A DNA stretch of 64,000 nt from Byssovorax sp. GTDB taxonomy: Bacteria; Myxococcota_A; Polyangia; Polyangiales; Polyangiaceae. The notes beneath the pieces were generated by a model. That model made no database searches and was not told the DNA's origin. It saw only the letters and a list, made by a program, of their open reading frames with translations. Positions 1-64,000 of this stretch are shown here, piece by piece; the first letter of the stretch is position 1; each line of letters starts with the position of its first letter. The DNA is taken from assembly GCA_025362495.1 (NCBI GenBank), contig JANYGI010000133.1:1-64000 (forward strand). Direction: 5' to 3'. A program made the position numbers and the translations under genes.

Positions 1-142
1 GAAGATGGTGATGCCGGGCGACAACATCACGATGAACATCGAGCTGATCGCGCCGGTCGCGCTGGAGGAGCAGATGCGCTTCGCCATCCGCGAGGGCGGC
101 AAGACGGTCGGCGCCGGCGTCGTCACCAAGATTCTGGAATAA
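1..142 (+). CDS. tuf: Elongation factor Tu, C-terminal end (partial)
   Basis: The window opens inside this gene; the reading frame starts at base 2 and ends at TAA 140-142, giving 46 residues. The segment contains KMVMPGDN, the MRFAIREGG motif and the terminal VTKILE, all hallmarks of domain 3 of EF-Tu, the GTPase that brings aminoacyl-tRNA to the ribosome. It lies 11 bp before rpsJ, the usual bacterial order in which tuf precedes the S10 operon. Confidence 0.97.
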
Positions 143-153
143 GGAAGCACACC

Positions 154-465
<312 letters not shown>

Positions 466-482
466 AAGGAGACAGCGCAATC

Positions 483-1109
483 ATGAAGGTCACCGTCTAC
501 AACCTGAAGCGCGAAGAGGTCGGCTCGATCGAGCTGTCCGACGAAGTCTTCGGCACTGAAGTCAAAGAGCAGCTCTTCTACGAGGTCGTCAAGGCCCAGC
601 TCGCCTCGCGGCGCGCCGGCACCAAGGCCACGAAGGAGCGCTCGGCCGTCGCCGGTTCGAGCAAGAAGCTCTTCCGTCAAAAGGGCACCGGCCGCGCTCG
701 CGCGGGCTCGGTCCGCGCTCCCCACCGCCCCGGCGGCGGTATGGCGCACGCGCTCGAGCCGACCGACTGGTCGTACCGTCCTCCGCGCAAGGTGCGCATC
801 GGCGCGCTCAAGAGCGCCCTTTCGCTCTTCGTCAAGGAAGGCCGCCTCATCGTCCTCGACAGCCTCGAGCTGACCGAGATCAAGACGAAGGCGCTCGCCA
901 TCACCCTCGGGACGCTGAAGGCCGACAAGAAGGCCCTCGTCGTCGACACCAAGGGTAACGACAACCTCGTTCGGAGCATCCGGAACCTCGAGATGCACCA
1001 TTTCCTTCCGCCCGAGGGGGTCAATGTCTACGACCTCCTCCGGCACGATCACCTGATCGTCTCGAAGGATGCCGCGAAGGCGCTCGAAGCGCGCTGCCTC
1101 AACGGCTGA
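483..1109 (+). CDS. rplD: 50S ribosomal protein L4
   Basis: 208 residues, matching the L4/L1e family. Visible marks are the FRQKGTGRARAGSVRAPH loop (around residues 63-80), which lines the peptide exit tunnel, and the C-terminal domain with VVDTKGNDNLVRSIRNL and the NVYDLLRHDHLIVSKDA ending. L4 contacts 23S rRNA and in some bacteria autoregulates the S10 operon. It starts 17 bp after rpsJ behind a GAAGGAGA ribosome binding site. The usual intervening gene rplC (L3) is absent, with no room for a remnant. Confidence 0.97.
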   Translation: MKVTVYNLKREEVGSIELSDEVFGTEVKEQLFYEVVKAQLASRRAGTKATKERSAVAGSSKKLFRQKGTGRARAGSVRAPHRPGGGMAHALEPTDWSYRPPRKVRIGALKSALSLFVKEGRLIVLDSLELTEIKTKALAITLGTLKADKKALVVDTKGNDNLVRSIRNLEMHHFLPPEGVNVYDLLRHDHLIVSKDAAKALEARCLNG

Positions 1110-1123
1110 GAGGGAGAACGCCA

Positions 1124-1423
1124 ATGCTTCAGCCCCGAGAAATCATCCGCCGCCCGATCATCCTGACGGAGAAGTCGAACCGGCTCCGCGAGAACGACAA
1201 TCAGGTCATCTTCGAGGTCCACCAGGACGCGAACAAGATCCAGATCAAGGACGCACTCAAGGTGCTGTTCAACGTTACCGCGACGGACGTCAACACCCTG
1301 ATCATGCGCGGCAAAGACAAGCGCATGGGTCGTGGGTATTCGAAGCTGCGCAACTGGAAGAAGGCGATCGTGACCCTGCAGCAGGGCGATTCCATCCAGT
1401 TCTTTGACGAGAAGGCCGAGTAG
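1124..1423 (+). CDS. rplW: 50S ribosomal protein L23
   Basis: 99 residues, typical for L23. It begins with the [15 protein letters not shown] block and has the N-terminal alpha/beta fold signature [20 protein letters not shown] followed by the [19 protein letters not shown] segment that binds 23S rRNA. L23 lines the tunnel exit and docks trigger factor and SRP. It lies 14 bp after rplD and 2 bp before rplB, so it is certainly in the same transcript. Confidence 0.97.
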
Positions 1424-1425
1424 CC

Positions 1426-2256
1426 ATGGGTATCAAGACTTTCAAGCCGACCTCGCCGGCGCGTCGGTATTACTCGGTCAGTGATTTCGCCGAGATCACC
1501 CGGTCGACGCCCGAGCGCTCGCTCGTCGAGACGCAGCACAAGCACGGCGGCCGTAACAACAACGGCCGCATCACCACGCGGTTCCGCGGCGGTGGGCACA
1601 AGCAGCGCTACCGGGTCATCGACTTCAAGCGCGACAAGATCGGCGTCCCCGGCACCGTCGCGACGGTCGAGTACGATCCCAACCGCACGGCGCGCATCGC
1701 CCTCCTGCACTACGCGGACGGCGAGAAGCGCTACATCCTCTGCCCCGACGGCCTGACGGTCGGCACGGTGCTGCTCTCGAGCCGCAACGCCGACATCAAG
1801 CCCGGCAACAGCCTGACGTTGCGGTTCATCCCCCCGGGGACGACGATCCACAACCTCGAGCTCAAGAAGGGCAAGGGCGGCCAGCTCGTTCGCTCTGCCG
1901 GCGTCGCGGCTCAGCTCATGGCGAAGGACGCCGTGTTCGCTCAGGTGCGCCTCCCCAGCGGCGAAATCCGCAAGGTGCACCTCGATTGCCGCGCCACCAT
2001 CGGCCAGGTGTCGAACGGCGACCACGCGAACATCAGCCTCGGCAAGGCCGGGCGTTCGCGCTGGCTCGGCCGTCGCCCCCACAACCGCGGCGTGACGATG
2101 AACCCCGTCGATCACCCGATGGGCGGCGGCGAGGGTCGTACCTCGGGCGGCCGTCACCCGTGCTCGCCGTGGGGCCAGCTCGCCAAGGGCCTCAAGACTC
2201 GTAACAACAAGCGCACGGACTCGATGATCGTCCGTCGGCGCGGGACCAAGGGTTAA
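1426..2256 (+). CDS. rplB: 50S ribosomal protein L2
   Basis: 276 residues, the normal L2 length. It contains the [21 protein letters not shown]-terminal rRNA-binding stretch and the C-terminal [17 protein letters not shown] block, which includes the conserved histidine near the peptidyl transferase centre. It starts 2 bp after rplW and ends 3 bp before rpsS, implying translational coupling. Nothing is unusual in the protein itself. Confidence 0.98.
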
Positions 2257-2259
2257 GCC

Positions 2260-2553
2260 ATGCCGCGTAGCATTAAGAAGGGCGCGTTCGTCGACGGCCA
2301 CTTGATGGAGAAGATCCAGGCCGCTCAGGCCACGAGCTCCAAGAAGGTGATCAAGACCTGGTCGCGTCGCTCGACGATCGTTCCCGATGCCGTCGGCCTC
2401 ACGTTCGCGGTGCACAACGGCCGCAAGTTCGTGCCGGTGTTCATCACGGAGAACATGGTCGGTCACAAGCTCGGCGAGTTCGCGCCGACGCGGACGTTCC
2501 ACGGTCACTCCGGCGACAAAAAGGGCAAGGTCAAGGCGGCTGGTCCTCGCTAG
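2260..2553 (+). CDS. rpsS: 30S ribosomal protein S19
   Basis: 97 residues. It starts [15 protein letters not shown] and carries the [15 protein letters not shown] and [16 protein letters not shown] motifs of S19, a 30S head protein that contacts S13 and the A-site finger. In most bacteria rpsS is followed by rplV, rpsC, rplP, rpmC and rpsQ. Here the operon stops: a strong terminator follows 43 bp after the stop codon and the next 500 bp hold only a decayed gene. Confidence 0.97.
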
Positions 2554-2596
2554 TCGAGACCGGCAGCCGGGGCACGGGCCCTGACGCTCCCACGGC

Positions 2597-2636
2597 AAAC
2601 CCCTGCTTCCGGCGACGGAGGCGGGGGTTTTGCTTT
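2597..2636 (+). terminator. Rho-independent terminator after rpsS
   Basis: Bases 2597-2610 pair with 2617-2630 (14 bp, two of them G-U) around a 6-nt loop, and the 3' arm runs directly into TTTTGCTTT. This is a classical intrinsic terminator ending the tuf/S10 transcript. Confidence 0.88.
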
Positions 2637-2675
2637 GTCGGCGTCGCGCGGGGCGTCGCGGAGATGGTTGCAGCA

Positions 2676-3010
2676 GCAACTATCTGACGCGGCGGTACGC
2701 CGTGACGATCGTCGCGGGCGAGTCGCCCACGCTGGTGCTGGAGGCCGGCGCCGCGCTGCCGGCGATCGCGCCGCCGCCCCACCACCGCCGCCGCGGATGC
2801 CTCGTCTCCCTCCTCCGACCCGTGGATCGCGGCGAAGGACCGGTATCGTGATTGGCAGTCTCGGGGTGACGAGCCTCGCGGCCTCGGGCGTCACCGGCGC
2901 GATGACGATCCAGCGCAAGGGCACCGTGAAGGACGACTGTCCCGAGCAGCGATGCCGGACCTCCGCCGGCATCGACGCGGCCTCGCAGGCTCGCTCGGGG
3001 CGGTCTCGTG
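2676..3010 (+). pseudogene. Decayed remnant of a TPR/two-TM membrane protein gene
   Basis: No intact gene fits here, but two pieces in different frames match the family encoded at 4289-5317, 10624-11691 and 16348-17337. Around 2690-2780 the frame reads VTIVAGESPTLVLEA, comparable to the IKAGQSHTLVLDAAA segment of the 4289 gene. Around 2848-3005 another frame reads GIVIGSLGVTSLAASGVTGA and then a DCPEQRC loop and GIDAAS, comparable to GFVLGGVGVATLGAGAITG, HCSAALRC and GVDAAS in the 16348 protein. The signal peptide, TPRs and second membrane helix are missing. The region is best read as a frameshifted, truncated paralogue lying on the opposite strand to the intact copies. Bases 2637-2675 and 3011-3089 show nothing recognisable. 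Confidence 0.6.
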
Positions 3011-3089
3011 GACCGCGGGCTCGCTCACTCCGCCGCGACACCGCCGTGAGGCCCGCTGACTCGAGGCCTTCGCGAGGCGCGGCGCGTGG

Positions 3090-4196
3090 TCAGTTCCCGA
3101 CGAGGAAGTGCATGATGTCGCCGTCGCGCGGCGCGTACTCCTTGCCTTCGATAGCCAGCTTGCCCGCGGTGCGGCATTTGGCCTCGCCGCCGAGCTTAAC
3201 GAAGTCTTCCCACCAGATGACCTCGGCCCGGATGAAGCCCTTCTCGAAGTCGGTGTGAATGACGGAAGCGGCCTTGGGCGCGAGCCAGCCGCGGCGGATC
3301 GTCCAGGCGCGGACTTCCATCTTGCCGGCGGTGAAGTAGGTGATGAGCCCGAGCATCTCGTAGCCGGCGCGGATCACGGCGTTGAGGCCCGGCTCCTTCA
3401 GGCCAGCGCTCTCGAGGAACTCGGGGCGCTCGGCCTCGTCGAGCTCGGAGATCTGGGCCTCGAGCGCCGCGCAGATCGGTACCACGACGGAGCCTTCTTC
3501 CTTCGCGAGCGCCACGAGCGCGCGGTAGTGCGCCGACTTCGTCGGGTCGGCGATCGTCGCCTCGTCGACGTTGGCCACGTAGAACGTGGGCTTGGCCGTG
3601 AGGAGCGACATCTGCGCCATGATCCCCGCGGCGTGGGTGTCGTCAGGCAGGACGAACGTGCGCGCCGGCTTGCCCTCGTCGAGGTGCTTCACGAGGGCCT
3701 CGCAGAGCGGGAAAGCGGCCTTCTCGACGAGCGAGGGCGACTTGGACATCTTGCGGGCCGAGTCGAGGCGCTTGGTGACGGTGTCGAGATCGCGCAGGCA
3801 GAGCTCGGTGTTGATCGTGGCGACGTCGGCGACCGGATCGATCTTGTTCTCGACGTGGATGACGTTCTCGTCGTCGAAGCAGCGGACGACGTGGGCGACG
3901 GCGTCGACCTCGCGGATGTGGGCGAGGAACTGGTTGCCGAGGCCTTCACCCTTCGAGGCGCCGCGGACGAGGCCGGCGATGTCGACGAAGCGGATCGTGG
4001 TGGGCACGGTGCGATCGGGGATGACGATCTTCGCGAGCGCCTCGATGCGCGGGTCGGGCACCGGCACGATGCCGACGTTCGGCTCGATGGTGCAGAACGG
4101 ATAGTTCGCGCTCTCCGCCTTGGCGTTGGAGAGCGAGTTGAAGAGCGTGCTCTTGCCGACGTTCGGCAGACCGACGATGCCGCAGGCGAAACCCAT
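3090..4196 (-). CDS. ychF: Redox-responsive ATPase YchF (OLA1/Obg family)
   Basis: 368 residues (E. coli YchF has 363). The N-terminal G domain has the P-loop GLPNVGKST (residues 9-17), DIAGLVRGASKGEGLGN as G3/switch II, and NVDE in place of the NKxD specificity motif. That change is the family hallmark giving ATP rather than GTP preference. A helical insert follows, and the C-terminal TGS domain includes AWTIRRGWLAPKAASVIHTDF and ends in RDGDIMHFLVGN. YchF associates with ribosomes and is linked to oxidative stress responses. It is monocistronic, and its probable promoter leaves almost no 5' leader. Confidence 0.97.
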   Translation of the reverse strand: MGFACGIVGLPNVGKSTLFNSLSNAKAESANYPFCTIEPNVGIVPVPDPRIEALAKIVIPDRTVPTTIRFVDIAGLVRGASKGEGLGNQFLAHIREVDAVAHVVRCFDDENVIHVENKIDPVADVATINTELCLRDLDTVTKRLDSARKMSKSPSLVEKAAFPLCEALVKHLDEGKPARTFVLPDDTHAAGIMAQMSLLTAKPTFYVANVDEATIADPTKSAHYRALVALAKEEGSVVVPICAALEAQISELDEAERPEFLESAGLKEPGLNAVIRAGYEMLGLITYFTAGKMEVRAWTIRRGWLAPKAASVIHTDFEKGFIRAEVIWWEDFVKLGGEAKCRTAGKLAIEGKEYAPRDGDIMHFLVGN

Positions 4197-4204
4197 GTGG
4201 CCGG

Positions 4205-4233
4205 CTTATAGTCTGTGCCCGCTGGAATACCAG
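4205..4233 (-). promoter_or_regulatory. Probable ychF promoter, near-leaderless
   Basis: On the minus strand a clear -10 hexamer TATAAG (bases 4210-4205) lies 8 nt before the ychF ATG. A poor -35 match (CTGGTA, 4233-4228) sits 17 nt further upstream. Transcription would begin about at the start codon. No Shine-Dalgarno is visible, which fits leaderless translation. Confidence 0.45.
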
Positions 4234-4288
4234 AGCGGACGTGGTGCGCGGGGTTTCGCGGCTGAGATCGGCGGCGCCGACTCGGCTC

Positions 4289-5317
4289 CTAGAAGGTGCC
4301 GTTGGCGCCGAGGTAGCCAGGCCCGATCACGAGGCCCGTCGTCGCGGCGGGCGCGCTCTTGTTCTTGCCCATGCTGAGCACGATCATCGTCGTGCCCGCG
4401 GCGACGCCGACAACGCCGAGCACGAGGCCCACGTTGGCGAGCGTCTGCTGCGTCCTGCCGCTGGAGATCTCGTCCGCGCGCGAGGCCGGGCAGGGGCCGG
4501 AGCCACACTCTTTTTCCAGGTTGCTGTAGGTCGATTTGCTCATCGACCCGGCGACGGCGAACATCACGAAGCCAGCGACGCCGACGGCGCCGACGGCGAT
4601 CCCCGCGGGACGAAGGGCCGAGCTGCTCGACCTGGTGGCGGGCGGCGTGACGCCGGGGCCGCCGACCGCGACCGTGGGCGCCGCGGCGGCGTCGAGCACC
4701 AGGGTGTGTGACTGGCCCGCTTTGATCGTCGCCGACTGCGAGGTGATCGCGTGATCGCCGGCGGAGAGCTTGGCCTCGACGGCGCCCGGAGCGACGGCGA
4801 TGGGTTTATCCCACTGCTCGCGCGGGATCTCGGTGTCGCCGATGCGGACGACCGTCGTCGGGCCGGCGTGAGCGACGCTGATGGTCACGAGGGCGACCTT
4901 CGACAGCAGCTCGTCGCGCTCGACGCGGGCGGTGTCGCGCGTCGGGAGGTACTTGTCCTCCGTCTTGCCGCGCTCGGCCGCCTCGTCGACGACCTTGTCG
5001 AACTCGGCGTAGGCGGCGCGCGAGTCGCCCATCGCGGCCAGGCAACGCGCGATGTAGAGGTGCGAGTTGGGGCTCGGTACCGCGGCGTACGACAGCTTGA
5101 ACTGCTCGAGCGCGAGGGCGAGCTTCGGGGGCTTGGCCTTGAAGAGCTCGCTCCCTTTCACGTAGTAGGCAGTCGCCTTCTTCGCGTTGTCCTCCGAGGG
5201 AGGGGCGACGACGCCCTTGGCTGCCTTGGGCTGCGCGTGCGCGATCCCTGGTCCCAGCGCGAGGCAGGGCACGACAGCGGCAATCATCAGGGCTCGCATC
5301 CACACGCTCATTCGCAT
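4289..5317 (-). CDS. Secreted-type TPR protein with C-terminal two-helix Cys hairpin (module 1)
   Basis: 342 residues. The start is the ATG of MRMSVWMRALM, 4 bp after the kinase stop codon. A signal peptide ends near AHAQP. TPR-like helices follow (YYVKGSELFKAKPPKLALAL; HLYIARCLAAMGDSRAAYAEF), then a beta-rich PEGA-like segment ending IKAGQSHTLVLDAAA and a Pro/Thr linker. Two hydrophobic helices (PAGIAVGAVGVAGFVMFAVAG and NVGLVLGVVGVAAGTTMIVL) flank a loop with ECGSGPC. The same architecture occurs at 10624-11691 and 16348-17337, each directly downstream of a Ser/Thr kinase gene. Function is unknown; co-transcription suggests a sensor, partner or substrate of the kinase. If the TPR part is periplasmic, the Cys loop would face the cytoplasm (inference). 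Confidence 0.8.
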   Translation of the reverse strand: MRMSVWMRALMIAAVVPCLALGPGIAHAQPKAAKGVVAPPSEDNAKKATAYYVKGSELFKAKPPKLALALEQFKLSYAAVPSPNSHLYIARCLAAMGDSRAAYAEFDKVVDEAAERGKTEDKYLPTRDTARVERDELLSKVALVTISVAHAGPTTVVRIGDTEIPREQWDKPIAVAPGAVEAKLSAGDHAITSQSATIKAGQSHTLVLDAAAAPTVAVGGPGVTPPATRSSSSALRPAGIAVGAVGVAGFVMFAVAGSMSKSTYSNLEKECGSGPCPASRADEISSGRTQQTLANVGLVLGVVGVAAGTTMIVLSMGKNKSAPAATTGLVIGPGYLGANGTF

Positions 5318-5321
5318 CTGC

Positions 5322-8300
5322 TCAGATCCCCGTCGGGTTGTACTTCTTCGTGATCGGCGGCTTCGGTGTCTTGATCGGGGGCCTCGTCGTCGCGCCGGGG
5401 CCCTTGCCCTTCGGCGTTTTGCCGGTCGGCACGACGGGCTCGGCCGTGGGTGCAGCGGTCGGCGCAGGCGGCGTGTCGACGACCGCGCTGGCCGTTGGCG
5501 GCGGGACGACGACGCTCGGCGTGGTCGCGGGCGGCGGCGCATCCGTCGTGGCGATCGCCGCGCTCGCGGTGGGGAGCGTGGGCGTCGCGACGGTCGCGGC
5601 CGTCGTCGGTGTCGTCTCGGGATGGGCGGGGCCGGTCGGGCCTTTGCCGCCCCCGAGCGCGACGGCGAGGATGCCGACGAGCGCGCATGCCGCGATGACG
5701 GCGCCGACAATCACCTGCAAGCGCTTCGATCGCGGCGGCGCCGGGGCCACGTCGTTTTCGGGCTCGTCGAGCGTCGACGGCGGCGACGTCTCTTCGTCCG
5801 CGCTGGCCTTGATCGGCGGCGGGCGCATCGCTTCGGCTTCGATCGGGGCTGCCGGCGCGAAGATGTCGAGGGGGAGCTCGTCGTCCGCGGCGGCGGGCTC
5901 GGCGGGCTCCTTCGCGGAGGCGGCGCGGTCGTCGAGATCGATCACGAGCGCGCTGGGCTCGTCTGCCGGCTTGGCGCTGGAGGCCGGGCCATTCGCGCCG
6001 TCGGCGTCGAGCTCGGGCTTCGTGGGGTTGCCCGGGCGCTTGCCGGCGTCGAGGAACCGCAGCGCGTCGGAGCGCGGGATGTCGGCGCTCGAGCTGGTGA
6101 GCGCGTCGAGCGAGGCGATCGCCGATTTGATGTCCGCCGCGCGCTTCGCCTGGGTCTCGCCGATCGCCTTGCGGACGAACTCGGCGACCTCGCCCTCGCT
6201 CGCGGGCTCGCCGAGCGTGAGGCCGATCTGATCGAGCGCGCGCTGCAGCTCCGCGGCCGTGGAGAAGCGATTCTTGGGATCCTTCTCGAGCGCCTTGAGG
6301 ACGAGCTTCTCGAACTCGACCGGCAGCGCGGCGTTGATCGTGCGCAGGGGCACGGGCGATTTGAGCGCGATGTTCTCGACCGTCTTGCCCTCGGTCTCGC
6401 CGCGGAACGGGTGGAGCCCCGTGGCCATCACGTAGAGCAGCGCGCCGAACGAGAAGATGTCGCTGCGGCGATCGAGCGGGAGGCCGCCGAGCTGCTCGGG
6501 CGAGAGATACGGCGTCTTGCCTTTCACCATCCCGCCCGCGCGAGTGACGTGCATGCGACCCTTGGATTTGGCCACGCCGAAGTCGACCAGCTTCACGAAG
6601 CCGGCCATCGACACGAGCACGTTCGCGGGCGAGACGTCGCGGTGGATGAGATCGACCAGGTTGCCGCTGTCGTCGCGGAGCTCGTGCGCGGCGTGGAGGC
6701 CGGCGCAGGCCTGCGAGGCGATGCGGAGGATCACCGGGAGCGGCATCCCGCCGAGGGCGCGCGCGGCCTTGAGCACGACGCTGAGGTTCTCGCCGTCGAC
6801 CCACTCCATCACGAGGTAGAGGACGTCGTCTTGCTCGCCGAGGTCGAGGATCTCGGCGACGTTCGGGTGGCGGATCCGCGCGGCGACGCGGGCCTCGTCG
6901 AGGAACATCTGCTCGAAGTCCGGATCGTCGGACACGTCGGGCAGCATCGTCTTCACGGCGACGAGCTTCTGGAATCCGCGCGTGCCCATGAGGCGCGCGG
7001 CCCACACGGAGGCCATCCCACCGCGAGCGATCGGCGTGAGGATCTCGTAGCGACCGAGGGTGCTCGCGGGGCCAATCTTGTCGATCGCCGTCGCGGATTT
7101 GCCGCGGATCAACGAGTCGGACGTGGGCGTGTCGGTGGTGGGCGTGGCGCCGGTCTTGCGCTCGGAGAGCGGCCCCGACTTCGCGAGCAGCGCGACGGCC
7201 GAGGCCGGCGCGACGGGCTCGATCTTGGCTTCGGGCGTCGCCTCGGCGCGCGTCGATGCGGGGACGGGCTCTTCCGACTTCACCACCGGCGAGCCGAGCA
7301 TCAGCGTCTTCCCGCGCGCGGGAATGGGCGTGGTGGCGGCGGGCTTCGCGGCGGCCGCGACCGGCGCGGGCGTGATCGCCGGCGTCGGCGTGATCGCCGG
7401 CGCCGCCTTCACGGGCGCGGGCGGAGGCTCGCTCGTCGAGCCGACGTCGACGTCGAAGCCGTCGTCGAGATCGTCGACGACGCTCTCGAACTCGGGGCGC
7501 GGCGGCGGCGGCTTCGGGGGCGGCGGCTTCGGCGTCTCGGCCTTCCCCTCGACCGGCTTCACGGCGTCGAGCTTCGGCGCGGCGACGCCGAGCAGCGTCT
7601 GCTTGCGCGCCATGATCGGCTTCGTCGCGGGCTTCGGCGCCTCGACCTTGACCTCGGCGGGCTTCGGCGTTCCGGGCTTCGCCGCGGCGGCCGCGGGCGC
7701 CTCGGCCTTCGCCTCGCTCGCGGGGACCGGCGCGGTGGGCCGCTGATCTTCCGGCACGCTCGGGCGCGTCTCGAGCGGCGCGCGCATGGGCGGCGGCGGG
7801 ATCGTCGGAGCGCGGGCCGTGCGCTCGGCGGGCGTCCCGACCACGTTGCGGCGCGCGGCGATCGCCTTGCCCGCGAGCTTCTCGACGAGCTCGGCCACGT
7901 CGGCGTGCGACGCGATGTTCTCGGCGCCGGCCTCGACGGCCGCGAGCAGCTCGCCCGCGGTCTGGTAACGGCGCGCGGGATCGCGATCGAGGGCCTTCTG
8001 GATCGCCTCGTCGAGCCCGCTCGGGAGCGTCACGCCGGCCACGGTCCCGGGCGCGGCGATCGGCGCCGTGAGCACCTTCTGGATCACGGCGGCCTCGATC
8101 TTCGAGGAGAAGAGGCGCTGCTTCGTCGCGCCTTCCCAGAGGATCACGCCGAGGGCGAACACGTCGGCGCGTGGCTCGAGCGCGACCTGCGCGGCGATCG
8201 GCGACGCCATGGATTTCACGCGCTCGGGCGCCGCATACGCGAGGCGATCGCCGTTCTTCGCGCCGAGCAGCGGGAGCCGCGCGAGCCCGCGCGCCGTGCC

Positions 8301-8792
8301 GAAGCCGACGACGCGGGTGACGCCGTCGACGCCGACGAGCAGGTGCTGCGGCGAGAGCTCGCCGTGGCAGAGCGCGTCGAGACCGTGAGCGGCCGTGACG
8401 GCGCCGAGCGCGTCGAGCGCGATGCGGATCACCACGGGCAGCGGGAGCCCGGCCGGACCGGACGCCGTGACGAGGCCCGCGAGCAGCTCGCCCTCGAACT
8501 GCTCCGTCACGAGAAAAATCTCACCCTCTTCGTTGCCGGCGTCGATCAGCCGGAGCGCGTTCGGGTGGCGCAGCGCCTCGGCGCGGCGCGCGTCGGTGAG
8601 CAACGCCTCGGCCAGCTCGGCCTTCTTGACGAGGCTCTTCTGCACGCGGAGCAGGGAGCGGAGCGGGGAATCGCTCGCTTCGTCGGAGGATCGGGCTAGC
8701 CAGGTGGTGCCGAGCCCACTCTTCGCCTGCTCCTTGAATAGCTCGTACCGACCGAGCTTCGCGGCGGCGCCTACCGGCGTATCGACTGCCAT
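5322..8792 (-). CDS. Tandem pseudokinase-kinase membrane protein (Hanks-type Ser/Thr kinase)
   Basis: 1156 residues. Residues about 14-300 form a kinase-like domain with a broken active site: the VAIK lysine position reads LLRVQ (Arg49), HRDxxxxN is HGELSPQH (143-150), and DFG is GFG (163-165), while APE (188-190) is kept. After a long Ala/Pro-rich linker, a second and complete kinase domain starts about residue 577 (LGRYEILTPIARGGMASVW) with VAVK, HRDVSPANVL and DFGVAKS. A transmembrane helix (about 1027-1050, VIVGAVIAACALVGILAVAL) and a Pro/Thr-rich tail follow. The N-terminal domain is probably a pseudokinase regulating the active one in cis. The gene immediately downstream encodes the TPR/hairpin protein, so the two are almost certainly one operon. 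Confidence 0.93.
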   Translation of the reverse strand: MAVDTPVGAAAKLGRYELFKEQAKSGLGTTWLARSSDEASDSPLRSLLRVQKSLVKKAELAEALLTDARRAEALRHPNALRLIDAGNEEGEIFLVTEQFEGELLAGLVTASGPAGLPLPVVIRIALDALGAVTAAHGLDALCHGELSPQHLLVGVDGVTRVVGFGTARGLARLPLLGAKNGDRLAYAAPERVKSMASPIAAQVALEPRADVFALGVILWEGATKQRLFSSKIEAAVIQKVLTAPIAAPGTVAGVTLPSGLDEAIQKALDRDPARRYQTAGELLAAVEAGAENIASHADVAELVEKLAGKAIAARRNVVGTPAERTARAPTIPPPPMRAPLETRPSVPEDQRPTAPVPASEAKAEAPAAAAAKPGTPKPAEVKVEAPKPATKPIMARKQTLLGVAAPKLDAVKPVEGKAETPKPPPPKPPPPRPEFESVVDDLDDGFDVDVGSTSEPPPAPVKAAPAITPTPAITPAPVAAAAKPAATTPIPARGKTLMLGSPVVKSEEPVPASTRAEATPEAKIEPVAPASAVALLAKSGPLSERKTGATPTTDTPTSDSLIRGKSATAIDKIGPASTLGRYEILTPIARGGMASVWAARLMGTRGFQKLVAVKTMLPDVSDDPDFEQMFLDEARVAARIRHPNVAEILDLGEQDDVLYLVMEWVDGENLSVVLKAARALGGMPLPVILRIASQACAGLHAAHELRDDSGNLVDLIHRDVSPANVLVSMAGFVKLVDFGVAKSKGRMHVTRAGGMVKGKTPYLSPEQLGGLPLDRRSDIFSFGALLYVMATGLHPFRGETEGKTVENIALKSPVPLRTINAALPVEFEKLVLKALEKDPKNRFSTAAELQRALDQIGLTLGEPASEGEVAEFVRKAIGETQAKRAADIKSAIASLDALTSSSADIPRSDALRFLDAGKRPGNPTKPELDADGANGPASSAKPADEPSALVIDLDDRAASAKEPAEPAAADDELPLDIFAPAAPIEAEAMRPPPIKASADEETSPPSTLDEPENDVAPAPPRSKRLQVIVGAVIAACALVGILAVALGGGKGPTGPAHPETTPTTAATVATPTLPTASAAIATTDAPPPATTPSVVVPPPTASAVVDTPPAPTAAPTAEPVVPTGKTPKGKGPGATTRPPIKTPKPPITKKYNPTGI

Positions 8793-9054
8793 GACCCGCG
8801 AATCCTAACAGGTTCGCCAAGTCGGGGTGAATGATCGTGACCACTTCTTGCCCGCGAGCCGCGCGTTGCGGGCAACTTGCGACGCGCGCTCTCTCCTTCT
8901 AGGATCGGAAGATGACCCTGCGAGTGCGGCCCGCCAGGTCGCGAGCCGTCTCGGATCCGGTGCTGCCGGGGTGCTCGTGGAGCGCGGTTGCCGCGCGGCC
9001 GATCGATCGCGTCGACGGGGTCGCGATCACGTCGACGGGCGCGGGGCGACGATC

Positions 9055-10572
9055 ATGGCGCTGAGCGAAGGCGACGTCATCGACGGGAAATACCGCATCC
9101 TTCGCCTCCTCGGCAAAGGCGGCATGGGCACCGTGTGGGTCGCCGAGAACCTTCGCGTGCGGCGTCAGGTCGCGATCAAGGTCCTGATCCGCGGCGCCGT
9201 CGACGCGGCGGGCGAGGCCCTCCTCCGCTTCGAGCGCGAGGCGCAGGCCGCAGGGCAAATCGGCTCCGATCACATCGTCGAGGTGCTCGATCTCGGCACG
9301 ACGGCCGAGGGCGATCGCTTCATGGTGATGGAGTACCTCGAGGGCGACACGCTCAAGCAGCGGATGCGCCGCGGGCGCCTCGATTCGCAGAAGACGGCCG
9401 CGGTCTTCTGCCAGCTCCTCGAAGGCCTCACGGCCGCGCACGCCGCGGGGATCATCCATCGCGACATCAAGCCCGACAACGTCTTCCTCCAGAAAGAGAA
9501 GGCCGGGCACCGCGACTGGGTGAAGATCCTCGACTTCGGCATCTCGAAGTTCAGCCAGCTCAGCGGCGACGAAGGCCAGGTCACCCGCGCCGGGATGGTG
9601 ATGGGCACGCCCTTCTACATGAGCCCCGAGCAGGCCCGCACCGCCCACGCCGTCGACACGCGCAGCGATCTCTACAGCGTCGCCGTGATGCTCTTCGAGA
9701 CGCTGACGGGGCAAGTCCCGTTCAGCGGCACCACCTTCGCCGAGCTGCTCTTCAAGATCGCCTTCGAGCCGCAGCCGCACCCGAAGACGGTGATGCCCAC
9801 GCTCGACGACGAGATCTGCGCGATCATCTTGAAGGGGATGGAGCGCGATCCCGCGGCCCGCTACCAGACCGCGGCCGAGTTCGCCGGGGCGCTGACGGCG
9901 TGGTCCGCGCGCCTCGATGGGCGGCCCGCGCCCGCGCGCGCGGGCCTGATGACGATGCCGCTGCCGCAGCGCGTGTCGCCGCCGCCCGAGGTCGTCACGT
10001 CGCACGGGCTGCTCGCGCCGCCGCCGCAGGCGCCGCCGACGGCGCCGACGTTCGCCCTCGCGCCGCCGCCCATGAACGGCGCGCTCGACGAAGGCGCCAC
10101 GCAGAGCTGGCAAGGCGGATCGATCACCTCGCCGACCCTCGATCCGTCGCTGCAGCCGGGATCGCCGTCGACCACGCAGAAGTCGTGGGACGGCACCGCG
10201 CCGCCGCCGACGCTGCCGGCGCAGAAGAGCCTCGCGCCGGTGATCCTGGGCGCCGTGATGACGGTCGGCGCAGCCGCGGCCGTCGCCGTCTTCTTGCTGA
10301 CACGCGGGGGCCCGGTCGCGCCGACCGGCGTGAGCGGCGTCGCGGCGACGACGATCCTCGCCAGCGCTGCACCGCCGATCGCGCCGAGCGCGCCGCCGGT
10401 CCCTTCGCCGGCGATCGAGGTGCCCGCCGCGCCGACGGCGGCGCCCGCGTCGAGCGCCGTGGTCTCGAAGCCCATCGCGCCGCGCGGCCCGACGACGGCC
10501 GCACCGCCGAGCACCGGCGCGCCGGGCGGCAAGAAGAAGAACGGGCAGGTCGTCACCGACTACGGGTATTGA
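9055..10572 (+). CDS. Ser/Thr protein kinase with one C-terminal membrane helix
   Basis: 505 residues from the ATG of MALSEGDVIDGKYRILRLLG; an upstream in-frame extension lacks homology-like sequence and is left out. The PknB-type kinase domain (about 10-280) has GKGGMGTVW, catalytic Lys42 in VAIKVL, HRDIKPDNVF (about 135), DFGISK (about 160) and MSPEQAR. A Pro/Ala-rich juxtamembrane region leads to a TM helix (about 391-416, VILGAVMTVGAAAAVAVFLL) and an Ala/Pro external tail. It is transcribed divergently from the pseudokinase-kinase gene across 262 bp. Unlike three of its neighbours it has no adjacent TPR/hairpin gene. Confidence 0.93.
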   Translation: MALSEGDVIDGKYRILRLLGKGGMGTVWVAENLRVRRQVAIKVLIRGAVDAAGEALLRFEREAQAAGQIGSDHIVEVLDLGTTAEGDRFMVMEYLEGDTLKQRMRRGRLDSQKTAAVFCQLLEGLTAAHAAGIIHRDIKPDNVFLQKEKAGHRDWVKILDFGISKFSQLSGDEGQVTRAGMVMGTPFYMSPEQARTAHAVDTRSDLYSVAVMLFETLTGQVPFSGTTFAELLFKIAFEPQPHPKTVMPTLDDEICAIILKGMERDPAARYQTAAEFAGALTAWSARLDGRPAPARAGLMTMPLPQRVSPPPEVVTSHGLLAPPPQAPPTAPTFALAPPPMNGALDEGATQSWQGGSITSPTLDPSLQPGSPSTTQKSWDGTAPPPTLPAQKSLAPVILGAVMTVGAAAAVAVFLLTRGGPVAPTGVSGVAATTILASAAPPIAPSAPPVPSPAIEVPAAPTAAPASSAVVSKPIAPRGPTTAAPPSTGAPGGKKKNGQVVTDYGY

Positions 10573-10575
10573 AAG

Positions 10576-10603
10576 TGCCAGTCGAGCCGCGGTCTGACTG
10601 GCA
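10576..10603. terminator. Inverted repeat between convergent genes, possible bidirectional terminator
   Basis: TGCCAGTC (10576-10583) and GACTGGCA (10596-10603) form a perfect 8-bp stem with a 12-nt loop in the 51-bp gap between the ends of two convergent genes. No U-run follows on either strand, so terminator function is uncertain. The 3' arm belongs to the 12-mer TGACTGGCAATC, also found at 16694-16705. Confidence 0.35.
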
Positions 10604-10623
10604 ATCACCGCCGAGACAGGGAA

Positions 10624-11691
10624 TCAGAACGCCCCGCTGACTCCCGCGCTCCCGGCGCCGATCCACGGCTCTACCCGCGCAGCCGTGGGCGCCGGAGGGG
10701 CCTTGGGCCGGTTCAGGACGAACAGGATCGTCCCCCCGATCGCCAGCGCCCCACCGGCGGCAATACCGATCACCCCGATCGTGCCTTTGCCGTTGGCGTC
10801 GTTGTCGAGGGCGCGCACCGCGTCGGCCGGCGCGCCCACGCAGCCGACTCCGCACTTGTCGAACGCGGCGTTCGCCTCCCCGCGCTTCGACGCGAAGAGC
10901 CCCGTGAACACGCCGCCCACCACCAGCCCGGCCACGCCGACGCCCATCATCCCGAGGCCCGCGTAGCGCGCGCTGCTGCTCGTCGTGGGCAGCGGCGTGG
11001 CTTGATCGCGCGGGCCCGGGTGGGCCGGATCCAGCGCGCCGCCCGTCGACCCGTCCGCGATCTTCGCCGCGGGCTGCAGATCGAGCGTCAGCGTCGCCGC
11101 CTCGCTCTCCTTCACCGTGATCGATTGCTCCGGCGCGGCGAACCCGTCGGCGGTCGCCTTGAACACGTGGACTCCCGCGTTCACCGGCCGCGAGATCCCC
11201 ACCAGCGCGGCGGGCACGGGCTTGTCGTCCATCACCACCACGAGCTTCTGCGGAGCCGTCGCGCCCTTGACGAGGATCTGGATCGACGGGATGCGCGGCT
11301 CGAGATCCTTCAGCTCTTTCTCGGCATCGGCGTGCGCGCGCTTGAACGCCGGCGGCGCGGCGCTCGCGAGATCTTCGCGCGTGATCTTCAGGTAGCTCTC
11401 CTTCGCGACGACGATGTCGCCGAGGGCCGCCTGCGTCCGCGCGATCATCAGCACGTGCGTCGGCGCGTGAATCAGCGACTCCGCGCGCAGGAACAGATCG
11501 AGCGCTTCCTTGTAGTGCGCGGCCTTGAACTCCGCGCCTCCACGCTCGGCCGCAGCTCGCGCCCCGGCCTTGTCCTCGGCGCTCGCGTCGGCGCGCGCGC
11601 TCGGCGCCGCGAGGCCCGCCGCGAGCAGCGCGCCCAGCATCACCCCGCGCGAAATCCGTCGTGCGCCGCCTCGAGCCTTGATCGCATCCAT
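10624..11691 (-). CDS. Secreted-type TPR protein with C-terminal two-helix Cys hairpin (module 2)
   Basis: 355 residues using the ATG of MDAIKARGG at 11691, preceded by GGAGAGAAG at good spacing. An ATG at 11721 overlapping the kinase stop as ATGA is possible but has no Shine-Dalgarno. A signal peptide ends about PSARA. Next come TPR-like helices (GGAEFKAAHYKEALDLFLRA; VLMIARTQAALGDIVVAKES), then a PEGA-like carrier segment (NAGVHVFKATADGF). Two hydrophobic helices (GLGMMGVGVAGLVVGGVFTG; IGVIGIAAGGALAIGGTILFV) flank a loop with KCGVGC. This is a paralogue in architecture, not close sequence, of the 4289 and 16348 genes, again just downstream of a kinase gene. Function unknown. Confidence 0.8.
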   Translation of the reverse strand: MDAIKARGGARRISRGVMLGALLAAGLAAPSARADASAEDKAGARAAAERGGAEFKAAHYKEALDLFLRAESLIHAPTHVLMIARTQAALGDIVVAKESYLKITREDLASAAPPAFKRAHADAEKELKDLEPRIPSIQILVKGATAPQKLVVVMDDKPVPAALVGISRPVNAGVHVFKATADGFAAPEQSITVKESEAATLTLDLQPAAKIADGSTGGALDPAHPGPRDQATPLPTTSSSARYAGLGMMGVGVAGLVVGGVFTGLFASKRGEANAAFDKCGVGCVGAPADAVRALDNDANGKGTIGVIGIAAGGALAIGGTILFVLNRPKAPPAPTAARVEPWIGAGSAGVSGAF

Positions 11692-11717
11692 CCCGGGTCT
11701 TCTCTCCACGCGCGTCG

Positions 11718-13862
<2,145 letters not shown>

Positions 13863-14040
13863 GCTCCTGCTCCTGAACCCCGTCGCCGGAACCCCGTGGG
13901 GGTAGTCGTACGCCCCGGGGAAAAGGAAACTTCCGCCAGCCTCTTCGTCGGTGACGACTCTGGAGGAGTTTCACCGAGAAGCCCAGCTAAAGGCGACCCG
14001 GGAGGGCGAACGCGCTGGGACGAGTCGACGCCCGGCGCCA

Positions 14041-14166
14041 CCCGAGACCACGCCGTAGTGGTGAAATTGGCGCCTCGAGCTGGTCGAGACCACCCCGTGC
14101 TGGTGAGATTGGGGCATCGCGATGGTCGAGGCCGCCCCGGGCTGGTGAGATTGGGCCTCGGCGCCG
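14041..14166. repeat. Three 42-bp tandem repeats upstream of a MerR-like gene
   Basis: Units at 14041-14082, 14083-14124 and 14125-14166 are imperfect direct repeats of exactly 42 bp. Each has a core like GTCGAGACCACCCCGTGCTG followed by GTGAGATTGG. They sit in the 358-bp gap between a kinase start (13862, minus) and the MerR-like ATG (14221), with the last unit ending 54 bp before that ATG. Because 42 is divisible by 3, the repeats also read as 14-residue peptide repeats, but no convincing gene contains them. Multiple operator sites are one explanation. The rest of the gap (13863-14040) shows nothing recognisable. Confidence 0.75.
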
Positions 14167-14220
14167 GTCCGTGTCGGCTCCTGCTGGCAAGAGTCTCGCT
14201 CATGGCTGTATCGTGGAACG

Positions 14221-14754
14221 ATGAGCGGCACGTACACCCTCGATGAGCTGGTTCACGCGGCGGGGATCACGATTCGAACGGCGCGGTACTACTTCGAGCG
14301 TCGCGTGCTGCCGTCACCGGTGCTCCGCGGGCAACACACGACCTACACGGACGAGCATCTCCGCTGTCTGAAAGCCATCCGCCACCTGCGGTCCGTGGAG
14401 CGGTTGCACCTCGACGCCATTCGCAAACGGCTCTCGACCGCGACGCCGGAAGAGATTCGAGTCCTCGCGGATGGCCCGAAGCTGGAGCGCCCCGGCGTGC
14501 CGACCGTGGCACTACCTTTTGCCGTGAGCTCGGCCCCCGCGACCCAGGCGAATCCCGATCTCGGCGTCGCGGTGATCCACGAGTCGAAGACTGGCCAGGT
14601 GCCGAGCGGAGGCCAGGTGTGGGAGCGATTCGAGCTCTTACCCGGGCTGGAGCTGCACGTGAAGAAGGAGCCAGGCGCCCTGGTGCAGCGATTGGCCCGC
14701 GAGATCCGGGAGCAGTATGGCCTGAAGGAGGGTCCGTCGGACGGAGCTGGATGA
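14221..14754 (+). CDS. MerR-like transcriptional regulator
   Basis: 177 residues. The N-terminal winged-helix matches MerR: YTLDELVHAAGITIRTARYYFERRVLPSP, then TYTDEHLRCLKAIRHLRSVERLHLDAIRKRL as the second helix pair and dimerisation start. The usual IRYYEE is ARYYFE, as in diverged helix-turn-helix subgroups. The C-terminal half (about 80-177) has no metal-binding cysteines; it contains VWERFELLPGLELHVKK and a closing helix, so the inducer cannot be guessed. The 42-bp repeats just upstream are its natural candidate autoregulatory sites. Confidence 0.8.
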   Translation: MSGTYTLDELVHAAGITIRTARYYFERRVLPSPVLRGQHTTYTDEHLRCLKAIRHLRSVERLHLDAIRKRLSTATPEEIRVLADGPKLERPGVPTVALPFAVSSAPATQANPDLGVAVIHESKTGQVPSGGQVWERFELLPGLELHVKKEPGALVQRLAREIREQYGLKEGPSDGAG

Positions 14755-14809
14755 GAGACGGGCCGACTACCGATCTCGTCGGCACCCTCCACGTGCGAGG
14801 CGCCGGGGC

Positions 14810-16342
14810 TCAGGGCAGGACGAGCTTGGGGCCCATGGAGCCGGAGGGCGCGCCGTCGGCCCCGGTTCCCCCTGTGCCGGGAGCGAACGTCGCGTGATCG
14901 TCCACGAGCGTCGCGCCGCCGACCAGCACGACGGCGTAGGACGGCGCCCCAGCTCCACCCGCGCCCTTGCTGCTCATCCCTCCGCTGCCGCCGTTCTGAC
15001 CCACCGCGCTCGTGACGAGCGTGGTCGGTCCGCTCGTGCCGCACGAGGCGCCGCCACCGCTGTTGACGCTGCAGGTACACGATCCCGTCGCGCACTGGGC
15101 GCCGCTCTTCGCCCCATCGCTGCCCGACGCGCCCAGGGCCCCCGCGCCGCCGGCCGAGCCACTCCCACCCTTTCCCGCCGTGAGCGACCCATAGCTCACC
15201 GACACCGTCGCGTTGCCGGCGACGAAGAGCGCGACCGAAGCGCCGCCGCCCCGCCCCGAAGCGCCGCCGGTTCCTCCCGGTCCGCCGCATCCGCACGGCC
15301 CGGGGGGCGAAGTCACCTGAACAGCGCTTTGACTGCCGGCATCACAGTAGTTGTTGCAGCCGCTCTGGGCGCACGCACAGTTGCAGTGCAGCGCGCCGCA
15401 GCCGGAGCATGACGTGCAACTGTTCGCATTCGTGGGGCCAGGAGCACCGTTGTGCCCGGGTTCCCCCGTCACGCCGACGCCGCCGTCGCCCGGCAGGTAG
15501 CCGCCCAGCGCGAAGGCGCCGGAAGGCGCCGCCTTCGCGCTGCCGCCGTTCATTCCCAGCGCCCCGTCCGAGCACGCCGGCGCGGGGTTGTCACACGTCC
15601 CCTCCGCCGCCGGCGGCGTCACACCCGGGCTCGGCACGCCGCCATCGCCGCCGTCGCCCGCGAGGATCGTGACGGCGTGGAGAGAGAAGCTGGTGCCGTC
15701 GCCCGAGACGTGGACCCCGTACACGCTCTCTCCTGCGATGTCGGGCAGGCTATTCCCGGCGGCCTTGGTGGTGATCGTGAGCTCGCTGAGCCCCGACGCG
15801 ACCGCCGTCCCGCTGACCTCGACGGCGATCGCGCTCGGGGCCTGAAGGAGCGTTTGCGTCGAAGCTTTGCAGTCGCGAGTCCAGCTCGCTCCTTTGCGGG
15901 CAAAGCCACCTCGTACCAGGATCCCCGCCGCGGCGCTGGTGAAGACGACCTTCTCGGCGTACGTGCCTTCGTCGAGATAGACAATCTTTCTCGTCGAGGC
16001 GCTCGCGGCCTGGAGACCTTTCGCGATCGTCTTGAGGGGCGCGATCTCCGAGCCGTTGCCGTTGACGTCGTCGCCGGTGCTCACGCTGACGAACATGCCG
16101 TGGGGCTCGTCGAGCAGCTCGTTCGGATCGCAGGGAGGACCGGGATCCATCCCGCCGGCTCCGGTGCTCGTGCTCGCGCTCGTGCTCTCCGCGCCGCCCG
16201 CGCTTGCGCTCGTGCTCGTGCTCGCCGCGCCGCCCGTGCCCTCGGGTTGAACCGCGCCGAAATCGACCCCGGCGACCAGTCCGCAGCTGGCGCCGAGCAT
16301 GCCGGCCAGGAGCCCTGTTGCCAGCACTGTCAATCGCTTCAT
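14810..16342 (-). CDS. Gly/Cys-rich right-handed beta-helix-like lipoprotein
   Basis: 510 residues from the ATG of MKRLTVLATGLLAGMLGASC; GTG codons at 16351 and 16354 are alternatives. The lipobox cysteine (about residue 20) begins the mature sequence CGLVAGVDFGAVQP, shared with the lipoprotein at 19114. A Ser/Thr/Gly-rich spacer follows, then a DUF1565-type segment (MFVSVSTGDDVNGNGSEIAP, LKTIAKGLQAA, YLDEGTYAEKV). The rest is a long glycine-rich stretch with clustered cysteines (CTSCSGCGALHCNCAC). It is probably an outer-membrane-anchored surface protein. It starts 5 bp after the module 3 TPR gene, so it is the third gene of that operon. Ligand or role unknown. Confidence 0.75.
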   Translation of the reverse strand: MKRLTVLATGLLAGMLGASCGLVAGVDFGAVQPEGTGGAASTSTSASAGGAESTSASTSTGAGGMDPGPPCDPNELLDEPHGMFVSVSTGDDVNGNGSEIAPLKTIAKGLQAASASTRKIVYLDEGTYAEKVVFTSAAAGILVRGGFARKGASWTRDCKASTQTLLQAPSAIAVEVSGTAVASGLSELTITTKAAGNSLPDIAGESVYGVHVSGDGTSFSLHAVTILAGDGGDGGVPSPGVTPPAAEGTCDNPAPACSDGALGMNGGSAKAAPSGAFALGGYLPGDGGVGVTGEPGHNGAPGPTNANSCTSCSGCGALHCNCACAQSGCNNYCDAGSQSAVQVTSPPGPCGCGGPGGTGGASGRGGGASVALFVAGNATVSVSYGSLTAGKGGSGSAGGAGALGASGSDGAKSGAQCATGSCTCSVNSGGGASCGTSGPTTLVTSAVGQNGGSGGMSSKGAGGAGAPSYAVVLVGGATLVDDHATFAPGTGGTGADGAPSGSMGPKLVLP

Positions 16343-16347
16343 CGTCG

Positions 16348-17337
16348 TCACCACTCGCTCCCGATCTGCAGACCTGCGCCGCCGGGCGACACCATGAAAC
16401 CTGCGGTCACGGGCGCCTTGCCCTGCGACGTGATCACGAGCACCACGCCCGCCGCCGCCGCCGCCGCGCCCGCGATGAGCGTCACCGTGCTCACGACTGA
16501 CAGCGTCTTGCCGGCGCTCGCCGCGTCGACGCCCGTGGCGTCGCAGCGCAGAGCCGCGCTGCAGTGGGCGGGATCCTTGATGATGCTCGCCTTGCCCAGC
16601 GTGAGGATCCCCGTGATCGCGCCGGCGCCGAGGGTCGCGACGCCGACGCCCCCGAGCACGAACCCGAGAGTGCGCCGCGTGTCCCCGTAGCCGTGACTGG
16701 CAATCTGCGGGGGTGCGTCAGCGCCGGCGACGGGAGCCGACGACGAGGAGGCCGAGGTCGCCTTCGGGCCGGCATGAAGCGCGGCCTCCCGGTGCTCACC
16801 TTCCTTGATGGTGATGTGGATGCGCGACTTCTCCCGCCCCGGCGCCGTGACCACCACGTCGTGGTCACCGGCGTTGACGGCGAGGGACACGCCGAGCGCA
16901 GCAGGGCTTATCGGCACGTCATCTCGTGCCACGGCGACCCCCGCCGGCTGGTCCGGATCGAGCGTGAGCGTCAGGTGAGAGAGCCGCGGCTCGATCGCCG
17001 CGAGGCGTGCGCGGGCGATGAGCGCGCGGTCATCCTTCGGCGGCAGCTGCTCGAGCACGCTGCGAAAATGCGTCCAGGCGTCGGCCATGTGGCCAATCTT
17101 GTCCTCGCAGTTCGCGAGGTTGAGCAGCGTGCCCACCGCGGGATCGAGCCGGAAGCTCTCGGCGAACTGGGGGCACGCCTGCGCGTAGTTCCTGGCGTCC
17201 ATGGCCTGTCGGCCAGCGAGGAAGAGCGAGCTCGCCGTGGTGGCGTCGCCGGGTTGAGCCAGCGCCCGCCGGGGCGCCAGCAGCGCGGCGGCAATCAAGA
17301 GGGCAGAGGCGATCCTTCGCGGTCTCATCGTTCTCAT
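16348..17337 (-). CDS. Secreted-type TPR protein with C-terminal two-helix Cys hairpin (module 3)
   Basis: 329 residues from the ATG of MRTMRPRR, behind AGGA, 22 bp after the kinase stop. The signal peptide ends ALAQP. Two TPR units are clear (LFLAGRQAMDARNYAQACPQF; VGTLLNLANCEDKIGHMADA), then a PEGA-like domain (SLAVNAGDHDVVVTAPGR) and IKEGEHREAAL. Next is a hydrophobic helix (GFVLGGVGVATLGAGAITG), a loop HCSAALRCDATGVDAAS, and a second helix (LIAGAAAAAAGVVLVI). This is the best-preserved representative of the family, and the decayed copy at 2676-3010 matches it most closely. Operon order is kinase, this gene, lipoprotein. Function unknown. Confidence 0.82.
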   Translation of the reverse strand: MRTMRPRRIASALLIAAALLAPRRALAQPGDATTASSLFLAGRQAMDARNYAQACPQFAESFRLDPAVGTLLNLANCEDKIGHMADAWTHFRSVLEQLPPKDDRALIARARLAAIEPRLSHLTLTLDPDQPAGVAVARDDVPISPAALGVSLAVNAGDHDVVVTAPGREKSRIHITIKEGEHREAALHAGPKATSASSSSAPVAGADAPPQIASHGYGDTRRTLGFVLGGVGVATLGAGAITGILTLGKASIIKDPAHCSAALRCDATGVDAASAGKTLSVVSTVTLIAGAAAAAAGVVLVITSQGKAPVTAGFMVSPGGAGLQIGSEW

Positions 17338-17359
17338 CGTGTCCTGGCCTGGGTCGGAA

Positions 17360-18739
17360 TCAGTGCTGGCGAGAGAACGGATCCGCGGGTCGTGTGGACG
17401 ACGCAACGGGCTTGACGCTGCCGCCGCGCTTCGGGGCGGAGCCGTCGGCGGGGACGCGCGTCGCCGTGACGGGAGGCGTCGTTGCGCTCGGCGCGACGTC
17501 CGTGGTCGCGGTCACGGTCGGCTCGGGGGAGACGATGGGTAGCCCCGCCGCGGGAGACGTGGATGCCGCCGGCTGGGAGCTCGCCTCCGCCGCAACCCGA
17601 GCGGCGTCCGACGGCTTGCCCTTGCCGAGACTGAGCCAGCCGGCGATCCCCAGCACGATCAGGCCGATCGGCGCAGCGGCGATCCACGGCGACGTGCTGC
17701 GGCGGGGCGGCGCTTCGACCGGGCTCATCGCCAGGCTCGATCGGGCGCTCGCGCCGGCCGCCGCAGCGAGGCCCGGTTCGGCGGAGATCGACCCCGCGTG
17801 CGAGACGAGCGATCCGCGCGCGGCGGGCGCTTCGGCGTCGGCGAAGCGAGCCCGGAGCGCGCGCACGGCGTGCTGCATCGTCCGCGCGTCGGGCCAGCGC
17901 GACGCCTGGTGAAACGAGAGGGCGCAATCGACCACCTGCCCCACTTCCTGAGGCACGTCCGGCCGCAGCGAACGGAGGGCCGGGGCGGGCTTCGTCATCG
18001 CCGCGAGCATGAGCTGCTGCACCGTCTCGGCGCTGTGAACGTACTGGCCGGTGAGCAGCGTGAACATGGTCGCGCCCACGGCCCAGAGATCGGTCCGCGC
18101 GTCGACGACGTCCCATTTCCCGAGCGCTTGCTCCGGTGGCATGTACGCCGGTGTTCCCATCGCTGCGCCGGCCTCCGTCATCTTCGCCGAGCCGGACTCC
18201 TCGCGCATCCGGGCGATGCCGAAGTCGAGCACCTTCACCTCGCCCCGTCGGGTGAAGAACACGTTCTCGGGCTTGATGTCACGATGAATGATGCCCTTGT
18301 CGTGCGCTGCGGCGAGCACGTCGAGCAGATCGTCGGCGAGGGCGAGCACCTCGCCGAGCGCGAGGCGCTGGCCCGGGCGGGCTTCGGCGCGCGCCTCGAG
18401 CGTCTCGCCGTCGAGCAGCTCCATCACGAGGAAGACCGAGCCGTCCTCGGCCACGTCGTCGTCGAGCACGCTGACGGCGCCGGGGTGATCGACGCGATTG
18501 GCGGCATAGCCCTCGCGAAGGAAGCGGGCGCGCGCCTCCTCGTTCCACCCGATCTCGACGTGCATCATCTTCACGGCGCCGCGCTTCCCGTTGCGGTGCG
18601 TGCCGACGTAGACCGCCGCCATGCCACCGACGCCGAGGAGGCTGTCGAGGCGCCATTTGCCGCGCAGCATCTGCCCGACGCGCGCTTGAGCACGGGCCAC
18701 GATGGGGCTTGGCGCTTGGAAAACAGGCCCAGAGGTCAT
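17360..18739 (-). CDS. Ser/Thr protein kinase with one membrane helix (module 3)
   Basis: 459 residues from the ATG of MTSGPVFQAPSPIVARAQ; an upstream in-frame extension is Arg/Pro-rich and unlikely. The kinase domain (about 27-290) has GVGGMAAVYVG, Lys57 in GAVKMM, HRDIKPENVF (about 150), DFGIAR (about 172) and MPPEQAL. It appears catalytically complete. A TM helix (about 350-371, WIAAAPIGLIVLGIAGWLSL) and a Pro/Thr-rich tail follow. It lies 22 bp upstream of the TPR/hairpin gene and is divergent from the lipoprotein gene at 19114. Confidence 0.92.
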   Translation of the reverse strand: MTSGPVFQAPSPIVARAQARVGQMLRGKWRLDSLLGVGGMAAVYVGTHRNGKRGAVKMMHVEIGWNEEARARFLREGYAANRVDHPGAVSVLDDDVAEDGSVFLVMELLDGETLEARAEARPGQRLALGEVLALADDLLDVLAAAHDKGIIHRDIKPENVFFTRRGEVKVLDFGIARMREESGSAKMTEAGAAMGTPAYMPPEQALGKWDVVDARTDLWAVGATMFTLLTGQYVHSAETVQQLMLAAMTKPAPALRSLRPDVPQEVGQVVDCALSFHQASRWPDARTMQHAVRALRARFADAEAPAARGSLVSHAGSISAEPGLAAAAGASARSSLAMSPVEAPPRRSTSPWIAAAPIGLIVLGIAGWLSLGKGKPSDAARVAAEASSQPAASTSPAAGLPIVSPEPTVTATTDVAPSATTPPVTATRVPADGSAPKRGGSVKPVASSTRPADPFSRQH

Positions 18740-19113
18740 GACGTCGATCGAGACGTAGCAGAGTTCGGGCGCGCCGTCTGCCGGCGGCGAGCGGCGCTGC
18801 GAGGCACCGGGACATGCAGCGCGCGCTGGACGCGAGTCGAGGCGCAAGCCCGCCGGACGACGCCCGCCCTCGGGGCGCGGGCCGATCGACGACGCGGCAA
18901 CGGGCTTGCTCGGCAAGCGCGCTCCCGCTATGGTGGAGCGCCGCAGTCGGCACCAATTCCGTCAAGAGCCATGGCCTTGCCTGCGATTGAAATACTCTTG
19001 AATCGCGCCAATACGGGAGCGACGGTTTGCCCCTTCGTCACCTCGTGGACGCGAGATCGTGACACGCTCCGTGCCGCAACGGTCGGTCGCGCTGAAGCCG
19101 GCAGGGCGTTGTG
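18740..19113. other. Divergent intergenic region, no gene seen
   Basis: These 374 bp separate a minus-strand kinase start from a plus-strand lipoprotein start, so they must hold both promoters. The stretch 18981-19015 is AT-richer than its surroundings and contains TTGAAA (18987-18992) 17 bp before AATACG, a weak sigma-70-like pair facing the lipoprotein gene. No inverted repeat, RNA or conserved peptide was recognised. Confidence 0.4.
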
Positions 19114-20430
19114 ATGGCCAACGAACATCGCGCCCGCGTCGTCGCGTCCGCGCTGATTGCCGTCGTGCTCGGAGTGACGGGCTGTGGGCTCGTCGCCGGC
19201 GTCGACTTCGGCGCGGTGAAGCCTCGCGGAGAAGGCGGCGCAAGCAGCGCGTCCGCGAGCACCGCGACGACGACCGGGACCGAGGCCGTCTCCTCGAGCG
19301 CCAGTACATCTCCAGCGTCGTCGAGCGCTGGCAGCTCCGGCAGCGGCGGCGGCGTGTCGACGAGCTGCGGCCCGGGCGCCCAGATCGGCGCGCCCTGGCC
19401 GCTGCGTGGTCGCTGCTCGGGCCGTGCGGGGCGCGCCGACGTGACCGGACCCGCCACGAGCAACGTTCGATGGACGTTCCTCACCGGTGGCCGCATCAGC
19501 ACCTCTCCGGTCATCGACAAGGACGGCGTCATCTACGCCACATCGGACGATCAGTATCTGTACGCGGTGCTCCCCACTGGCCTGAAGAAGTGGGATTTTT
19601 ACCTGAAATCACTGCCGGGTGCGGGCCTCGCCGTCGGCGCCGACGGGACTGTCTACACGGGCGACGGGGCCGGCGTGCTCCACGCCATCAACCCGGATGG
19701 CAGCGAGAAGTGGGCGCTGCCGACGGCCTTGCCGGGCGTGTCAGCGCCGGCGCTCGCGGACGACGGCACCATCTACGTGACCTCGGGCAATACGCTGTTC
19801 GCGGTGAACGCCGCGGGCAGCCTCAAGTGGAGCTACCCGGCGGGCGCGGGGCCCACCTCGTCGCCTGCGCTGGGCCCCGACGGCGTCGTCTACTTCGGAT
19901 CGGCCGACATGAAGCTTCACGCGGTGAACCCCGACAGCACCGAAAAATGGACCCACGCGACCCAGGGCGCGATCTCTTCGTCTCCCACCGTCGCGCTCGA
20001 TGGAAAGGCGGTCTACTTCGGCTCCTCCGATCACTCCGTCTACGCCGTTGGCCCCGGCAATGATCTCCTGTGGTCGACGCCGATCTCGGACGCGGTGGCG
20101 GGCTCCCCGGCGCTGGGGGTCGGCGGCGTGGTCCTCGTGGGGGCGCAAGATCACGCGTTGTATGCCTTCGACCCTTTGCAGGGTGGCAAGGTGCTCTGGA
20201 ACTTTCCCACGGGCCTCTGGCTCGTCGGATCCTCGGCGACGGACGCCGACGGGACGGCGTACTTCGGCTCCTACGACGACTCAGTCTATGCGCTGAACTC
20301 CAACGGATCCCTCAAGTGGTCCTACAAGACCGGTGACGGCGTCACATCCTCTCCCGCTTTCGGGGCCGACGGCACCCTCTACATCGGCTCGTACGACAAG
20401 AAGCTCTACGCCTTCGGCCCGTCGCTCTGA
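19114..20430 (+). CDS. PQQ-type beta-propeller lipoprotein
   Basis: 438 residues. The signal peptide ends VLGVTGC, a good lipobox, and the mature protein begins CGLVAGVDFGAVKP, the same module as in the lipoprotein at 14810. A Ser/Thr/Ala-rich linker (about 45-80) leads to eight or so propeller blades with repeats such as DKDGVIYATSDDQYLYAV, DGVVYFGSADMKLHAVN and DGTAYFGSYDDSVYALN, and interblade LKW(S/T) strands. This resembles PQQ-like propellers of the BamB kind, but the cofactor residues of true quinoprotein dehydrogenases are not evident. It is probably an outer-membrane-anchored binding or scaffolding protein. Confidence 0.85.
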   Translation: MANEHRARVVASALIAVVLGVTGCGLVAGVDFGAVKPRGEGGASSASASTATTTGTEAVSSSASTSPASSSAGSSGSGGGVSTSCGPGAQIGAPWPLRGRCSGRAGRADVTGPATSNVRWTFLTGGRISTSPVIDKDGVIYATSDDQYLYAVLPTGLKKWDFYLKSLPGAGLAVGADGTVYTGDGAGVLHAINPDGSEKWALPTALPGVSAPALADDGTIYVTSGNTLFAVNAAGSLKWSYPAGAGPTSSPALGPDGVVYFGSADMKLHAVNPDSTEKWTHATQGAISSSPTVALDGKAVYFGSSDHSVYAVGPGNDLLWSTPISDAVAGSPALGVGGVVLVGAQDHALYAFDPLQGGKVLWNFPTGLWLVGSSATDADGTAYFGSYDDSVYALNSNGSLKWSYKTGDGVTSSPAFGADGTLYIGSYDKKLYAFGPSL

Positions 20431-20625
20431 CCCCGGGCGCGACGGAGCTCCGCGCCTTCCTCGAAATCCCCTATCGTGGTAGCCCCACCGACGCCCCTGG
20501 CCGCGCCGACGAGGGAGGCCCCGGCGGAGAGCTGCGTTCGTCGCCAGCGGTGTTGACCGGGCGAGGCCCTCGTGATTCCATCTCTGCCGATGCGTATCTC
20601 GGCTGGAGATGTGGAAAGAATAGCC

Positions 20626-22002
20626 ATGCGCCCGGCGCCTCCCGAGCCGGACGGCGACGGGCCCTGGAGCGTCGGCACGAGCGGCGCCGTTCACGAGTGC
20701 TCGCGCTGCACCGACCCCTCCAATCTCGACACGGGCCCGACCGTCACGTTCACGTTCGACGCCGGGCATCGGCTGGCCGCGGCCACGACTGCGCTGAAGC
20801 TATCGACACAGCAGCAGAACGACTTCCTGGAAGCCTACGACATGACGGATAACGAGACCAGCTCGGCTCGGTTCATGTCGCTCTCGTACTTCGGGGGCGG
20901 GTTTCCGATGGTCATGAATTGCTCTCATGACCCCGAGGACGGATACGCCGCGGGCTGGTACTTGGTCCTCAATAATATAAACAAGAAGCTGGATGGCAGC
21001 AAGCTATGGTCGGTGCACAATGGAAAGCCAGCCGGCACGTATCCTCCCGCCGTCAACATGCCGCGTTCCCCGTTCGGCAAGACGCGCGATCTCGACGTTA
21101 TCAACGGCGTCGGCCTCGCAGGGCTGGTTGGATTCATTTCGGGCCAAGCTCCGCGCGAGAGCGACTTCCTCGCGCACGCCGCCGTGGGCTTGAAAGTCAC
21201 CGAGGACTTTCTCCCCCCTTCTCCTGATCTCGAAGAGCATTCGACAGGTCTTGAAAAGACTTCGACGCCGAGCGTAACCTACGAGCGGTCCGGGGCGGCG
21301 TTGTACACGCCGATCTACAACGTTTTCGCGTCGAACAAGGGGTACCGTCGGCCATACGTGTCCAGGGAGGACGCCACGAAGATCCAGGCGACCTTCGCCA
21401 AGGTTCGGCGGTTTGTGGCTGGTGACTACGTTTTCATCGACTCCCAAGCGGACGGTGGCGGCGTACGCGAGCATGGGCTGATGATCATCGGCCATGGACC
21501 GGCCGTGCTGCTTCGTGACGACTCCAGGCCGTGGAAGGTCGAGCGTGGTAATCCGCGGGAGGAGTACGACGTCGCCATGGAGGAGATCATGAACCACATC
21601 GTCGTCACGCGCACTGCTGACGAGAGCGGGTGGAAGATCGAGGTCGGCGACCTTGATTCTGACAAGTACAACGTCCAGGATTATCTCTATCCAGAGAAGT
21701 ACAATCATCCTGATACGACAGTCACTGTGCCGTACGTGGTCGACTGGAACGTGACGAACCGAACGGACGCCACGAAGCTGATTCGTCAGAAACCTCGGCC
21801 ATTTTACCTCACCACCTATCCCGTCAAGGAGAAGGACACCTTCTTCTTCAATCACAACTACTGGCTCTTCGTCCCGGCGGCGAAGTCGATCACGCTGCGA
21901 TGCGACTGGCACTATGCAAACAATGTAGCCGGTGACAAGAACGCACCGTTCCTCATCGACACCGACCGCTCCAGCAGCGCCATCATCAAGCCCGCTGGGT
22001 AG
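20626..22002 (+). CDS. Uncharacterised protein, candidate T6SS cargo
   Basis: 458 residues from the ATG of MRPAPPEPDGDGPW, chosen because GGAAAGA precedes it by 6 nt; a GTG at 20572 and an ATG at 20590 lack such a site. No signal peptide or membrane helix is seen. A Cys pair (HECSRCTD) lies near the N-terminus. The segment GDYVFIDSQADGGGVREHG and the following LMIIGHGPAV recall the GD..F...H..I.G pattern of papain-like NlpC/P60-type folds, but a matching catalytic Cys is not clear. The C-terminus has aromatic beta strands (PFYLTTYPVKEKDTFFFNHN). Codon use is AT-richer than neighbouring genes. It ends 30 bp from the convergent vgrG operon, which suggests a secreted effector (inference). Confidence 0.6.
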   Translation: MRPAPPEPDGDGPWSVGTSGAVHECSRCTDPSNLDTGPTVTFTFDAGHRLAAATTALKLSTQQQNDFLEAYDMTDNETSSARFMSLSYFGGGFPMVMNCSHDPEDGYAAGWYLVLNNINKKLDGSKLWSVHNGKPAGTYPPAVNMPRSPFGKTRDLDVINGVGLAGLVGFISGQAPRESDFLAHAAVGLKVTEDFLPPSPDLEEHSTGLEKTSTPSVTYERSGAALYTPIYNVFASNKGYRRPYVSREDATKIQATFAKVRRFVAGDYVFIDSQADGGGVREHGLMIIGHGPAVLLRDDSRPWKVERGNPREEYDVAMEEIMNHIVVTRTADESGWKIEVGDLDSDKYNVQDYLYPEKYNHPDTTVTVPYVVDWNVTNRTDATKLIRQKPRPFYLTTYPVKEKDTFFFNHNYWLFVPAAKSITLRCDWHYANNVAGDKNAPFLIDTDRSSSAIIKPAG

Positions 22003-22032
22003 AGCCCGTCTCGCCCGCTTCGAGTCGTCGGG

Positions 22033-22863
22033 TCAGCCTCCGGCAGCGAGCTTGACGACGCCGCCATCGATCCCTTCCACCAGGAACGCCTCGATCTCGC
22101 CGAAGAGATCCTGCCGCTGCCGGGCGTTGAGTGCTCGCGCCGCCGCCGCCAGAGCCGTGGGATCGTAGAAGCGGAAGTAGAGCTGCTCTTCGGTCTCCTT
22201 CAACGTGACGATCAGATTTCGCCGGAGCTGCCGCCGCACCTCGGCGAACGGCCGCCGGCAGGTGAGGTAAATGCCCCAGCCCGCGCCCCACCCCTCGTCC
22301 ACGAGCCGCTCGAGGAGCCACCCGTCGCGCGACAGCGCCACGAGATAAGGCGCCACGTCCTCCAGCTCTTCGCCCTCTGCCCCGTCATAGAGGGACTGGG
22401 CTCGGTCCGGCGCTGCCCGCAGCAACGTGAGGATCCGCGCCTCCGCCGCCGCGTCGAGCACCGCATAGAGCGGCGCCTCCTCCGCACGGAGCGCCGCGAG
22501 CGCGGTGAGGCGGTGCTCGGGAGTCACCCGTTCACTCCGATGCTCCGGCGACCAGGGCGGGACGCGACCCTCGAAGTACACCGAGAAGACTGTCGCGCCC
22601 GCCTGGATCCATTCGCCGTGCTCGATCTCCGCCACCTGGACTCGTTCGCCGTTGACGAACGTCCCCATCAGGCTCCCGAGGTCTCGCAGCGTGCAGCGGG
22701 CGCCGTCCCACGCGAGCTCGAAGTGCAGCCCTGATATGGCCGCGTCATCCGGCACGACCAGCCCGGCCCGCTCCAGCCTCCCCACCACAAGCCGCTCGCC
22801 CGGCGCGAGCATGGCCTTGTGCCACCGCCGGGGCCCCCAATCGATGAGCACGATCGCGCGCAT
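22033..22863 (-). CDS. FHA-DUF4123 fusion, putative T6SS effector adaptor
   Basis: 276 residues. Residues about 20-90 form an FHA domain (VVGRLERAGLVV, SGLHFEL, RDLGSLMGTFVNGERV) with the phosphothreonine-binding GR, S..H and N-G positions intact. Residues about 130-270 match DUF4123 (LYAVLDAAAEARIL, APYLVALS, GWGAGWGIYLT, LRRNLIVTL, LYFRFYDP). DUF4123 proteins (Tap/TEC type) load effectors onto VgrG. The fusion suggests that adaptor binding is gated by threonine phosphorylation, fitting a kinase-rich genome (inference). It lies 21 bp downstream of the PAAR gene in the vgrG operon. Confidence 0.88.
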   Translation of the reverse strand: MRAIVLIDWGPRRWHKAMLAPGERLVVGRLERAGLVVPDDAAISGLHFELAWDGARCTLRDLGSLMGTFVNGERVQVAEIEHGEWIQAGATVFSVYFEGRVPPWSPEHRSERVTPEHRLTALAALRAEEAPLYAVLDAAAEARILTLLRAAPDRAQSLYDGAEGEELEDVAPYLVALSRDGWLLERLVDEGWGAGWGIYLTCRRPFAEVRRQLRRNLIVTLKETEEQLYFRFYDPTALAAAARALNARQRQDLFGEIEAFLVEGIDGGVVKLAAGG

Positions 22864-22884
22864 GAGTGCAACGACAGAGTCGCT

Positions 22885-23253
22885 CTACAGCACTTCGCGC
22901 AGGAAGGGCTTCTTCGGCGTATAGCGGATGAACGCCGCCCCGCGTCGCGCCGCGTTGACCTTGCAGATGGAACGCATCCGGGCGCAGATGAACACCTTCG
23001 GGCACGCCGTGAGGATCACGCCGCCGTGGCTCGTGTGATCTCCCTTGCGCGCCACCGGCCTTCCTCCGATGAGCACGTCGTTGCATCCCTCGATGATCGT
23101 CGCGATGTCGCCGGTGAGACACCGGACCTGATCCCCCTTGGTCACCACCGCCTGGTTGCAGATCAGCACATCTGCCACGCCCGGACCGATGATCGTTCCG
23201 AACCCATGCTCCGGGCACGAGCATAGATCCGATTTACGTGCTGCTGCAGGCAT
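22885..23253 (-). CDS. PAAR-domain spike tip protein
   Basis: 122 residues with a strong GAGGAGA ribosome binding site. The PAAR repeats are visible: GFGTIIGPGVADVLICNQ, VVTKGDQVRC, NDVLIGGRPVARKGDHTSHGGVI and FICARM, with several Cys/His residues that could hold the tip metal. PAAR proteins cap the VgrG trimer of the type VI secretion needle. There is no toxin extension, only a short basic tail, so it is a structural tip and not a specialised effector. The gene lies 18 bp after vgrG. Confidence 0.9.
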   Translation of the reverse strand: MPAAARKSDLCSCPEHGFGTIIGPGVADVLICNQAVVTKGDQVRCLTGDIATIIEGCNDVLIGGRPVARKGDHTSHGGVILTACPKVFICARMRSICKVNAARRGAAFIRYTPKKPFLREVL

Positions 23254-23271
23254 CTCACTATCTCCTCGTCG

Positions 23272-25491
23272 TCACTGCCCGAGCCGGCTGCGGCTCACGT
23301 CATCCATCTCGGGCCGCGCCGGCTCCGCGACGCTGGCCGGGGTGGCCTCGACCGGATGCGCCGGAGACACCCCGTGGCCAGCTCCGGCGGTGCCCCCGCT
23401 GTTGATCTTCACCACGCTCCCCTTCATCGTCAGGCCATCGGCGTTGATGCGGATGAACCCGCCAGGCCCCTTGATGGTGAAATCGCTCCCCACCTCGATC
23501 ACCAGGGTTGCCCCCGCCTTGATGTGGATGTTGCCACCCACCTCCAGGCTGACGTCGCCGACCACCTTGTCGCTGCGACTCTGCTTCACGGTGAGCGACG
23601 AGGACCCTCCCACCAGGGTGCGCTCGTCGCCGCCCACCGTCACGTCGAGAGAGCCCACGCTCTCGCGCAGCGCCCCGCTCACCACCACGTCGGCGCTCCC
23701 ACCCACGCTCCGCCTGAGGCTGCCGAGCGTCTGCTCTTGCTCGCTCCCCTTCACGAGCTGATCACGATCGCCGCCGACGGCGATCACCCGGTGGGCGCCC
23801 GTTATCTCGGTGCGGTTCACGCCCGTCACCTCGGTCCGGTCGAGGTTGGTCGTCTCGATCTCGCTGGCCTTGACCAGCTTCTGTCGATCGTTGCCCACGG
23901 TGATGATCTCGTCTCGCTTCACGAGGCGACGCCGGTCCTTCTGGGCCTGCTCGTAGACGACCTCCTTGTCGGCGAGATCCTCGAACATGATCTCGTTGAA
24001 CCCTTCCGCGCGAGGAGACGAGTTGCTCTTCCACCCGCTCTGCGTCTTGTTCTCCGGCAGCCGATAAGGCACCTTCTCGAGGTTGGTGTACACGCGCCCC
24101 GTGACCACCGGCCGGTCGGGATCGCCGCCGAGGAAGTCGACGATCACCTCCTGCCCCACCCGCGGAAGGTTCATCCCGCCGAACGCCGTGCCGCCCCAGG
24201 CCTGGCTGACATGGATCCAGCACGAGCTGCGGTCGTCCATCCGGCTCTCGCGATCCCAGTGGAAGTGGACCCGCACGCGCCCGAACTCATCGGTGTGGAT
24301 CTCCTCGGCTCCGGGGCCCACCACGGTGGCGCTCTCCACCCCGGTGGCCTTCGGCTTGGGGGTCGTGAGGGCGGGACGATACGAGGTCTCGGTCCCCCGC
24401 GCCTCGCAGCTCAGCTTCCACTCGCCGGTTGCGGAGCCCGTGACGGTCGAGGCCACCAGCAGCAAGGTCTTCCTGCCGCTCAGCTCGCGCCGCGGGTGCT
24501 CACTGATGCCCATCACCATCCCCGGGGAGAGGTCGAGGGCGTTGCTCTCGAAGGTGGTTATCGTGGCCTCGGAGCGCTGGGCCTCGAGCCGCCGCTGCGC
24601 CAGGGCGGAGGCCTCCTTCTCGTCGGTGCGGTAGCGGCCCCTGTCGTCCGCGTGAGGGGTCGAATCGCCCCCGTCGCTCTCGTAGAGGAACGCGCCGGGC
24701 GTGTAGTGATAGCGCTCGAGCCGCCTCTCCACCCCGCTCACCGCCGCTGTCCCCACGAGCTTGTAGCCGGGCGGACGTCGGTAGTCGTGGTCGCGCATGG
24801 TGTAGCTTCCGGGCCGGACGCGGCGGGCGACGCACGCCGCCGTCACGTGCTCGCGATCGGCCGTGGTGGGGTGGTCGCGGAAGGCGATCCGCGGCTCGCG
24901 CGGTGTGCGGGCTTGCGGCGCGTCGGAGAGGACCAGCCGACTATCGCCGTCGCGCTCGCTGAAATAGAAGGAGACCCCGGCGTCCTCCAGCATGCGACAG
25001 AGAAAGGTGAAATCGCTCTCGCCGTACTGGACTCGGTATTTGCGCTTCCGGTACTTCGCGCCGAGGGCCAGCTCCGGCTCCACGCTCCACTCCGACAGGA
25101 GCTGAAGCGCGATGTCGACCTCGGTCATCTGCTGGAACATGCGGTAGTTGCGCCGCTGCGTCGCGAGCCACAGGACCGGGACGATCTCGAGGTTGTAGGT
25201 CGATAGCCCCGACTCTTCAGCGACGGTCTGCTGGAGGTGGCTGCACACACCCGTCCAGACCCGGGCCCGGGCCGTCCCCGCGCCGCCGCGGATCTCGAAG
25301 CGCGCGGGTTGACCGACGGCTGCCTCGAAGTCGATGTCCGGGTCCTCCGAGACCACGGTGAGCGAGACCGAGAAGAGCTCCGAAATGCGTTCCTGCGCCG
25401 CAAAGTGGCGGACGTCGAGAGCGTCGCCAGAAGCGATGACGACCGAGAGGTTGCGCGGGGCCCCTGCGCCGGTGGGATTTGTGGTTGCCAT
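23272..25491 (-). CDS. vgrG: Type VI secretion spike protein VgrG
   Basis: 739 residues from the ATG of MATTNPTGAGAP; the upstream reading frame belongs to decayed sequence. Residues about 15-390 form the gp27-like base (HFAAQERISELFSVSLTV, QYGESDFTFLCRMLEDAG, SFYFSERDGDSRLVL). An OB/gp5 domain follows (DEFGRVRVHFHWDR, SCWIHVSQAWGG, PRVGQEVIVDFLGGDPDRPVV), then the beta-prism needle of short repeats (about 560-690). The C-terminus is a short Pro/Ala tail with no effector domain, so cargo must bind through adaptors. No TssA-M structural genes are in the window, so this is an orphan vgrG island. Confidence 0.95.
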   Translation of the reverse strand: MATTNPTGAGAPRNLSVVIASGDALDVRHFAAQERISELFSVSLTVVSEDPDIDFEAAVGQPARFEIRGGAGTARARVWTGVCSHLQQTVAEESGLSTYNLEIVPVLWLATQRRNYRMFQQMTEVDIALQLLSEWSVEPELALGAKYRKRKYRVQYGESDFTFLCRMLEDAGVSFYFSERDGDSRLVLSDAPQARTPREPRIAFRDHPTTADREHVTAACVARRVRPGSYTMRDHDYRRPPGYKLVGTAAVSGVERRLERYHYTPGAFLYESDGGDSTPHADDRGRYRTDEKEASALAQRRLEAQRSEATITTFESNALDLSPGMVMGISEHPRRELSGRKTLLLVASTVTGSATGEWKLSCEARGTETSYRPALTTPKPKATGVESATVVGPGAEEIHTDEFGRVRVHFHWDRESRMDDRSSCWIHVSQAWGGTAFGGMNLPRVGQEVIVDFLGGDPDRPVVTGRVYTNLEKVPYRLPENKTQSGWKSNSSPRAEGFNEIMFEDLADKEVVYEQAQKDRRRLVKRDEIITVGNDRQKLVKASEIETTNLDRTEVTGVNRTEITGAHRVIAVGGDRDQLVKGSEQEQTLGSLRRSVGGSADVVVSGALRESVGSLDVTVGGDERTLVGGSSSLTVKQSRSDKVVGDVSLEVGGNIHIKAGATLVIEVGSDFTIKGPGGFIRINADGLTMKGSVVKINSGGTAGAGHGVSPAHPVEATPASVAEPARPEMDDVSRSRLGQ

Positions 25492-25559
25492 CCAGGTCAG
25501 ATCCGCCGGTCCGCGAGCCACGAACCTCGATCCATGAGCCACGACGTCATCGTCAGTCC

Positions 25560-25904
25560 TCCTCGTGTGACAGCGCCCTCGGCGATGGGACGTTACACAT
25601 GAAGTGGGTGAGAAAGCAAGCGTCTGAGCATCCCCGCAACAGGCGTGGCTCCATCTGGACGGCGGAGAGCCTGGCGCTATGCTCCGCGCCGCGAGCTCGA
25701 GGAGCTTGACGCAAATGGAAACCAGCGCGAGACGACCGTCGACCCGCGCCATGGCGGAACACTGAAAAGGCAACCTGTCATGGCTTCGCGGGGCACCACC
25801 AGATCAGCCCGCTCGAAACGCCCGATCTGCAGACGAGCATCGGGCTCGATGACGGCCCGGGACCCCCTCTGTGGCCCCCACTCGATGACAACGACAGCGC
25901 GCAT
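25560..25904 (-). pseudogene. Truncated FHA-domain gene (second adaptor copy)
   Basis: The first 45 residues (MRAVVVIEWGPQRGSRAV, then IGRFERADLVVPREAMTG) parallel the N-terminus of the FHA-DUF4123 protein at 22863 (MRAIVLIDWGPRRWHKAM, VGRLERAGLVVPDDAAISG). The frame then breaks; the expected RVDGR-type strand appears in the other frame (AMARVDGRLALVSI) and nothing of the DUF4123 half survives. It directly precedes vgrG on the same strand. It is interpreted as a decayed duplicate adaptor gene; the 3' limit given is approximate. Confidence 0.65.
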
Positions 25905-25906
25905 AT

Positions 25907-26340
25907 CTACAGCGTCACATCGGTGTCGTCCAGCCCGAAGACGTCATAAAAGACGGACTTCAGCTCGATGGAATACTGGTTCTCGCATTGATCGTGGGTG
26001 TATTGTTCCACGTACACGAAGACGTACTGAACCCCGTCGACCATGATCGCCAGACCGTTTGCCCAGTCCGTGTTGTTTGCGCTGCATAGCTGCACTCCAT
26101 GTAGCTGAGCACGTCGAGCCGATCGGTTACGCCGCGCGAAATCGCCTCCACCAGGCGCCGATGCAAGGAGTTGACGAGTGCATCGCCGACGAGCGGCGCC
26201 ATCCTTTCAGGCATGACACGGCGCAAATGGTGGGCCATCTCGAGGACGACTACCGCCAGACAGGCCATCTCGAGCGCCGTGATCTGCTGCCGTGCAATTT
26301 TGAGCATCAGGACTGCGGCAAGGAAACTCCGTCTGTCCAC
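25907..26340 (-). pseudogene. Frameshifted small hypothetical gene ahead of the vgrG operon
   Basis: Two overlapping frames each look protein-like over half their length. The first starts at 26340 (MDRRSFLAAVLMLKIARQQI, helical) and degrades after LDVLSYMEC. The second takes over near 26095 (QLCSANNTDWANGLAIMVDG, VQYVFVYVEQYTHDQ) and ends at 25907, 2 bp before the FHA remnant. A single -1 shift near ATGGAGTGCAG (about 26090-26100) would join them into one protein of about 145 residues. It could be a mutation, a base-call error, or a genuine -1 frameshift. Base composition is AT-richer than the neighbours. Position suggests an effector-associated or immunity-like protein, but there is no recognised domain. 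Confidence 0.5.
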
Positions 26341-26570
26341 GAGACCTGCGATCAGTAGACCCCCAGTTCTCGTCCCACATCAAGACCGTTCGTACCCTTT
26401 CCGGTCCTGATGACGTGAAGTAGCCCGCTGGATACGACGCCCGGGTGGAGTGTCCATGATCCCCTTCGGGCGCACCTCCGTCGACCAGCAGGCCGAAATC
26501 ACGCCGCGCGCCAGCAATCGCCGGATTGCTGATTCATTCCCACCGCTCCACGGATAGAGTCGCTCGGGTC

Positions 26571-28628
26571 ATGAACATTGTCTCCGCGTGCTCGCTGCCG
26601 GTCGCGTCCCTCACCTGGCAGCCACGGCCCGGGGCCTTCGCGATCACGGTGGTCTGCAAGGCCACGTTCTCGCTTCATCCGGGCGAGTGCGTCTTCGCGG
26701 ACGAGCAGGAGCCGCTGCACCTCGACGAGATCCCGTGGAGCGACGAGCCATCGAGGAGCCCCGTGGTCGCGAGCGATCTCGCCCCCCTGAAGCCCCGCGC
26801 CGAGGTGGTGCTGGTGGGCCACGCCTTCGCGCCGGAGCGAACGCCGGCGCGCTCTCTCGTCGCGCGGCTCGTCGTGGGCGAGCTCGACAAGTCGATCGAG
26901 ATCTGGTGCGACCGCGTGGTCGGCGACGGCGGCGCGATCGCCGAGGGGGCTGCATTCGAGAGGATGCCTCTGGTCTACGAGCGCGCGGCCGGCGGGCCCG
27001 CGACCTGGAACCCGGTGGGGCTGCCCCCCGATGCGCTCGATCCACGCGGGCGTCGCATCCTGCCCAACCTGCTCCACCCCGGCAGCCCGATGCGCCCTAT
27101 CGGCTTCGGTCCAATCGCTCCCAACTGGCCACTACGGCGGGACAAGCTGGGTCGCCGCGCCGCGCACGGGCTCCCGACGGGTTTCGCGCGCGAGCCCATG
27201 CCCCCTGATCTGGATCCGGCCTATTTCCAGGCGGCGCCCCCGGACCAGCAGCTCGCCGCGCTGCGCGGGGACGAGCTTATCGTGCTCGAGAATCTTCACC
27301 GCGACATCCCCCGGCTGATCACGGCGTTGCCCGGCGTCATGCCGTCGGCGCTCGCCGAGGTCCGCGGCGCTCCGCAGCCCCTCGCGCTCCGCTGCGATCG
27401 ACTCTGGATCGACACCGATCGCGCGATATGCTCTCTCACCTTCCGCGCAGAAATGCCGCTGGCCCGGCCGGACGAGAAGGGCAGAATCATGATCTTCCTC
27501 GATCGCCCGGCGGGCAAAGGGGCCTCTTCGCCGCAGGGCCTCACGCTCCCTTTCTCACCGGGCGGCGGCCGCTCTCCCGAACCGGCGCTCCCCTTTGCGC
27601 CCGCGCCGATCGGCGCGCCTCCACCCGCAGAGGGTCGAGCCAGCCCGGGCGCAGCGCGACTCCCGTTCGGCGCGCCATCGACGCCGGTGTTGCAACCTTT
27701 CGCGGCGTTTCCTGCGGCGCCGCCGCTCCTGCATGTGATCGACCGACCGGCGCGCGCCGAGGAGGCCACGCCGCCGCGTCTCACGGCCGAGGCGCCGCCG
27801 CCGGCGCTGACCGAGCCCGCCGTGCGCGGCGAGGCGATTGGCAATCACGAGACTCTCGATCTCCTCTGGTTCGATCCAGAGGCGGTCCCACGCATCCGTC
27901 GAACCGCGAGCTTTCGCAAGATTCTGGACGATCTCGCGGATCAGCCCATCGATCCCGAGCTCGACGACCCCGAGACCGCGCGCAACGTCGCCGACGTCGA
28001 GAACCAGCGCGACCTCGGCGAGATCCTCCTGCGCGGCGAGCCGAGGGGCGCAGAGGGTCCGGGCGAGGCGCTGCGCGCGGGTAACCGCCGGGGCAGGTTT
28101 GTCCCCCAGTATTCCCTCTTCGAGGGAGACCTGCATTTCCCGTTCGACGAGATCGGGGCGCTGCGCGCGACGGTGATCACCGTGACCCCGCTCATCGCGG
28201 GCGACGAGAGCCTCAAGGCTGCGGTGCTCGCGGCGAACGAATTTCTGCGTATTCCCGGGCTCTTCAGCGCACCCGCCGTGGCCGAGGGCCTGACCGGCCG
28301 GATCAAGGACACGTTTCGTCAGGGGAAGCGCATGGTGCCCGTCAGCTACCTCGAAGCGCAGGTGGAGCGCGCGTTGCTGGAGCAGCGGCTCTACCAGCGG
28401 AGATCGCTCTTCGGCGGCCCCCACGTGCGGGCGCTCCTCTCTTCCGCGACGGCGCCCGTGCCCGTGGCCGTTTATCTCGGCGAAGCCGCCGCCGCGCGGC
28501 TACCCCTCTTCCAGCGCTTCAGGGCGAGGCTCATCGGCGCGGCCCACCCGGCAGTCGACCAGTTCGAGCCTGCGCCCACCTCGATCCGCGCGGCCGCGCT
28601 GGCCCGGATCGTCGTGCTCGAGCGGTGA
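26571..28628 (+). CDS. DUF2169-family protein, putative T6SS effector chaperone
   Basis: 685 residues from the ATG of MNIVSACSLPVASLTWQPRP. Residues about 1-300 match DUF2169 (FAITVVCKATFSL, DEIPWSDEPSRSPVVASDLAP, KPRAEVVLVGHAFAPE, WCDRVVGD, RPIGFGPIAPNWPLRR, FQAAPPDQQL, LIVLENLHRD). In Agrobacterium and Burkholderia such proteins act as adaptors that load effectors bearing PAAR or VgrG partners. A Pro/Ala-rich linker (about 325-430) and a helical C-terminal half of unknown function follow. It is divergent from the damaged 5' end of the vgrG operon and completes the island. Confidence 0.85.
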   Translation: MNIVSACSLPVASLTWQPRPGAFAITVVCKATFSLHPGECVFADEQEPLHLDEIPWSDEPSRSPVVASDLAPLKPRAEVVLVGHAFAPERTPARSLVARLVVGELDKSIEIWCDRVVGDGGAIAEGAAFERMPLVYERAAGGPATWNPVGLPPDALDPRGRRILPNLLHPGSPMRPIGFGPIAPNWPLRRDKLGRRAAHGLPTGFAREPMPPDLDPAYFQAAPPDQQLAALRGDELIVLENLHRDIPRLITALPGVMPSALAEVRGAPQPLALRCDRLWIDTDRAICSLTFRAEMPLARPDEKGRIMIFLDRPAGKGASSPQGLTLPFSPGGGRSPEPALPFAPAPIGAPPPAEGRASPGAARLPFGAPSTPVLQPFAAFPAAPPLLHVIDRPARAEEATPPRLTAEAPPPALTEPAVRGEAIGNHETLDLLWFDPEAVPRIRRTASFRKILDDLADQPIDPELDDPETARNVADVENQRDLGEILLRGEPRGAEGPGEALRAGNRRGRFVPQYSLFEGDLHFPFDEIGALRATVITVTPLIAGDESLKAAVLAANEFLRIPGLFSAPAVAEGLTGRIKDTFRQGKRMVPVSYLEAQVERALLEQRLYQRRSLFGGPHVRALLSSATAPVPVAVYLGEAAAARLPLFQRFRARLIGAAHPAVDQFEPAPTSIRAAALARIVVLER

Positions 28629-28850
28629 GCTCGAGGCGTGGCCGGCTCGCCCTCCACGCTCCGAACGGGGCGCGGGGAAGGCCAGAGTCGGGGCAGCCAC
28701 TCTGTTTGGTTTTCTCCAGCGTTCTGGCGGCGCCGCCTCCCGTCGTCCGGCTCTCCCGCGCCTCGACGCGCTCGTCGATAACCCGCACCCGAGCTCGCAG
28801 AGCTGGTATGACGCGTCCCCTCGGCAGGCAAATCGCCGCGCGGGGGACCC

Positions 28851-30134
28851 TTGACGCTGCGAATCCTTCACACCTCGGACTGGCACCTCGGCAGCAGCCT
28901 CGAAAGCGCCTCCCGCGACGAGGAGCACCGCCGCTTCCTCGACTGGCTCCTGCAAACGCTCCGCGACGAGGCGATCGATCTCCTGATCGTCGCGGGCGAC
29001 GTCTTCCACTACGCGCAGCCCTCGGCCGAGGCGCAGCGGCTCTATTACCGCTTCCTCGCGCGGATCGGGAGCGAGACGAAAGTCCGGCAAATCGTGGTGA
29101 TCGGCGGCAACCACGACTCCGCCTCGCGCCTCGACGCCCCGCGCGAGGTGCTCGACGCGCTCCGCATTCACGTCGTCGGCGGCCTCCTCGGCGAGCAGAC
29201 CTCGTGGGAGCGCTGCCTCTGCCCGATCGAGCGCCCCGGCGGCGGCGTCTCTGCGGTGGTGCTCGCGGTCCCTTTCGTCCACGAGTTTCGCCTCGGCATC
29301 CGCACCACCGGCCGCTCACCCGCGGAGATCACCGCCGACTTTCGCGAGGCCTTCCAGAACCTCTATCGCAGCCTCGCCGATCTCGCCGAGGAGCGGTGGC
29401 CCGGAGCCCCGTTGATCGCGACAGGGCACCTCACCTGCGTCGGCGCCGAGGCCGGCGAATACGGCACCGAGATTCACCAGGTCGGCACGATCGGCGGCCT
29501 CCCGGGCGACATCTTCGATCCGCGACTCGAGTACATCGCCCTGGGCCACATCCATCGCATGTTCCCGATCGAGGGCACCCGCGCGCGCTACTCCGGCTCT
29601 CCGCTGGCGATGAACGTCGTCGAGGCGCGCTCGCAGCGCTGGGTGATCCGCGTCGAGCTCGATCTCGATCCGGCCTGCCCCCCCGGCTCGCGCGCGACGA
29701 CTCACAAGATCCCCGTCCCGAGCTGGCGCGAGATCGTGGAGATCACCGGCCCCACGGAAGAGGTGCTGGCGAAGCTTCGCGCCCTGAAATCACCGCACGA
29801 TCTCCCCCCGTTCGTCTACGTGAAGCTCGACGTCGACGAGTACCTGACCGACGGGCCCTTCCGCATCAACGAGGCCATCGAGACACACCCGCTCGCGTCG
29901 AGGCCCCGCGTCGTCGAGGTCCACCAGCGGGTCGCCGGCCGCGAGGACGTGAAGGACGACGGCGAAGCGCGCACCGGACTCAAGAACCTCCGCCCCGAAG
30001 AGGTGTTCATTCGCCTCCACCAGTCCCAGTTCAAGGCCCCTCCCGGCGATCTGCTGCTCACGGCGTTCCGGACCGTGCTCTCCCAGCTCGACGAGGCGCA
30101 CGTGACCGAAGCGACGGACGAGGGCGGCGAGTGA
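28851..30134 (+). CDS. sbcD: Exonuclease subunit SbcD (Mre11-type)
   Basis: 427 residues, apparently with a TTG start (the first in-frame start, giving MTLRILHTSDWHLGSSLES). The calcineurin-like phosphoesterase motifs are complete: DWHLG (10-14), GDVFH, GGNHDSASRL, GHLTC and GHIHRMF, which bind the two metals of the nuclease site. With SbcC it forms the bacterial Mre11-Rad50 complex that cleaves hairpins and protein-blocked DNA ends. Its stop overlaps the sbcC start by 4 bp (GTGA). The 222 bp upstream hold no recognisable gene. Confidence 0.95.
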   Translation: MTLRILHTSDWHLGSSLESASRDEEHRRFLDWLLQTLRDEAIDLLIVAGDVFHYAQPSAEAQRLYYRFLARIGSETKVRQIVVIGGNHDSASRLDAPREVLDALRIHVVGGLLGEQTSWERCLCPIERPGGGVSAVVLAVPFVHEFRLGIRTTGRSPAEITADFREAFQNLYRSLADLAEERWPGAPLIATGHLTCVGAEAGEYGTEIHQVGTIGGLPGDIFDPRLEYIALGHIHRMFPIEGTRARYSGSPLAMNVVEARSQRWVIRVELDLDPACPPGSRATTHKIPVPSWREIVEITGPTEEVLAKLRALKSPHDLPPFVYVKLDVDEYLTDGPFRINEAIETHPLASRPRVVEVHQRVAGREDVKDDGEARTGLKNLRPEEVFIRLHQSQFKAPPGDLLLTAFRTVLSQLDEAHVTEATDEGGE

Positions 30135-33100
30135 AGCTCCACGCGATCGAGGTCAAGAATCTGAACTCGCTCTATGGCGAGAACAAGATCGACTTTCACC
30201 GGGATCTGAAGGACGCGCCGATCTTTCTCATCGTCGGCCCGACCGGCGCAGGGAAATCCACGCTGATGGACGCCGTCAGCCTGGCCCTCTTCGGGCAGAC
30301 TCCGCGCCTCACCCGCGAGCGCGGCCAGAAAGATCGCGAGAGCGGCCTCATCATGTCGCACGGCACGGGAGAGTGCCTTGCAGCCATCGAGTTCAGCAAG
30401 ATGGACCCGGACGGGAAGCGCCGGCGTTATCGCGCGGAGTGGTCCTGTCAGCGCGCCCGCAAGAAACCCGGCGGCAACCTGCAAGACCCGCAGCGGAGCC
30501 TGGCTGTCTACAACGACGATGGCACGAAAGAGATCCTCGTCAGCGGGACGAAGGCCAAGGACATCGATCCTTGCTTTGCGGAGGTGCTCCAGGGGTTCAC
30601 CGTCGAAGACTTTCAGCGGAGCGTGCTCCTCGCGCAGGGCGAGTTCTCGGCGTTCCTCAAGGCCAGCGATCAGCAGCGCGCGGCCATCCTCGAGCGGCTG
30701 ACGCGGACCGACATCTACAAGCGGATCGGCGAGCGCACCGCCGTGCTCAAGCGCGAGCACGAGGCGACGCTGCGCGCCGTCGAGCAGCAGCAGAAGGGCC
30801 TGGTGATCCTGTCGACGGACGAGGTCGCGGCGATCGAGTCGGCCGCCTCCGACGCCGCGGCGGAGCTGGGCAAGCTCGACGCCGAGGGCGCGCGCCTTGC
30901 CGCGTGGGAGGCCTGGCTCGCGCAGCTCGCCGAGCGCCGCACCAACCATGCAGAGGCCGCGATCGCCCACGAAAAAGCGGTGAACGACGTCGCCGCGCGG
31001 GCGCCGGATCGGGCGCGGCTCGACGAGGACGCGCGCTGCCGCGAGGCCGGCGAGGCGTGGCGCGCGCTGCGCAAAGAGGTCGACGACGTCGCGCTGTTCA
31101 CGGGCAAGCTCCCCGCGCTCCGGCTCGACGAAGCCGAGCGCCGATCGACGCTCGCGCTGGCCGACGAGGCCGCGTCGATCGCGACGGCTCGCAAGCACGA
31201 CGCGGACCGAGCGCTCGATCGCGCGCGTCCCGAGATCGAGGCGGCGCGCGCGGCGCGGCAAGCCTGGAAGCGCGCCGAGCAGGAGCGGGAAGACGCCGAG
31301 CGCCTCTCCGCCGAGGCAGCGGCGAAGGCCGAGAAAGAGCGCGTCGATCACGATCGCCTCACGACGGCGCTCGCGACCGCGACGACGCGCCGGGAGGCGG
31401 CCGAGGCGCAACACCGAACGCTCGCGCACGCCGAGCCGTTGATCGCGCAGATCGCCGGTTTTTCGGCGCGCGCGCAGCACCTCGCGGGCGCGCGAGAGCA
31501 GCGCGACACGGCCGCGCGCAAGCGGGCGCAGGCCGAGAAGGCGCGCGCCGATCTGGGAAACGTGCGCGGCGGCCTGGAGGAAAAGCGAGCGCGGTCCGAG
31601 GCCGAGCGCGCGGTCTTCGATGCGGCGTGCGCCGCGGCCGAGGCGGTGCTGAGCCCGCTCCTCGATGGCGCCGCGAGCGTGAAGGCGCGGCGCGAGGCGC
31701 TGACGGGCGAGGCGCAGACGTGGGCCAAGCGCGCCGCGAGCGGCCGTGAGGCGCGGACGCTCACGCTCGATCTGGCCTCGAAAACCGCGAGAATCGCCGC
31801 GTTCGACGCCGACCTCGCCGAGCTCGCGCGGCGGCGCGTCGCGCTCGACGAGGCCGCCGCGCAGGCCCTCGCTGCGCGGGAGCCGCTCGCTCTCGCGGTC
31901 GCGACACACGAGGCTCACTTCGACGATTTCGAGCTGATCCGCCGCTTCGCCGCCGCGCGCGCGGAGCTCGCGCCCGGCAAGGCGTGCCCGCTCTGCGGGA
32001 GCTGCGAGCACCCGCTCGTCAGCGCGCTCGGGGGTGACGACGAGCGGGCGCGGCTCGTCCGCCGCGAAGGCGAGGTGCGGCTCGGGCGCGATGAAGCGCG
32101 CAGCGCGCTCGCCGCGCACGATCAGCAGGTGCACGCTCACCGCGCCGATCTCGTCGGCCTCGCGACCTCGCTCGCCGAGAAGACGAAGCAGCGCGCGGAG
32201 ATCGCGCAGCAGGCCGACGAGATCGCCGCGCGCGCCACGGCTCGCCTCGGCGACGCGCGGCTCCCGGCGGGCGCGAGCGTCGCGCAGATCGACGGGCTGC
32301 TCGCCGATCTCGAGGCGCGCGAGGCCTCGGCCGGCGCCGCGCAGAGCGCGCTCGACGACGCGGAAGAAACGCTGCGAAAAGCGGCGGAATCGCGTCGGTC
32401 GAAGCTCGACGACGTCCACCGGATCCAGGCCGAGCTCGGCCCGCTCGACGCCCGCATCGAGTCGTGGACGACGGCGGCCGCGGACCAGGCGCAGATCGCG
32501 ACGGCGCTCGACGCGCGGATCCTCGCGGAGATCGCCGCGCTCCGCGCCGACCTCGCGGCCTGCGAAATCGCCGTGCGCGAGCCGGGCGGCGCGCCGGAGA
32601 TCGACGCGGCGATTCACGAGGCCAGGGCGCTCACGCAGGCTGCGCAGGCCGCGCGCGAGGAGCGTCGAGTCGCCGAGGCCGCCGAGCTGCGCGCGCGCGG
32701 CGAGCGAGATCTCGTCGCGGGTCAACACGAGCAGGCGACGGCGCGTCTCGCCGAGCGCGCGCAGGCCGTGACGGAGCGGCGCACGCAGGCCATCGAGGCC
32801 GAGCGCGCGATGAAGGCTTGCCTCGACGGCGCGGATCCCGACGCGCTCGAGCGATCGCTGAAGAGCGAGGCCGACGCGGCGCAGCGCGCCCTCGGCGACG
32901 CGATCCAGCGCGCCACGAGCGGCCGCGAAGAGCTCACGCGGATCACCACGCGACGCGAAGAAGCCGAGGCGCAGCACGCGGCGTCGCAGGCGCGCGAAGC
33001 GAGCGCGCGCGCGGCGCTGTCGCATCACCTCGCAGCGCTGGGCCTGCCCGACGCCGCGGCGCTCGGCGAGCGGCTCCTCTCCGACGAGGCGCGCCAGCGT

Positions 33101-33916
33101 CTGGTCGACGAGACCTCGCGGGTGCGCGAGGCGCTGGTGGTCGCGACGGCGACGCGTGAAGGCGCCGAGGCGCGGCTCGCCGTCGTCGTGGCGGCGCGCC
33201 CCGTCGACGCGGACCCGGACGAGAGCACGGCCGCCGAGGTCGGGGCGCGCCGCAAGTCCCTCGAATCACGCCGCGGCGAGCTCCACCAGCAGGTCGGTCG
33301 CTGCCAGGAGCAGCTGGAAGATCACCGCCGCAAGACCCGGGATCTCGCCCGGCTGCTCGAGCAGATCGATCGCGCGCGGCGCAACCACGACATCTGGCAG
33401 AGCCTCCACAACCTCATCGGCAAGAACAACGGCGACGAGTTCAAGCTCTTCGCCCAGATCCTCAATTTTCAGGAGCTGATCGACAAGGCCAACGTCCGCC
33501 TCAAGTGGCTCGCTCCGCGCTACTCGCTCACGATAGCCACCGACGACAAGGGCAATCCACGCCTCTCGTTCGCGGTGCGCGACGCGCATTTCGCCGGCGC
33601 CGAGCGGCCGCCGACCACGCTCTCCGGCGGCGAGACGTTCCTGGTCTCCCTGGCCCTGGCGCTGGCCCTGGCAGACTACCGCGCCGTGGAGATGCCGATC
33701 GAGACTCTGCTCCTCGACGAGGGCTTCGGGACGCTCGACACCGACACGCTCAACACGGCCATGGACGCCCTCGAGCGCCTCCAGGCGCGCGGCACGCAGA
33801 TTGGCATCATCAGCCACCTGGGCGGCCTGAGAGAGCGAATCGAGGCGCGGATCGTCGTCGGCAAGGTGGGCAACGGCCGCTCGGAGATCCGCTTCGAGCT
33901 CGGCGTCGACGTTTGA
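30131..33916 (+). CDS. sbcC: Exonuclease ATPase subunit SbcC (Rad50-type)
   Basis: 1261 residues from the GTG overlapping the sbcD stop; the frame is open further upstream but without homology. Walker A GPTGAGKST (36-44), Q-loop region LAQGEFSAFLKA, a very long Ala/Arg/Glu-rich coiled coil, the zinc hook CPLCGSC (about 619), and the ABC signature TLSGGETFLVSLALAL (about 1162) with Walker B ETLLLDEGFGTLD (about 1195) are all present. It is longer than E. coli SbcC (1048), mainly in the coiled coil. It dimerises through the hook and drives SbcD nuclease by ATP hydrolysis. Confidence 0.96.
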   Translation: MKLHAIEVKNLNSLYGENKIDFHRDLKDAPIFLIVGPTGAGKSTLMDAVSLALFGQTPRLTRERGQKDRESGLIMSHGTGECLAAIEFSKMDPDGKRRRYRAEWSCQRARKKPGGNLQDPQRSLAVYNDDGTKEILVSGTKAKDIDPCFAEVLQGFTVEDFQRSVLLAQGEFSAFLKASDQQRAAILERLTRTDIYKRIGERTAVLKREHEATLRAVEQQQKGLVILSTDEVAAIESAASDAAAELGKLDAEGARLAAWEAWLAQLAERRTNHAEAAIAHEKAVNDVAARAPDRARLDEDARCREAGEAWRALRKEVDDVALFTGKLPALRLDEAERRSTLALADEAASIATARKHDADRALDRARPEIEAARAARQAWKRAEQEREDAERLSAEAAAKAEKERVDHDRLTTALATATTRREAAEAQHRTLAHAEPLIAQIAGFSARAQHLAGAREQRDTAARKRAQAEKARADLGNVRGGLEEKRARSEAERAVFDAACAAAEAVLSPLLDGAASVKARREALTGEAQTWAKRAASGREARTLTLDLASKTARIAAFDADLAELARRRVALDEAAAQALAAREPLALAVATHEAHFDDFELIRRFAAARAELAPGKACPLCGSCEHPLVSALGGDDERARLVRREGEVRLGRDEARSALAAHDQQVHAHRADLVGLATSLAEKTKQRAEIAQQADEIAARATARLGDARLPAGASVAQIDGLLADLEAREASAGAAQSALDDAEETLRKAAESRRSKLDDVHRIQAELGPLDARIESWTTAAADQAQIATALDARILAEIAALRADLAACEIAVREPGGAPEIDAAIHEARALTQAAQAAREERRVAEAAELRARGERDLVAGQHEQATARLAERAQAVTERRTQAIEAERAMKACLDGADPDALERSLKSEADAAQRALGDAIQRATSGREELTRITTRREEAEAQHAASQAREASARAALSHHLAALGLPDAAALGERLLSDEARQRLVDETSRVREALVVATATREGAEARLAVVVAARPVDADPDESTAAEVGARRKSLESRRGELHQQVGRCQEQLEDHRRKTRDLARLLEQIDRARRNHDIWQSLHNLIGKNNGDEFKLFAQILNFQELIDKANVRLKWLAPRYSLTIATDDKGNPRLSFAVRDAHFAGAERPPTTLSGGETFLVSLALALALADYRAVEMPIETLLLDEGFGTLDTDTLNTAMDALERLQARGTQIGIISHLGGLRERIEARIVVGKVGNGRSEIRFELGVDV

Positions 33917-33953
33917 TCCCGGCGTCGACGCTGGCTCCCGGCGTTGACGGAGC

Positions 33954-34556
33954 TCAGCAGTCGCCGCCGCGGCGCATGGTCATCATCGACGCGGGGCGGA
34001 TCCCGAGGATGGCATAGGCCTTTTCCCACCGATCCTCGGCTGCCACGTCGAACAGCACGCCTTCGTCGAGCGGGACGGGGAGCCACGCGCCCGCGGCGAT
34101 CTCCCCCTCGAGCTGCCCCGGCCCCCAGCCGCTGTAGCCGAGGAGCACCGTGCGTCGCCGGGGATCGATCTCGCCTGGCCTTCGCGCCTCGGTGTCGCGC
34201 GCGAGGGCGTCGAACGCGCTCCGCGACGAGGTGACGCGGACGCGGTCGCCCACGGCGATGACGCCGTTGTCCTCGGGCGCCATCGTCGGATCCAGGCAGA
34301 GGATCCACCCCGAGCTCGGCTGCACGGGGCCGCCGACGTAGACGGCCGACGCGCTGGTCGAGCCCTCGTCGCCGTAGCCCGCGAGCTTGAGCAGCTCGCC
34401 GAGCTTCATCGAGGCTTCGCGGTTGACGACGAAGCCGAGGGCCCCGCCGTCACTGTGGAGCGCCAGCAGCACCACCGTGCGATCGAAGTTCGGATCGCCG
34501 AGCGGCGGTGATGCGATGAGGAAACCTGGCGCGAGCGTGCCGAGCGATTTCGCCAT
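33954..34556 (-). CDS. YqgE/AlgH family protein (DUF179)
   Basis: 200 residues from the ATG of MAKSLGTLAPGFLIASPPLG. Family marks are DPNFDRTVVLLALHSDGGALGFVVNR (split here as NFDRTVVLLALHS then GALGFVVNR), VYVGGPVQPSSGWILC, GYSGWGPGQLEGEI and AWLPVP. The YqgE/AlgH fold is conserved widely, but its biochemical role is unsettled; AlgH was named from an alginate-regulation phenotype. The gene converges with sbcC across 37 bp. A TATGCT element 6 nt before the ATG may indicate a leaderless transcript. Confidence 0.9.
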   Translation of the reverse strand: MAKSLGTLAPGFLIASPPLGDPNFDRTVVLLALHSDGGALGFVVNREASMKLGELLKLAGYGDEGSTSASAVYVGGPVQPSSGWILCLDPTMAPEDNGVIAVGDRVRVTSSRSAFDALARDTEARRPGEIDPRRRTVLLGYSGWGPGQLEGEIAAGAWLPVPLDEGVLFDVAAEDRWEKAYAILGIRPASMMTMRRGGDC

Positions 34557-34645
34557 GCCCGGAGCATATCCGGCCGGACCCGCCGATCGCGAACGATCCG
34601 CGCCCGAGGTCGCACGCCGTTGCAACGCGGGCTACCCTCGCCGCC

Positions 34646-35344
34646 ATGATTGCCGAGCCGCGTGATTCCCTGCCGGCGGCGCCGCTGCGCCCGCACGTCA
34701 CGCTCCATTTCGCGCAGACGCTCGACGGGAGGATCGCCACGCGCACGGGCTCGTCGCGCTGGATCAGCGGGCCGCCGGCCACGCGCTTCGCGCACGAGCT
34801 CCGGGCCGAAGCCGACGCGGTGATCATCGGCTCCGGCACCGCGATCGCCGACGATCCGCTGCTCACCGTGCGCCTCGTCGAGGGTCGGCAGCCCCTCCGG
34901 GTCGTCCTCGACGCGCGCGCGCGCCTGCCTCGAAGCTCGAAGCTCCTCGCCGACGCCAGCACCGCGACGATTCACGTGACGTGCTCGCCGGCTCGTGATG
35001 GCGAGGCGGCGCACGTCGAGGCCTGGCGCCTGCCTCCCGGTGCCGGCGGCGTCGGCGTCGATCTCGACGCCCTGCTCCAACGCCTCGCCGCGCGCGGTGT
35101 GAGCCGCGTCCTCGTCGAGGGCGGTAATCGCGTGATCACCGCTTTTTTGCGGCGCGAGCTCGTCGATCGGATCGTCGTCACGGTCGCGCCGATGATCCTC
35201 GGCGCGGGCATCGACGCGGTCGGCGATCTCGGGATCGAGCGCCTCGATCATGCGCTTCGCTTCACCCCGGTGCGCGTCTTCTCGCTCGGCGACGACGTGC
35301 TGATCGAGCTCGCGCGCCGGCGCTCCACCGAGGCGTCGGCGTGA
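34646..35344 (+). CDS. RibD-reductase/dihydrofolate-reductase-like protein
   Basis: 232 residues with no deaminase domain, so it is a stand-alone RibD C-terminal fold. Motifs are HFAQTLDGRIATRTGSSRWI, ADAVIIGSGTAIADDPLLTVR, PLRVVLDARARLP, VSRVLVEGGNRVITAFL and VDRIVVTVAPMILGAG. Known members reduce the ribosylamino-pyrimidine of riboflavin synthesis with NADPH, or related pyrimidine/pterin-like substrates. It is the first gene of a five-gene operon and overlaps the next gene by 4 bp (GTGA). Since the neighbours are a PTPS-like protein and a glycosyltransferase, its substrate is more likely a pterin-related intermediate than riboflavin (inference). Confidence 0.85.
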   Translation: MIAEPRDSLPAAPLRPHVTLHFAQTLDGRIATRTGSSRWISGPPATRFAHELRAEADAVIIGSGTAIADDPLLTVRLVEGRQPLRVVLDARARLPRSSKLLADASTATIHVTCSPARDGEAAHVEAWRLPPGAGGVGVDLDALLQRLAARGVSRVLVEGGNRVITAFLRRELVDRIVVTVAPMILGAGIDAVGDLGIERLDHALRFTPVRVFSLGDDVLIELARRRSTEASA

Positions 35345-36357
35345 GCGCGGCGCGCGCCGTCTGGTTCGAATCCCCGGGGATCGCAGCGATTCGCGTGGAG
35401 CCGCTGCGCGCGCCCTCCGCGGGCGAGGTCGTCGTCGCGGCGGTCTGCTCCGGCATCAGCGCGGGCACCGAGCGGCTGGTGCTCACGGGCAACGTGCCCC
35501 CCGAGGCGCGCGCGATCATGGCCCTGCCGGCGATGCGCGGCGGCTTCGATCTCCCGGTGAGCTACGGCTACGCGCTGGTCGGTCGCATCGAGGAGGTCGG
35601 GCCCGGCGTCGGCGCGAACCGCGTCGGCGAGCGCGTGCTCCTCCTCCATCCGCATCACGATCGCGTCGTCACGTCGATCGAGGCGATCCGCCCTCTCCCC
35701 GAGGGCCCGCCGAGCGAGCGCCTCGTGCTCTTGCCCAGCCTCGAGACGGCGATCAACGTCGTGTGGGACGCCGGCGTGGCGCTCGGCGATCGCGTGCTGG
35801 TGACGGGGCTCGGCGTCATCGGTCTGCTCGTCGTTCACCTCGCGGCGCGCGCCGGGGCCGCGGCGATCGTGGCTGTCGATCTCGATCCCGAGCGTCGCGC
35901 GCTGGCGATCGCGCTCGGCGCCACCGAGGCCCTGTCCGAGCCCGAGGCTGCGGCCGTCGCGGCGTGCGACGTCTCGATCGAAGCGTCGGGATCGCCGGCG
36001 GCGCTCGCGGCGCTGATCGAGCATGCGGGCCTGGAAACGAGCGTGATCGTCGCGTCCTGGTACGGGAGCGCCCTCGCGGCGTTGCCCCTCGGAGGCCGCT
36101 TTCACCCGCACCGTGTCACGCTCCGCTCGAGCCAGGTCGGCCGCCTCGATCCGCGCCGCAGCGCGCGCTGGACCTTCGCGCGCCGCTGGGCCCTCGCCGG
36201 GGAGCTCTGCCGCGACGGCGATCTCGATCGATTGATCGCGCCCTCGGTGCCGCTCGCCGACGCTCCCGCCGTGTATGCCGAGCTTGCCCGCGGCGTGCGC
36301 TGGTCGCCGCCGCAGCGGGTGTTCGACATGATCCGCCGCGCCCCGGAGCCGGTATAG
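35341..36357 (+). CDS. Medium-chain dehydrogenase of the pterin-like operon
   Basis: 338 residues, GTG start. This MDR-superfamily protein has an N-terminal SGISAGTERLVLTGN motif, as in BchC-type dehydrogenases, and a Rossmann segment VLVTGLGVIGLLVVHLAARAG, then VAVDLDPERRALAIALGATEAL. The Cys/His ligands of classical zinc alcohol dehydrogenases are not evident, and the four-Cys structural zinc lobe is absent. It overlaps the RibD-like gene by 4 bp and is followed 8 bp later by the PTPS-like gene. Probable role: NAD(P)H-dependent oxidation or reduction of the pathway's side chain (inference). Confidence 0.85.
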   Translation: MSAARAVWFESPGIAAIRVEPLRAPSAGEVVVAAVCSGISAGTERLVLTGNVPPEARAIMALPAMRGGFDLPVSYGYALVGRIEEVGPGVGANRVGERVLLLHPHHDRVVTSIEAIRPLPEGPPSERLVLLPSLETAINVVWDAGVALGDRVLVTGLGVIGLLVVHLAARAGAAAIVAVDLDPERRALAIALGATEALSEPEAAAVAACDVSIEASGSPAALAALIEHAGLETSVIVASWYGSALAALPLGGRFHPHRVTLRSSQVGRLDPRRSARWTFARRWALAGELCRDGDLDRLIAPSVPLADAPAVYAELARGVRWSPPQRVFDMIRRAPEPV

Positions 36358-36365
36358 TTCTGCGC

Positions 36366-36782
36366 ATGTACTCTGTCGGCGTCCGCGATCACATCATGGT
36401 GGCCCACAGCCTCGCCGGAGAAGTCTTCGGCCCGGCGCAGCGTCTCCACGGAGCGACGTACACCGTGAGCGTGGAGATCGAGCGCGAAGAGCTGGGCCCC
36501 GACGGCATCCTCTGCGACATCGGCATGCTCCGCAGCGAGCTGCGCGCCGTGCTCGATACGCTCGATTTCCAGAACCTCGACGAGCACCCGGCCTTCCCCG
36601 GTCGCCGCTCGACGACGGAGCTCATCGCGCGCCACATCCACCGCGAGCTCGGCCCGCGCCTGCCCTTCATCGCGGGCGTGATGCTGACGATCACGCTCGA
36701 CGAATCGCCCGCCGCCTGGGCTCGCTACCGCGCCCCCGTCGGCCCGACGATCGCGCTGCCGACGCCGATGACGCGCCTCTGA
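36366..36782 (+). CDS. Divergent 6-pyruvoyl-tetrahydropterin synthase/QueD-like protein
   Basis: 138 residues, the size of PTPS/QueD (T-fold, zinc enzymes acting on dihydroneopterin triphosphate). The frame DHIMVAHSLAGEVFGPAQRL then HGATYTVSVEIE aligns with the family's AAH.L...C...HGHNY. Here the second histidine of HGH is Ala (HGA) and the usual upstream catalytic Cys is missing (PAQRL). The later LDFQNLDEHP, STTELIARHIHREL and TLDESPAAWARY blocks correspond to the LDH..LN, PTaEnlA and E-motif regions. The zinc site is therefore altered and the chemistry may differ from QueD or PTPS. A TATAGT element lies 7 nt before the ATG. Confidence 0.85.
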   Translation: MYSVGVRDHIMVAHSLAGEVFGPAQRLHGATYTVSVEIEREELGPDGILCDIGMLRSELRAVLDTLDFQNLDEHPAFPGRRSTTELIARHIHRELGPRLPFIAGVMLTITLDESPAAWARYRAPVGPTIALPTPMTRL

Positions 36783-36785
36783 AGC

Positions 36786-37853
36786 GTGCTCCCGCCGATC
36801 ACGTTCCTCGTCGACGGTGACCTCGATCAGCCGACGGGCGGCTACCTCTACGATCGGATCGTCATCGAAGGTCTGCGCGAGCGCGGGGCCTCGGTGCAGA
36901 TCGAAAACCTCGCGGTGGGCGGGGCGATTTCGACGGTGATTGAGAGCGCCCGCGTCGCGCTCCGCCGCGCGCGCGAGCCGCGCGAGTCGCTGGTGATCGT
37001 CGACGAGCTCTGCCACCCCCGCGTCGGCCTCGCGTCGCTGATCCACCGCGTTCGCCCGCGCGCGCCGCTCGTCGCGCTCGTGCATCACCTCGCCGCGAGC
37101 GAGCGCTCGGGGCCCGCCGCGCGAGCCCGCCTCGTCGTCGAGCGCCTCCTGCTCGACGCGGCGTCGCTGGTGATCGTCACCAGCGAGACCACGCGCCGCG
37201 CGGTCGCCGCGGCCGGCGTCGATCCCGCGAAGATCCGCGCCGTCCTCCCGGGGCGCGATCGCCTGGGCGAGCGCCTCGCGCCGCCGTCTCCTTCCGTTGA
37301 CGGTGTGGTACGTCTGCTCTTCCTCGGCTCGCTCACGCCGCGAAAAGGCGCGGCTTCGCTCGTTCGCGCCATGGAGGCGGTGGGCTCGCGCGCGACCCTC
37401 ACGCTCGTCGGCCCCGCCGATCGCGACCACGCGTACGCGGCCGAGGTGCGCGCCGCGATCGCGCGTTCCCCCGCGCGGGATCGCCTCCACATCACGGGCG
37501 AGCTGCCCGACGCCGGGGTCGCCGCGGCGCTCGCGTCGCACGATCTCCTCGTCTTGCCGAGCCTCCACGAAGGGTTCGGGATCGCCATCGCCGAGGCGCT
37601 GGCGCACGGCCTCGGCGTGATCTCCACCACGGCCGGGGCGATCCCCGAGGTCGTGCGCGACGGCCGCGAAGCCATCCTCGTTCCACCCGGCGACGAGCGC
37701 GCCCTCGCCGCGGCGCTCGTCCGGGTCGTCGGCGATCCGGCCCTGCGCGCCGCGATGGCGTCCGCGGCGGTCGACCGAGCCCGCGCGCTCCCGCGATGGA
37801 AAGACACGCAGCAAGCCTTCGCCGACGCGTTACGATCGGTCGCGAAACGATGA
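36786..37853 (+). CDS. GT4-type glycosyltransferase of the pterin-like operon
   Basis: 355 residues, GTG start 3 bp after the PTPS-like stop. GT-B fold: N-terminal LVDGDLDQPTGGYLYDRIVI acceptor-side loop, VHHL, LVIVTSETTRRAV, then the donor-binding half with LLFLGSLTPRKGAASLVRAM and the EX7E-type PSLHEGFGIAIAEALAHG. The family transfers sugars from nucleotide or other activated donors with retention. In this context the acceptor may be a pterin, since glycosylated pterins are known in cyanobacteria and other bacteria (inference). It overlaps the next gene by 4 bp (ATGA). Confidence 0.88.
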   Translation: MLPPITFLVDGDLDQPTGGYLYDRIVIEGLRERGASVQIENLAVGGAISTVIESARVALRRAREPRESLVIVDELCHPRVGLASLIHRVRPRAPLVALVHHLAASERSGPAARARLVVERLLLDAASLVIVTSETTRRAVAAAGVDPAKIRAVLPGRDRLGERLAPPSPSVDGVVRLLFLGSLTPRKGAASLVRAMEAVGSRATLTLVGPADRDHAYAAEVRAAIARSPARDRLHITGELPDAGVAAALASHDLLVLPSLHEGFGIAIAEALAHGLGVISTTAGAIPEVVRDGREAILVPPGDERALAAALVRVVGDPALRAAMASAAVDRARALPRWKDTQQAFADALRSVAKR

Positions 37854-39250
37854 GCGACACCCCCCTCTGCGAAGGCACGTTGATCACCTACAAGTCCGGC
37901 GTCGCCATCGGGCGCGAGCGCTACCGCGACGACGGCGCCTCGCTGGTGAGCGAGATCCACCTCGGGCCGTCGTCGATCACCGTGACGCTCACCCGCGAGC
38001 CTCTGCGCGTGCGCGTCGACGCCGCCGGCAATAGCGTCGAGCGCGACGTGCCCGCCGGCGCGATCGTCCTCGAAAATGGCTCCTGGCAAGCGTATTCGAT
38101 CGCTGCTGCCCGGTTCGCCGACACCGCCTCGCCGGCCTCTGTCGACGTGCTGATCCCCTCGGTCGGCGTGACCGCGAACGGCACGATCGCCGTGCGCCCG
38201 AGCGAGGCCGGTGGCCGTCGCGTCGAGGTGGTGATCCATGGCCTCCAGATCGAGGTCGAGATCGACGCGGCCGGCGATGTCGTCTCCGCGCGCGTCCCCG
38301 CGCAGGGCCTCGAGGTGCGTCGCGAAGGTGCTCCCGCGCCCGCGCCCGATGCGCCGCGATCGCCGCCGCCGGGCGTGATCGAAGAGGCCTTCGAGGAGAC
38401 GCGCGAGGGCGTCGCGCTCCGCGGCGAGCTCTGGATCCCGGCCGGCGAGATCGAGAAGATCCCCGTGGTCCTCGTGATCGCCGGATCCGGCCCCACCGAT
38501 CGCGACGGCAACAGCTCGCTCGGTCTTCGCACCGACGCGTACCGCCTCGTCGCGGCGGCGCTCGCGGCGCGCGGGATCGCCTCGCTCCGCTACGACAAGC
38601 GCGGCGTCGGGAAGAGCGGCGCCGGGTTCGATCCCGCGACGACGGTCATCGACGATTTCGCGGCCGATGCGCGGGCGGTAGCGTTGCGGCTGCGCGCTGA
38701 TCCTCGCTTCTCCACGCTCGCGGTCCTCGGCCACTCGGAGGGCGGGCTCCTCGCGCTGATGATCGCCGAGCACGCCGCGCCCGACGTGCTGCTCCTCGTC
38801 GCGACGCCGGGGCGGCCGCTCGGCGTCGTCCTCCGCGAGCAGCTCGCGCAGCGGCTCGATCCGCGCGCGATGGTCGACGTCGATCGCCTCCTCGACGCCG
38901 TGCGCCGCGGCGCCTCGCCGGATCCCGTCCCCGCGCCGCTCGCGCCCCTCTTCGCGCCCGCGGTGCGCGCCTTCCTGCGCAGCGCGCTCGACCTCGATCC
39001 GCTCCCGCTCCTCCGCGCCGCGAAGGCCCGCGTCGCCATCGTGCAGGGCGCGTTCGACGTCCAGGTCACGCCGCTCGACGCGCGCCTGCTCGCCTCGGCG
39101 CGCCCCGACGCGACCCTGACGATCCTCCCGACGATGAACCACGTGCTCAAGGCCGAGGCGTCGGCGGCGATGCCGCAGCCGAGCTACGCGGACCCGTCAC
39201 GCCCGCTCGCGCCCGGCCTCGGCGACATCCTCGCCGCGGCGCTGCGGTAG
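37850..39250 (+). CDS. Alpha/beta hydrolase with N-terminal beta domain
   Basis: 466 residues. The N-terminal half (about 1-175) is beta-rich and not recognised. The C-terminal half is an alpha/beta hydrolase: VVLVIAGSGPTDRDGNSSLG (oxyanion region), SLRYDKRGVGKS, nucleophile elbow GHSEGG, a candidate acid in VQGAFDVQV and catalytic His in PTMNHVLK. No signal peptide is visible. The ATGA overlap with the glycosyltransferase gene makes it the last gene of the operon. It may be an esterase or deacylase acting on the pathway product, but the coupling could also be incidental. Confidence 0.85.
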   Translation: MSDTPLCEGTLITYKSGVAIGRERYRDDGASLVSEIHLGPSSITVTLTREPLRVRVDAAGNSVERDVPAGAIVLENGSWQAYSIAAARFADTASPASVDVLIPSVGVTANGTIAVRPSEAGGRRVEVVIHGLQIEVEIDAAGDVVSARVPAQGLEVRREGAPAPAPDAPRSPPPGVIEEAFEETREGVALRGELWIPAGEIEKIPVVLVIAGSGPTDRDGNSSLGLRTDAYRLVAAALAARGIASLRYDKRGVGKSGAGFDPATTVIDDFAADARAVALRLRADPRFSTLAVLGHSEGGLLALMIAEHAAPDVLLLVATPGRPLGVVLREQLAQRLDPRAMVDVDRLLDAVRRGASPDPVPAPLAPLFAPAVRAFLRSALDLDPLPLLRAAKARVAIVQGAFDVQVTPLDARLLASARPDATLTILPTMNHVLKAEASAAMPQPSYADPSRPLAPGLGDILAAALR

Positions 39251-39273
39251 CGTCGCGGATTGTGTATCCGGCG

Positions 39274-39301
39274 CTGACAGCCCGTCGCGGATGGATACGT
39301 A
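39274..39301 (+). promoter_or_regulatory. Possible promoter of the His-rich exported protein gene
   Basis: CTGACA (39274-39279) lies 16 bp before TACGTA (39296-39301), a modest sigma-70-type pair about 100 bp upstream of the ATG at 39405. The surrounding sequence carries two partial direct repeats, GTCGCGGAT...GTATCC and GTCGCGGATGGATAC. Confidence 0.3.
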
Positions 39302-39404
39302 ATCTCCCCGATCCACGGGAAATCCGGCGCAAATCACGCTGGCCCGCCTCGTGCTGAAGCGTCTGCCCGAGCCCGACACAACGGAGCTCACCAGGAGAAC
39401 TTCG

Positions 39405-40130
39405 ATGAACCGCAAAGCACTCTGGCTCGCTCTCTCCCTCTCCCTCCCCCTCGGCGCCGCCGTCGCGACGGTGTCTTCGTACGCCATGGCCGACGCCCCC
39501 GCGGCGCAGGCGAGGGCGGCGGCCGTGGCGCCCACGGTCGTCGAGGGCCGGTTCCAGCGCTACCTGGTCTCGCCCCGCGGCGAGACGACCGGCCTGCTCC
39601 TCGACGGCGGCACCGTGGTGCGCGTTCACCCCGACTCGATGACCAAGGGCGCGCCCGAGCTCAAGGCCGGCGACGCCGTGCGCGTCGAGGGCCGGGTGAT
39701 GAAGACGCCCACTGGCCAGATCATCGTGCACGCCCTGGTGAAGCGCGGCGCCGACGTCATCGCCGACGGCACCGCGATGAAGGAGCACGTGAAGGGCGAC
39801 CACAAGAAGGGTGATCACGCCAAGGGCGAGCACGACCGGGCGAAGCTCGCGCCGCTCACCGCGACCGGGAAGATCGTGGCGATCGTCACGGGTCACAAGG
39901 GCAAGGTCGCCGGCGTCGTCCTCGACGACGGCACCACGGCGAGCGCCGGCCACAAGTCGGACCTCGGGGCGCTCGGCCTCAAGGTCGGTGATCAGGTGAC
40001 GCTGACCGGCAAGGGCGGCGTCTACCCCCGCGGCAAGGGCATGATGATCGAGCAGATCAAGATGCCTTCTGGCGACTCGCGCACCCTGGCCTCGGCGGCG
40101 CCCCACCACCGCGGCCACGCGAAGATCTGA
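39405..40130 (+). CDS. Exported protein with two OB-like repeats and a His/Lys linker
   Basis: 241 residues; the ATG follows AGGAGA at 6 nt. A signal peptide ends about ADAPA. Two similar beta domains follow: GRFQRYLVSPRGETTGLLLD with AGDAVRVEGRV, and GKIVAIVTGHKGKVAGVVLD with VGDQVTLTGKG. They are separated by a His/Lys-rich linker of short repeats (VKGDHKKGDHAKGEHD). The repeats resemble small OB-fold domains of periplasmic proteins. The linker could bind metal ions, and a heavy-metal efflux operon lies just downstream on the other strand, but a functional link is only suggestive. Confidence 0.7.
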   Translation: MNRKALWLALSLSLPLGAAVATVSSYAMADAPAAQARAAAVAPTVVEGRFQRYLVSPRGETTGLLLDGGTVVRVHPDSMTKGAPELKAGDAVRVEGRVMKTPTGQIIVHALVKRGADVIADGTAMKEHVKGDHKKGDHAKGEHDRAKLAPLTATGKIVAIVTGHKGKVAGVVLDDGTTASAGHKSDLGALGLKVGDQVTLTGKGGVYPRGKGMMIEQIKMPSGDSRTLASAAPHHRGHAKI

Positions 40131-40227
40131 AGCGGCCTATCGCGCCAGTATCGTCGAGAAAACAAGGCCGAGGCGCTCACGGAGGTCGTCCCCCTCCCGG
40201 GCGCATCGGTCGCTATTTCACCCCGGC

Positions 40228-40503
40228 TCAAATCCCCTTCTTGTAGATTGCGTAAGCGCCCAGCGCGGGGACGAGCACCCCGCAGACGAGCAGCGCCCCC
40301 GAGCTGCTGATCGTCCCCGCCGTGAGCGCGCCCACGCCGAAGAGCGCCAGGAGATCGTACTGGCCCATGAAGCACGATCGGCAGATGGGCTCTCCCATCT
40401 TGCCTTCGTAGGTAAGCTCCCACCGAGCGATGACGGTGCCGCACCCGTCGCAGCACGGAGGCGGCTCGGTGGGAGGGACGCGATAAGGGCCGGGGGAGCT
40501 CAT
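40228..40503 (-). CDS. Small zinc-ribbon two-helix membrane protein
   Basis: 91 residues. The N-terminal region has a CCDGC...CRSC zinc-ribbon pattern (about 17-43) followed by two hydrophobic segments (LLALFGVGALTAGTISSSG and ALLVCGVLVPALGAYAIY). It starts 6 bp after the RND pump stop and is probably the third gene of that operon. Function unknown; a metal-handling accessory protein is plausible but unproven. Confidence 0.6.
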   Translation of the reverse strand: MSSPGPYRVPPTEPPPCCDGCGTVIARWELTYEGKMGEPICRSCFMGQYDLLALFGVGALTAGTISSSGALLVCGVLVPALGAYAIYKKGI

Positions 40504-40509
40504 CGGGCC

Positions 40510-43500
40510 TCAGGCTGCCGCGGCGTCGGCCAGCGCGGCGCGCTCGGCCCGCGCTTCCCGGCGGCTCTTCCAGGTGTGGACGAGGACGAGCAGCGGAGGC
40601 TGCATCGCCCGGTTGAGGACGGCGAGGATCATTGATCCACCGATGACGACCAGCGCCAGCGGCTTCTGCGTCTGCGAGCCGATGCCATTGGAAATCGCCG
40701 CCGGGAACAGGCCCAGCGTCGCCACCAGCGTCGTCATGAGCACCGGCCGGAGGCGCTTCTCCGCGGCCTCTCTGGCCGCCTCGACGATCTCCATCCCATC
40801 CCGGCGCAGGCGCTGGAAATAGGTCACCACGAGGATCGCGTCCTGGATGGCAATGCCGAAGATGGAGATGAAGCCCATCGCGGCCGACACCGAGAAATTC
40901 ACCCGCGCGAGGAGCAGCGCCGAGACGCCGCCCGTGCACGCGACGGGGATCGAGAGGAGCACGATCAGCGTGTCGGGCCCCGATTTCACGGCGCCGAAGA
41001 CCAGGAGGCCGATCAGCAGGAACGTGATCGGGATGATGATCATGAAGCGATTGACCGCCTCGCCGTACTCGTTGATCTGCCCGCCCCACTCGAGGTGGGT
41101 GTCGTAAGGCAGCTTGACCTTCGCCGCGACGGCGGCTCTGGCCTCGGCGATGGTGGAGACCAGATCACGCTCGCGGACCGAGAACTTCACCGGGGCGTAG
41201 CGCGAGCCATCCTCGCGGTAAATCAGGGCCGGGCCCTCTTCCTTGGCAATCGACGCGAGCTGCCCCAGAGGCACCTGCGTCCCGTCGGCCGCGGCGACGG
41301 TGATCCGCCGGATGGTGTCAATCGAGCTCCGGTGGGCTGGGAGCCACCGCACGGTGAGGTTGAACGACTTTTCGCCCTCGAACACGCGCGTCACCGCCTG
41401 TCCGCCGATCGCGGCCTGGATCACCGCGTCGACGTCGCCGGTGTTGAGGCCATAGCGGGAGCAGGCCTGACGATCGATGGTGATCTTCACGTTCGGCTGG
41501 CCGAGCGTGTGGAACATCCCGAGATCCTTCACGCCGGCGACGCCGCTCACCACGTCGACGATCTCCTTGGCCTTCTGCTCGTTCACCTCCAGGCTGGGGC
41601 CGATCACCTTGATCGAGTTCTCGCCCTTGATCCCGCTCACCGCCTCTTCGACGTTGTCGGAGATCATCTGCGAGAAGCTGAAATCGACGCCGGGGAAGGC
41701 CGCGGCGAGCTCGGCCGAGAGATCATTGGTGAGCTTGTCCTTGGTCATCCCGCGCGGCCACTCGTCGAAGGACTTCAGCGGCGCGAAGAGCTCGATGTTG
41801 TAGAAGCCCGAGGCGTCGGTGCCGTCGTCGGGCCGCCCGAGCTGCGAGACCACCGTCTCGACCTCGGGGTACTTGCGCGTGGCCTCGTCACAGGCCGTGG
41901 TGGAGCCCTCTTTGCCGCTCTCCGCGGGGCAGCCGCGGAGGATGGCGCGCATCCGGCCAACGTAGCTCGCCGACTGTTCGAGGGAGATCGAGGTGGGCAG
42001 CGTGGCGCGGATCCACAGGTTGCCCTCCTCCAGCTTGGGCATGAACTCGCCGCCGAGGAAGCGGAGCGAGAAGACGCAGAGCGCGATGGGCACCAGCGAG
42101 AGCCCGACCGCGAGGCGAGGGCGCCGCAGCACCGCCGCGAAGAGCGGGCGGTAGATGCGGTAGAGCCAGCGCATGATCAAGCTGTCTTTCTCCTCCATGT
42201 CGGCGCGGAGAAACGTGGCCGCGAGGGCGGGAGTCAGCGTCAACGCCAGCAGGATGGCGCCGCCGATCGCGAAGGCGTAGGTGATGGCCATCGGCGAGAA
42301 GATCACCCCGGAGACCCCGGTCATCGTGAAGAGCGGGAGGAAGGCGACGGCGATGATCAGGCTGGAGAACAGCATCGGTCCGCCGACCTCGGACGAGCTC
42401 CGGAGGATGCGATCGGTGATTGTGCCTTTGCCGTGCTTGCCCAGGTGATGAAAGATGTTCTCCGTCATGATCACGGTGGAGTCGACGACGATGCCGAAAT
42501 CCACCGCGCCGAGCGAGATCAGGTTCGCCGCCGTCCCGGTGCTCACGAGCCCGATGAAGGCGATGAGCAGCGCGAGCGGGATGTTGAACGCCGTGATCAG
42601 CGAGGCCCGCGCGTTGCCGAGGAACAGGAAGAGCACCAGCGTGACCAGGGCCATGCCCACGAAGAGGTTCTCCGTCACGGTGTGGGTGGTGACGCCGACC
42701 AGCTTGCCACGATCGTAGTAGGGCTCGATATCCATCCCCGGCGGGAGGAGGTGATTCTCGCGGATGTACTCCACCCGCTTGTGCACGCCCTCCAGCGTCT
42801 TCGCCGTGTCGCCGCCGTAGCGCATCAGCACGATCCCTTGCACGATGTCGGGCTCGTCGTCGTGGCCGACGATGCCGAGGCGCGGGGTGAAGCCGATCGC
42901 CACCTCGGCCACGTCCTTGATGCGCACCGGGGTGCCCTTGACGGCGCTTACGACCACGTCCTCGATGTCGCGCTTGCTCTTGATCAAGCCGATGCCGCGC
43001 ACGTTGAACGACTGCTCGCCGATCGAGAGCCGCTGGCCGCCGACGTTCTGGTTGGCGCTGCTCAGGGCCGTCATCACCTGCTGGAGAGTGACGCCCTCGC
43101 CGTGGAGGCGATAAGGATCGACGTTGACCTGATACTCTTTGGTCTCACCGCCGTAGCTGACGACGTCGATGACGCCGGGGACCTGCTTGAACTGCCGCTC
43201 CAGCGTCCAGTCTTCGGCCGTCTTCAGGTCTTTCAGCGAGTAGCCCTTGCCCTTGACGATGTAGCGGAACACCTCGCCGATGGCGTTCCACGGCGAGATC
43301 TCCGGCTGCACGCCGGCGGGCAGGCTCACGAACTGGAGCCGATTCAAGACCTCCTGCCGAGCCTCGGTGTAGGTGGTGCCCCACTTGAAGTAGCACTTGA
43401 TGTCGCTGAGCCCGAAGAGCGACTGGGAGCGCACGTGGTCGAGGCCGCTCATGCCGGCCATCCCCACCTCGAGCGGCACGGTGACGTAGCGCTCCACCTC

Positions 43501-43677
43501 CTCCGCGCTCAGCCCGCCGGGCTGGGTGATGATCTCGACGAGCGGAGGCACCGGGTTGGGATAAGCCTCGATGTCGAGCTGCTTGTAGGCCTGGAGCCCG
43601 CCGGCGACGAGGCCAAGGGCCATCAGGAAGACAATCCAGCGCAGGCCGAGCGCCGTCTGCACGAGCTTCTGGATCAT
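40510..43677 (-). CDS. Heavy-metal-type RND efflux transporter (CzcA/CusA family)
   Basis: 1055 residues, the usual size. The N-terminal TM1 is followed by AYPNPVPPLVEIITQPGGLSAEEVER, typical of HME-RND pumps. TM4 carries the proton-relay motif AVDFGIVVDSTVIMTENI, with the two Asp residues and ENI characteristic of the group. Two large periplasmic loops and twelve TM helices can be drawn. Met residues are not obviously arranged as in CusA, so the metal (Cu/Ag or Zn/Co/Ni) cannot be named. It overlaps the adaptor gene by 4 bp. No TolC/CusC-type outer-membrane gene is nearby. Confidence 0.93.
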   Translation of the reverse strand: MIQKLVQTALGLRWIVFLMALGLVAGGLQAYKQLDIEAYPNPVPPLVEIITQPGGLSAEEVERYVTVPLEVGMAGMSGLDHVRSQSLFGLSDIKCYFKWGTTYTEARQEVLNRLQFVSLPAGVQPEISPWNAIGEVFRYIVKGKGYSLKDLKTAEDWTLERQFKQVPGVIDVVSYGGETKEYQVNVDPYRLHGEGVTLQQVMTALSSANQNVGGQRLSIGEQSFNVRGIGLIKSKRDIEDVVVSAVKGTPVRIKDVAEVAIGFTPRLGIVGHDDEPDIVQGIVLMRYGGDTAKTLEGVHKRVEYIRENHLLPPGMDIEPYYDRGKLVGVTTHTVTENLFVGMALVTLVLFLFLGNARASLITAFNIPLALLIAFIGLVSTGTAANLISLGAVDFGIVVDSTVIMTENIFHHLGKHGKGTITDRILRSSSEVGGPMLFSSLIIAVAFLPLFTMTGVSGVIFSPMAITYAFAIGGAILLALTLTPALAATFLRADMEEKDSLIMRWLYRIYRPLFAAVLRRPRLAVGLSLVPIALCVFSLRFLGGEFMPKLEEGNLWIRATLPTSISLEQSASYVGRMRAILRGCPAESGKEGSTTACDEATRKYPEVETVVSQLGRPDDGTDASGFYNIELFAPLKSFDEWPRGMTKDKLTNDLSAELAAAFPGVDFSFSQMISDNVEEAVSGIKGENSIKVIGPSLEVNEQKAKEIVDVVSGVAGVKDLGMFHTLGQPNVKITIDRQACSRYGLNTGDVDAVIQAAIGGQAVTRVFEGEKSFNLTVRWLPAHRSSIDTIRRITVAAADGTQVPLGQLASIAKEEGPALIYREDGSRYAPVKFSVRERDLVSTIAEARAAVAAKVKLPYDTHLEWGGQINEYGEAVNRFMIIIPITFLLIGLLVFGAVKSGPDTLIVLLSIPVACTGGVSALLLARVNFSVSAAMGFISIFGIAIQDAILVVTYFQRLRRDGMEIVEAAREAAEKRLRPVLMTTLVATLGLFPAAISNGIGSQTQKPLALVVIGGSMILAVLNRAMQPPLLVLVHTWKSRREARAERAALADAAAA

Positions 43678-44819
43678 ACGCCGCTGAGGAGGATCGCGCC
43701 CGAGGCGACCACGCTCTCGCCCTGCTGTACGCCGCGGAGGACGGGCACGAGATCGCCCGACTCTTCCTCATCGACGCTGACGGGGCGGCGCTCGAAGCGC
43801 ATCTTGCCGTCGGGCCCGGCGCCCAGCGCCACGTAGACCACCGACTGATCGCCGAGGTGCAGCACGGCGTTGCGCGGGATCGCGAGCTTCTTCGTACCGC
43901 TCGCGGCGATCGATACGGTGGCGAACATCTCGGGCTTGAGCTTGTGACCGGGGTTGGGGATCACGCAGCGGACCTTGGCCGTGCGCGTCGTGGGATCGAG
44001 CGTGCCAGACACCCAGTCGACGGTGCCCTCGAAGGGAGCATCGTCGGGATAGGCCACCACCTTGATGCTCACCTTCTCGCCCGGCTTGATCCGCGCGAGA
44101 TCCATCTCGAAGGCGTCGGCGATCACCCACACATGGTCCAGATCACCGATGGTGAAGAGCTCGACGGCCCCGCCGCCGGAGTACTGACCCTGGACTTCCA
44201 TGCCCGGGTTGACGGTGCGATTGACCACCTCACCGTCGATGAGCGAGCGGAGCACGAAGCCCTGTCCCACCGCGCCGGGCGCGCCTCCGGCGCTGAGGAG
44301 CCGGGCCTTCTGCTGCGAGCGCGCGAGCTCGGCGCGGGCTTTGCGCACGCCATCTTCGGCCATTTCGTAGTCTTTGCGGGCCACGGCGCCGATCTTCTCG
44401 AGGTCCTTCTGGCGGGCATAGTCGTGCTCCGCGGCCGCGAGATCGGCCTCGGCCTTGGCGAGATCGGCGGAGGCGAGGCCGAGATCGGGGGAGTCGATCG
44501 AGGCCAGCGCCTGGCCCTTCTTCACCTTCGCTCCGAGCTCGGCGTCGATGCGGGTGACCCTCCCCGTCACCGGCGAAAACACGTGAGAGACGCGGAGATC
44601 GTCGAAGGCGACCTTGCCGCTCGTGACGATGACATTGCCCACCTCGCGCTCCACCGCCGCGGCGGTGGTGAGGTGAGCCTCGTCGCTCTGCTGAGGAGTG
44701 ATCCAGACCTCGCCCGCGGGCGGCGCGACGGCCGTGGCAGCCTGACTCTGTCGACAGCCGCCGGACGAGAGCGCGAGCAGGGTGAGAGGGAGGAGTGTTT
44801 GAAGCGTGGCGTTCCTCAT
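43674..44819 (-). CDS. RND periplasmic adaptor (membrane fusion protein, CusB/CzcB type)
   Basis: 381 residues from the ATG of MRNATLQ, which has a perfect AAGGAG site 9 nt upstream. The leader ends LLALSSGGC, an atypical lipobox. The adaptor architecture is clear: a lipoyl half (VFSPVTGRVTRIDAELGAKV then KKGQALASIDSPDLG), an alpha-hairpin (about 115-175), the second lipoyl half (GFVLRSLIDGEVVNRTVNPG), a beta-barrel (VWVIADAFEMDLARIKPGEK) and the membrane-proximal domain (IPRNAVLHLGDQSVVYV). It bridges the inner-membrane pump to an outer-membrane channel. Co-transcribed with the pump. Confidence 0.92.
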   Translation of the reverse strand: MRNATLQTLLPLTLLALSSGGCRQSQAATAVAPPAGEVWITPQQSDEAHLTTAAAVEREVGNVIVTSGKVAFDDLRVSHVFSPVTGRVTRIDAELGAKVKKGQALASIDSPDLGLASADLAKAEADLAAAEHDYARQKDLEKIGAVARKDYEMAEDGVRKARAELARSQQKARLLSAGGAPGAVGQGFVLRSLIDGEVVNRTVNPGMEVQGQYSGGGAVELFTIGDLDHVWVIADAFEMDLARIKPGEKVSIKVVAYPDDAPFEGTVDWVSGTLDPTTRTAKVRCVIPNPGHKLKPEMFATVSIAASGTKKLAIPRNAVLHLGDQSVVYVALGAGPDGKMRFERRPVSVDEEESGDLVPVLRGVQQGESVVASGAILLSGV

Positions 44820-44939
44820 ACGGTGACGCTCCTTGGCAGCCTCCATGCCAAGCATCGATTCACCGTGATCGCGGCGAATCGAGCGATCGTCCCGTCGTGG
44901 TCGGTCCCGGTCGCGCAAGAAAATTGAGAGCGCGGCGCG

Positions 44940-44961
44940 AGCTCCTGAAAATTTTGGAGCT
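44940..44961. promoter_or_regulatory. 22-bp inverted repeat upstream of the efflux operon
   Basis: AGCTCC (44940-44945) and GGAGCT (44956-44961) flank a central AAAATTTT, making a near-perfect palindrome. It lies about 120 bp upstream of the adaptor start and about 48 bp downstream of the methyltransferase stop. Its symmetry and AT-rich centre suit a dimeric regulator's operator; no U-run follows, so it is a poor terminator. Confidence 0.4.
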
Positions 44962-45008
44962 ACCCAGTCGACGCCCACGCCGGCGGCATCAACCCGCCAC
45001 TGTGTCCA

Positions 45009-45629
45009 TCATCCGCGCGTCGCCGTCCCGATCACTCCAGCGCGCACCGGCACCGGCAGCGGGAGCTCGATCGCCTGGAGCGACACGCTCTCGAAGCCCG
45101 CGCGCTCGAGCTCGACCGCCGGATCGCGCAGCAGCGTGCAGCCGGCGAGGGCGATCCTCCACGCGGGATCGATCGCGCGCTGCAGCCACGCCACCCACGG
45201 ATCGGGGCTCTTCACGTGCTCCAGGAGCCGCAGCGAGCCGCCTTTTCGCAGCACGCGCCTCACCTCGCCGAGCGCGGCGCCGAGGTCGCGAATCGAGCAG
45301 AGGGTGAACGTCACCAGCACCGTATCGAACGAGCCGGCGTCGAAGGGCAGCTCGCCCGCCTTGCCTTCGAGGAGCGTGAGGTTGGCGACGGCGTCGCGGG
45401 CGCGCTCCTCGGCGCGGCGTCGCATCCGCGCGGCGGGCTCGACCGCGGTCACGTCGACGCCGGCGCGATAATGCTGGAAATTGAGGCCGGTACCTGCGCC
45501 GATCTCCAGCACGCGCCCCGCGGCGCCGCGGACGACCTCGGCCCGCAGCGCCTCGACCTCGCGCCCGAGCGACCAGTCGTTGATCCACGGAAGCGTGAAA
45601 TCCCCCAGCGATTCGAGCGGTGACTTCAT
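45009..45629 (-). CDS. Class I SAM-dependent methyltransferase
   Basis: 206 residues. SAM motif I is VLEIGAGTGLNFQHY (about 41-55), with the acidic loop VTAVEPAARM, motif III region PFDAGSFDTVLVTFTLCSI and LRKGGSLRLLEHVKSPDP. This matches the small UbiE/Methyltransf_11-type family often annotated as phospholipid or generic methyltransferases. Substrate unknown. It is transcribed divergently from the XPB-like gene across 77 bp. Confidence 0.88.
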   Translation of the reverse strand: MKSPLESLGDFTLPWINDWSLGREVEALRAEVVRGAAGRVLEIGAGTGLNFQHYRAGVDVTAVEPAARMRRRAEERARDAVANLTLLEGKAGELPFDAGSFDTVLVTFTLCSIRDLGAALGEVRRVLRKGGSLRLLEHVKSPDPWVAWLQRAIDPAWRIALAGCTLLRDPAVELERAGFESVSLQAIELPLPVPVRAGVIGTATRG

Positions 45630-45706
45630 GCGCGCGAGCCTAGCGCAACGCGCTCGCAGTGGTGCTGGACCTCGGCGCGGATCCGCTGCAAGAAGGGCCC
45701 CAGCAC

Positions 45707-47068
45707 ATGCCGGTAGCGCTCGCCTTCCACGGGGGAACGGTGCGGATCGAGGGCCTCGATCGCGACGCGCTCCCGCCTGATTTACCGGCCTCGTGCGTGT
45801 TCGATGCGCGCGAGGGCGTCCATCGCATCCCGGCGATCGACTACGCCGCGCTCGTCCTCGCGCTCCGCGCGGCCGAGGTCGCCTTCACCGACGAGGCGCG
45901 CGCGTACCGCGATCTCGCGCTCGAGCCGACGATCAAGCACGAGCCGTTTCCCTATCAAAAAGAGGCGCTCCAGCGCTGGCGGGCCGCTCGCTGCCGCGGC
46001 GTCGTCGTCCTCCCGACGGGCGCGGGCAAGACGTTCGTCGCCACGCTGGCGATCGGCGCGCGGCAGCGGAGCACGCTCGTCGTCGTGCCCACGCTCGATC
46101 TGTTGAACCAGTGGTACGACGTCCTCGCCGCGGCGTTCAACGTGCCGATTGGCATCGTCGGCGGCGGCTACCACGAGATAGAAGACCTCACCGTCACGAC
46201 CTACGACTCGGCCTATCTGCACATGGATCGCTTCGGACACCGCTTCGGCCTGGTGATCTTCGACGAGTGCCACCACCTGCCGAGCCCCTCGTACGCGGCC
46301 TGCGCGCGGATGTGCCTCGCGCCGTTTCGACTCGGCCTCTCCGCCACGCCGGAGCGCACCGACGGGCGCACGGCGGACGATACGATTGGCCCCATCGTCT
46401 TTCGCAAGGACATCACCGAGCTCTCGGGAGAGTACCTGTCCGAGTACGAGACCGTCCGCCTCGAGGTCCCCCTCTCGCCCGAGGAGCGCGAGAGCTACGA
46501 CCGCGATCGAGCCACGTACATCGGCTTTCTCCGCGCTCACGCCCTCCGCATGCCCGAGGGGTGGGGCCGCTTTCTCATGCTCGGCTCGCAGAGCGACGCC
46601 GGCCGCCGCGCCTTCACGGCCTATCGCCGGCAAAGGGCCATCGCCCTCGCCGCGCCTGGCAAGATCGCCGTGCTCGCGCGCCTCCTCCACGCGCACCGCG
46701 CCGATCGCACCATCGTCTTCACCGAAGACAACGCCACGGTCTACAGCATCTCGCGGCGGTTCCTGCTGCCGGTGATCACCCATCAGACCAAGGTGAAAGA
46801 GCGCAGCCGGATCCTCGCCGAATTCAACGAGGGCAAGCTCACCGCCGTCGTCACGTCGAAGGTGCTCAACGAGGGCGTGAACGTGCCCGAGGCCAACGTG
46901 GCAGTCGTGCTCTCCGGGAGCGGATCGGTGCGCGAGCACGTGCAGCGGCTCGGCCGCATCCTCCGCAAAGGCGTCGACAAGCGGGCCATCCTCTACGAGC
47001 TCGTCGCCGCGGGCACGGGCGAGGAGCGCACCAGCGACAAGCGCCGGGACCACAGTGCTTACCACTGA
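45707..47068 (+). CDS. XPB-like superfamily 2 DNA helicase
   Basis: 453 residues from the ATG of MPVALAFHGGTVRIEG, supported by AAGAAGG upstream; two GTG codons 45-48 bp earlier are alternatives. The N-terminal damage-recognition-like domain precedes PYQKEALQRW (Q motif), Walker A LPTGAGKT (about 103), VVVPTLDLLNQW, DECHH (about 185), GLSATPERTDG, and in the second RecA domain VFTEDNATVYSI and QRLGRILRKG (motif VI). This is the XPB/Ssl2 pattern found in archaea and a subset of bacteria. The next gene encodes a Bax1-like nuclease and overlaps by 14 bp, so the two should act together in opening and cutting damaged DNA. Confidence 0.92.
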   Translation: MPVALAFHGGTVRIEGLDRDALPPDLPASCVFDAREGVHRIPAIDYAALVLALRAAEVAFTDEARAYRDLALEPTIKHEPFPYQKEALQRWRAARCRGVVVLPTGAGKTFVATLAIGARQRSTLVVVPTLDLLNQWYDVLAAAFNVPIGIVGGGYHEIEDLTVTTYDSAYLHMDRFGHRFGLVIFDECHHLPSPSYAACARMCLAPFRLGLSATPERTDGRTADDTIGPIVFRKDITELSGEYLSEYETVRLEVPLSPEERESYDRDRATYIGFLRAHALRMPEGWGRFLMLGSQSDAGRRAFTAYRRQRAIALAAPGKIAVLARLLHAHRADRTIVFTEDNATVYSISRRFLLPVITHQTKVKERSRILAEFNEGKLTAVVTSKVLNEGVNVPEANVAVVLSGSGSVREHVQRLGRILRKGVDKRAILYELVAAGTGEERTSDKRRDHSAYH

Positions 47069-48311
47069 CCTCGTCCGCATCCGCAAGAAGGATGGCAAGA
47101 TCACCCCGCAGTACCTGCGCGGGCCCGCGATCGAGCGGTTGCTACCGATCGTCGGGTATTACGGCGAGACGTTCGCGGGGATGATCGGCGCCGCGCGTGA
47201 CGATCTCGACGCCGCGCTCGACGCGGCCGACGTCGCCGCGCGGGATCGCGTCGCGGCGCTCGGGCTGCGCAAGGTGCTGGAGGATCGCGCCGAGTTCGAG
47301 ACGGCCGAGGGGATCGATCCCGAGGCCCTGCGGCGCGAGCTCTTCGCCGACGCCGCGCTCGCGCACAAGAGCCTGGAACTGCGGGATCAATTCGATCGCG
47401 ACGCCGTGCTCGCGGCCACCGCAGCGCGCCTCGGGATGACGGTGGAGGCGCTGGAGAAGGGCCTCTATTCGGACCTCCGCGGGAGCGAGATCTTGCAGAG
47501 CTTTCGCCCGCTGCCGGCCGAAGGCGTGATCGAGCGGTACAACCTCGGGCTGGCGCAAGCGATCTTGATCCGGGCCACGCGCGTCACCGTCCGCCTCGAA
47601 GGCGAGGAGGTCGCGCGGTATCGCGACATCTTCCGCGCGGCGCGCTTTCACCAGCTCCTGCACACGGTCCACGGCGATCCGACCGCCGGCTACACGATAG
47701 AGCTCGACGGGCCCTTCAGCCTCTTCGACGCCGTGCAGCGGTATGGAGTGCGTCTCGCGCTCTTCCTCCCCAGCGTGCTGGCATGCGCGTCGTTCCAGGT
47801 CGAGGCCGAGGTGCTCTGGGGGAAGGAGCGCGAGAAGCTCACCTTCGCCATCGATCCCTCGCACGGGCTCTCTGTCGCGGGGGCGCGCGAGCCGGCGGGG
47901 GTGGCGCCGGATCTCGAGCTCTTCTGCGAGGCGTTTCGCCGGCTGGAGTCGCCGTGGAGCGTCGCCCCGAACGACCGGATCTTCGCCTTGCCGGGCGAGG
48001 TGGTGTGCGTTCCTGATCTCGTCTTCGCGAGCAAGGAGACGGGAGAAGAGGTGTTCCTCGAGGCCTTCGGGTTCTGGAGCCGAGCGGCGGTGTGGAAGCG
48101 CGTCGAGCTGCTGCGAAAGGGGTTTCCTGCGCGGATCTTGCTCGCGGTGGGGAAGCAGCTCCGGGTGAGCGAAGAGGTCCTGGGGGACGAGGACGCCGGC
48201 GAGCTCTACGTGTACAAGCGGACGATCTCGCCGCGCGAGGTGCTGGAGCGGCTCGGCCGCGGGGCGCGGGCGGCTGCCCCGCGTGCGAAGGGCGCGCGCT
48301 CGCGGTCTTGA
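47055..48311 (+). CDS. Bax1-like nuclease partner of XPB (DUF790)
   Basis: 418 residues, starting inside the helicase gene. It opens MLTTDLVRIRKKDGKITPQYL, the DUF790/Bax1 N-terminus, and has LGLAQAILIRATRVTVRLE and YTIELDGPFSLFDAVQRYGV. Near the C-terminus is a nuclease-like block CVPDLVFASKETGEEVFLEA then FGFWSRAAVWKRVELLRKG, which fits a PD-(D/E)xK-type arrangement. In archaea Bax1 binds XPB, stimulates it and nicks damaged DNA in a candidate nucleotide excision repair pathway. Only the last 40 residues (Ala/Arg-rich) lack obvious family similarity. Confidence 0.9.
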   Translation: MLTTDLVRIRKKDGKITPQYLRGPAIERLLPIVGYYGETFAGMIGAARDDLDAALDAADVAARDRVAALGLRKVLEDRAEFETAEGIDPEALRRELFADAALAHKSLELRDQFDRDAVLAATAARLGMTVEALEKGLYSDLRGSEILQSFRPLPAEGVIERYNLGLAQAILIRATRVTVRLEGEEVARYRDIFRAARFHQLLHTVHGDPTAGYTIELDGPFSLFDAVQRYGVRLALFLPSVLACASFQVEAEVLWGKEREKLTFAIDPSHGLSVAGAREPAGVAPDLELFCEAFRRLESPWSVAPNDRIFALPGEVVCVPDLVFASKETGEEVFLEAFGFWSRAAVWKRVELLRKGFPARILLAVGKQLRVSEEVLGDEDAGELYVYKRTISPREVLERLGRGARAAAPRAKGARSRS

Positions 48312-48344
48312 ATCCGGCGCTCACCTCGCGTACGGGGGACGCCT

Positions 48345-49088
48345 ATGCGCCTGAGCCTCTTCGCCGTCGCCGTCGCCTCGTCGCTCCTCGTCATGGGTTG
48401 TGGCACCACGTTCGTCTCCACGCGCGCCGTGGAGCCGGTGCTCGTCGCCAGCGCGCAGAGCCCCGCCGAGATGCGCGCGGCGATCATCCGCGCGCTGCAG
48501 TTCCGCAAGTTCAGCCCGGAGTCCGAGGTCGAGGGGCGGATCATCGCCCACCTCGATCACGGCGACGTGCGGCTCCAGATCGCCGTCGAGTACGCGCCGA
48601 CGCAGTACGCGGTGCGGTACCTGTCGAGCACCGGTTACGCGACCGAGACGGCGCCCAGCGGCGAGGTGCTCGTCGAGAAGCGCTGGGTCACGCAGGCCAA
48701 GGCGCTCAACTCGCGCATCGCCGAGGAGATGAAGGTGCCCGCGCGCGAGGCGGCCGCGGCCGCGCGGCAGGAGCGCGAGTACCAGCTGATGATCGAGCAG
48801 CAGCGCACGGCGCAGGCTCAGGCCGACGCGCAGGCCGCGGCGGCCGCCAACGGGCAGCCCGTCGGTCCGCCGCCGAGCAGCGGCGTGAGCGCCGGGCAGG
48901 TGGCGGGCGCCGGGGCCATCGTGCTTCAAGCGGTGATCCCGACGGGCGGTATCAACCTCCACGCCGGCAGCTACCGCTGCGAGCTCAACGGCGTGCACTA
49001 CACGTGTCCGAACCAGGATGCCCTCAATCACTGCATCCAGGTCGGACCGAGCGGCTGTACCCGCGATCCGGGCCAACCCCGCCACTGA
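48345..49088 (+). CDS. Lipoprotein of unknown function
   Basis: 247 residues. The signal sequence ends SSLLVMGC, an acceptable lipobox. Residues about 35-120 form an alpha/beta domain (SPAEMRAAIIRALQFRKFSP, EGRIIAHLDHGDVRLQIAVE, YAVRYLSSTGY) and end with KRWVTQAKALNSRIAEEM, a pattern seen in small lipoproteins of several Gram-negative phyla. A helical Gln/Ala-rich segment and a Pro/Gly linker follow. The C-terminus is a Cys-containing tail (GSYRCELNGVHYTCPNQDAL, then CIQVGPSGC) that could form two disulfides. No partner is evident. Confidence 0.75.
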   Translation: MRLSLFAVAVASSLLVMGCGTTFVSTRAVEPVLVASAQSPAEMRAAIIRALQFRKFSPESEVEGRIIAHLDHGDVRLQIAVEYAPTQYAVRYLSSTGYATETAPSGEVLVEKRWVTQAKALNSRIAEEMKVPAREAAAAARQEREYQLMIEQQRTAQAQADAQAAAAANGQPVGPPPSSGVSAGQVAGAGAIVLQAVIPTGGINLHAGSYRCELNGVHYTCPNQDALNHCIQVGPSGCTRDPGQPRH

Positions 49089-49193
49089 ATCACCGTTCAC
49101 GATCCCGAGAGTCTTCACGACGACTCTCCACGACGACGCCCTCCAGCGTGCAACCACGATGTCGCCCGGGCGGTCAGCGCGCTGTCGTTGGAG

Positions 49194-50051
49194 TCAGCCG
49201 TTTGACGACGCGATGATCCGCGCCACGGCCTTCTTCCAGTCGTCGTCGATTCCCAGCACCGGAGTCAGCCCCTGGAATCCGCACTCTTTCGGCACGCAAA
49301 CCAGGTTGGCCTCGGGCTGGAATCGCGCGAAGACGTTGTCGGGGTTGGCGAAGAAATTCGATCGGTTGTAGAAGCTCGCGATCTGCCAGTGGGCCTGATA
49401 ATCCAGGGCAAACACGGCTTCCAGCAGCTCGCGCGAGCGCTCGACGGTGTCGTTCTCCAGGAACAGCACGGGTCGACAGCGGGCGATGGTCTGCCGCGCG
49501 CCCGCGATGACCTTCGCCTCCATGCCTTCCACGTCAATCTTGATCAGCGCGCACGACCGCAGATCGAGATCGTCGATGGGCATCACGTCGACGCTCTCGC
49601 CCGGGCCTTCGACGGCGCGAACGGCCCCGAAGTTGAGGGTCGCCCGCGGATCGAGGCTCGGAAAGGTGAGCTGACCGCGCGCGTCGCCCACGGCGGCCAT
49701 CATGCACATCACGTTGGTGAGTCCGTTGAGCGCCACGTTCCCGCAGAGCGTCTGGTAAACGAGGCGCTGCGGCTCGAACGCGATCACCAGGCCTTGCGCG
49801 GTGACCTTGCCGGCGAAGAAGACGGTGTGCGTCCCGATGTTCGCCCCGACGTCGACCACGGTGTCGCCGGGCCTCAGCATCTGGTCGAGGAGGAAGACCT
49901 CGTCGTCGCACCACTCGCCGTAGAGATCGAGCGAGCGCCCGATGAAGGCGTCGTTGACGTTGTACATCATCGTTCCATGGCGGCACTTCTTGACGGCCAT
50001 GTGCGACGATTCGAGGAGCCGAGCGGGGATGCTTCCAGGTTCACTGATCAT
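49194..50051 (-). CDS. FkbM-family methyltransferase
   Basis: 285 residues from the ATG of MISEPGSIPARLLES, which has GGAG 7 nt upstream; an ATG at 50087 overlapping the previous stop lacks one. The SAM-binding core reads DTVVDVGANIGTHTVFFAGK (about 63-82), then VIAFEPQRLVYQTLCGNVAL and CALIKIDVEGMEAKVIAGAR, all diagnostic of FkbM. These enzymes usually O-methylate sugars or polyketide hydroxyls. The gene follows a GT2 glycosyltransferase gene by 32 bp on the same strand, suggesting methylation of the sugar or glycan it adds. Confidence 0.9.
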   Translation of the reverse strand: MISEPGSIPARLLESSHMAVKKCRHGTMMYNVNDAFIGRSLDLYGEWCDDEVFLLDQMLRPGDTVVDVGANIGTHTVFFAGKVTAQGLVIAFEPQRLVYQTLCGNVALNGLTNVMCMMAAVGDARGQLTFPSLDPRATLNFGAVRAVEGPGESVDVMPIDDLDLRSCALIKIDVEGMEAKVIAGARQTIARCRPVLFLENDTVERSRELLEAVFALDYQAHWQIASFYNRSNFFANPDNVFARFQPEANLVCVPKECGFQGLTPVLGIDDDWKKAVARIIASSNG

Positions 50052-50083
50052 GGTCAATCTCCGGCAACGCTGGAGAGCAACGG

Positions 50084-51484
50084 TCATGCCGTGCAGGGAG
50101 CCGATCGGCCCGCCTGCGCGGCGAGCGCGAGGAGGAGGCTTCCGTGGCGCGCGCACCGGTGCGGCGCGAGGTAGCCCTCACCCGCGAGGCTCCGGGCCTT
50201 CGCGAGCAGGACGCGGAAGTCGTCGCGCGCGCCGAGCGCCTCGGCGGCGGCGGCGGCGAGGAGCCAGCCGTCGGGGTGGCCGTCGAGCAAGGGCTCTATC
50301 CCCGCCAGCACCTCACCGTAGCTCCGCGCTTCGAGGAGACACTCTATCAGGCCGAGGCGGGCTTCGAGGTGATCGGGCTCGACGGCGAGCGCGGCCTCGA
50401 ACGAGGCGCGCGCGGGCTGGAGTCGGCCGAGGAGGAGCTCTGTCGTCCCGCGTCGCGTCAGCCCCGCCCAGGTCGCCGCGCCGCGGACGAAGCGCTGCAT
50501 GAAGGCGTGATCGCGCCTGCCGATCGCGGCGGCGAAGGCCGCGCTCGCGGCCTCGAGCCCTGCGGCGCGGACCGCGGGATCGGCGCTCTTGATCGCGCGC
50601 ATTTCCTCGGCTGTTCCACGCAAAAAATCGAAGTCGGGGTGCGCCCCGTCGATGGCCTCGGCCTCGGCCACCGTGCGGAGCGTGCCCTCCTCGTCGCCCG
50701 CCTCGAGCTGGAGCCGCGCGCGCGCCGTCGCGAGCCGGAGCACCGAGGTGTGCGGCGGCGCCGTCGCCAGGCGAGACCACCCCCGCTCCACCGCGCGTCG
50801 CGCGTCGTCGATGCGCCCGAGCTCCAGATAGTCGTGCGCGAGATACCCGAGCGCCGTCGGGTCCTCCGGCTCGGCGTCGGCGACGCGCTCGAGCAGGCGA
50901 GAGTTGCGCTGGGCCTTTGAAAGACGGGTCCGCACCTCCAGCGACGCCCCGAGATGGACGATGTCGGCCGGTACGAACCGGGCCTTCATCCCGCGCGCCC
51001 GGAGCCAGGGCAGGACGTTCTCGTGGATGATCCCCGTGAAGCGAAGATCGGGTGTGCTGCGCAGGAGCCGCGGGAGGTGGCCGACCTCGCCGATGCGGGC
51101 TTTGCCGCTCACCACCTCATCGAGCGCGGCGTCGATCCGCGTGGCCTCGTGCAGCGGGAGGAGGCCGCAATCGAAGCCTCCGCGCGCGATCGCCTGCCGG
51201 ATCGCCGCGCCGCCGCGGGGCGTGAGGCGCTCGTCGGCGTCGAGCACCAGGATCCACTCGCCGGTCGCCAGCGCGATTGACTCGTTGCGGGCCGCGGCAA
51301 AGTCGTCTCGCCAGGGAACATGCGCGATCCGGGCCCCCGCGCGCGCCGCGATTTCCGGCGTCGCATCGGTGCTCCCGGTGTCGACGACGACGATCTCGTC
51401 GACGTGAGGCGCGATGGAGGCGAGACACGCCGGGAGAAACTCGGCTTCGTTGCGGACGATGAGGCAGGCGGAGAGGCGAACCAC
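50084..51484 (-). CDS. GT2 glycosyltransferase with C-terminal TPR domain
   Basis: 466 residues. The N-terminal GT-A domain begins LSACLIVRNEAEFLPACLAS and has EIVVVDTGSTDATPEIA, the ARNESIALATGEWILVLDAD donor-binding DAD and HENVLPWL. After about residue 215 come TPR units (ALGYLAHDYLELGRIDDARR, LGRLQPARASFEAALAVEPD, EARLGLIECLLEARSYGEVL). This GT2-TPR arrangement is typical of glycosyltransferases that modify peptides, proteins or cell-surface glycans. It is probably co-transcribed with the FkbM gene downstream. Confidence 0.9.
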   Translation of the reverse strand: MVRLSACLIVRNEAEFLPACLASIAPHVDEIVVVDTGSTDATPEIAARAGARIAHVPWRDDFAAARNESIALATGEWILVLDADERLTPRGGAAIRQAIARGGFDCGLLPLHEATRIDAALDEVVSGKARIGEVGHLPRLLRSTPDLRFTGIIHENVLPWLRARGMKARFVPADIVHLGASLEVRTRLSKAQRNSRLLERVADAEPEDPTALGYLAHDYLELGRIDDARRAVERGWSRLATAPPHTSVLRLATARARLQLEAGDEEGTLRTVAEAEAIDGAHPDFDFLRGTAEEMRAIKSADPAVRAAGLEAASAAFAAAIGRRDHAFMQRFVRGAATWAGLTRRGTTELLLGRLQPARASFEAALAVEPDHLEARLGLIECLLEARSYGEVLAGIEPLLDGHPDGWLLAAAAAEALGARDDFRVLLAKARSLAGEGYLAPHRCARHGSLLLALAAQAGRSAPCTA

Positions 51485-51557
51485 GGCCGGAGATCGACGG
51501 GAGCGCCGCCGACTTTAGACAATGCACCGAGCGCCCTGATTTCGATCGTCGCGAGGA

Positions 51558-52379
51558 TCACCCCTCGTTGCGGGGCTTCCCCAGGGCGTTCGCCAGCTCC
51601 GCCCGCAGCGCGTTCACCTCTGCCTGCAGCCGCTCGTTGGCCTCGCGCGACCTGGCCTCGGCCTCGCGCGACTTCGCCTCGGCCTCGCGGGATTTTGCCT
51701 CGGCCTCGCGGGATTTTGCCTCGGCCTCGCGCGACTTCGCCTCGGCCTCCTGCGGCGTGGGCAGGAGATCACGCCCTTCCCGATCGCGCGACAGCCGCAG
51801 CATCGGGCCAATCTTCGCGTCGTTGACCACGGTCCACCACAAGCCCAGCTTCTCGCAGGCGAGGAGATCGGGATCCTTCGGTGATCGCTCCACCAGATCA
51901 CCACCCACGGCGTCCCAGATCCGGATTGGCTGCTCGAGATCCTCCGGGGCGAAGCGCACGACCTCGCCGATCCCCGAGGCGCGATAGCGCTCGAGCTTCT
52001 CGTTCCAGTCGGACTCGCCTTCGTCGGAGTCGCTCACGACCTCGACCCCGAGATCGGGCGCGCCGCGCTCCCAGGTCTTCCAGGTCCTGAAGAGATCGTG
52101 CGGTGTTCCGAGGCGAACGAACGCGTCGGGCGCGAGGTTCTTCTTCGCGCTCCGCGGATCCCAGTAGACGAACTGCTCGGAGCCGATCGTCGCCTCGTGC
52201 GCGAGCTCGCGCTTCAACAAGAGAAAGAGCGCGGTGCGGATCTCGAGGTGGCGGCCAGTTTCAGGCACTTCTTCGCTTTCGGGAAAGTACTCCGGCTCGG
52301 GCGCTCGATCGTAGATGTGCGGCCCGGGCTGTCGGCGAGGCGCAGCGAACGGGCGGACCTGGAAATCGTGGGCCTGCAT
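51558..52379 (-). CDS. Uma2-family (DUF820) protein with 7-residue coiled-coil repeats
   Basis: 273 residues from the ATG of MQAHDFQVRPFAAP. The nuclease-like core (about 30-195) has LEIRTALFLLLKRELAHEA, APDAFVRLG, GAPDLGVEVVSDSD and YRASGIGEVVRFAPED, the D..E.. pattern of Uma2 putative endonucleases in the PD-(D/E)xK superfamily. Residues about 208-245 are five copies of the heptad EAKSREA, which continue into a coiled coil ending EVNALRAELANAL. Family members are abundant in cyanobacteria and Myxococcota, and their biological role is not known. It is divergent from the kinase at 52528 across 148 bp. Confidence 0.85.
   Translation of the reverse strand: MQAHDFQVRPFAAPRRQPGPHIYDRAPEPEYFPESEEVPETGRHLEIRTALFLLLKRELAHEATIGSEQFVYWDPRSAKKNLAPDAFVRLGTPHDLFRTWKTWERGAPDLGVEVVSDSDEGESDWNEKLERYRASGIGEVVRFAPEDLEQPIRIWDAVGGDLVERSPKDPDLLACEKLGLWWTVVNDAKIGPMLRLSRDREGRDLLPTPQEAEAKSREAEAKSREAEAKSREAEAKSREAEARSREANERLQAEVNALRAELANALGKPRNEG
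51656..51760. repeat. 21-bp tandem repeats inside the Uma2-type gene
   Basis: About five copies of a 21-bp unit (CTCGGCCTCGCG followed by GATTTTGCC or GACTTCGCC on the plus strand) lie end to end. Two adjacent copies are identical. They encode the seven-residue coiled-coil unit of the gene in frame. Copy-number changes here would lengthen or shorten the coiled coil without breaking the frame. Confidence 0.85.
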
Positions 52380-52527
52380 CGCGAGGTCGACGATAGCACG
52401 GGGTGCGTCGCGGGCCTCGCGCCGCGCCGGAGCCTCCTCGCCGCAGCGCGCCGCGCGACCGCGCGACCGCGCGCCGAAAATCGCTCCGAACGCCGCGCCC
52501 CCGAGGTGGTAGGCTGCCCGTTCCCCA

Positions 52528-54465
52528 ATGACCCCGGGCGCCTCGATTGCCGGTAAATACCGCCTACTTCGCCCCCTGGGGAAGGGCTCGATGGGCGAGG
52601 TATGGGCGGCGGTCCACACCGAGATGCGGCGCGAGGTCGCGCTCAAGCTCATCTACGGGGACAACCCGGATCTCGCCGTGCGGCTCAAGCGCGAGGCCCA
52701 GGCGTGCGGGCGGCTCGAGCATCCGAACGTCGTCCGCATCTACGACATCGGCGAGACGGACGACGGCGATCCGTTCCTGATCATGCAGCTGCTCACGGGG
52801 GAAACGCTCGCCGATCGCCTCGCGCGCCGGCGTCGCCTCCCGCCCGTCGAGGCGCTGTGGATCGCCCTCGACATCGCGCGCGCCCTCCGCGCAGCCCACG
52901 CCGCCGACATCGTCCACCGCGATCTCAAGCCCGCCAACATCTACCTGCACCGCGGCCTCGACACCGAGGGCGAAGAGGTCAAAGTCCTCGATTTCGGCGT
53001 CAGCAAGATCCTTTCGGTCGGCGACATGGCCTTCACCGTCACCGGCGCGCTGGTCGGATCGCCCGCGTACATGAGCCCCGAGCAGGCGCGCGCCTCGAAG
53101 GAGATCGATCCTCGCGCCGACATCTGGTCGCTCGGCGTCCTGCTCTTCGAAATGCTCGCGGGACGCCGGCCTTTTCCCAGCGCCTCGCCGATGGGCGTCA
53201 TCGCCGAGATCCTCGCCGAGCCCATCCCGTCGCTCTCCGCGTTCGTCCCCGGGATCGATCCGCGCATCGAGGACGCGGTGAACCGCTGCATGACCCGCGA
53301 GGTCGACGATCGCCTCCAGAGCGCCGCGCAGTTCATCGATCTCCTGCGCCCGGTGTTCTCGTCGATCGAGCTCGCGAGCACCGGCGCGGGCGGTCGCATG
53401 TTGCCTTCGCTCGCCGATGTCTCGGCGTTCCCCGTCTTCGGGCGCGACGATCCGTCGGTCGATTCGTCGGGGGCTGAAGATCTCCCGACGCGGATGTTCG
53501 AAAGGCAGGCGCTGGTGCGCCCGGCCCAGGATTCGAGCCCGTCGAGTCAGCCGACGACGGTGCTCGCCGTCCCGCCGCCGCCGCCGTCCGAGCGCGAGGC
53601 TGCGCCGCCGCCGATTGCCAATCGCGACATCCCGCCTCCGCCGCCGATTGCCAATCGCGACATCCCGCCTCCGCGGCCTTCCAATCGTGAGGCTCCTCCG
53701 CGCCCGCTGCCGCCGCCCGGGGCCACGCCCGGGTGGAGCCGCCCTGTCGAGCCGCCGCGAGGTGTCGTGTGGCCGAGCAACACCACTCCCGCCATCGATA
53801 CGATGATGGCCTCGAGTGAGCTCATGCTCTCGCGTGAAGCCGCGCACCCCGCGGCCACGCCGGCGCCGCCTCTGCCGCCGATCTCCGCGCCGCGCGCGGC
53901 GAACGACAGCATCTCGACGATTCCCCTCCTCCACCTGCCCAACGTGCCCGGGCTCGACAACCACCCTGCGGCCTTGCCCCTCGCGTGGGAGCCTCCGCCG
54001 CAGCGCGATCGATCGCGCACGGCGCTGATCGTGGCGGTCGTGGTCATCGTCCTCTCGCTGGTCACGCTGCTGATCCTGATGCTGACGCAGGACTCGCCCG
54101 AGCCCACCGGCGCGGCGCCGGGGGCCACCGACGCTGTCAGCGCCGTCGCGCCGACTCCCCCTCTCCCGACGGCCGCGCCCGCTCCCTCTGCCGCGCCGAC
54201 TGCCGACCTCGGTCCCGATCCGAGCGCGGCGCCCGCCGCCGGCCGCGTACCCGAGAAGCACAATGGCACGGTGAGCTTCACGTCGACCCCGTCGAGTCAC
54301 GTGCTCCTCGATGGCAAGCCGCTCGGCTCGACTCCCATCGTCGGCGTCAGCGTGGGCCCGGGATCGCACCGGATCACCTTCATCCGCGGGCCGCGCGACC
54401 TCAAGACGCTCACCATCAGCGTCAAGCCGGACACGCGCTCGACGGCGAGCGTCCGCTTCGACTGA
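52528..54465 (+). CDS. Ser/Thr protein kinase with membrane helix and C-terminal PEGA domain
   Basis: 645 residues. The kinase domain (about 8-275) has [12 protein letters not shown], Lys40 in [17 protein letters not shown] (about 130), DFGVSK (about 155) and MSPEQAR, so it should be active. The linker (about 345-480) is Pro-rich with a thrice-repeated PPP.(I/S)NR(D/E) unit. A TM helix (about 498-519, [20 protein letters not shown]) is followed by an Ala/Pro spacer and a PEGA domain at the C-terminus ([37 protein letters not shown]). Domain order implies a cytoplasmic kinase and an extracytoplasmic PEGA sensor, possibly binding peptidoglycan or a surface ligand. Confidence 0.94.
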
Positions 54466-54508
54466 CGGCCTCGACTGACGATCTCGACCGATCGTCGGGG
54501 CCGCGGCG

Positions 54509-55402
54509 CTACAGGGCTCCTCGCTCCTCGACGCGCGGCGCTGCGGGGGGGCGGCTCCGGGTGACCTCCTCGGCGAAGCGGAGGATGTCTCGCGCGAGGC
54601 GCGCCGGATCTTCGAGATAGGGAGTGTGGCCGACGCCAAAAGGCTCCTCGATTCGCGCGCTCGGCGGGAGGTTCTTGCGGAAGAACTCGAGGTGAGAGGT
54701 GGGGAGCAGGCGCTCTTCCCGGCCCCAGAGCAGCAGGGTGGGCGGGCGCAGCGTGCGCAGCTCGGCGGGATCGAGCATGTCGGCCGGCGTGATCGAGGCG
54801 ATTAGCTCGCGCATCTCGGGGTTCTGGAACTTGCGCCGCAGGCCCCACGCGAGGAGCTGGCGCATTGGCCCGCTCTTCGACATCACCCGATCGACGAACT
54901 CGAGCGCGTCGCCGTGGCTCTCGATGCGGAACAGCGCTGAAAAGCGGGCGATCTCGGCTTCATCCATCGCGGCTCCGGTGGGCGAGCAGAGGATGAGGCC
55001 GCGCACCCGCTGCGGTCGCGCGAGGGCATAGCGGATCGCCGCGACGCCGCCGAGCGAGTTGCCAAAGAGGATCGCCGGCTCGTCGATCACCCGATCGAGC
55101 GCCTCGGTCAGACCGCCGAGGAGCGTCTCGCCCCGGACGCCGCCACGCGGTGTGCTGCTGAATCCGTGCGCCGGGAGATCCGGTAACACGATGCGCCGCA
55201 CCCGCGGCCGGAGCAGGTGAAGAAGCGGGAAATAATGCACTCCCGCCGAGCTGAATCCATGGAGAAGCACCAGCGTCGGCAAGGGCCCCCGCCCCCCGGC
55301 TTCGAGCACGTGCACCTCCCCCACCGATGTGGAAAGGGTTCGGCTCTGATAGCCCTGGATCATCAGGGAGGTCCTGGCGAGGCGGTCGGTCAAAGCAGGC
55401 AC
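54509..55402 (-). CDS. Alpha/beta-fold hydrolase
   Basis: 297 residues using a GTG start (VPALTDRLARTSLMIQGYQS) with AGGAGA upstream; the ATG at 55363 is an alternative. The fold is clear: PLPTLVLLHGFSSAGVHYFP (oxyanion), IVLPDLPAHGFSS, nucleophile elbow GNSLGGVAA, a helical cap, LLLWGREERLLP carrying the acid-strand region and GVGHTPYLEDP with the catalytic His. It resembles haloperoxidase/esterase-type hydrolases; the substrate is unknown. It is divergent from the acyltransferase gene across 86 bp, which could indicate a shared lipid substrate. Confidence 0.88.
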   Translation of the reverse strand: MPALTDRLARTSLMIQGYQSRTLSTSVGEVHVLEAGGRGPLPTLVLLHGFSSAGVHYFPLLHLLRPRVRRIVLPDLPAHGFSSTPRGGVRGETLLGGLTEALDRVIDEPAILFGNSLGGVAAIRYALARPQRVRGLILCSPTGAAMDEAEIARFSALFRIESHGDALEFVDRVMSKSGPMRQLLAWGLRRKFQNPEMRELIASITPADMLDPAELRTLRPPTLLLWGREERLLPTSHLEFFRKNLPPSARIEEPFGVGHTPYLEDPARLARDILRFAEEVTRSRPPAAPRVEERGAL

Positions 55403-55488
55403 GGTGGTACGGGATCTCCTGACGTAGTATATGGGGCTCTTCACGTCATCGCCCGGCACGGCCGCAACGAGAACGAGGAAGGATCGAA

Positions 55489-56355
55489 GTGCACGGCAAC
55501 GAACGACGAGGTTGGTTCCTCGACCGGATCCACGGGGCAAATCACATGCCCTGGGGCCGAGATCCGCTCGAGTTCGATCCGGCGGCGACACAGCAAACCG
55601 TCGATCGCGCGGGGCGCCTCTTCGGCCCGCGGCGCTATTTCGGCCTGGAGATCGAGGGCGACGGCTTCGCCAACGTGCCCGCGGGGCCGACGATGGTCGT
55701 GTCGAACCACTCCGGCGGGACGACGATCCCCGACGTCTGGGGCTTTCTCATCGCCTGGTATCGGCACTTCGGCGTCAAGCGCCCGATTCATCCGATGGCC
55801 CACGAGATCATCTTATCCAACCGCTTCACAGGGGTCTACTTTGCGAAGCGCGGCGTGCTCCGCGGCGGCCGGGCGATCGCGCTCTCCGCGCTCCGCGACG
55901 CTCGGCACGATCTGATGGTCATGCCCGGCGGCGACCGCGACACGTGGCGGCCCTACACGAAGCGCTACGACGTGTGCTTCAGCGGTCGCGTCGGCTACGC
56001 GCGGCTGGCGATCCTGGCCGGCGTGCCGATCGTGCCAGTGGCCAACGCCGGCGCGCACGAGACGCTGATCGTGCTCAGCGACGGGCGGCCGTTCGCCAGG
56101 GCGATCGGGCTGCACGCGTTCGCTCGCGCCGAGATCTTCCCGGTGCACCTCTCGCTGCCGTGGGGGCTGGCGATCGGCCCGTGGCCGCACCTGCCCACGC
56201 CGGTGACGCTGCGCTACCGCATCGGCACGCCGATCCTGCCGCCGCCGCACGACGATCCCGAGCGCGAGCCCGACGAGGACCTGGTCCGCGGCTACGACGC
56301 CGAGGTCCGCGCCGCCGTGCAGAAGCTGCTCGACGAGCTCAAGCCCGCCGCGTAG
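55489..56355 (+). CDS. PlsC-like acyltransferase
   Basis: 288 residues, GTG start behind GAGGAAGGA. The acyltransferase core has FGLEIEGDGFANVPAGPTMV then VVSNHSGGTTIPDVWGFLIA, in which the usual HX4D motif is stretched to HSGGTTIPD. Next is FAKRGVLRGGRAIAL, then MVMPGGDRDTWRPYTKRYDV and AGVPIVPVANAGAHETL. This corresponds to the lysophospholipid/glycerol-lipid acyltransferase group common in Actinobacteria and Myxococcota (soluble or peripheral, no clear TM helix). The acyl acceptor is unknown. Confidence 0.88.
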   Translation: MHGNERRGWFLDRIHGANHMPWGRDPLEFDPAATQQTVDRAGRLFGPRRYFGLEIEGDGFANVPAGPTMVVSNHSGGTTIPDVWGFLIAWYRHFGVKRPIHPMAHEIILSNRFTGVYFAKRGVLRGGRAIALSALRDARHDLMVMPGGDRDTWRPYTKRYDVCFSGRVGYARLAILAGVPIVPVANAGAHETLIVLSDGRPFARAIGLHAFARAEIFPVHLSLPWGLAIGPWPHLPTPVTLRYRIGTPILPPPHDDPEREPDEDLVRGYDAEVRAAVQKLLDELKPAA

Positions 56356-56386
56356 CGCGCCCGCTTTCATGCGAGCATCCGCGGCC

Positions 56387-59300
56387 ATGCGTCGCGTGAT
56401 GTCTGTCTTGATCGCCGGCCTCCCGCTGCCGATCGCGCTCGTGACGGGCTGCCCGGCCGAGGCGCCTCCGCCGCGCGCGCCGGCTCCGATCGCGCCGATG
56501 AGCCTCGACGCGCCGCCGCCCGCGACGCCGCGCTCGTACACGCTCGTCGATCCCGACGCGCTCCCGCGGGGAACCGCGCTCGCGCTCGACGCCGGCGCCT
56601 TCGGCGTGCTGCTCGACAGCGCGCGGGTGATCGTCCGCGGCGACGAGCTCCACGTCGCGAAGGATCTCACCGCGACCCGGCTGCTCGCGGTCGATCGCGT
56701 GCCGCCGTGGCTCGGCGGTGGCTTCCTCTTCCAGACGGCGACGGCGCTCTACGCGAGCGACACCTTCGACGGCGCGCTCCGGCCGATCGCCGCGGTCCCC
56801 GAGGGTACGTCGCGCGTCGCCTTCGGCCCGAAGGGCGCGCTCGTGCGCGGGAAAAATGGGGCTCGCCGCCTCGTCGATCTCGGCACCGGAGCGACGATGC
56901 CGATGCTCCCGCTGGGCCTCGCCGACCAGCTCGCGCTCGCCGATGGCCGCGCCGCCGCGCTGGTCGAGGGCGGCCGCCTGCTGATCACGAGCGACCGCGG
57001 GACGCACTGGATCGACGTGACGCCGACCCTCGGAGGCGCTCCCACGAGCTTGATTTCGCGCCCCAACGAGATCTGGATCGAGGTGGACGGCGGCCGCGCG
57101 CTCCGGCTCGATCCCGGCGGCGTGCTCCGCGAGCTCGACAGCGTGCCGCCCGAGAGCCCCGCGCGGATCGTGCCGCGCGATCTCGCGTGGCACAGCGCCG
57201 AGGCCACGCTCCTCGCGGCCGTGCGACGCGGGGCGCGGCTCGACGACGGCACGGTGATCGTCGCGGCGTCCGGCGACGTCGTGCGCATCGATCTCCGCAC
57301 CGGCGCCGTGAAGTTGGTGGTCGCCGGGCGGCTTCCGACCGATCTGCCGTGCGAGGCGCTCCGCGTCGGCGACGACGTACTCGCGGTGTGCGCGGCCTCG
57401 CGGCGTCCGAGCATCGTCGTGTCGCACCTCGCCGACGGGCACCCGACGATCGAGCGCACCTTCGCCGTCGATGGCCCGTTCTACGCGGGCGACGAGGGCA
57501 CGCTGATCTTCGGTGGCTCGTGCGACGGCGCGCGGATGCGCCTCTCCGCGTGCGTGCGTGATGCGCGCGGCGTCTGGCACGATCACGGCGCTGATCCCGC
57601 GCTGGCCGCGGCCCCCACCGACGCGGGAGCGAAGCCGACGCTCGACGCCGGAGCCGACGGCGGCGCGCCCGATCCGAGCGCGATCCTGCGCTGGGTCGTC
57701 CGCGACGACGGCCACGCGATCGCGCTCGTGGGCGGCAAGAACCCCGGCACGTTCGATCCCGAGACCGGCGCTCTCCGCGCCTGGAAGAAGGACGACGACG
57801 CCAAGACGTTCCCGGCCGACATCCTCCGCGCGCTCGATCCGCCGAGCTCCGCCGGCAGGCGCGGCAGCAACACCATCGTCGACCGGCGCTGGTCGATGAG
57901 CGACGGGGTCCTGCGCGGCTGGCTCGACACCGGGCAGATCGTGAAGATCCGATCGAGCGGCGACGTCGAGCGATCGTCGTTCGTGTTTCCCCGCGCGGCG
58001 ACGTCGGGCGCGTTCGGCTTCACGATCGACGCGCAGGATCGCGCGTTCCAGACGATCGATCACGGCGAGACGTGGACCGAGGTCGCGGCGCCGCCGGTCG
58101 CTCACGCGATCAAGTCGACCAGCGGCGCGCGCTGCTCGGCGCTCGGCTGCGATCTGGGCGCCTGGGTGCGCGTCGGGTGGGAGGCGACGCCGCCGGTCAT
58201 CGCGCCCGAGCCGCCTCATCCAATCGCCGAGCCGCTGCGCGCGCTGACGCCTCCGCTGCTCGAGATCAGCTGCGTCCCCGCCGGCGCCGAGTCCGTCTCG
58301 CTGCTCCCGTCGACGCCCGACAACCCCGACGACCTCGGCCTCGGCGCGCGCCGCATCCCGGCGAGCCGCCAGGCTCCCGTGAATCAGAGCCGCGCGATCA
58401 CCTACCATCACCGCTTCTACACGCGCGGGATCACCAGCCCCGCGCAGCTCGGCGGGTGGAGCGGCGATCCCGATCGCGTGCCCCGCGCGATCCTCCACGG
58501 GTGGGCCGCGGAGTTCACGCCGACCGGTCCAGGCGGGGGGATCACCGTCCTCGGCCCGGGCGCTGGACCCGGCGTGTTTCATCGGGATTTCGCCTTCCTC
58601 GCGCCCTTCGAGCCCGACGGCGCCGTCCGCGCCACGGGCTTTGGCCTCGCCGATCTCGAGCCCGCCACGCGCGGCCTCGGCGCCCCGATGAGCCAGCTCT
58701 TCGCGCCCGAGGGGCCCGAGATCGACGCGATCGCGATGATCGTCCCGCTCGATCCCGCGGGTCCTTCGGGCCTCGTCTTCAGCATCCCGACCGACGGCGG
58801 CCAGCTGCTCGGATCGATCACCGGCGATGCCAGGCCGCGCCTCAAGATCGCCGGCGCGCGCCTCGATCCGAACCCGCTCACGCCGGTCAGCGCGGTCGAT
58901 CTCGGCGGCGGCGAGCTCGCGGTGCTGATGATGAGCGCCGACGGCGGCCTCGAGGTCCTCAAGCTCGGCGCGGGCGGCGTCTCGTCGCTCCATCGCGCCC
59001 CGCTCGGCGACTCGGCGCTCGCCCCGGCCAACACCGACGCGCTGGCGATCGGCGCGCAGGGGGCCCTCGCGATCCTGCGCACGCCCTCGGGCAGTGAGCC
59101 GCCGAGCCTCGCGGATCCGGCCTTGCTGATCCCGCTCGGCACCGGCCCGATCGTCGCGCTCGCGCCCTGGTCGACGCTCACCGCGGCCGACGACGCCGCG
59201 TGTCGCGGTGATCTCTCCGGCTACCGCGCCATCGTGCAGCCGGCCGGATCGTGGCTCCACGTGCACGGCGGCACGAAGCCCCACGACGGCATGAGCGCCG

Positions 59301-59518
59301 CCGCTGGCATGCTCGCGCGCGTGCGCTGGGGCGCCACCCGCGTGTGCCTCGAGGCCGTCGAGGTCGCCGACGGAGGCCGCACGCTCCGCCAAGCCGACGA
59401 GCTCGAGACGATGGTCGTGGCGCGCTTCACCGGGAAAACAAGCCTCGCCGGCCGCGTCGGCGTGATGCCCGGCGCCGATCTGCGCCAGCCGCTCTCGTGC
59501 AAGCTCGGCTCTCCTTAG
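56387..59518 (+). CDS. Large beta-propeller-like lipoprotein
   Basis: 1043 residues from the ATG of MRRVMSVLIAGLPLPIALVTGC; an ATG at 56369 adds six residues, and neither has a clear Shine-Dalgarno. LVTGC is a good lipobox. After a Pro/Ala linker the protein is beta-rich, with BNR/sortilin-like Asp-box motifs (ITSDRGTHWIDV about 205, TIDHGETWTEVA about 565) and many FG/DG turns, suggesting one or two propellers. A DAGAKPTLDAGADGGAPD linker divides the halves. No enzymatic motif was recognised. It is probably exported and lipid-anchored; role unknown. Confidence 0.75.
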   Translation: MRRVMSVLIAGLPLPIALVTGCPAEAPPPRAPAPIAPMSLDAPPPATPRSYTLVDPDALPRGTALALDAGAFGVLLDSARVIVRGDELHVAKDLTATRLLAVDRVPPWLGGGFLFQTATALYASDTFDGALRPIAAVPEGTSRVAFGPKGALVRGKNGARRLVDLGTGATMPMLPLGLADQLALADGRAAALVEGGRLLITSDRGTHWIDVTPTLGGAPTSLISRPNEIWIEVDGGRALRLDPGGVLRELDSVPPESPARIVPRDLAWHSAEATLLAAVRRGARLDDGTVIVAASGDVVRIDLRTGAVKLVVAGRLPTDLPCEALRVGDDVLAVCAASRRPSIVVSHLADGHPTIERTFAVDGPFYAGDEGTLIFGGSCDGARMRLSACVRDARGVWHDHGADPALAAAPTDAGAKPTLDAGADGGAPDPSAILRWVVRDDGHAIALVGGKNPGTFDPETGALRAWKKDDDAKTFPADILRALDPPSSAGRRGSNTIVDRRWSMSDGVLRGWLDTGQIVKIRSSGDVERSSFVFPRAATSGAFGFTIDAQDRAFQTIDHGETWTEVAAPPVAHAIKSTSGARCSALGCDLGAWVRVGWEATPPVIAPEPPHPIAEPLRALTPPLLEISCVPAGAESVSLLPSTPDNPDDLGLGARRIPASRQAPVNQSRAITYHHRFYTRGITSPAQLGGWSGDPDRVPRAILHGWAAEFTPTGPGGGITVLGPGAGPGVFHRDFAFLAPFEPDGAVRATGFGLADLEPATRGLGAPMSQLFAPEGPEIDAIAMIVPLDPAGPSGLVFSIPTDGGQLLGSITGDARPRLKIAGARLDPNPLTPVSAVDLGGGELAVLMMSADGGLEVLKLGAGGVSSLHRAPLGDSALAPANTDALAIGAQGALAILRTPSGSEPPSLADPALLIPLGTGPIVALAPWSTLTAADDAACRGDLSGYRAIVQPAGSWLHVHGGTKPHDGMSAAAGMLARVRWGATRVCLEAVEVADGGRTLRQADELETMVVARFTGKTSLAGRVGVMPGADLRQPLSCKLGSP

Positions 59519-59646
59519 CTCCTCTTCCATCACGCCGATTGGCCGCCATGCCGCGCTGCGTGCATGAGTTTTGATGCGGGCGGACAGCTTCATTGATGCT
59601 GTTTTGCAGCGGGCCAGATCACCAGATCGAGTGATACTGTCCGATC

Positions 59647-62442
59647 ATGATCACGCTGACGATCGACGACCGCCCCATCACTGTCGCCGAGGGCACGACG
59701 ATCTGGGAGGCAGCGCGCACGCTCGCCATCGAGATCCCTGTGCTCTGCCACGATCCACGGCTCCGGCCCGTGGGCGTGTGCCGGATGTGCGTGGTCGACA
59801 TCGGCGCGCGCACCCTCGTGGCCTCGTGCGTTCGCCCCTGCGAGAGCGGGATGAAGGTGGTCACAGGCAGCGAGAAGGTCGAGCGGCAGCGGCGCACGCT
59901 CACCGAGCTCTTGATGTCGGATCAGCCCGAGGTGTGCCCCAAAGAGAGCACCACCGGCGACAGCGTCCTCCACGCGCTGGCGCGTCGTTACGAGGCGACG
60001 GGCGCCTCGCTCCCCCGCGGCGCGGGCCGCCCGAGGGACCTCTCGTCGAAGGTGATCGCCGTCGATCATCAGGCCTGCATCCTCTGCGATCGCTGCGTGC
60101 GCGGCTGCGACGAGATCCAGGGAAACGACGTGATCAGCCGCTCCGGCAAGGGCTACGGCACCAAGATCGCCTTCGATCTCGACGCGCCGATGGGGGCGAG
60201 CACCTGCGTCTCCTGCGGTGAGTGCATGGCCGTTTGCCCGACGGGCGCTCTCGTCAACAAGCCGGTGAGCGGCCCCATCGTGCCTCGACGTCACCTGAAG
60301 CAGGTCGACAGCGTGTGTCCGTACTGCGGAGTCGGCTGCGGCCTCACCTACAACGTCGACGTGGAGCAGAACAAGATAGCCTATGTCGACGGGCGCGAGA
60401 GCCCGGTGAACCACGAGCGGTTGTGCGTGAAGGGGCGCTATGGCTTCGACTACGCCCAGCACCCGCAGCGGCTCACGAAACCCTTGATTCGCCGCGCCGA
60501 ATTCTACCCCAAGGCCGCTCTGTCGCCTGAGGTGATGGGCAATCAGGAGCGGGGCAAGGGCCGGCGCAAGACGGCGCTCGTGTCGTACGACGACGTGATG
60601 CCGGCCTTCCGCGAGGCCTCGTGGGACGAGGCGCTCGAGCTGGTCGCGTCACGCCTGCTCGCCGTGAAGAAGGAGCATGGCCCCGGGGCTCTTGCCGGCT
60701 TCGGATCGGCCAAGTGCTCGATCGAGGAGGCCTATCTCTTCCAGAAGCTGGTGCGCGCCGCGTTCGGCACCAACAACGTCGATCACTGCACGCGCCTCTG
60801 CCACGCTTCGTCGGTCGCCGCGCTGCTCGAGACCATCGGATCCGGCGCCGTCACCAACACCTTTGCCGGGATCGCCGAGAGCGACGTGGCCCTGTTCGCC
60901 GGGACGAACATCAGCGCCAACCACCCGGTCGCTGCCTCGTTCTTCAAGAACGCCGCCGCCCGCGGGACCAAGCTCATCTTCGTCGATCCACGCCGCCCCG
61001 ACATCGCCCGTCACGCGTGGCGCTACGCCCAGATCCGCCACGGCTCTGACGTGGCCTTCTACAACGCGATGATGCACGTGATCCTGCGCGAAGGCCTGAT
61101 CGACGAGGCGTACGTCCGCGACCACACCACCGGGATCGAGGAGCTGCGCGCCCTCGTCGATCGCTATCCCCCGGCGCTCGCGGCGGAGATCTGCGGCGTG
61201 ACCGCGGAGATGATCGTCGACATCGCCCGAGCGTACGGGGGCGCGAAGGCGGCGATCACCTTCTGGGGAATGGGCATCTCCCAGCACACCCACGGGACCA
61301 ACAACGCTCGCTGTCTCATCTCGCTGTGCTTGCTCACCGGCAACTCCGGCCGGCCCGGCACGGGGCTCCACCCGCTGCGCGGCCAGAACAACGTGCAAGG
61401 CGCGAGCGACGCCGGGCTCATCCCCATGATGTACCCGGATTACCAGCGCGTCGGCGATCCGGCGATCCGCGAGAAGTTCGAGAAAGCCTGGGGTTTGCCG
61501 CTCGATCCGACTCCCGGGCTCACCGTGACCGAGATCACGACAGGCGCGCTCGAGGGGCGAATCAAGGGAATGTACTGTCTCGGGGAGAACCCGTTTCTCT
61601 CGGATCCCAACGTCAACAAAGTGCGCAAAGCGCTCACCCGGCTCGATTTCCTGGCGGTACAGGACATCTTCCTCACCGAGACGGCCGAGTTCGCCGACGT
61701 GATTCTCCCGGCGACTTCGTACCTGGAGAAGACGGGCACGTACACCAACACCGATCGTCGCGTGCAGATCGGCCGCCCGGCGCTCGCGCCCCCCGGCGAC
61801 GCGCGGCTAGACTGGCAGATCGTCGCCGAGATCGCCACGCGCATGGGCTACCCGATGCTCTACGAGAAGGTGGAAGACATCTTCGACGAGTTCACGGCGA
61901 CCACGCACGAGTACCAGGGCCTCGATTACCCGATCCTCGGCGCGACAGGGCGCCTCTGGCCGGCGTTCGATCGCGAAGCGAAGGACGGCGAGCAGATCCT
62001 CTTCGGCGACGCGTACCCGACGGCGGACGGCCGCGCGAAGCTCGTCCCGTGCGACTTCGAGGCCGAGAAAGAGCCCACATCGGCCGAGTACCCGTTCGTG
62101 CTCAACACCGGGCGCCTGCTCGAGCACTGGCACACCGGGACGATGACGCGGCGATCGTACGCGCTCGACGCCATCTCGCCCGGCCCGTTCGTCGAGGTCC
62201 ACCCCGACGATCTCGCCCGTCTCGGGATCACCGCCGGCGACCTCGTGAGCGTGAGCTCGCGCCGCGGCCGGATCGAGCTGCCCGCGCGGCGATCGACGAG
62301 CGTGGCGCGCGGGAGCGTCTTCATCGCGTTCCATTTTCGCGAGGCGGCGGCGAACGTGCTCACCCTCGACGCCATCGATCCGATCGGCAAGATCCCCACG
62401 TTCAAGCTCTGCGCCGTCAACGTGGAGAAGGCGCAGGCCTAG
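59647..62442 (+). CDS. Formate dehydrogenase-type molybdoenzyme with NuoG-like iron-sulfur N-terminus
   Basis: 931 residues. The N-terminus (1-240) has a [2Fe-2S] domain (CHDPRLRPVGVCRMC), a His/Cys [4Fe-4S] segment, and a pair of ferredoxin clusters (CILCDRCVRGCDE; CVSCGECMAVCP). The catalytic part has its own [4Fe-4S] site (CPYCGVGCGL), the active-site region NNVDHCTRLCHASSVAALLE with Cys encoded by TGC (no selenocysteine), GTNISANHPVAASFF, and the C-terminal guanine-dinucleotide-binding barrel (VLNTGRLLEHWHTGTMTRRS). This matches FdsA/FdhA-like NAD-linked enzymes. However, no FdsB/FdsG, FdhD or cofactor genes are adjacent, so its electron acceptor is not shown here. Confidence 0.9.
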   Translation: MITLTIDDRPITVAEGTTIWEAARTLAIEIPVLCHDPRLRPVGVCRMCVVDIGARTLVASCVRPCESGMKVVTGSEKVERQRRTLTELLMSDQPEVCPKESTTGDSVLHALARRYEATGASLPRGAGRPRDLSSKVIAVDHQACILCDRCVRGCDEIQGNDVISRSGKGYGTKIAFDLDAPMGASTCVSCGECMAVCPTGALVNKPVSGPIVPRRHLKQVDSVCPYCGVGCGLTYNVDVEQNKIAYVDGRESPVNHERLCVKGRYGFDYAQHPQRLTKPLIRRAEFYPKAALSPEVMGNQERGKGRRKTALVSYDDVMPAFREASWDEALELVASRLLAVKKEHGPGALAGFGSAKCSIEEAYLFQKLVRAAFGTNNVDHCTRLCHASSVAALLETIGSGAVTNTFAGIAESDVALFAGTNISANHPVAASFFKNAAARGTKLIFVDPRRPDIARHAWRYAQIRHGSDVAFYNAMMHVILREGLIDEAYVRDHTTGIEELRALVDRYPPALAAEICGVTAEMIVDIARAYGGAKAAITFWGMGISQHTHGTNNARCLISLCLLTGNSGRPGTGLHPLRGQNNVQGASDAGLIPMMYPDYQRVGDPAIREKFEKAWGLPLDPTPGLTVTEITTGALEGRIKGMYCLGENPFLSDPNVNKVRKALTRLDFLAVQDIFLTETAEFADVILPATSYLEKTGTYTNTDRRVQIGRPALAPPGDARLDWQIVAEIATRMGYPMLYEKVEDIFDEFTATTHEYQGLDYPILGATGRLWPAFDREAKDGEQILFGDAYPTADGRAKLVPCDFEAEKEPTSAEYPFVLNTGRLLEHWHTGTMTRRSYALDAISPGPFVEVHPDDLARLGITAGDLVSVSSRRGRIELPARRSTSVARGSVFIAFHFREAAANVLTLDAIDPIGKIPTFKLCAVNVEKAQA

Positions 62443-62450
62443 CGCGACGC

Positions 62451-62479
62451 TCGACGTTTGCTCCACGGCCGACTATGGT
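62451..62479 (+). promoter_or_regulatory. Probable rnpB promoter
   Basis: TCGACG (62451-62456) and TATGGT (62474-62479) are 17 bp apart, each matching four of six sigma-70 consensus bases. The predicted start, 7 nt downstream, coincides with the first base of the RNase P P1 helix at 62487. Confidence 0.5.
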
Positions 62480-62486
62480 CGCCCCC

Positions 62487-62912
62487 GTCGCAGCGCGGCA
62501 GATGATCGCCGGTGCGGGTCGAGGAAGCATGGGCCGAATCGGTCTCGCACGGGAGGAAAGTCCGAGCTCCGCAGGGCAGGGTGCCGGGTAACTCCCGGTG
62601 AGGGTAACCTCGAGGAAAGTGCAACAGAGAAGAGACCGCCTGTTCGCTCGCGAGGGCCAGCAGGTAAGGGTGAAACGGTGGAGTAAGAGCCCACCGCAGT
62701 CTCGGTGACGAGAATGGCAAGGCAAACCCCACCCGGAGCAAGGTCGCATAGGAAGGTGCAGCAGTGGACGGCCGCTGTCGGAGAGCTGCCCGCTCGAGCC
62801 TTCGGGTTGACTGCACGAGGCGCGTAGCAATGCGCGTCCTAGAGGAATGATCGTCAGCGCGGAAACGGGCGACCGCTCCGCGCAACAGAACTCGGCTTAC
62901 GAACGCTGCGAC
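62487..62912 (+). ncRNA. rnpB: RNase P RNA, bacterial type A
   Basis: The catalytic RNA of RNase P, which matures tRNA 5' ends. Conserved blocks are plain: GAGGAAAGTCCGAGCTCC (P4/CR-I, about 62548), GCAGGGCAGGGTGCCGGGTAA, GGAAAGTGCAACAGAGAA, GGTGAAACGGTGGAGTAAGA, GAGAATGGCAAGGCAAACCC, and near the 3' end AGAGGAATGATCGTC and ACAGAACTCGGCTTAC. Bases 62487-62495 (GTCGCAGCG) pair perfectly with 62904-62912 (CGCTGCGAC), which is helix P1 and fixes the ends at about 426 nt. It is flanked by its own promoter and terminator. Confidence 0.97.
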
Positions 62913-62917
62913 CAGGG

Positions 62918-62952
62918 AGCCTGCGAGTCATATCGCAGGCTTTCTGCTTTTC
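62918..62952 (+). terminator. Rho-independent terminator of rnpB
   Basis: AGCCTGCGA (62918-62926) and TCGCAGGCT (62933-62941) form a perfect 9-bp stem with a 6-nt loop, followed by TTCTGCTTTTC. On the minus strand there is no T-run, so it serves rnpB and not the convergent sigma-factor gene. Confidence 0.88.
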
Positions 62953-63803
62953 TAGGCGGCCAGGGGGAGGAGGCGGTCGCGCAGCTTCTTCTTGGCGCGG
63001 GCTTCGAGCTGCCGCGCGCGCTCGCGCGAGACGCCGAGGCGGCGGCCGATCTCCGCGAGCGAGAGCTCTTCTTCGGGGTCGGCCATCATCCGCGCCTCGA
63101 CGATGTAGCGCTCGCGCGGATCGAGGTTCTGCACGGCGAGCGTGAGCTTCTCGCGGAGGAGCTGGCCCTCTTCGGCCCGCGAGAAGCGCTCTTCTTGATC
63201 CTGCTCGTCGGCGACGAGGGTGTCGACCAGCGAGCGGGCGCCGTCCTCGAAGACCTTGGTGTCGAGCGACACGTCGCGGGCCTCGAGGCGCCGCGCCATC
63301 TCGAGGACCTTCTCGGCGGGCGCGCCGAACTTCTCGGCGAGCATCTTGTCGCCCTCTTCCCCCTCGCCGACGAGCCCGGCGATGCGGGCGCGCTCGCGGC
63401 GGAGACGGAAGAACATCTTGGAGCGGAGCGGCCCGGAGCCGACGCCGACGAGGCTCCACGAGTGGATGACGTGGTTCAGGATGTACGCCCGTACCCAGTA
63501 CGCAGCGTACGTGACGAACCGGTTCCCCCGCTCCGGGTCATACTTGCGGATCGCATGCACGATCCCGAAGTTCCCCTCGGCGATGAGGTCCGCCAGCGGG
63601 ATTCCATAGCGACGGTAGCTGATCGCGATGGAGACCACGTGCCGGAGGTTGGCCAGGGCGAGGTGCGCCGCGGCCTTCTGATCACCCTTGTCACGATAGA
63701 TTCGCGCGAGGTCGGCCTCCTCTTCACGCGACAGCTCGGGGAGCTGCCTGACATAGTGGATGTACCGCGAAACTGCGCTGGTCTGGTCTCGAGAGGTTTG
63801 CAC
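62952..63803 (-). CDS. rpoH: RpoH-like sigma-70 family factor
   Basis: 283 residues, GTG start. Region 1.2/2.1 begins SRYIHYVRQLPELSREEEAD. Region 2 has LRHVVSIAISYRRYGIPLAD, LIAEGNFGIVHAIRKYDPER and TYAAYWVRAYILNHVIHSWS. The stretch RSKMFFRLRRERARIA (about 127-142) matches the RpoH box, which separates heat-shock sigmas from the others. Region 4 ends LSLAEIGRRLGVSRERARQL with a basic tail. Myxobacteria carry several RpoH-like sigmas with developmental or stress roles, so heat-shock function here is probable but not certain. Confidence 0.88.
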   Translation of the reverse strand: MQTSRDQTSAVSRYIHYVRQLPELSREEEADLARIYRDKGDQKAAAHLALANLRHVVSIAISYRRYGIPLADLIAEGNFGIVHAIRKYDPERGNRFVTYAAYWVRAYILNHVIHSWSLVGVGSGPLRSKMFFRLRRERARIAGLVGEGEEGDKMLAEKFGAPAEKVLEMARRLEARDVSLDTKVFEDGARSLVDTLVADEQDQEERFSRAEEGQLLREKLTLAVQNLDPRERYIVEARMMADPEEELSLAEIGRRLGVSRERARQLEARAKKKLRDRLLPLAA

Positions 63804-64000
63804 GTGTCCCCCGATTGGTGATTCTGATTACATATTGTAGCGTTACGAGGGTCGGGCGCCGCTCGATCCTGCGATTCAGGAGAGCGTCCAGACTCAATAA
63901 CGCTTCATTGCAGCCAATATGCCGCCCCGGGCGGGCATCAAGTGCACTCGTCCCGGGAAAAGGCTGCCCGTACGCGGTGAGCTGCGGAGATCAGATTATC
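63804..64000. other. Upstream region of the sigma-factor gene
   Basis: No gene is visible in these 197 bp at the window edge. On the minus strand TACAAT (63839-63834) is a good -10 about 30 nt before the sigma GTG start, but no convincing -35 lies 16-18 bp upstream. The area 63815-63840 and 63890-63920 is AT-richer than average. Confidence 0.35.

Follow-up and report, generated by a model that had tools for sequence, protein, structure and literature searches.

A four-gene RibD_C-MDR-PTPS-like-GT4 unit in Byssovorax sp. and its tentative assignment to a glycosylated pterin-type pathway

The closest solved structure to the PTPS-like protein described here is that of SCO6650 from S. coelicolor (PDB 3d7j), and both proteins carry the motif FGPA-x3-HGAT. 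The SCO6650 structure paper reportedly found that the protein is devoid of zinc and of the catalytic triad and does not catalyse the PTPS reaction, and to our knowledge proteins of this type have a structure but no known function. SCO6655 is said to be a FAPy-forming GTP cyclohydrolase II (GCHII; Biochemistry, 2006), and we know of no product for the SCO6650/SCO6655-type gene group. QueD, PTPS-II and PTPS-III, also of COG0720, have the same T-fold as the window protein, in which their signature motifs are missing; the PTPS-II active site is zinc-bound, with an Asp-His pair. These signatures are CxxxHGH, CxxxxxHGH and ExxHGH, and the function of the PTPS-V subfamily is termed still unclear (PMC5041015). 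Cyanobacterial pterin glycosides are bacterial modified pterins like those proposed here (PMC13259868). Pepteridine synthesis in Photorhabdus requires a PTPS homologue, but its cluster uses GTP cyclohydrolase I, and the available portion of its description contains no RibD_C-MDR-GT4 unit (PMC5384830). The searchable literature yielded no product for the RibD_C/MDR/PTPS/GT4 gene group.

The window, that is, the whole 64,000-nucleotide stretch of Byssovorax sp. DNA that was analysed, carries five tightly packed genes at 34646-39250, all on the plus strand according to the sequence and the ORF list. They are given below with a divergent neighbour and their Pfam scores, which exceed the family cut-offs for all five.

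33954-34625, minus strand: YqgE/AlgH gene, divergent neighbour (DUF179, 128 bits)
34646-35344, plus strand: RibD_C reductase, 232 aa (RibD_C, 174 bits)
35341-36357, plus strand: MDR-family dehydrogenase, 338 aa, GTG start (ADH_zinc_N, 40 bits)
36366-36782, plus strand: PTPS-like T-fold protein, 138 aa, ATG start (PTPS, 86 bits)
36786-37853, plus strand: GT4 glycosyltransferase, 355 aa, GTG start (Glyco_trans_1_4, 107 bits)
37850-39250, plus strand: alpha/beta hydrolase, EstD-like, 466 aa (Hydrolase_4, 46 bits)

The RibD_C/MDR and GT4/hydrolase junctions are 4-bp overlaps, while gaps of 8 bp and 3 bp separate MDR from PTPS and PTPS from GT4, in agreement with the tight packing claimed in the original prediction. 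The hydrolase likely starts at the ATG at 37850 and stops at 39250; the ORF list placed its start further upstream, in frame, at 37796. The core unit consists of the RibD_C, MDR, PTPS-like and GT4 genes (34646-37853). The hydrolase, which scored 76.6 bits against the EstD model (cut-off 600), had no matching counterpart in 11 of 11 related loci; this absence rules it out as a core gene and speaks against its earlier inclusion in the operon, and it is accessory or unrelated to the pathway. No canonical riboflavin, folate or queuosine gene adjoins the five-gene locus, which also contains neither a GCHII paralogue nor a creatininase-family gene. At the window's locus the earlier statement that riboflavin partners are absent is correct; it does not extend to the family, whose members often have their own GCHII paralogue.

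Linkage of the core families proved to be conserved. Within 4 kb of the PTPS gene in 94 loci of this type, MDR was found in 89, GT4 in 80, RibD_C in 66, a methyltransferase in 55 and a CDP-alcohol phosphatidyltransferase in 38, most of these loci having also served to train the profiles; the GCHII count, about 19 of 94, is approximate, as the profile used held antisense ORFs (L027, L053, L074). All five families were missing from each of the 11 control loci, which carry ordinary PTPS genes; six of these loci had at least 4 kb on both sides and five less than 4 kb on one or both; an earlier control comprised eight short loci of 2.1-3.3 kb. The non-training loci (L126-L132, n = 7, and 44 others) include no PTPS gene that is 93% or more DNA-identical to a training one. 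In the 26 from Pseudomonadota, MDR was present in 26, GT4 in 25 and RibD_C in 22, and six non-training actinobacterial loci reproduce the window's order, RibD_C-MDR-PTPS-GT4. Of 138 loci, 23 have that order and 106 have MDR-PTPS-GT4. Our GC-based gene caller mis-called some frames. The linkage counts across phyla bear out the earlier mention of such groupings outside the window's phylum; the refuting outcome named in the original prediction, a lack of conserved linkage, did not occur, and the near-constant presence of GT4 places the glycosyltransferase in the unit, as had been proposed. The grouping is not due to chance: RibD_C and PTPS have only two matches each in the 10.8 Mb of the window's genome, and the same linkage is seen again in other phyla. 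Against the pathway model proposed below, three Sorangium-type loci keep the PTPS gene without adjoining RibD_C, MDR or GT4, and RibD_C is locally absent from six SCO6650-like actinobacterial clusters. Three of nine weak actinobacterial loci (L184-L186) are ordinary QueD loci, whose RibD_C-like and GCHII genes lie at a distance of 4-7 kb.

The PTPS type is common: it was found in at least 27 of 398 Pseudomonadota genomes, the phylum of Rhizobacter (E 1e-40), and in at least 9 of the 282 genomes that represent the window's phylum (E 1e-20), centre genomes included; these are lower bounds, with 10-14 first-look candidates scored per genome. Further loci lie in records titled Actinobacteria, Gemmatimonadota, Acidobacteria, Planctomycetota, Spirochaetaceae MAG and Nostoc MAG.

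The PTPS-like protein belongs to the SCO6650 group of COG0720, defined by the FGPA-x3-HGAT and NLD motifs and the 3d7j fold, to which it has a profile match with E 3.4e-63. Its predicted structure (pLDDT 92.5) has 3d7j as top Foldseek match, with a VIA Z of 19.9 at 48% identity. The window motif reads A24-QRL-H28-G29-A30, so the 'HGA' noted earlier in place of HGH is indeed found at residues 28-30. The QueD Cys is replaced by Ala24, the third zinc His by Ala30 and the catalytic His by Phe68. Ala30 was present in 85 of 86 aligned PTPS-like proteins (L028, with broken PTPS frames, was left out) and A...HGA in 33 of 35 further ones, the remaining two being unreadable by script. Glu113 and a TTE motif are kept; we take them to pair with known PTPS positions, the Glu being pterin-anchoring. 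Assignment to PTPS-I/QueD is rejected by the missing CxxxHGH and a score of 50 bits against TIGR03367 (cut-off 89), to PTPS-II (biopterin) by the missing CxxxxxHGH, with Gly at position 22 and Ala at position 30, and to PTPS-III (folate) by the missing ExxHGH, with Gln at position 25 and the motif HGA. A PTPS-II zinc site with its Asp-His pair is rejected on the sequence, given Ala30 and Phe68. Known PTPS or QueD chemistry is therefore unlikely, as the protein lacks the residues of those reactions.

The RibD_C protein stands alone, without a deaminase domain (Pfam). Its best PDB sequence match, at 127 bits, is 6p8c, named DARPP reductase, DARPP being 2,5-diamino-6-ribosylamino-pyrimidinone 5'-phosphate; full-length bifunctional RibD chains in the PDB score at most 85 bits. 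The protein scored 124 bits against TIGR01508 (cut-off 186), and dihydrofolate reductase is among its distant relatives (1cz3, E 3.4e-6). A bifunctional RibD is rejected, as TIGR00326 matches only the C-terminal part, at 135 bits (cut-off 156), and the deaminase domain is absent. Judged by its sequence matches, the protein is likely a DARPP reductase. The role of late pterin reductase given to it before is accordingly less probable than an early one, the best PDB match being a DARPP reductase.

The MDR protein carries conserved SGxSxGTE and YGY motifs, and S40 and Y77 are invariant across 43 MDR sequences. Ser40 aligns with the Cys of the GIC motif in RspB, in an alignment outside which the His ligand column lies. 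A zinc-dependent MDR alcohol dehydrogenase is rejected, because Ser40 replaces this catalytic zinc-ligand Cys. The nearest NCBIfam model is that of BchC, 3-hydroxyethyl bacteriochlorophyllide dehydrogenase (TIGR01202); at 68 bits, far under the cut-off of 291, identity with BchC is also rejected. Threonine, polyol, butanediol and alcohol dehydrogenases make up most of the leading PDB folds among the matches listed for the predicted structure (pLDDT 95.8). A shared fold does not establish function; the protein is likely a dehydrogenase that oxidises a secondary alcohol. Without the zinc cysteine, this function is more likely than that of the reducing enzyme originally proposed. The GT4 protein has an N-terminal TGGYLYDR motif common to its relatives.

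The origin of the substrate is best seen in larger relatives, which add a GCHII paralogue and a creatininase-family gene. The presence of these two genes makes a GTP-derived heterocycle likely, so that this part of the original proposal for the PTPS-like protein stands, whereas PTPS/QueD chemistry does not. BrbF, of the same creatininase family as the cluster genes, deformylates FAPy to DARPP and serves riboflavin in rhizobia and relatives (PMC9478397), whereas the window's locus has no creatininase gene. One cluster creatininase-family protein matched the archaeal deformylase ArfB weakly (37 bits, cut-off 180). In the first 21 loci, altered GCHII occurred with local creatininase in nine and without it in one, and canonical GCHII in none and eleven, respectively (p = 3.4e-5, uncorrected for kinship). 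In 23 later loci the corresponding numbers were ten and seven, and none and six (p = 0.019), and without the three ordinary-QueD loci the association was not significant (p = 0.21). These counts leave out L064 (cut off), L027 (antisense) and L039, L052, L056, L062, L112, L189 and L199 (creatininase, no local GCHII read). Among actinobacterial loci, leaving out L187 (a 3.8-kb contig), the seven with Met or His GCHII had creatininase and the eight with Tyr GCHII had none (p = 1.6e-4, kinship-uncorrected). The pairing is one-directional, as seven loci of Pseudomonadota combine altered GCHII with a lack of local creatininase. All 21 genomes searched contain creatininase-family genes in some place, the window's having two, which leaves adjacency as the only informative feature. 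Six further actinobacterial loci combine creatininase with a Tyr-to-Met GCHII, reportedly the same switch as in SCO6655; the window has no local GCHII.

Larger relatives also add a methyltransferase, a CDP-alcohol phosphatidyltransferase, a flippase-like protein and a sulfatase-fold protein. The CDP-alcohol motif is invariant in 24 of 24 aligned phosphatidyltransferases, one of which gave weak PDB matches to choline, ethanolamine and serine phosphotransferases; one sulfatase-fold protein had no match in the PDB. No cluster-type phosphatidyltransferase was matched in the window's genome (in G018, G320 and G321, 150 of 184-250 candidates were scored). The six SCO6650-like actinobacterial loci have GCHII(Met), creatininase and flippase-like genes, and all have the methyltransferase and phosphatidyltransferase, but not RibD_C; the window, in contrast, has RibD_C and none of these. 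The product of the larger clusters may be lipid-carried and exported, and the window holds a reduced form of the pathway.

From the gene content, linkage, residue losses and distribution described above, we infer the following reactions and product. Our preferred reading, held tentatively, is that the four genes are a reduced form of a widespread pathway from GTP to a glycosylated pterin-type compound through the GCHII branch. DARPP, made from GTP with FAPy as an optional intermediate, would come from housekeeping GCHII or, as in many relatives, from a GCHII paralogue encoded locally, in some of them together with a creatininase-family formamidase. The window's genome has three GCHII homologues elsewhere, and both of the two that were read have canonical residues. 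Going by its family, RibD_C would reduce the ribosyl group of DARPP to ribityl, the 2-amino group being retained as the protein has no deaminase domain. MDR could then oxidise one of the ribityl hydroxyls, in the simplest case that at C2', and C1' reduction followed by C2' oxidation would amount to the Amadori step of GTP cyclohydrolase I, giving a dihydroneopterin-like phosphate. The T-fold protein might bind the aminopyrimidine or pterin and promote ring closure or channel the product, to which GT4 would attach a sugar. In larger clusters, the methyltransferase and the phosphatidyltransferase/flippase-like/sulfatase-fold module could attach the product to a lipid carrier for export.

Of the 23 cluster genomes searched, 21 have FolE, among them that of the window (C17, with a second PTPS-family gene in C28, 117 bits). 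General replacement of FolE by the cluster is thereby rejected, as far as the FolE family is concerned, and a second neopterin-like route looks redundant unless its product differs. The insufficiency of FolE would be explained if the ribityl chain were kept and a carbon unit condensed to give an 8-substituted pterin or lumazine-like product, glycosylated on the ribityl, with MDR acting on the added unit. We consider this unlikely; it shares the GCHII and RibD_C family evidence, but none of the neighbour families identified (of 37 listed) would supply the carbon unit. In the fullest version of the preferred reading, which we rate as rather unlikely, RibD_C reduction at C1', MDR oxidation at C2' and T-fold closure would build the pterin ring independently of GTP cyclohydrolase I. 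The pterin would be glycosylated, and that of the larger clusters would be placed on a phospholipid by the phosphatidyltransferase and flipped, the sulfatase-fold enzyme finally releasing it. If true, it would provide a lipid-carried export route for pterins in those clusters.

The frequency of FolE, the distant kinship of RibD_C with dihydrofolate reductase and the existence of glycosylated pterins in cyanobacteria (PMC13259868) would also suit a FolE-derived tetrahydropterin glycoside made by processing dihydroneopterin triphosphate, with RibD_C and MDR serving as late-acting pterin reductases and GT4 adding the sugar. We regard this as quite unlikely, as the residues that the PTPS reaction requires are missing from the PTPS-like protein and the relatives' local GCHII and creatininase-family genes indicate the other GTP branch. 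Least probable is a mere supply of riboflavin- or F420-type precursors, or regulation of GTP use, with no new product and GT4 a bystander: RibD_C, GCHII and creatininase families do have riboflavin-type members, but GT4 recurs in 80 of the 94 counted loci and in 25 of the 26 further ones from Pseudomonadota, the genome has its own bifunctional RibD (C232; full length, 315 bits to TIGR00326, cut-off 156) and a ribBA-like gene adjoining that for lumazine synthase (C61; 186 bits, cut-off 85), and among 138 loci lumazine synthase occurs only in the ordinary-QueD loci L184-L186. An ordinary riboflavin operon is rejected on the same grounds, namely these separate genes and the lack of lumazine synthase in cluster loci.

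On the preferred reading of a glycosylated pterin-type compound, so widespread a product would probably serve as a cofactor, pigment or signal or form part of the envelope, and the cluster supplies a context for SCO6650-type proteins. As the four-gene core present in the window separates from the optional lipid/export module, the order of steps can be tested. Upstream of this core, the divergent YqgE/AlgH gene was matched in seven of 11 related loci, of Polyangium and Sorangium type, and is a synteny marker outside the pathway.

Five genes are tightly packed at positions 34646-39250, and the existence of a conserved, uncharacterized GTP-derived biosynthetic unit among them is well supported. 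Its product is most likely a glycosylated pterin-type compound, while the reaction order and a lipid step are proposed as hypotheses. The gene arrangement of the original prediction was borne out by inspection of the sequence and its ORFs, and the gene families by domain and model matches:
34646-35344, RibD_C reductase
35341-36357, MDR dehydrogenase
36366-36782, PTPS-like T-fold protein
36786-37853, GT4 glycosyltransferase
37850-39250, alpha/beta hydrolase
The locus lies on contig C37 of a 97% complete, 10.8-Mb genome, which encodes elsewhere a bifunctional RibD, FolE, another protein of the PTPS family and, side by side, lumazine synthase and a ribBA-like product; the operon is therefore distinct from the housekeeping riboflavin, folate or queuosine sets. 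A literature search whose coverage left out most subscription journals found no product for the gene group.

For the PTPS-like protein, a genome collection was scanned starting from an alignment of seven relatives, retaining the best 80 of at least 588 encoding places. Polyangium and Sorangium are the nearest named relatives of the locus. In an alignment of 86 proteins, Ala takes the place of the QueD cysteine (position 24) in every one and that of the third zinc His (position 30) in 85; H14, H28, E85 and E113 are invariant, as is L71-D72, and N70 is found in 85. The scan patterns included FGPA and HG, and those columns are thus partly conserved by construction; the conservation of A30, T31, L71, D72, E85 and E113 is independent of them. 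The A...HGA signature recurred in 33 of 35 later proteins found by profile, the remaining two not being readable. The closest solved structure, both by profile (E 3.4e-63) and by Foldseek, is that of SCO6650 of Streptomyces coelicolor (3d7j), with Z 19.9 in the VIA structure comparison versus 16.6 for QueD. SCO6650 reportedly lacks zinc, the catalytic triad and PTPS activity. In six actinobacterial loci with the four-gene order of the window (L178-L183), the diverged PTPS retains HGH, with Ala at the cysteine and Tyr at the catalytic His, possibly an intermediate state. A paper on paralogues lists PTPS-V as a COG0720 subfamily of unclear function (PMC5041015).

Within the window's phylum, 9 of 282 genomes carry this PTPS type, and among Pseudomonadota 27 of 398 do (centre genome counted in both). 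In the Micromonospora phylum, a threshold of E 1e-20 gave matches in 36 of 346 genomes, of which only eight reached E 1e-60 or better, the weak matches including ordinary QueD proteins.

Neighbor families were built by clustering and tallied with profiles. Of 94 loci, 89 had MDR within 4 kb of the PTPS gene, 80 had GT4 and 66 RibD_C; a class I methyltransferase was that close in 55, a CDP-alcohol phosphatidyltransferase in 38, a sulfatase-fold protein in 23, a flippase-like LPG-synthase TM protein in 22, GTP cyclohydrolase II (GCHII) in about 19 and creatininase in 8. None of these families accompanied the ordinary PTPS genes, all with HGH, of 11 control loci. Later Pseudomonadota loci (n=26) had MDR in 26, GT4 in 25, RibD_C in 22, methyltransferase in 18 and phosphatidyltransferase in 12; nine strong or cut actinobacterial loci had MDR in eight, GT4 in nine, RibD_C in two and creatininase in six. 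Of 138 loci, 23 share the window's order, RibD_C-MDR-PTPS-GT4; they range from Polyangiales through Alpha- and Betaproteobacteria to the actinobacterial phylum. The alpha/beta hydrolase had no match in 11 related loci. In Sorangium-type loci (L023:9434-9838, L033:10001-10405, L036:6160-6567), a lone PTPS gene is kept between yqgE and a helicase-like gene, at the site that holds the four genes in Polyangium and the window; So0157-2 has a second, diverged four-gene set elsewhere (L079). In another relative, the RibD_C and PTPS frames of L028:7149-8830 are broken, through assembly error or decay.

Many clusters carry local GCHII paralogues. Those adjacent to a creatininase-family gene deviate from the canonical form: either HS[A/S]C stands in place of HSEC, or Met or His occupies the position of the switch Tyr. 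None of the canonical local GCHII genes, 11 in the first set and 6 in the second, had an adjoining creatininase. The pairing is not strict in reverse, as altered GCHII without nearby creatininase occurred once and seven times, respectively, and in the second set alone it is not significant once three ordinary-QueD loci are removed. Actinobacterial loci split cleanly into seven with Met or His plus creatininase versus eight with Tyr and none. Since creatininase-family genes occur elsewhere in all 21 genomes searched, only adjacency is informative. The SCO6650-like actinobacterial clusters L171-L176 have a switch-Met GCHII and creatininase and lack a local RibD_C; in L171 and L175, the two whose full GCHII sequence was read, HCEC also takes the place of RCDC. 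S. coelicolor SCO6655, with Met at the switch position, is said to form FAPy. BrbF, a creatininase-family member, is described in PMC9478397 as converting FAPy to 2,5-diamino-6-ribosylamino-pyrimidinone 5'-phosphate (DARPP). The natural reading is that the altered GCHII would yield FAPy and the creatininase homologue would deformylate it to DARPP.

The window's locus has neither gene, and its pathway would draw DARPP from a GCHII encoded elsewhere:
GCHII homologues of the window genome (G000): contigs C24, C61 and C97 (L122, L123, L124)
Two of the three have canonical residues; the third, the one on C61, belongs to ribBA in a riboflavin context and scores only 74 bits against the GCHII model (cut-off 206), a weak match, so that the C24 or C97 protein may serve riboflavin. 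Polyangium and Sorangium have a similar GCHII pair.

RibD_C, which lacks a deaminase domain and whose best PDB match is a DARPP reductase, would convert DARPP to the ribityl-diaminopyrimidine phosphate. The MDR protein has Ser where a zinc cysteine is expected; its model is confident (pLDDT 95.8), with leading PDB matches including threonine, butanediol, sorbitol and galactitol-phosphate dehydrogenases, and its sequence match spans mostly the nucleotide-binding half. If the ribityl C2' were then oxidized and the ring closed through the 5-amino group, a step that the T-fold protein could promote, a dihydropterin would result.

GT4 is almost always in the cluster, and extra genes of many lineages point to the membrane. 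The phosphatidyltransferase motif is intact in 24 of 24 aligned proteins, the one flippase-like protein scanned scored 147 bits to LPG_synthase_TM, and in 15 aligned sulfatase-fold proteins E, S and DH are conserved at positions reminiscent of LtaS. A phosphatidyltransferase-family search found no match in the window genome, two Polyangium-type and two Sorangium-type genomes (only 150 candidates scored in each of three of these) and a match in the other six of 11. Because its genome lacks such a match, the window lineage seems to have a reduced pathway with the glycoside as end point. Ten of the 94 loci (L046, L048, L053, L059, L088, L093, L097, L101, L107, L112) have a GT2 gene close to the cluster; the one scanned, from L059, is MdoH of glucans biosynthesis, and a link between these clusters and periplasmic glucans is possible.
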